From: Campylobacterales bacterium
GTDB taxonomy: Bacteria; Campylobacterota; Campylobacteria; Campylobacterales; Sulfurimonadaceae
DNA: 10,531 nt
Reading direction: 5' to 3'
NCBI GenBank assembly: GCA_016937915.1
Contig: JAFGVR010000132.1
Coordinates: 1-10,531, forward strand
Shown one piece after another: positions 1 to 10,531 of this stretch (position 1 is the stretch's first letter; every line of letters begins with the position of its first letter). Made by a program: the position numbers and the translations under genes. The notes beneath the pieces were generated by a model. It was not told where the DNA came from. It saw nothing but the letters and a program-made list of their open reading frames with translations, and made no database searches.

Positions 1-369
1 TTGTTCATGTATAAATAAAGGGATAAATCTACTTAAACTAGCAAAAGATGCGGGAGCTGCAGAAAATCCACCAACACTATAGGTTATTTTTACTTGATGC
101 CGCTTTAAGATAGCCCTTGAGGTAAAAAAAGCTTTTAAAACTTTAAAAAGTGCTTTTACTTTTTTCATACCTCTTTGATTTACAACACCTGTTGTATCTA
201 AAAAATAAACATCCAAAAACTTTGAATTTGATTCAAAATACCTTCTATCTTGCCCACTTTTAGAACCTATAAATATAGCCTCATGACCATCTTTAACTAA
301 AGCCTCGACCAAAGCTTCAGCTATCATCAGATGCCCACCTGTTCCACCACCTGTTATACAAAACTTCAT
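1..369 (-). CDS. murG: MurG, UDP-GlcNAc:lipid I GlcNAc transferase (N-terminal part, cut by window edge)
   Basis: Glycosyltransferase that converts lipid I to lipid II on the inner face of the cytoplasmic membrane. Only the first 123 codons are present. Reading back from the ATG at 369, the protein begins MKFCITGGGTGGHLMIAEAL. The glycine-rich GGGTGGH loop at residues 7-13 is the family's N-terminal signature, thought to contact the lipid diphosphate. A second conserved patch, YSVGGFSAAP, lies near residues 98-107, and the fragment ends in IHEQ, the beginning of the IHEQN motif of MurG proteins. Complete MurG proteins are about 340-360 aa, so roughly two thirds is missing. The start ATG shares one base with the TGA of ftsW (TGATG), implying coupled translation. 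Substrate and role are family knowledge; the identity is clear from the motifs. Confidence 0.93.
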   Translation of the reverse strand, partial: MKFCITGGGTGGHLMIAEALVEALVKDGHEAIFIGSKSGQDRRYFESNSKFLDVYFLDTTGVVNQRGMKKVKALFKVLKAFFTSRAILKRHQVKITYSVGGFSAAPASFASLSRFIPLFIHEQ

Positions 370-1529
370 CAGTATTTTGCCTTTTTAGAAGCCATCAAAA
401 CCATCCCAACAGCAATTGATCCAGCCAAGATAGCTGATCCACCATAACTCAAAAATGGTACAGATATCCCCTTGATAGGGGTAAGACCACTAATACCATA
501 AGCATTAACCAAAAATGCAAAAGAAAACATCAACCCTATCCCAAGACAAAAAAGGTAAACACTCCTTTTTTTACTTCTATTTGCTACTTTAAATATCCTT
601 TGCAACATCCACATAAATATGAAAACTACAAATAAAACTCCAATAAATCCAAATTCTTCAGCAAGTCCTGCTAAAACAAAATCTGTATGAACCTCTGATA
701 AAAAACCAAGCTTAAATGTACCATTACCAAGACCAACTCCAAAAAGTCCACCATTATTTATGGCATTTAAAGAGTGTCCTATTTGATAAGGCATCACCTC
801 AGCAGGGACTCTAAGATGTGATGCAATCGATTCTGGAAAAAGTTCTAAAATTGTGTTTTGAGCCAAAGACCACCATGATTTAATCCTCTCAATCCTATGT
901 TCAGATGAGATAATAATAACTAAAAAAACACTTAAAACCATCGAAAGAAGAACAAGGAAAAATTTAAAACTACTCCCTGCAAACATAAGCATAATAATAA
1001 GGGTAAGCCCCAAAACAACTACCTGACCAAGGTCATTTTGGATAAATGCTATCATAAAAACAGCACCTACAAAAACAAGTGCATAAGGGGTGAAGCGTTT
1101 AAACTCCCAAGCAAGAGTCATATCTTCATGTTCACCCATTTTCCTAGAAAAACTCCAAGCCAAAAAGTATATAAATCCAACTTTAAAAAACTCAACAGGG
1201 GCAAGAGAGAAACCAAAAAGTTTTATCCATCTCTTCGCACCACCAACCTCTGTAACCAAACTCTCTGGCAAAAATGGCATAGCCATCATAAGTAAACTTG
1301 CACCTATAAAAAGTGTAAAACCTATTCTACTTAGCCATTTATCAGGATCTAAAAGTGATAAACCCCAAATCAAAACGATACTCAAAATCCCAAAAGCTGC
1401 TTGACGAATAACAAAATGAAACTCATTTACATCAAAAAGCAAAGTTACATACGATGTTAATGTATAAGACAACAATACACTAATACCTATGAGTATGCTA
1501 ACTAATGTAAAAAGTTTTCTATCTGCCAC
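369..1529 (-). CDS. ftsW: FtsW-type SEDS peptidoglycan glycosyltransferase
   Basis: Polytopic inner-membrane protein of the SEDS family (FtsW/RodA), which polymerises lipid II and in FtsW acts with a class B PBP at the septum. The 386 residues show about ten hydrophobic segments and the family blocks GAKRWI...SLAPVEFFK (residues 97-116), HTDFVLAGLAEEFGF (281-295) and ISGLTPIKG...PFLSYGGS (346-365). Asp283 in HTD aligns with E. coli FtsW Asp297, the putative catalytic residue. The position next to murG favours FtsW over RodA. The start is a GTG at 1529, two bases after the stop of the preceding gene, with only a weak AAGA ribosome site, so translation probably depends on coupling. The loop before the conserved YQ (about residues 217-248) is longer than in E. 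coli FtsW and lacks its usual DP repeats. Calling it FtsW rather than RodA is inference from context. Confidence 0.92.
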   Translation of the reverse strand: MADRKLFTLVSILIGISVLLSYTLTSYVTLLFDVNEFHFVIRQAAFGILSIVLIWGLSLLDPDKWLSRIGFTLFIGASLLMMAMPFLPESLVTEVGGAKRWIKLFGFSLAPVEFFKVGFIYFLAWSFSRKMGEHEDMTLAWEFKRFTPYALVFVGAVFMIAFIQNDLGQVVVLGLTLIIMLMFAGSSFKFFLVLLSMVLSVFLVIIISSEHRIERIKSWWSLAQNTILELFPESIASHLRVPAEVMPYQIGHSLNAINNGGLFGVGLGNGTFKLGFLSEVHTDFVLAGLAEEFGFIGVLFVVFIFMWMLQRIFKVANRSKKRSVYLFCLGIGLMFSFAFLVNAYGISGLTPIKGISVPFLSYGGSAILAGSIAVGMVLMASKKAKY

Positions 1530-1531
1530 GA

Positions 1532-2053
1532 TTATTTAATCTTATTTATTTTTAAAACAAACTCTACTTCAGCTTTTGAAATATGGAGTTCTTTTGAGAT
1601 AGTATCTAACGATACACCTTGTTTGAAAAGGGATATGATTTTTTCATCATCATTTCCATGAACTGATGCTGGGATGGAAAACTGTTTAACACCATTTTCA
1701 AGACTCAAAAGTCTTGTCTCTATCTGAGCCTCTATCTCCTCTAGATTTTGTTGAAGTTGCCTAAGACTTTGTGAAAGTGGTTGCACCATATCATATACAC
1801 TTCTCTCTATCTCTTGGTAAATCTCCTCATCACTCATGTGTGATACATTTTGAGTAGTATTTTTTTGCGACTGATCAAGCTTCTTTTTTAGATAAAACAA
1901 CTCCCTGTTTAGATCCTCTACTACAGATGCTACAGAATGGATATTTTTGTTATAACTTATATCTTTTGAGTAAACATAATAAAGTAGATAAAGTATTATA
2001 GCCGCCATAACAACTATGATATACTCTAAAGGGATAGTGTTTATGTTGATCAT
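1532..2053 (-). CDS. Membrane-anchored coiled-coil protein with C-terminal HTH-like tail
   Basis: I cannot name this 173-aa protein. One N-terminal membrane segment (about residues 10-28, YIIVVMAAIILYLLYYVYS) is followed by two stretches of coiled-coil-like heptads (about 42-64 and 96-121). The last 38 residues (about 136-173) read like a small helix-turn-helix: a helix with IISLFKQG, then SLDTISKELHISKAEVEFVLK. That tail resembles the DUF2802/DUF6115 class of tails on small membrane proteins, which need not bind DNA. The ATG overlaps the previous stop by four bases (ATGA), with GAAGG eight bases upstream as ribosome site. Its stop lies two bases before ftsW, so its expression is tied to ftsW. 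A structural role at the division or elongation complex is a guess from position only. Confidence 0.7.
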   Translation of the reverse strand: MININTIPLEYIIVVMAAIILYLLYYVYSKDISYNKNIHSVASVVEDLNRELFYLKKKLDQSQKNTTQNVSHMSDEEIYQEIERSVYDMVQPLSQSLRQLQQNLEEIEAQIETRLLSLENGVKQFSIPASVHGNDDEKIISLFKQGVSLDTISKELHISKAEVEFVLKINKIK

Positions 2054-2586
2054 CTATTTAACCTTCGTTGCTTCTCTTTAGCCTCGCGGATAAGCACACG
2101 CTCTCTAGCCGTCACATAAGAGCTCCACTCCTTCTCATCCCTCTCATATATCCTTGTAAACTTTGCAAGATTTTTACTAACTGCACCAAAAAATACACCA
2201 ATATCCCTTTTTGGATGCACTGGAAGTTCCAACCTTCCGTAGTATTCACGCCCCTCTCTCAACACTGGTTCTTTTAGTTTAAAATGCTCAAACCCAATCG
2301 CTTCTATATTTGCACGACTTACAAGTTCAAGTCTTTGTGGAACCTCATCTTTTATAAGTAGCTCTAATGCATCTACTTTTTTATGAAGCTCAACTAAAAG
2401 TTCAAGTATAACTGGATCAGTATCACTTGTCTCACCTCTAGCTTTTGCAAGTCTAAGCCATCTGTTTATAGGATCATCATCAGCCTCACTAAGTTGTTGA
2501 TACTCCCTCTCAAATAACTCTTTATCTAAACTATAAACTGAAAATGATAAACTTATTGGTGCTGGTACTAAACGGGGATTACTCAT
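2050..2586 (-). CDS. Conserved protein of unknown function, possibly PilZ-like
   Basis: A soluble 178-aa protein with no signal peptide or membrane segment. The first half (residues 20-80) is acidic and probably helical, including DKELFEREYQQLSEADDD and a helix ending VELHKKVDALELLI. The second half (about 95-150) looks beta-rich, with FKLKEPVLREG, YYGRLELPVHPKRDIGVFF and AKFTRIYERDE. A basic helical tail follows (ARERVLIREAKEKQRRLNR). The layout of helices followed by a short beta barrel recalls degenerate PilZ proteins of Campylobacterota, but I do not see a convincing c-di-GMP-binding RxxxR plus D/NxSxxG pair, so that is a weak suggestion. The ATG overlaps the stop of mqnP (ATGA), with AAGG seven bases upstream, and its own stop overlaps the next start, so it is an internal cistron of the operon. 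Confidence 0.72.
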   Translation of the reverse strand: MSNPRLVPAPISLSFSVYSLDKELFEREYQQLSEADDDPINRWLRLAKARGETSDTDPVILELLVELHKKVDALELLIKDEVPQRLELVSRANIEAIGFEHFKLKEPVLREGREYYGRLELPVHPKRDIGVFFGAVSKNLAKFTRIYERDEKEWSSYVTARERVLIREAKEKQRRLNR

Positions 2587-3443
2587 GAGACAACCTTATC
2601 TAAAATAATTAATATAAAAAATGCAAAACCAAGATAACCATTTACTGTAAAAAATGCTCTATCTATTTTTGTAAAATCTTTTCTAACCAAATAGTGTTCA
2701 TAATTAAGCATAAGTGCAGATACCACCACTGCTAAAAATGCAAACGCCCCAAGAGAAGCCACCCAAGCAAATAAAGCCCAAAAAACAACTGTAAGAGAAT
2801 GAAATATAGCGGAGATAAAAAGTGTAGCATCTGCACCAAAACGAGATGGGATTGAATAGAGGTTGTTTTGTTTATCAAACTCCATATCTTGAAGTGAGTA
2901 AAGCAAATCAAACCCAGCTACCCAAAAGATAACACCAAGACTAAGAATAACTGACCATGCAGGTATAGTTGCCTCAACCGCTACAACCCCAGCTATAGGA
3001 GCAAGTCCAAGGGAGATCCCAAGAACCACATGAGCTAAATGTGAAAATCTTTTAAAATATGAGTAACTACCAAGAACAACTAAAATAGGAAAACTCATAT
3101 AAAATGCAAGGGGATTTATCATATAAGCCACACCGATAAATATAATACCATTTACCAAGCTAAACAATAAAATACTAAGTGAATCAAGCCTATCATCAAC
3201 ATTTGGGCGATTTTTTGTTCTAGGGTTTTGTGCATCTATATCTATATCCGCGTATCTGTTTATCCCCATGGCAAAGTTTCTAGCACTCACAGCTGCCAAA
3301 GCACCCATAAGTAAAAGCCAAAATCCAAACCATCCATCAGCAGCTACAACCATAGCTATAAATATAAAAGGGAGTGAAAAGATGGAGTGTTCAAACATAA
3401 CAAGTTCGTTAAAATCTTTAAATTTATCTATAAATTTTTGCAA
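2583..3443 (-). CDS. mqnP: UbiA-family prenyltransferase, probable MqnP of the futalosine menaquinone pathway
   Basis: Integral-membrane prenyltransferase expected to attach a polyprenyl chain to the aromatic product of the futalosine pathway. Both Mg-diphosphate motifs of the UbiA superfamily are present: NRYADIDID at residues 62-70 and YSLQDMEFD at 182-190. About eight or nine hydrophobic segments surround them. MqnP is preferred over UbiA or MenA because Campylobacterota make menaquinone via futalosine; the sequence alone shows only the superfamily. The frame can be opened four codons earlier with a TTG at 3455. I prefer the TTG at 3443 (286 aa) because GAGGG at 3449-3453 lies five bases upstream of it, while the upstream TTG has no ribosome site and would bury this one. 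It is the first gene of the mqnP-to-murG operon and overlaps the next start by four bases. Confidence 0.85.
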   Translation of the reverse strand: MQKFIDKFKDFNELVMFEHSIFSLPFIFIAMVVAADGWFGFWLLLMGALAAVSARNFAMGINRYADIDIDAQNPRTKNRPNVDDRLDSLSILLFSLVNGIIFIGVAYMINPLAFYMSFPILVVLGSYSYFKRFSHLAHVVLGISLGLAPIAGVVAVEATIPAWSVILSLGVIFWVAGFDLLYSLQDMEFDKQNNLYSIPSRFGADATLFISAIFHSLTVVFWALFAWVASLGAFAFLAVVVSALMLNYEHYLVRKDFTKIDRAFFTVNGYLGFAFFILIILDKVVS

Positions 3444-3448
3444 AATAA

Positions 3449-3453
3449 CCCTC
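3449..3453 (-). promoter_or_regulatory. Ribosome binding site deciding the mqnP start
   Basis: On the minus strand GAGGG is followed by a five-base spacer (TTATT) and then TTG CAA AAA. This is good Shine-Dalgarno spacing and favours the TTG at 3443 over the TTG at 3455, for which nothing comparable is seen upstream. Confidence 0.55.
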
Positions 3454-3470
3454 AAAAAATAATTAAGCCC

Positions 3471-3476
3471 ATTTTA
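3471..3476 (-). promoter_or_regulatory. Possible -10 element for the mqnP operon
   Basis: TAAAAT on the minus strand, about 27 bases before the preferred mqnP start, sits after a T-rich run, as is common in Campylobacterota sigma-70 promoters. No clear -35 is visible. A second candidate, TATTAT, lies further upstream. Some promoter is expected between the terminator at 3539-3570 and mqnP, but the exact site is a guess. Confidence 0.25.
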
Positions 3477-3538
3477 CCTAAAAGTGATTTTAACTTATCT
3501 TTAACAATAATATTTGAGTTGATGAATTTAGAGGATTA

Positions 3539-3570
3539 ATAAAAGGAACTCAATTTTGAGTCCTTTTATT
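3539..3570 (-). terminator. Rho-independent terminator of the cetBA operon
   Basis: On the minus strand AAAAGGACTCAA and TTGAGTTCCTTTT form a hairpin with one bulged base and a loop of a few bases, followed by TTTTATTA. It starts nine bases after the cetA stop, so it ends the cetB-cetA transcript and separates it from mqnP. The A/T-rich flanks make it nearly symmetric, so it might also work on the plus strand, where no gene would need it. Confidence 0.8.
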
Positions 3571-3578
3571 ATAAATAA

Positions 3579-4700
3579 TTATTTATTTAGTGAGTTTAGA
3601 GATAATATTATCTCATCCATTTTGTCACTTATCTCATTGACATAATCAGAGATGTTATTTATCTCCTGTGCATTCTCTTTTAAGCTTTGTGCATTATCAT
3701 TTATAGACTGGATAAGTACATTTGTAGTAGCTGCTGTTTCACCTAAACTTTTTTGAGTTCTCTCAGCAAGTTTACGCACCTCATCTGCAACAACCGCAAA
3801 CCCTCTTCCATGTTCCCCTGCCCTTGCTGCTTCGATAGCTGCATTTAGAGCTAATAGGTTTGTTTGATCAGCTATATCACCGATAGTTGAGAGGATCTCT
3901 TTTGTCTCATTTGCACTTGAAACAAGAGTTTGAAGACTATCCACCATCTCATTTTCGTTGCTTGATACATGGTGGATCCTATCAACTGCACCTTGAATCA
4001 TATTTTTTAGCTCTTGGATAGTAGTATCAGATATTTTTGAGATAGTTTTATTTAACTCATTTGCAGATTCTCTTATCTGTTGATTTGTTTCATCGTTCTC
4101 TTTTTTCATCCCCTCTAAAGCATCCCCTAAAAGGTTGATATTTTCCAAAACTTCAGCCATTTTTGCCTTAACATTTATGTTTGAGCGAGTTTGAAAATTA
4201 CCTTTTGCGTAAGATTTTAAAGTCCCTATAGCGTTATCTAAGTTTTTCTCAGTTGAGTCTATCATGTTGTTCATACTTTTTCTAAGAACATGAACATATG
4301 GAGTTTGAGAATCTGAAGATATACGGTTTGAAAAATCACCTTTTGAAACTTTATCAGCTATAAGAACCATCTCACCAGCTACTAAAGTATCTTCTTGTAC
4401 AGATTTTTGGTAGCTTTTAACTATAGTATTGAAATTTTTTTCAGCTTCACTAGTTGCATTTTCATTTAAATTCATACGATTTCTTTTAAATTGTATAACT
4501 TCAACAAGTTCAAGACGCTTTTGATCTATAGAACCTCCACCACCAGATGCACTAAAATTTAAGTTCATAAGAGCTAAAGCAACTAAAAATGCACCCCCAT
4601 TTAAACCTAGATGCACCATTTGAGCATCACTCCAAAAAAATGATGACAACGACAAGGCAAACACTGCAACTATGATAATGTTTTTTACTAAATTATTCAT
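3579..4700 (-). CDS. cetA: CetA-like methyl-accepting chemotaxis transducer (energy taxis)
   Basis: Membrane signal transducer expected to pass energy or redox signals to CheA/CheW. Two hydrophobic segments (about residues 8-24 and 30-48) are separated by only a few residues, so there is no periplasmic sensing domain. A GGGG linker follows at 53-56. Two HAMP-like units contain KGDFSNRI (120-127) and KGNFQTRS (166-173). The signalling hairpin is unmistakable: [17 protein letters not shown] (273-289) continuing through [19 protein letters not shown] (290-308). The C-terminal arm after the tip is only about 65-70 residues, so this is a compact receptor of 373 aa; it ends in SLNSLNK without a CheR-docking pentapeptide. 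The preceding PAS gene lies 11 bases upstream, the order seen for cetB-cetA in Campylobacter jejuni. The ATG is preceded by AGAGAG in the gap. Identity as a transducer is certain; the CetA name rests on architecture and neighbour. Confidence 0.85.
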
Positions 4701-4711
4701 CTTAACTCTCT

Positions 4712-5095
4712 TTATCTTAATGTTTTATACAGTTCTTCTGCTTGTTTAACCTCTTCTGCAGATAGTTTACGACGACAAGATAAGTAACACTGTTTTTTTG
4801 TCGCAGCATCTATCATAGAATAAACTGTAGCATACACCCAGTAAAATCCACCATCTTTAGTAGCATTTTTAACATAACCTGTCCAAACTTTACCTTGCTT
4901 AACTGTTGCCCAAAGATCTTTAAACGCAGCTTTTGGCATATCTCTGTGTCTAACTACATTGTGTGGTTTTCCTACAAGCTCTTCAAGTGTATAACCAGCA
5001 ACTTTGCAAAAATCATCATTTGCAAACATTATAATGCCACTTGAATCTGTTTGCGATACCAAAAAGTCATTTGACTTTAAAACATACTCACTCAT
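4712..5095 (-). CDS. cetB: CetB/Aer-like PAS-domain redox sensor
   Basis: Soluble single-PAS protein (127 aa) expected to bind FAD and signal through the CetA-like transducer encoded 11 bases downstream. The PAS core runs from about residue 8 to 108, with [20 protein letters not shown] (25-44), then [18 protein letters not shown] (45-62), and [19 protein letters not shown] (71-89). Arg49, His50 and Asp52 match the Arg-His-x-Asp of E. coli Aer that mutational work links to FAD binding; flavin binding here is inferred from that. A short C-terminal helix (112-127) could contact the partner. The frame opens eight codons earlier at an ATG at 5119, but AGGAG at 5101-5105, five bases before the ATG at 5095, marks the likelier start. 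The missing HAMP and output domains are supplied in trans by CetA. Confidence 0.82.
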
Positions 5096-5100
5096 CTTAA

Positions 5101-5105
5101 CTCCT
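5101..5105 (-). promoter_or_regulatory. Ribosome binding site deciding the cetB start
   Basis: AGGAG on the minus strand with spacer TTAAG precedes the ATG at 5095. The upstream in-frame ATG at 5119 lacks such a site. The same TTAAG spacer also precedes the cetA start (AGAGAG, then TTAAG, then ATG). Confidence 0.6.
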
Positions 5106-5138
5106 AACATAAACTTCATTTTATAAACTATCTTTAAA

Positions 5139-5144
5139 TTTATA
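5139..5144 (-). promoter_or_regulatory. Possible -10 element of the cetBA operon
   Basis: TATAAA on the minus strand follows a T-run (TTTTTTTAG), about 45 bases before the preferred cetB start. No sigma-28 or sigma-54 motif typical of flagellar and chemotaxis genes was recognised, so a housekeeping promoter is the simplest reading. The divergent spacer is only about 150 bases and also carries the miaA promoter. Confidence 0.3.
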
Positions 5145-5225
5145 CTAAAAAAATTAAGCCCTTCTATTTAAAATTGTTCAAATATTAGCAACTTTTATTA
5201 TATGTAACCATTCAATACACCAATT

Positions 5226-5234
5226 TGTTATAAT
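5226..5234 (+). promoter_or_regulatory. Extended -10 sigma-70 promoter of miaA
   Basis: TGTTATAAT is a perfect extended -10 (TGN plus TATAAT). No good -35 is seen 16-18 bases upstream, which an extended -10 can compensate for. Transcription should start near 5240-5242, leaving about 10 bases of leader before the ATG at 5252 and no clear Shine-Dalgarno sequence. Confidence 0.65.
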
Positions 5235-5251
5235 TTTATAAAAAGTATATT

Positions 5252-6142
5252 ATGAAACAATTAGCAATAATCGGACCAACCGCTTCAGGAAAAAGTGATC
5301 TCGCTATAAAAATAGCTCAAAAGATAAACGGTTACATCCTCTCCATAGACTCCCTTAGCATCTACAAAGAGATAGATATAGTCTCAGCCAAACCATCAAA
5401 AGATGAGCTTAGCATCGTAAAACATTTTGGGATAGATGAACTTTACCCAGATGAGTATTTTAGTGTCGATATATTTATAAATCTATATAAAAAAGTGGTA
5501 GATGAGTGTAAAAAAGATGGCAAAAACTTAGTGATAGTTGGGGGTACTTCATTTTATCTAAAATCACTTTTAGATGGACTCTCAGCCATCCCAAACATAA
5601 CTGATGAGACAAAAAAAAGGGTCGATGAGAGACTAAAAAACCTAGATGAGTGTTATAAAACTTTGTATGAAGCAGATGCAGCGTATATGCAAAAAATCTC
5701 ACCAAACGATAGATACCGAATCGAAAAAGCACTACTTATCTATGAAGCATCTAAAATCACCCCAACAAAGTGGTTTGAGCAAAACCCTCCAAAACCTATC
5801 ATAGAAAATCTTCCTATATTTAACATAGCAGTAGATAGAGATGTTTTAAGACAAAGGATAGATGCAAGAACTCAAAAGATGCAAAAGATGGGACTTATAG
5901 ATGAAGTGTGTTATTTGGAGCAAAAATACACCCGTTTGCCAAACTCAATGGCTGCTATAGGGATAGTAGAGGTTCTTGACTTTCTTGATGGAAAAACTAC
6001 AAAAGATGAGATGCTCTCACTCATAGCCACCCACACTGCCCAACTAGCAAAAAGGCAACAAACTTTTAACAATGGGCAGTTTAAAGAGATAATATCTGCA
6101 TCCCTTGAAGAGCTTGAAGAGATCATCTACAAGGTGATATAA
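5252..6142 (+). CDS. miaA: MiaA, tRNA A37 dimethylallyltransferase
   Basis: Cytosolic enzyme that transfers a dimethylallyl group from DMAPP to N6 of A37 in tRNAs reading UNN codons. The 296 residues show the expected order of motifs: the P-loop GPTASGKS (8-15), SIDSLSIYKEIDIVSAKP (31-48) with the conserved Asp33, GGTSFY (98-103, usually GGTGLY), NDRYRIEKAL (152-161), RIDARTQKMQKMGLIDEV (202-219), and the C-terminal AAIGIVEVL and AKRQQTF blocks. Several signature positions are drifted (KHFGID instead of HHLID, DSLS instead of DSMQ), but the fold order and length are normal, so it is probably active. It is the only confidently called plus-strand gene in the window. The promoter is an extended -10 just upstream, giving a nearly leaderless mRNA. 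Its last 20 bases overlap the end of the convergent adenine deaminase gene. Confidence 0.93.
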   Translation: MKQLAIIGPTASGKSDLAIKIAQKINGYILSIDSLSIYKEIDIVSAKPSKDELSIVKHFGIDELYPDEYFSVDIFINLYKKVVDECKKDGKNLVIVGGTSFYLKSLLDGLSAIPNITDETKKRVDERLKNLDECYKTLYEADAAYMQKISPNDRYRIEKALLIYEASKITPTKWFEQNPPKPIIENLPIFNIAVDRDVLRQRIDARTQKMQKMGLIDEVCYLEQKYTRLPNSMAAIGIVEVLDFLDGKTTKDEMLSLIATHTAQLAKRQQTFNNGQFKEIISASLEELEEIIYKVI

Positions 6143-7709
6143 ACTTAAAACTCCTCGCATCAAAAAGCCCTTTATCGCTTAGTTTAAGCTCAGGGATAAC
6201 AAGCAAAGCCATAAAAGATAGGGTCATAAAAGGTGAGCTAAGAGTTGAGCCAAGCTCACCCTTTACAAACGCATCTATAGCCTCATACTCTTTTGCCACT
6301 TTAAACCCATCAACACCACTCATGATGCCACCAAACGGGAGTTTTAGCAGATGCTTTGCATCTTTACCAACTGCCGATACTCCCCCCTTTGCATCTATGA
6401 TGAGATTTACTGCTTGTGCCATATACTCATCATCAGTTCCAACTACCACGATATTGTGAGAATCATGAGCTACACTCGAAGCTATAGCCCCATCTTTGAT
6501 GCCAAAACCTCTGATGTGGGAGATGCCACGGATGGGGCTATCTTCATATCTGTTTATAACAGCTATCTTTAAAACATCATCAAGCTCACCGTGGTCAATC
6601 TTCTCTTTTGTGATAAGTTCACGATCTATTGCTTGTATCACCTCCATAGCTTCACACTTAGGGGTGTAAAAATCTTTTGCACTCTTTTTTTTGGTGTTAA
6701 ATTTGTTGATAGGTTTCTCATCTACAGATGCTATCTTTAGATCACCATCTTCATAAACAACCACCCCATCTATGCAAGTTTTTAAAACATCAAATGCATC
6801 GTCCACCACTATAAAATCAGCCGCATCTCCAACTCTAAGGGTTCCAACATCAAGAGAATAGTGTTTTATAGGGTTTATACAAGCGATTTGTAAAACCTTA
6901 AAAATATCGTGTCCATTTTTTATGGAGCGTTTTACAAGCTCATTTATATGTCCATTTGCAAGGTCGTTTGGATGCCTATCATCACTGCAAAACATCAAGT
7001 TTTCATAGTGTTCATCTATGAGTGGATGCAACGCCTCATAGTTTTTCGCAGCCGAACCCTCACGGATAATGATCTTCATCCCCTTTTGAAGTTTCTCTAA
7101 AGCCTCTTCGTAACTAAACGCTTCATGGTCAGTTGAGATACCAGAGTCTATGTATTTTTTAAGCTCATCACCACTTAGAGCTGGTGCGTGTCCATCTATG
7201 GGTTTGTTGTATTTGTTAGCTAAAGCTATCTTCTCTAACATATCTGCATCACCCGCTATCACACCTGGGAAATTCATCACCTCACTCAAAAACTTTATCT
7301 CTTTACTAGCCAAAAGTTTCTCAACATCACTAGCATCAAGTTTTGCTCCACTTGTCTCAAAAGGGGTAGCTGGTACACAAGGAGATGCACCAAAGTAAAA
7401 CTTAAAAGGGGTCTTTTTAGCGTTTTGCATCATAAACTCCACACCACTAAGCCCTAAAACATTTGCTATCTCATGAGGGTCACAAACAGATGCCACGCTC
7501 CCATGCCCAACTGCTAAGCGGGAAAACTCACTAGGGATGAGCATCGAACTCTCCATGTGGATGTGTGCATCTATAAAACCTGGGAGTATATAACTATCAA
7601 ACTCCCCATCTATCTCTGTTATAGATGCTATCACGCCATCTTCTACAACTACCTCAACTGGTTTTATCTCTTTGTTTATTATATCTATCAAGTTTGATTT
7701 TAGTTTCAT
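6123..7709 (-). CDS. ade: Adenine deaminase (AdeC type)
   Basis: Amidohydrolase-superfamily metalloenzyme converting adenine to hypoxanthine and ammonia in the cytosol, for purine salvage. Visible in 528 residues are PGFIDAHIHMESS (43-55) with the HxH metal ligands His49 and His51, CDPHEIANVLG (76-86), the Glu143 region SEVMNFPG, DGHAPALSG (172-180), STDHEAF (192-198), SDDRHPNDLANGH (242-254) and the domain-closing VGTLRVGDAADFIVVDD (288-304). The C-terminal AdeC domain (from about 370) includes HIRGFGIKDGAIASSVAHDS. The length is slightly below the usual 550-600. Ribosome site AAGG lies six bases before the ATG. The gene follows the nuclease of the defence pair by 33 bases on the same strand without a terminator, and ends 20 bases inside miaA. 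In Campylobacterota it may also recycle the adenine released by the aminodeoxyfutalosine menaquinone route (inference). Confidence 0.92.
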   Translation of the reverse strand: MKLKSNLIDIINKEIKPVEVVVEDGVIASITEIDGEFDSYILPGFIDAHIHMESSMLIPSEFSRLAVGHGSVASVCDPHEIANVLGLSGVEFMMQNAKKTPFKFYFGASPCVPATPFETSGAKLDASDVEKLLASKEIKFLSEVMNFPGVIAGDADMLEKIALANKYNKPIDGHAPALSGDELKKYIDSGISTDHEAFSYEEALEKLQKGMKIIIREGSAAKNYEALHPLIDEHYENLMFCSDDRHPNDLANGHINELVKRSIKNGHDIFKVLQIACINPIKHYSLDVGTLRVGDAADFIVVDDAFDVLKTCIDGVVVYEDGDLKIASVDEKPINKFNTKKKSAKDFYTPKCEAMEVIQAIDRELITKEKIDHGELDDVLKIAVINRYEDSPIRGISHIRGFGIKDGAIASSVAHDSHNIVVVGTDDEYMAQAVNLIIDAKGGVSAVGKDAKHLLKLPFGGIMSGVDGFKVAKEYEAIDAFVKGELGSTLSSPFMTLSFMALLVIPELKLSDKGLFDARSFKFISPCR

Positions 7710-7742
7710 GTTTAACCTTTTAAAATATTAAATTTTACTGAT

Positions 7743-8519
7743 CTAAAAAATTGAAGAATCATAATTAAATTGCTTTTTCACAATAAACTGAAAAAAACCA
7801 TATTTCTTAAGTTCCTCTATTCGATTTTTATCTTTTAAAAAAAGTGCTAATGATTTTTGATCTTGTTTTTTAATCTCTTTGGCAAATTCAACAAAAGTGT
7901 TGTAATGTTTTGTCAATATCTCAATACGACATACCTTTGCATTATCATTTGGATGAGGGTAACTCTCACAATATCCCAAACCAAATGTTTTTATCATTGT
8001 TTCACAAATTTTATATTCATAGCTATCTTTTGGAATACCCTGTTTTCGTTTTAATTCCAATATGCCGCCTTGAGCGGTTTGTCTAAAAGCCAATTCAAAA
8101 AAATCTAATGGATTTTTTTCTGTTGGATTGAAAAGTAGAGGTTGCTCATTGTTCGTTTCAGCTACTTCTTTAGCATTAGTTGCTTTTTGCAAAATATCAA
8201 GTAGTGGAAAATCATTTTTTTTATAAGTAATATTACATAAACTACACATTAAAATATAATTTTCAGGTTTGCATTTCAGATTAGGGTACATATCTTGATC
8301 TTTAGGTCTAAAATGATCAAGTGTTGCCGTATGAGTTTTATTTGGAGTATTTGTCAATTCTACTTCACATATGGGGCATTTATTGTTTGAAACATTCTGC
8401 TGTAATGCTGTAAAACCAGACCAATAATCATCACATTTATTTTCAGTGAATTTTGCTTTAAAAATATTTACACAATTTTGATATTCTGGATGTGTAAAAT
8501 AACATCTCATATCAATCAT
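7743..8519 (-). CDS. HNH endonuclease, Septu PtuB-like
   Basis: Predicted DNA-cutting effector of a two-gene ATPase/nuclease defence module. The HNH domain with zinc ribbon lies at about residues 48-106: KCPICEVE (Cys48, Cys51), LDHFRPK (Asp68, His69, the expected catalytic pair), ENYILMCSLCNITYKKND (Asn87, Cys92, Cys95, Asn96). Downstream, PLLFNPTEKNPLDFF (128-141) and a Gly-Gly turn (151-152) recall the C-terminal part of PtuB proteins, which also have LxNP...P and a G-I/L strand. The total is 258 aa. The frame extends seven codons further to a GTG at 8540, but AAGGA at 8528-8532 better serves the ATG at 8519; an ATG at 8510 is a third option. The chosen start overlaps the end of the ATPase gene by eight bases, indicating coupled synthesis. 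The nuclease fold is clear; the Septu assignment is from pairing and pattern. Confidence 0.82.
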   Translation of the reverse strand: MIDMRCYFTHPEYQNCVNIFKAKFTENKCDDYWSGFTALQQNVSNNKCPICEVELTNTPNKTHTATLDHFRPKDQDMYPNLKCKPENYILMCSLCNITYKKNDFPLLDILQKATNAKEVAETNNEQPLLFNPTEKNPLDFFELAFRQTAQGGILELKRKQGIPKDSYEYKICETMIKTFGLGYCESYPHPNDNAKVCRIEILTKHYNTFVEFAKEIKKQDQKSLALFLKDKNRIEELKKYGFFQFIVKKQFNYDSSIF

Positions 8520-10531
8520 TAAACAGATCCTTAAACTCACCTAATAATTCATCCATTTCATTTTCTGAAATTTCGGTTAGTTTATCAAAATCTATCTCTT
8601 TATTTTCTTGAATGAACTTTAAAAATCGCAAATAGTGTCTATCATAAATAAAATTACTTGCTACAGTTTTACCTAATTCAATTTCTAAATTATCTAATGT
8701 TGTTTTTTCATCCTCAGATAAATTATCTTTATTTTTAAGAGAAAACAATTTAGTTATCTTCTCTTGCATACTTTTTCCAACTAAGGAGCTAATTCTAGGA
8801 TAATTTAAAAGTGTTGCAGATACATCAAGATATTTTGTACCTATTCCTGATGTATCAACCATATCATTGTCAACACTGATTTTTCCTATCTCGTCGCTCT
8901 CTCTATCAAGCATCAAAAGAGGATTATGGGTAGCAATAATTATTTGTATATTTTGATTAAGTTTTCTAATATTATCTACAAAATTGATTTGCCATTCTGC
9001 ATGTAATGAATTTTCAGGTTCATCCATCATTAAAATATAAGGTTTGTTTTCTTTTAGTAGAATTCTTAGAAAGATAATTAAAATTTGCTTCTCCCCTGAT
9101 GATAAATCCAATACATCAAGTTCATTATTATGGTTTGAAATACTAAACGATTTTTCTATAGATTCAAGATTTATTTTTTTACTTGTATCCTTAAACATAC
9201 TATCTATGATAGTTCTAAAATCATTAAGTGGTTTATAAATTTCATTCTTAATAGTTGTTTCATTTTCTTTTAGCTGTTGTATTTTTGGAGCTTCTTCAAC
9301 TTTTCCATAAGTTATATCTTCTAATATTCTTGAAATTTCAGCTTTATTAGAACCGTTTTTTTCATCAAACTTTTTATTAAGTTTTATTTGGTAAGCATCA
9401 AATTTAGGCATCAATTTCATTAGTTCAGTATCTAATAGTGATAACTCCTTATCACAATTTTCTTTACATTCAACTACAGACTCCGAAACAGTATCAAAAG
9501 TATCAATAAGAATAATATCAATGTTTTGTAGATGAGCATTATCTTCAATAACAATATCTTTATTCTCACCATTTTCATATACTTTATTAATAGTAGTTTT
9601 AATATTGGGATTTTTAAATTTTTGTAAAATAGATCGTTTATTATAAAATTGAGCTTCTAAAAGTTTTAACAAACTTGATTTTCCACTACCATTTTTACCA
9701 ATCAGTATATTTGTATCTTTATTGAGGTTCCATTCTAAATTTCTATTACCATAAATATTTTCTATCTCAACTTTTTTTATACTTATTTTTAGTGTATTAG
9801 ATATCTCTTTAGCACCTGCTTTTACAAGATAATCCTTTATTTTGCTTTTAAATATTTTAAATTCATCTTCACTGCTCTCTTTAGGTATAAATCTATTAAA
9901 TATATTATGAATTAAGTTTTTTCTGATTTTTGATGACCCTTCACCTTTTTGTTCAAAAGCATTTAACCAATCTTTCTGACAGTTTTTCATAAAACCATCT
10001 CGTATATATCTTAATAAGGCTGTTGAAAAATTTTGTTTAATTTGATTTTGAGCATAGTAAACTTCTGAATTTAATTGATTAGGAGTTTGTAAAAAATTAT
10101 TTATCTCTTGCATTATAAGTGTATGATATTCCAAAATAGGTTTTAAATAACGATATTCACCCTCTAATATAATCATTCTTTTTGTAAATGCTTTTACAAT
10201 AGTCCAGTGTTCATTTGCTACATAACTCTCCCATTTTTTTAAAAAATCGGTAGTATTTAAATTCAAAAACAGTGTTTCAAAGTCATATTCCAAATCAATA
10301 AGATTTTCTTGATGTATTGAAAACTCTTCTTGAATGGTTTTAAAAAGTTTTGTAAGCTCTTTTTTTGTTGCATCGTTAGCTGTTTTATCTAACTCAGCTA
10401 AATAGTATTTTTGGTTTGTAGCAAAATTAAATTGAATATTGGAATCTTTTAATGCATTCTCAACATTGCCAACCCTTCTATTGAGTGCTGATTTATAATC
10501 TTTTACTTCCAATTTATCAGCTTTAGAAAAA
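8512..10531 (-). CDS. SMC/ABC-type ATPase, Septu PtuA-like, with long N-terminal extension (5' end outside window)
   Basis: Predicted sensor or regulator ATPase partnering the HNH nuclease. Counting from the TTG at 10512 as residue 1, the ATP-binding core starts near 243 and has Walker A IGKNGSGKSS (271-280), an ABC-like signature LSSGEKQ (470-476), Walker B ILMMDEPENSLH (493-504) with Asp497 and Glu498, and the switch His in ATHNP (527-531). A coiled-coil-like insert (about 345-435) separates Walker A from the signature. Residues 1-240 are charged, helix-rich and unfamiliar to me. The TTG has no good ribosome site, and the frame stays open without a stop to the window edge (six further complete codons reading FSKADK), so the gene is almost certainly truncated here and the extension is longer. 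Base composition is very AT-rich (bases 9601-9660 hold 11 G/C of 60, against 23 of 60 at 7201-7260). OLD-like or other RecF-type ATPases are alternatives. Confidence 0.83.
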   Translation of the reverse strand, partial: FSKADKLEVKDYKSALNRRVGNVENALKDSNIQFNFATNQKYYLAELDKTANDATKKELTKLFKTIQEEFSIHQENLIDLEYDFETLFLNLNTTDFLKKWESYVANEHWTIVKAFTKRMIILEGEYRYLKPILEYHTLIMQEINNFLQTPNQLNSEVYYAQNQIKQNFSTALLRYIRDGFMKNCQKDWLNAFEQKGEGSSKIRKNLIHNIFNRFIPKESSEDEFKIFKSKIKDYLVKAGAKEISNTLKISIKKVEIENIYGNRNLEWNLNKDTNILIGKNGSGKSSLLKLLEAQFYNKRSILQKFKNPNIKTTINKVYENGENKDIVIEDNAHLQNIDIILIDTFDTVSESVVECKENCDKELSLLDTELMKLMPKFDAYQIKLNKKFDEKNGSNKAEISRILEDITYGKVEEAPKIQQLKENETTIKNEIYKPLNDFRTIIDSMFKDTSKKINLESIEKSFSISNHNNELDVLDLSSGEKQILIIFLRILLKENKPYILMMDEPENSLHAEWQINFVDNIRKLNQNIQIIIATHNPLLMLDRESDEIGKISVDNDMVDTSGIGTKYLDVSATLLNYPRISSLVGKSMQEKITKLFSLKNKDNLSEDEKTTLDNLEIELGKTVASNFIYDRHYLRFLKFIQENKEIDFDKLTEISENEMDELLGEFKDLFND

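Follow-up and report, generated by a model that had tools for sequence, protein, structure and literature searches.

Dynamins are antiviral in animals (Mx), and in bacteria Eleos/LeoBC is a dynamin-type defence with LeoA/LeoBC genes. To our knowledge, the route by which a trigger reaches ATPase scaffolds of the AriA/PtuA type is known in few cases. In PARIS, a hexamer of AriA sequesters the toxic nuclease AriB, and recognition of a phage protein releases AriB, which cuts tRNA-Lys (extract of PMC11455837). Among PtuAB systems, in which PtuA too works with a nuclease, that of retron Eco7 depletes tRNA-Tyr, retron Eco4 is likely not tRNA-targeting and a Septu that cuts nicked DNA is cited in the same source (available sections of PMC11555353); another Septu requires its Walker A/B and HNH residues and cleaves tRNA-Tyr (extract of PMC13096335). 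Eleos is named in the available part of PMC11811056. Within the open-licence PMC literature, no title or abstract opening among the matches listed joined a dynamin or GTPase to PtuA, AriA or an HNH nuclease.

The window, which is the whole stretch of DNA analysed here, is an entire contig of 10,531 bases (C26) from a genome bin (G000) of 1.51 Mb in 270 contigs, 62.9% complete. By sequence comparison and structural modelling it carries part of a hybrid locus that combines a dynamin-like head, an AriA-like ATPase and a PtuB-like nuclease (Table 1; related loci are given L numbers). The key domain of the locus, the head, lies mostly outside the window. Other minus-strand genes in the window are ftsW, a UbiA-type prenyltransferase gene, chemotaxis genes and PAS genes. 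The convergent genes ade and miaA share 20 nt at their 3' ends (6123-6142).

Table 1. Positions of features in the window, and locus assignments of partners and settings in related loci.
Feature	Position or locus	Strand	Remarks
Dynamin-like GTPase/ABC ATPase fusion gene, 3' two thirds	8512..10531	-	672 codons; full-length relatives L019, L020
GTPase domain, C-terminal end, from G4 motif FSKAD (10530-10516)	10309..10530	-	aligned to L019 residues 321-394
Helical stalk	9787..10308	-	EHWTIVKAF, EYRYLKPI and GEGSSKIRK stretches; common to stand-alone GTPase family
ABC/SMC-type ATPase domain	8512..9786	-	AriA/PtuA type, nearest AriA
Walker A, GKNGSGKS	9699-9676		ATPase
Signature, LSSGEKQ	9105-9085		ATPase
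Walker B, ILMMDEPE	9036-9013		ATPase
PtuB-type HNH nuclease gene	7743..8519	-	ATG overlaps ATPase stop, 8 nt
ade, adenine deaminase (TIGR01178)	6123..7709	-	flanking; within the block parting the aguB-like gene from miaA
miaA (IPP transferase)	5252..6142	+	flanking gene
Four-base-overlap partner: caspase-domain protein, PF00656	L052
Four-base-overlap partner: Shedu SduA protein, PF14082	L092
Four-base-overlap partner: ~489-aa SEC-C protein	L071, L085, L087, L093, L094		C-terminal motif scanned in L071
Four-base-overlap partner: 150-aa protein without family	L097
Setting 1 of fused copies: aguB-like/ade-miaA	G000
Setting 2: before cobalamin-type methyltransferase gene	L003, L004		frames read by eye
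Setting 3: behind helix-turn-helix gene (HTH_3)	L019
Setting 4: between repeated IS66-like genes	L020		named by eye

The first-pass annotation had described an overlapping ATPase-HNH couple in the layout of PtuA-PtuB systems and of the effector half of some retrons, and both frames are indeed present, arranged as in Septu and type I-A retrons. The HNH open frame runs from 7743 to 8540, with ATG 8519 as the likeliest start; when translation begins there, ATGATTGA overlaps the ATPase stop. The catalytic motifs reported for the two proteins are likewise in place, the ATPase having a THNP H-loop besides the motifs of Table 1 and the HNH protein the Cys pairs CPIC and CSLC together with DHFRPK. Walker A, signature, Walker B and H-loop are kept across aligned relatives of the ATPase, as are the Cys, DH and N positions across those of the HNH protein. 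The expectation that the latter would be PtuB-like agrees with PADLOC and with fold comparison, in which structural re-alignment, for the HNH protein as for the head, covered Foldseek's own matches only; a PDB sequence-profile search with the HNH protein gave nothing significant. The Septu-like assignment survives in part. The layout and the PtuB nuclease stand, but in the proposed PADLOC search the ATPase was nearer to AriA than to PtuA (144.9 vs 82 bits, the PtuA matches being significant), as it was in the PDB profile search (78.6 bits for AriA vs 38 bits for Septu PtuA), and a dynamin-like module lies in front of it. Among known families, the AriA type scores highest for the ATPase domain, and an ATPase tree bearing on the AriA/PtuA question was weak. 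PADLOC, Pfam, profile and structure matches put the gene pair beyond chance. A Septu label taken from the ATPase-HNH pair alone hides the defining domain of such loci.

The ATPase frame (8512-10530) has no start codon ahead of the contig end, which cuts the gene. PADLOC and Pfam matches start only at residue ~241-250, and the first ~248 residues, for which neither library gave a family, consist of the last part of a GTPase domain plus its stalk, not PtuA. A second G000 contig, C239, carries the first ~306 codons of the fusion gene. The C239 frame ends with ...NAIETIFLNG, the window frame starts with FSKADKLE and L019 has eight residues in between; the two contigs share no exact overlap, and we infer that some 24 nt are missing between them. 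A same-genus relative (G156; L003, on the same contig as L018) extends upstream of the truncation point of the window, and a Rhodococcus plasmid protein from a plasmid search (H16; L012) is the N-terminal part alone. Full-length relatives are L019, of 992 aa (Campylobacterales bin BB8), and L020, of 993 aa (Sulfurovum bin), in which GTPase and stalk occupy ~560 residues ahead of the ATPase; L018 is a truncated fused copy in a Sulfurimonas bin. Contig breaks fall inside the fusion gene in three bins of the genus (G000 C26/C239, G156 C3 and G187 C50), and look as if assemblies fail in this gene.

Head and stalk were modelled with pLDDT 91, and the best folds were SynDLP, Fzo1, BDLP and IniA, with fold matches placing the GTPase head at about residues 19-394 of L019. 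As modelled, the head has the dynamin-type GTPase fold that marks the dynamin superfamily. A PDB sequence-profile search with the GTPase family returned weak matches only, mostly P-loop. The GTPase motifs are kept in nearly every aligned row, and a glutamate in the G3 region is present in 42 of 63 rows. The head and stalk of L019 contain no strongly hydrophobic, transmembrane-like 19-residue stretch, hydrophobicity being the only membrane criterion applied.

The head and stalk also occur without the ATPase. An alignment of the N-terminal part was scanned against 84,980 species, each represented by a single genome, which gave 102 confirmed loci, 80 of them kept. Three of these (L018, L019 and L020) are fused to the ATPase. 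The rest either consist of head and stalk only or run off a contig end, and a few of the latter (L077 and L086) are unassignable. Among 74 frames with both ends inside the locus (mechanical starts), 63 measure 746-833 aa, 10 fall below that range and one reaches 1,615 aa; where this was judged, most end about 150-160 residues past the EHW motif. By record title, the hosts include Proteobacteria, Chloroflexi, Verrucomicrobia, Acidobacteriaceae, Streptomyces, Bacillus, Clostridium and others, and the stand-alone representatives scanned matched no Pfam, NCBIfam or PADLOC family above cut-off. Three genomes, as told apart by record title, have two stand-alone copies each (L029/L042, L039/L067 and L081/L083). 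Viral contigs yielded one stalk relative, L016, and no HNH relative (27 pattern matches, none confirmed). The L016 gene (3681-6026 of an IMG/VR contig) is a stand-alone GTPase beside phage head-type genes, as read by eye. In L054, L056, L063 and L069 an opposite-strand conserved protein of 209-269 aa follows, phage structural protein-like by eye, and the GTPases of these five loci are perhaps prophage-borne.

In 19 of 81 stand-alone loci the GTPase gene is followed on the same strand by a frame of 140 aa or more whose start falls between 40 nt before and 100 nt after the GTPase stop; not every such frame is a real partner. In eight cases the frame overlaps the GTPase gene by four bases (mechanical start; Table 1). 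Type I restriction clusters lie within six genes at 7, 5 and 5 loci, with one R and one S member confirmed, and BREX genes are found within the same distance (BrxC in L055, BrxL in L073). A PADLOC scan of neighbours covered 98 proteins, namely 97 of 151 neighbours (200 aa or longer, no more than two genes away) and a hand-picked caspase gene of L064, the other neighbours being left out for length or by choice. Among the 25 most frequent of 140 matched models, type I methyltransferase was matched by 3 of the 98 proteins, and SduA, BREX PbeC, HerA and PDC candidates by one each. Housekeeping and transposon genes also occur among the neighbours (GlfT2 in L058/L068, IstB in L078), and four of ten neighbours scanned with Pfam had no family. 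On an Agrobacterium plasmid (L014, 5982-7778), a 598-aa hypothetical protein lies directly behind the GTPase, nitrilase-like by eye and without a Pfam or PADLOC match. As raw counts, the neighbour genes suggest a defence role.

The finding of similar stand-alone heads by defence-type genes suggests a putative interchangeable infection switch. It is possible, although we place it a little short of an even chance, that head and stalk constitute a widespread soluble dynamin-like GTPase family, undescribed as judged by the Pfam, NCBIfam and PADLOC families, which would be used across bacterial immunity as a general infection switch coupled to exchangeable effectors, a bacterial counterpart in logic of Mx/GBP-type dynamin immunity. 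The effectors, with overlapping ends, would on this tentative reading be the AriA-like ATPase with the PtuB-type HNH (fused, in Campylobacterota), a caspase-like peptidase, a Shedu nuclease and the SEC-C protein. Occurrence of the same GTPase as a separate protein next to genes for other effectors would mark it as portable, and a nuclease-coupled bacterial dynamin would make the antiquity of dynamin-based immunity directly testable.

The ATPase-HNH pair had been noted as richer in AT than ade and as apparently inserted between housekeeping genes. Its G+C content is 0.254 (ATPase) and 0.282 (HNH); ade is at 0.399 and the remaining window at 0.340. The comparison with relatives favours insertion of a block. 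On C239, the GTPase is preceded by an aguB-like gene (named by eye), and miaA lies on C26 past ade. The aguB-like gene was matched in 104 of 135 genus genomes, G000 included, and its neighbourhood was examined in the loci of nine relatives (L120-L128, 1.5 kb flank). It adjoins miaA in two (L121, ends overlapping by 8; L124, 8-base gap), and in two others (L126, L128) another frame separates it from miaA, at distances of 0.4 and 1 kb; in the remaining five, other genes follow and no miaA was found within 1.5 kb. In G000, the GTPase-ATPase gene, the HNH gene and ade thus separate two genes that are neighbours in some relatives. The interval is variable, empty in L121 and L124 and with one other frame in L126 and L128, and so may take up genes repeatedly. 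Nor is the pair a conserved companion of ade, which occurs in 11 of 135 genus genomes; in the examined flanks of the other ten, neither the pair nor miaA was matched. The patchy ade seems to have arrived with, or landed in, the block of the pair.

The distribution of the fused locus is scattered. The stalk was found in two of 135 genus genomes, plus G187, where the contig starts inside the ATPase, and in one of 397 genomes of a phylum sample (G000 itself). A search of 398 genomes of the taxonomic order gave matches in 8, with the stalk in G000 and G658 and the ATPase part only in the other six; the G658 locus is identical to L019 across 5,181 bases. Fused copies were found only in Campylobacterota, in four settings (Table 1), and the ATPase gene is likewise followed by an HNH gene in L003/L018, L004, L019 and L020. 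The HNH tree allows the fusion to have arisen once (1 change; support 90/93; 86% of bootstrap trees), and the ATPase tree gives 2 changes, with 1 change in 16% of bootstrap trees. As the ATPase tree is not clear, a single origin is not claimed.

With moderate confidence, the locus is predicted to be a two-gene, probably anti-phage system, consisting of the ~990-aa fusion and the PtuB-like HNH protein. The ATPase domains would assemble into oligomers that retain the HNH subunit, in the manner of AriA with AriB, and the GTPase head would be an added sensor or threshold switch. Infection may alter the nucleotide state of the head, upon which the ATPase scaffold would free or activate the HNH nuclease; cleavage of tRNA or DNA would then stop the infected cell and abort the infection. 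The holding role proposed for the ABC ATPase part, to which the head would add a sensing or threshold step, is drawn by analogy from the AriA/AriB and PtuAB literature. A dynamin-like GTPase in the same chain would give the ATPase scaffold such a sensor or switch ready-made. In relatives from the same taxonomic order (L131 and L134), TPR repeats occupy the same N-terminal place before PtuA-type ATPases, which fits exchangeable sensors. Loci L131, L132, L134 and L135, all from this taxonomic order, are Septu-like with different sensor parts, having PtuA-type ATPase and PtuB-type HNH genes with TPR ahead of the ATPase; by eye, a STAND-like NTPase is also ahead of it in L131 and L135. Behind the first gene set of L131 is the apparent start of a second, similar one, and the HNH frame of L131 is short.

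An ordinary PtuAB pair of Septu or retron type, with an N-terminal extension of no regulatory role, would account for the PtuB-type HNH, and the true PtuA-PtuB pairs with TPR before the ATPase in the same taxonomic order (L131 and L134; L132 as a separate frame) indicate that N-terminal additions are not unusual. We nevertheless regard it as unlikely: the ATPase is closer to AriA than to PtuA, and the extension is a whole GTPase that, from its kept motifs and its stand-alone homologues, seems to be under selection. It is distinctly improbable that the head is a membrane-bound dynamin serving tethering or repair, or delaying lysis as does B. subtilis DynA, with ATPase and HNH as a second, separate activity. 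Its best folds are membrane-remodelling dynamins, and DynA delays lysis of infected cells (extract of PMC8844932), but the hydrophobicity profile of the L019 head and stalk speaks against a membrane anchor of the transmembrane kind.

An addiction or plasmid/element-exclusion module, as opposed to phage defence, is very unlikely in our estimate. The PtuAB of retron Eco7 acts as a toxin held by other parts (available sections of PMC11555353), and the scattered sites, with repeated IS66-like genes around L020 (named by eye), would suit such a module; the adjacency of some stand-alone relatives to BREX, type I restriction, Shedu and caspase genes, in raw counts, argues for the anti-phage system instead.

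Compared with known systems, the locus resembles PARIS in its ABC ATPase, which is nearest AriA by the PADLOC and PDB profile scores given above, but differs in having a PtuB-type HNH partner where PARIS has the Toprim protein AriB, and in its added dynamin-like head. PARIS proper does not fit on account of this partner; the same PADLOC library recognised an AriB neighbour in another locus, L136 (124.7 bits). With Septu and the PtuAB of type I-A retrons it shares ATPase-HNH gene order, overlapping ends and the PtuB HNH fold, whereas PtuA models score below AriA and a GTPase and stalk of ~560 residues are present here. Plain Septu (PtuAB) holds only partly, as AriA outscores PtuA for the ATPase and the GTPase module is at its N-terminus; Septu ATPases are of ~450-550 aa (PDB chains 456-552), against 992 and 993 aa in L019 and L020. 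The type I-A retron reading likewise holds only partly: Pfam on ten window proteins gave no reverse transcriptase, C239 and the flanks of L019 and L020 having been read as ORFs only.

Likeness to SynDLP, BDLP, IniA, paired DLPs and DynA (the last outside the fold comparison) lies in the head fold and, less closely, in the helical part. Differences from these bacterial dynamin-like proteins are the lack of a sequence family above cut-off among the representatives scanned, with weak, mostly P-loop PDB matches, the L019 head without a transmembrane segment, and the fusion to, or encoding beside, nuclease or protease partners. The DO-GTPase/GAP1 conflict systems (Kaur et al. 2020, extract of PMC7159879) are alike in the concept of a GTPase switch with exchangeable effectors, and the G3-region glutamate described above is a further resemblance; they differ in that the four proteins scanned here had no match to such a family among the Pfam models of the library at E 0.05, and in that no GAP1 partner was recognised. 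Set beside all of these, the ATPase-HNH defence layout is known, and the more novel part is the dynamin-like family.
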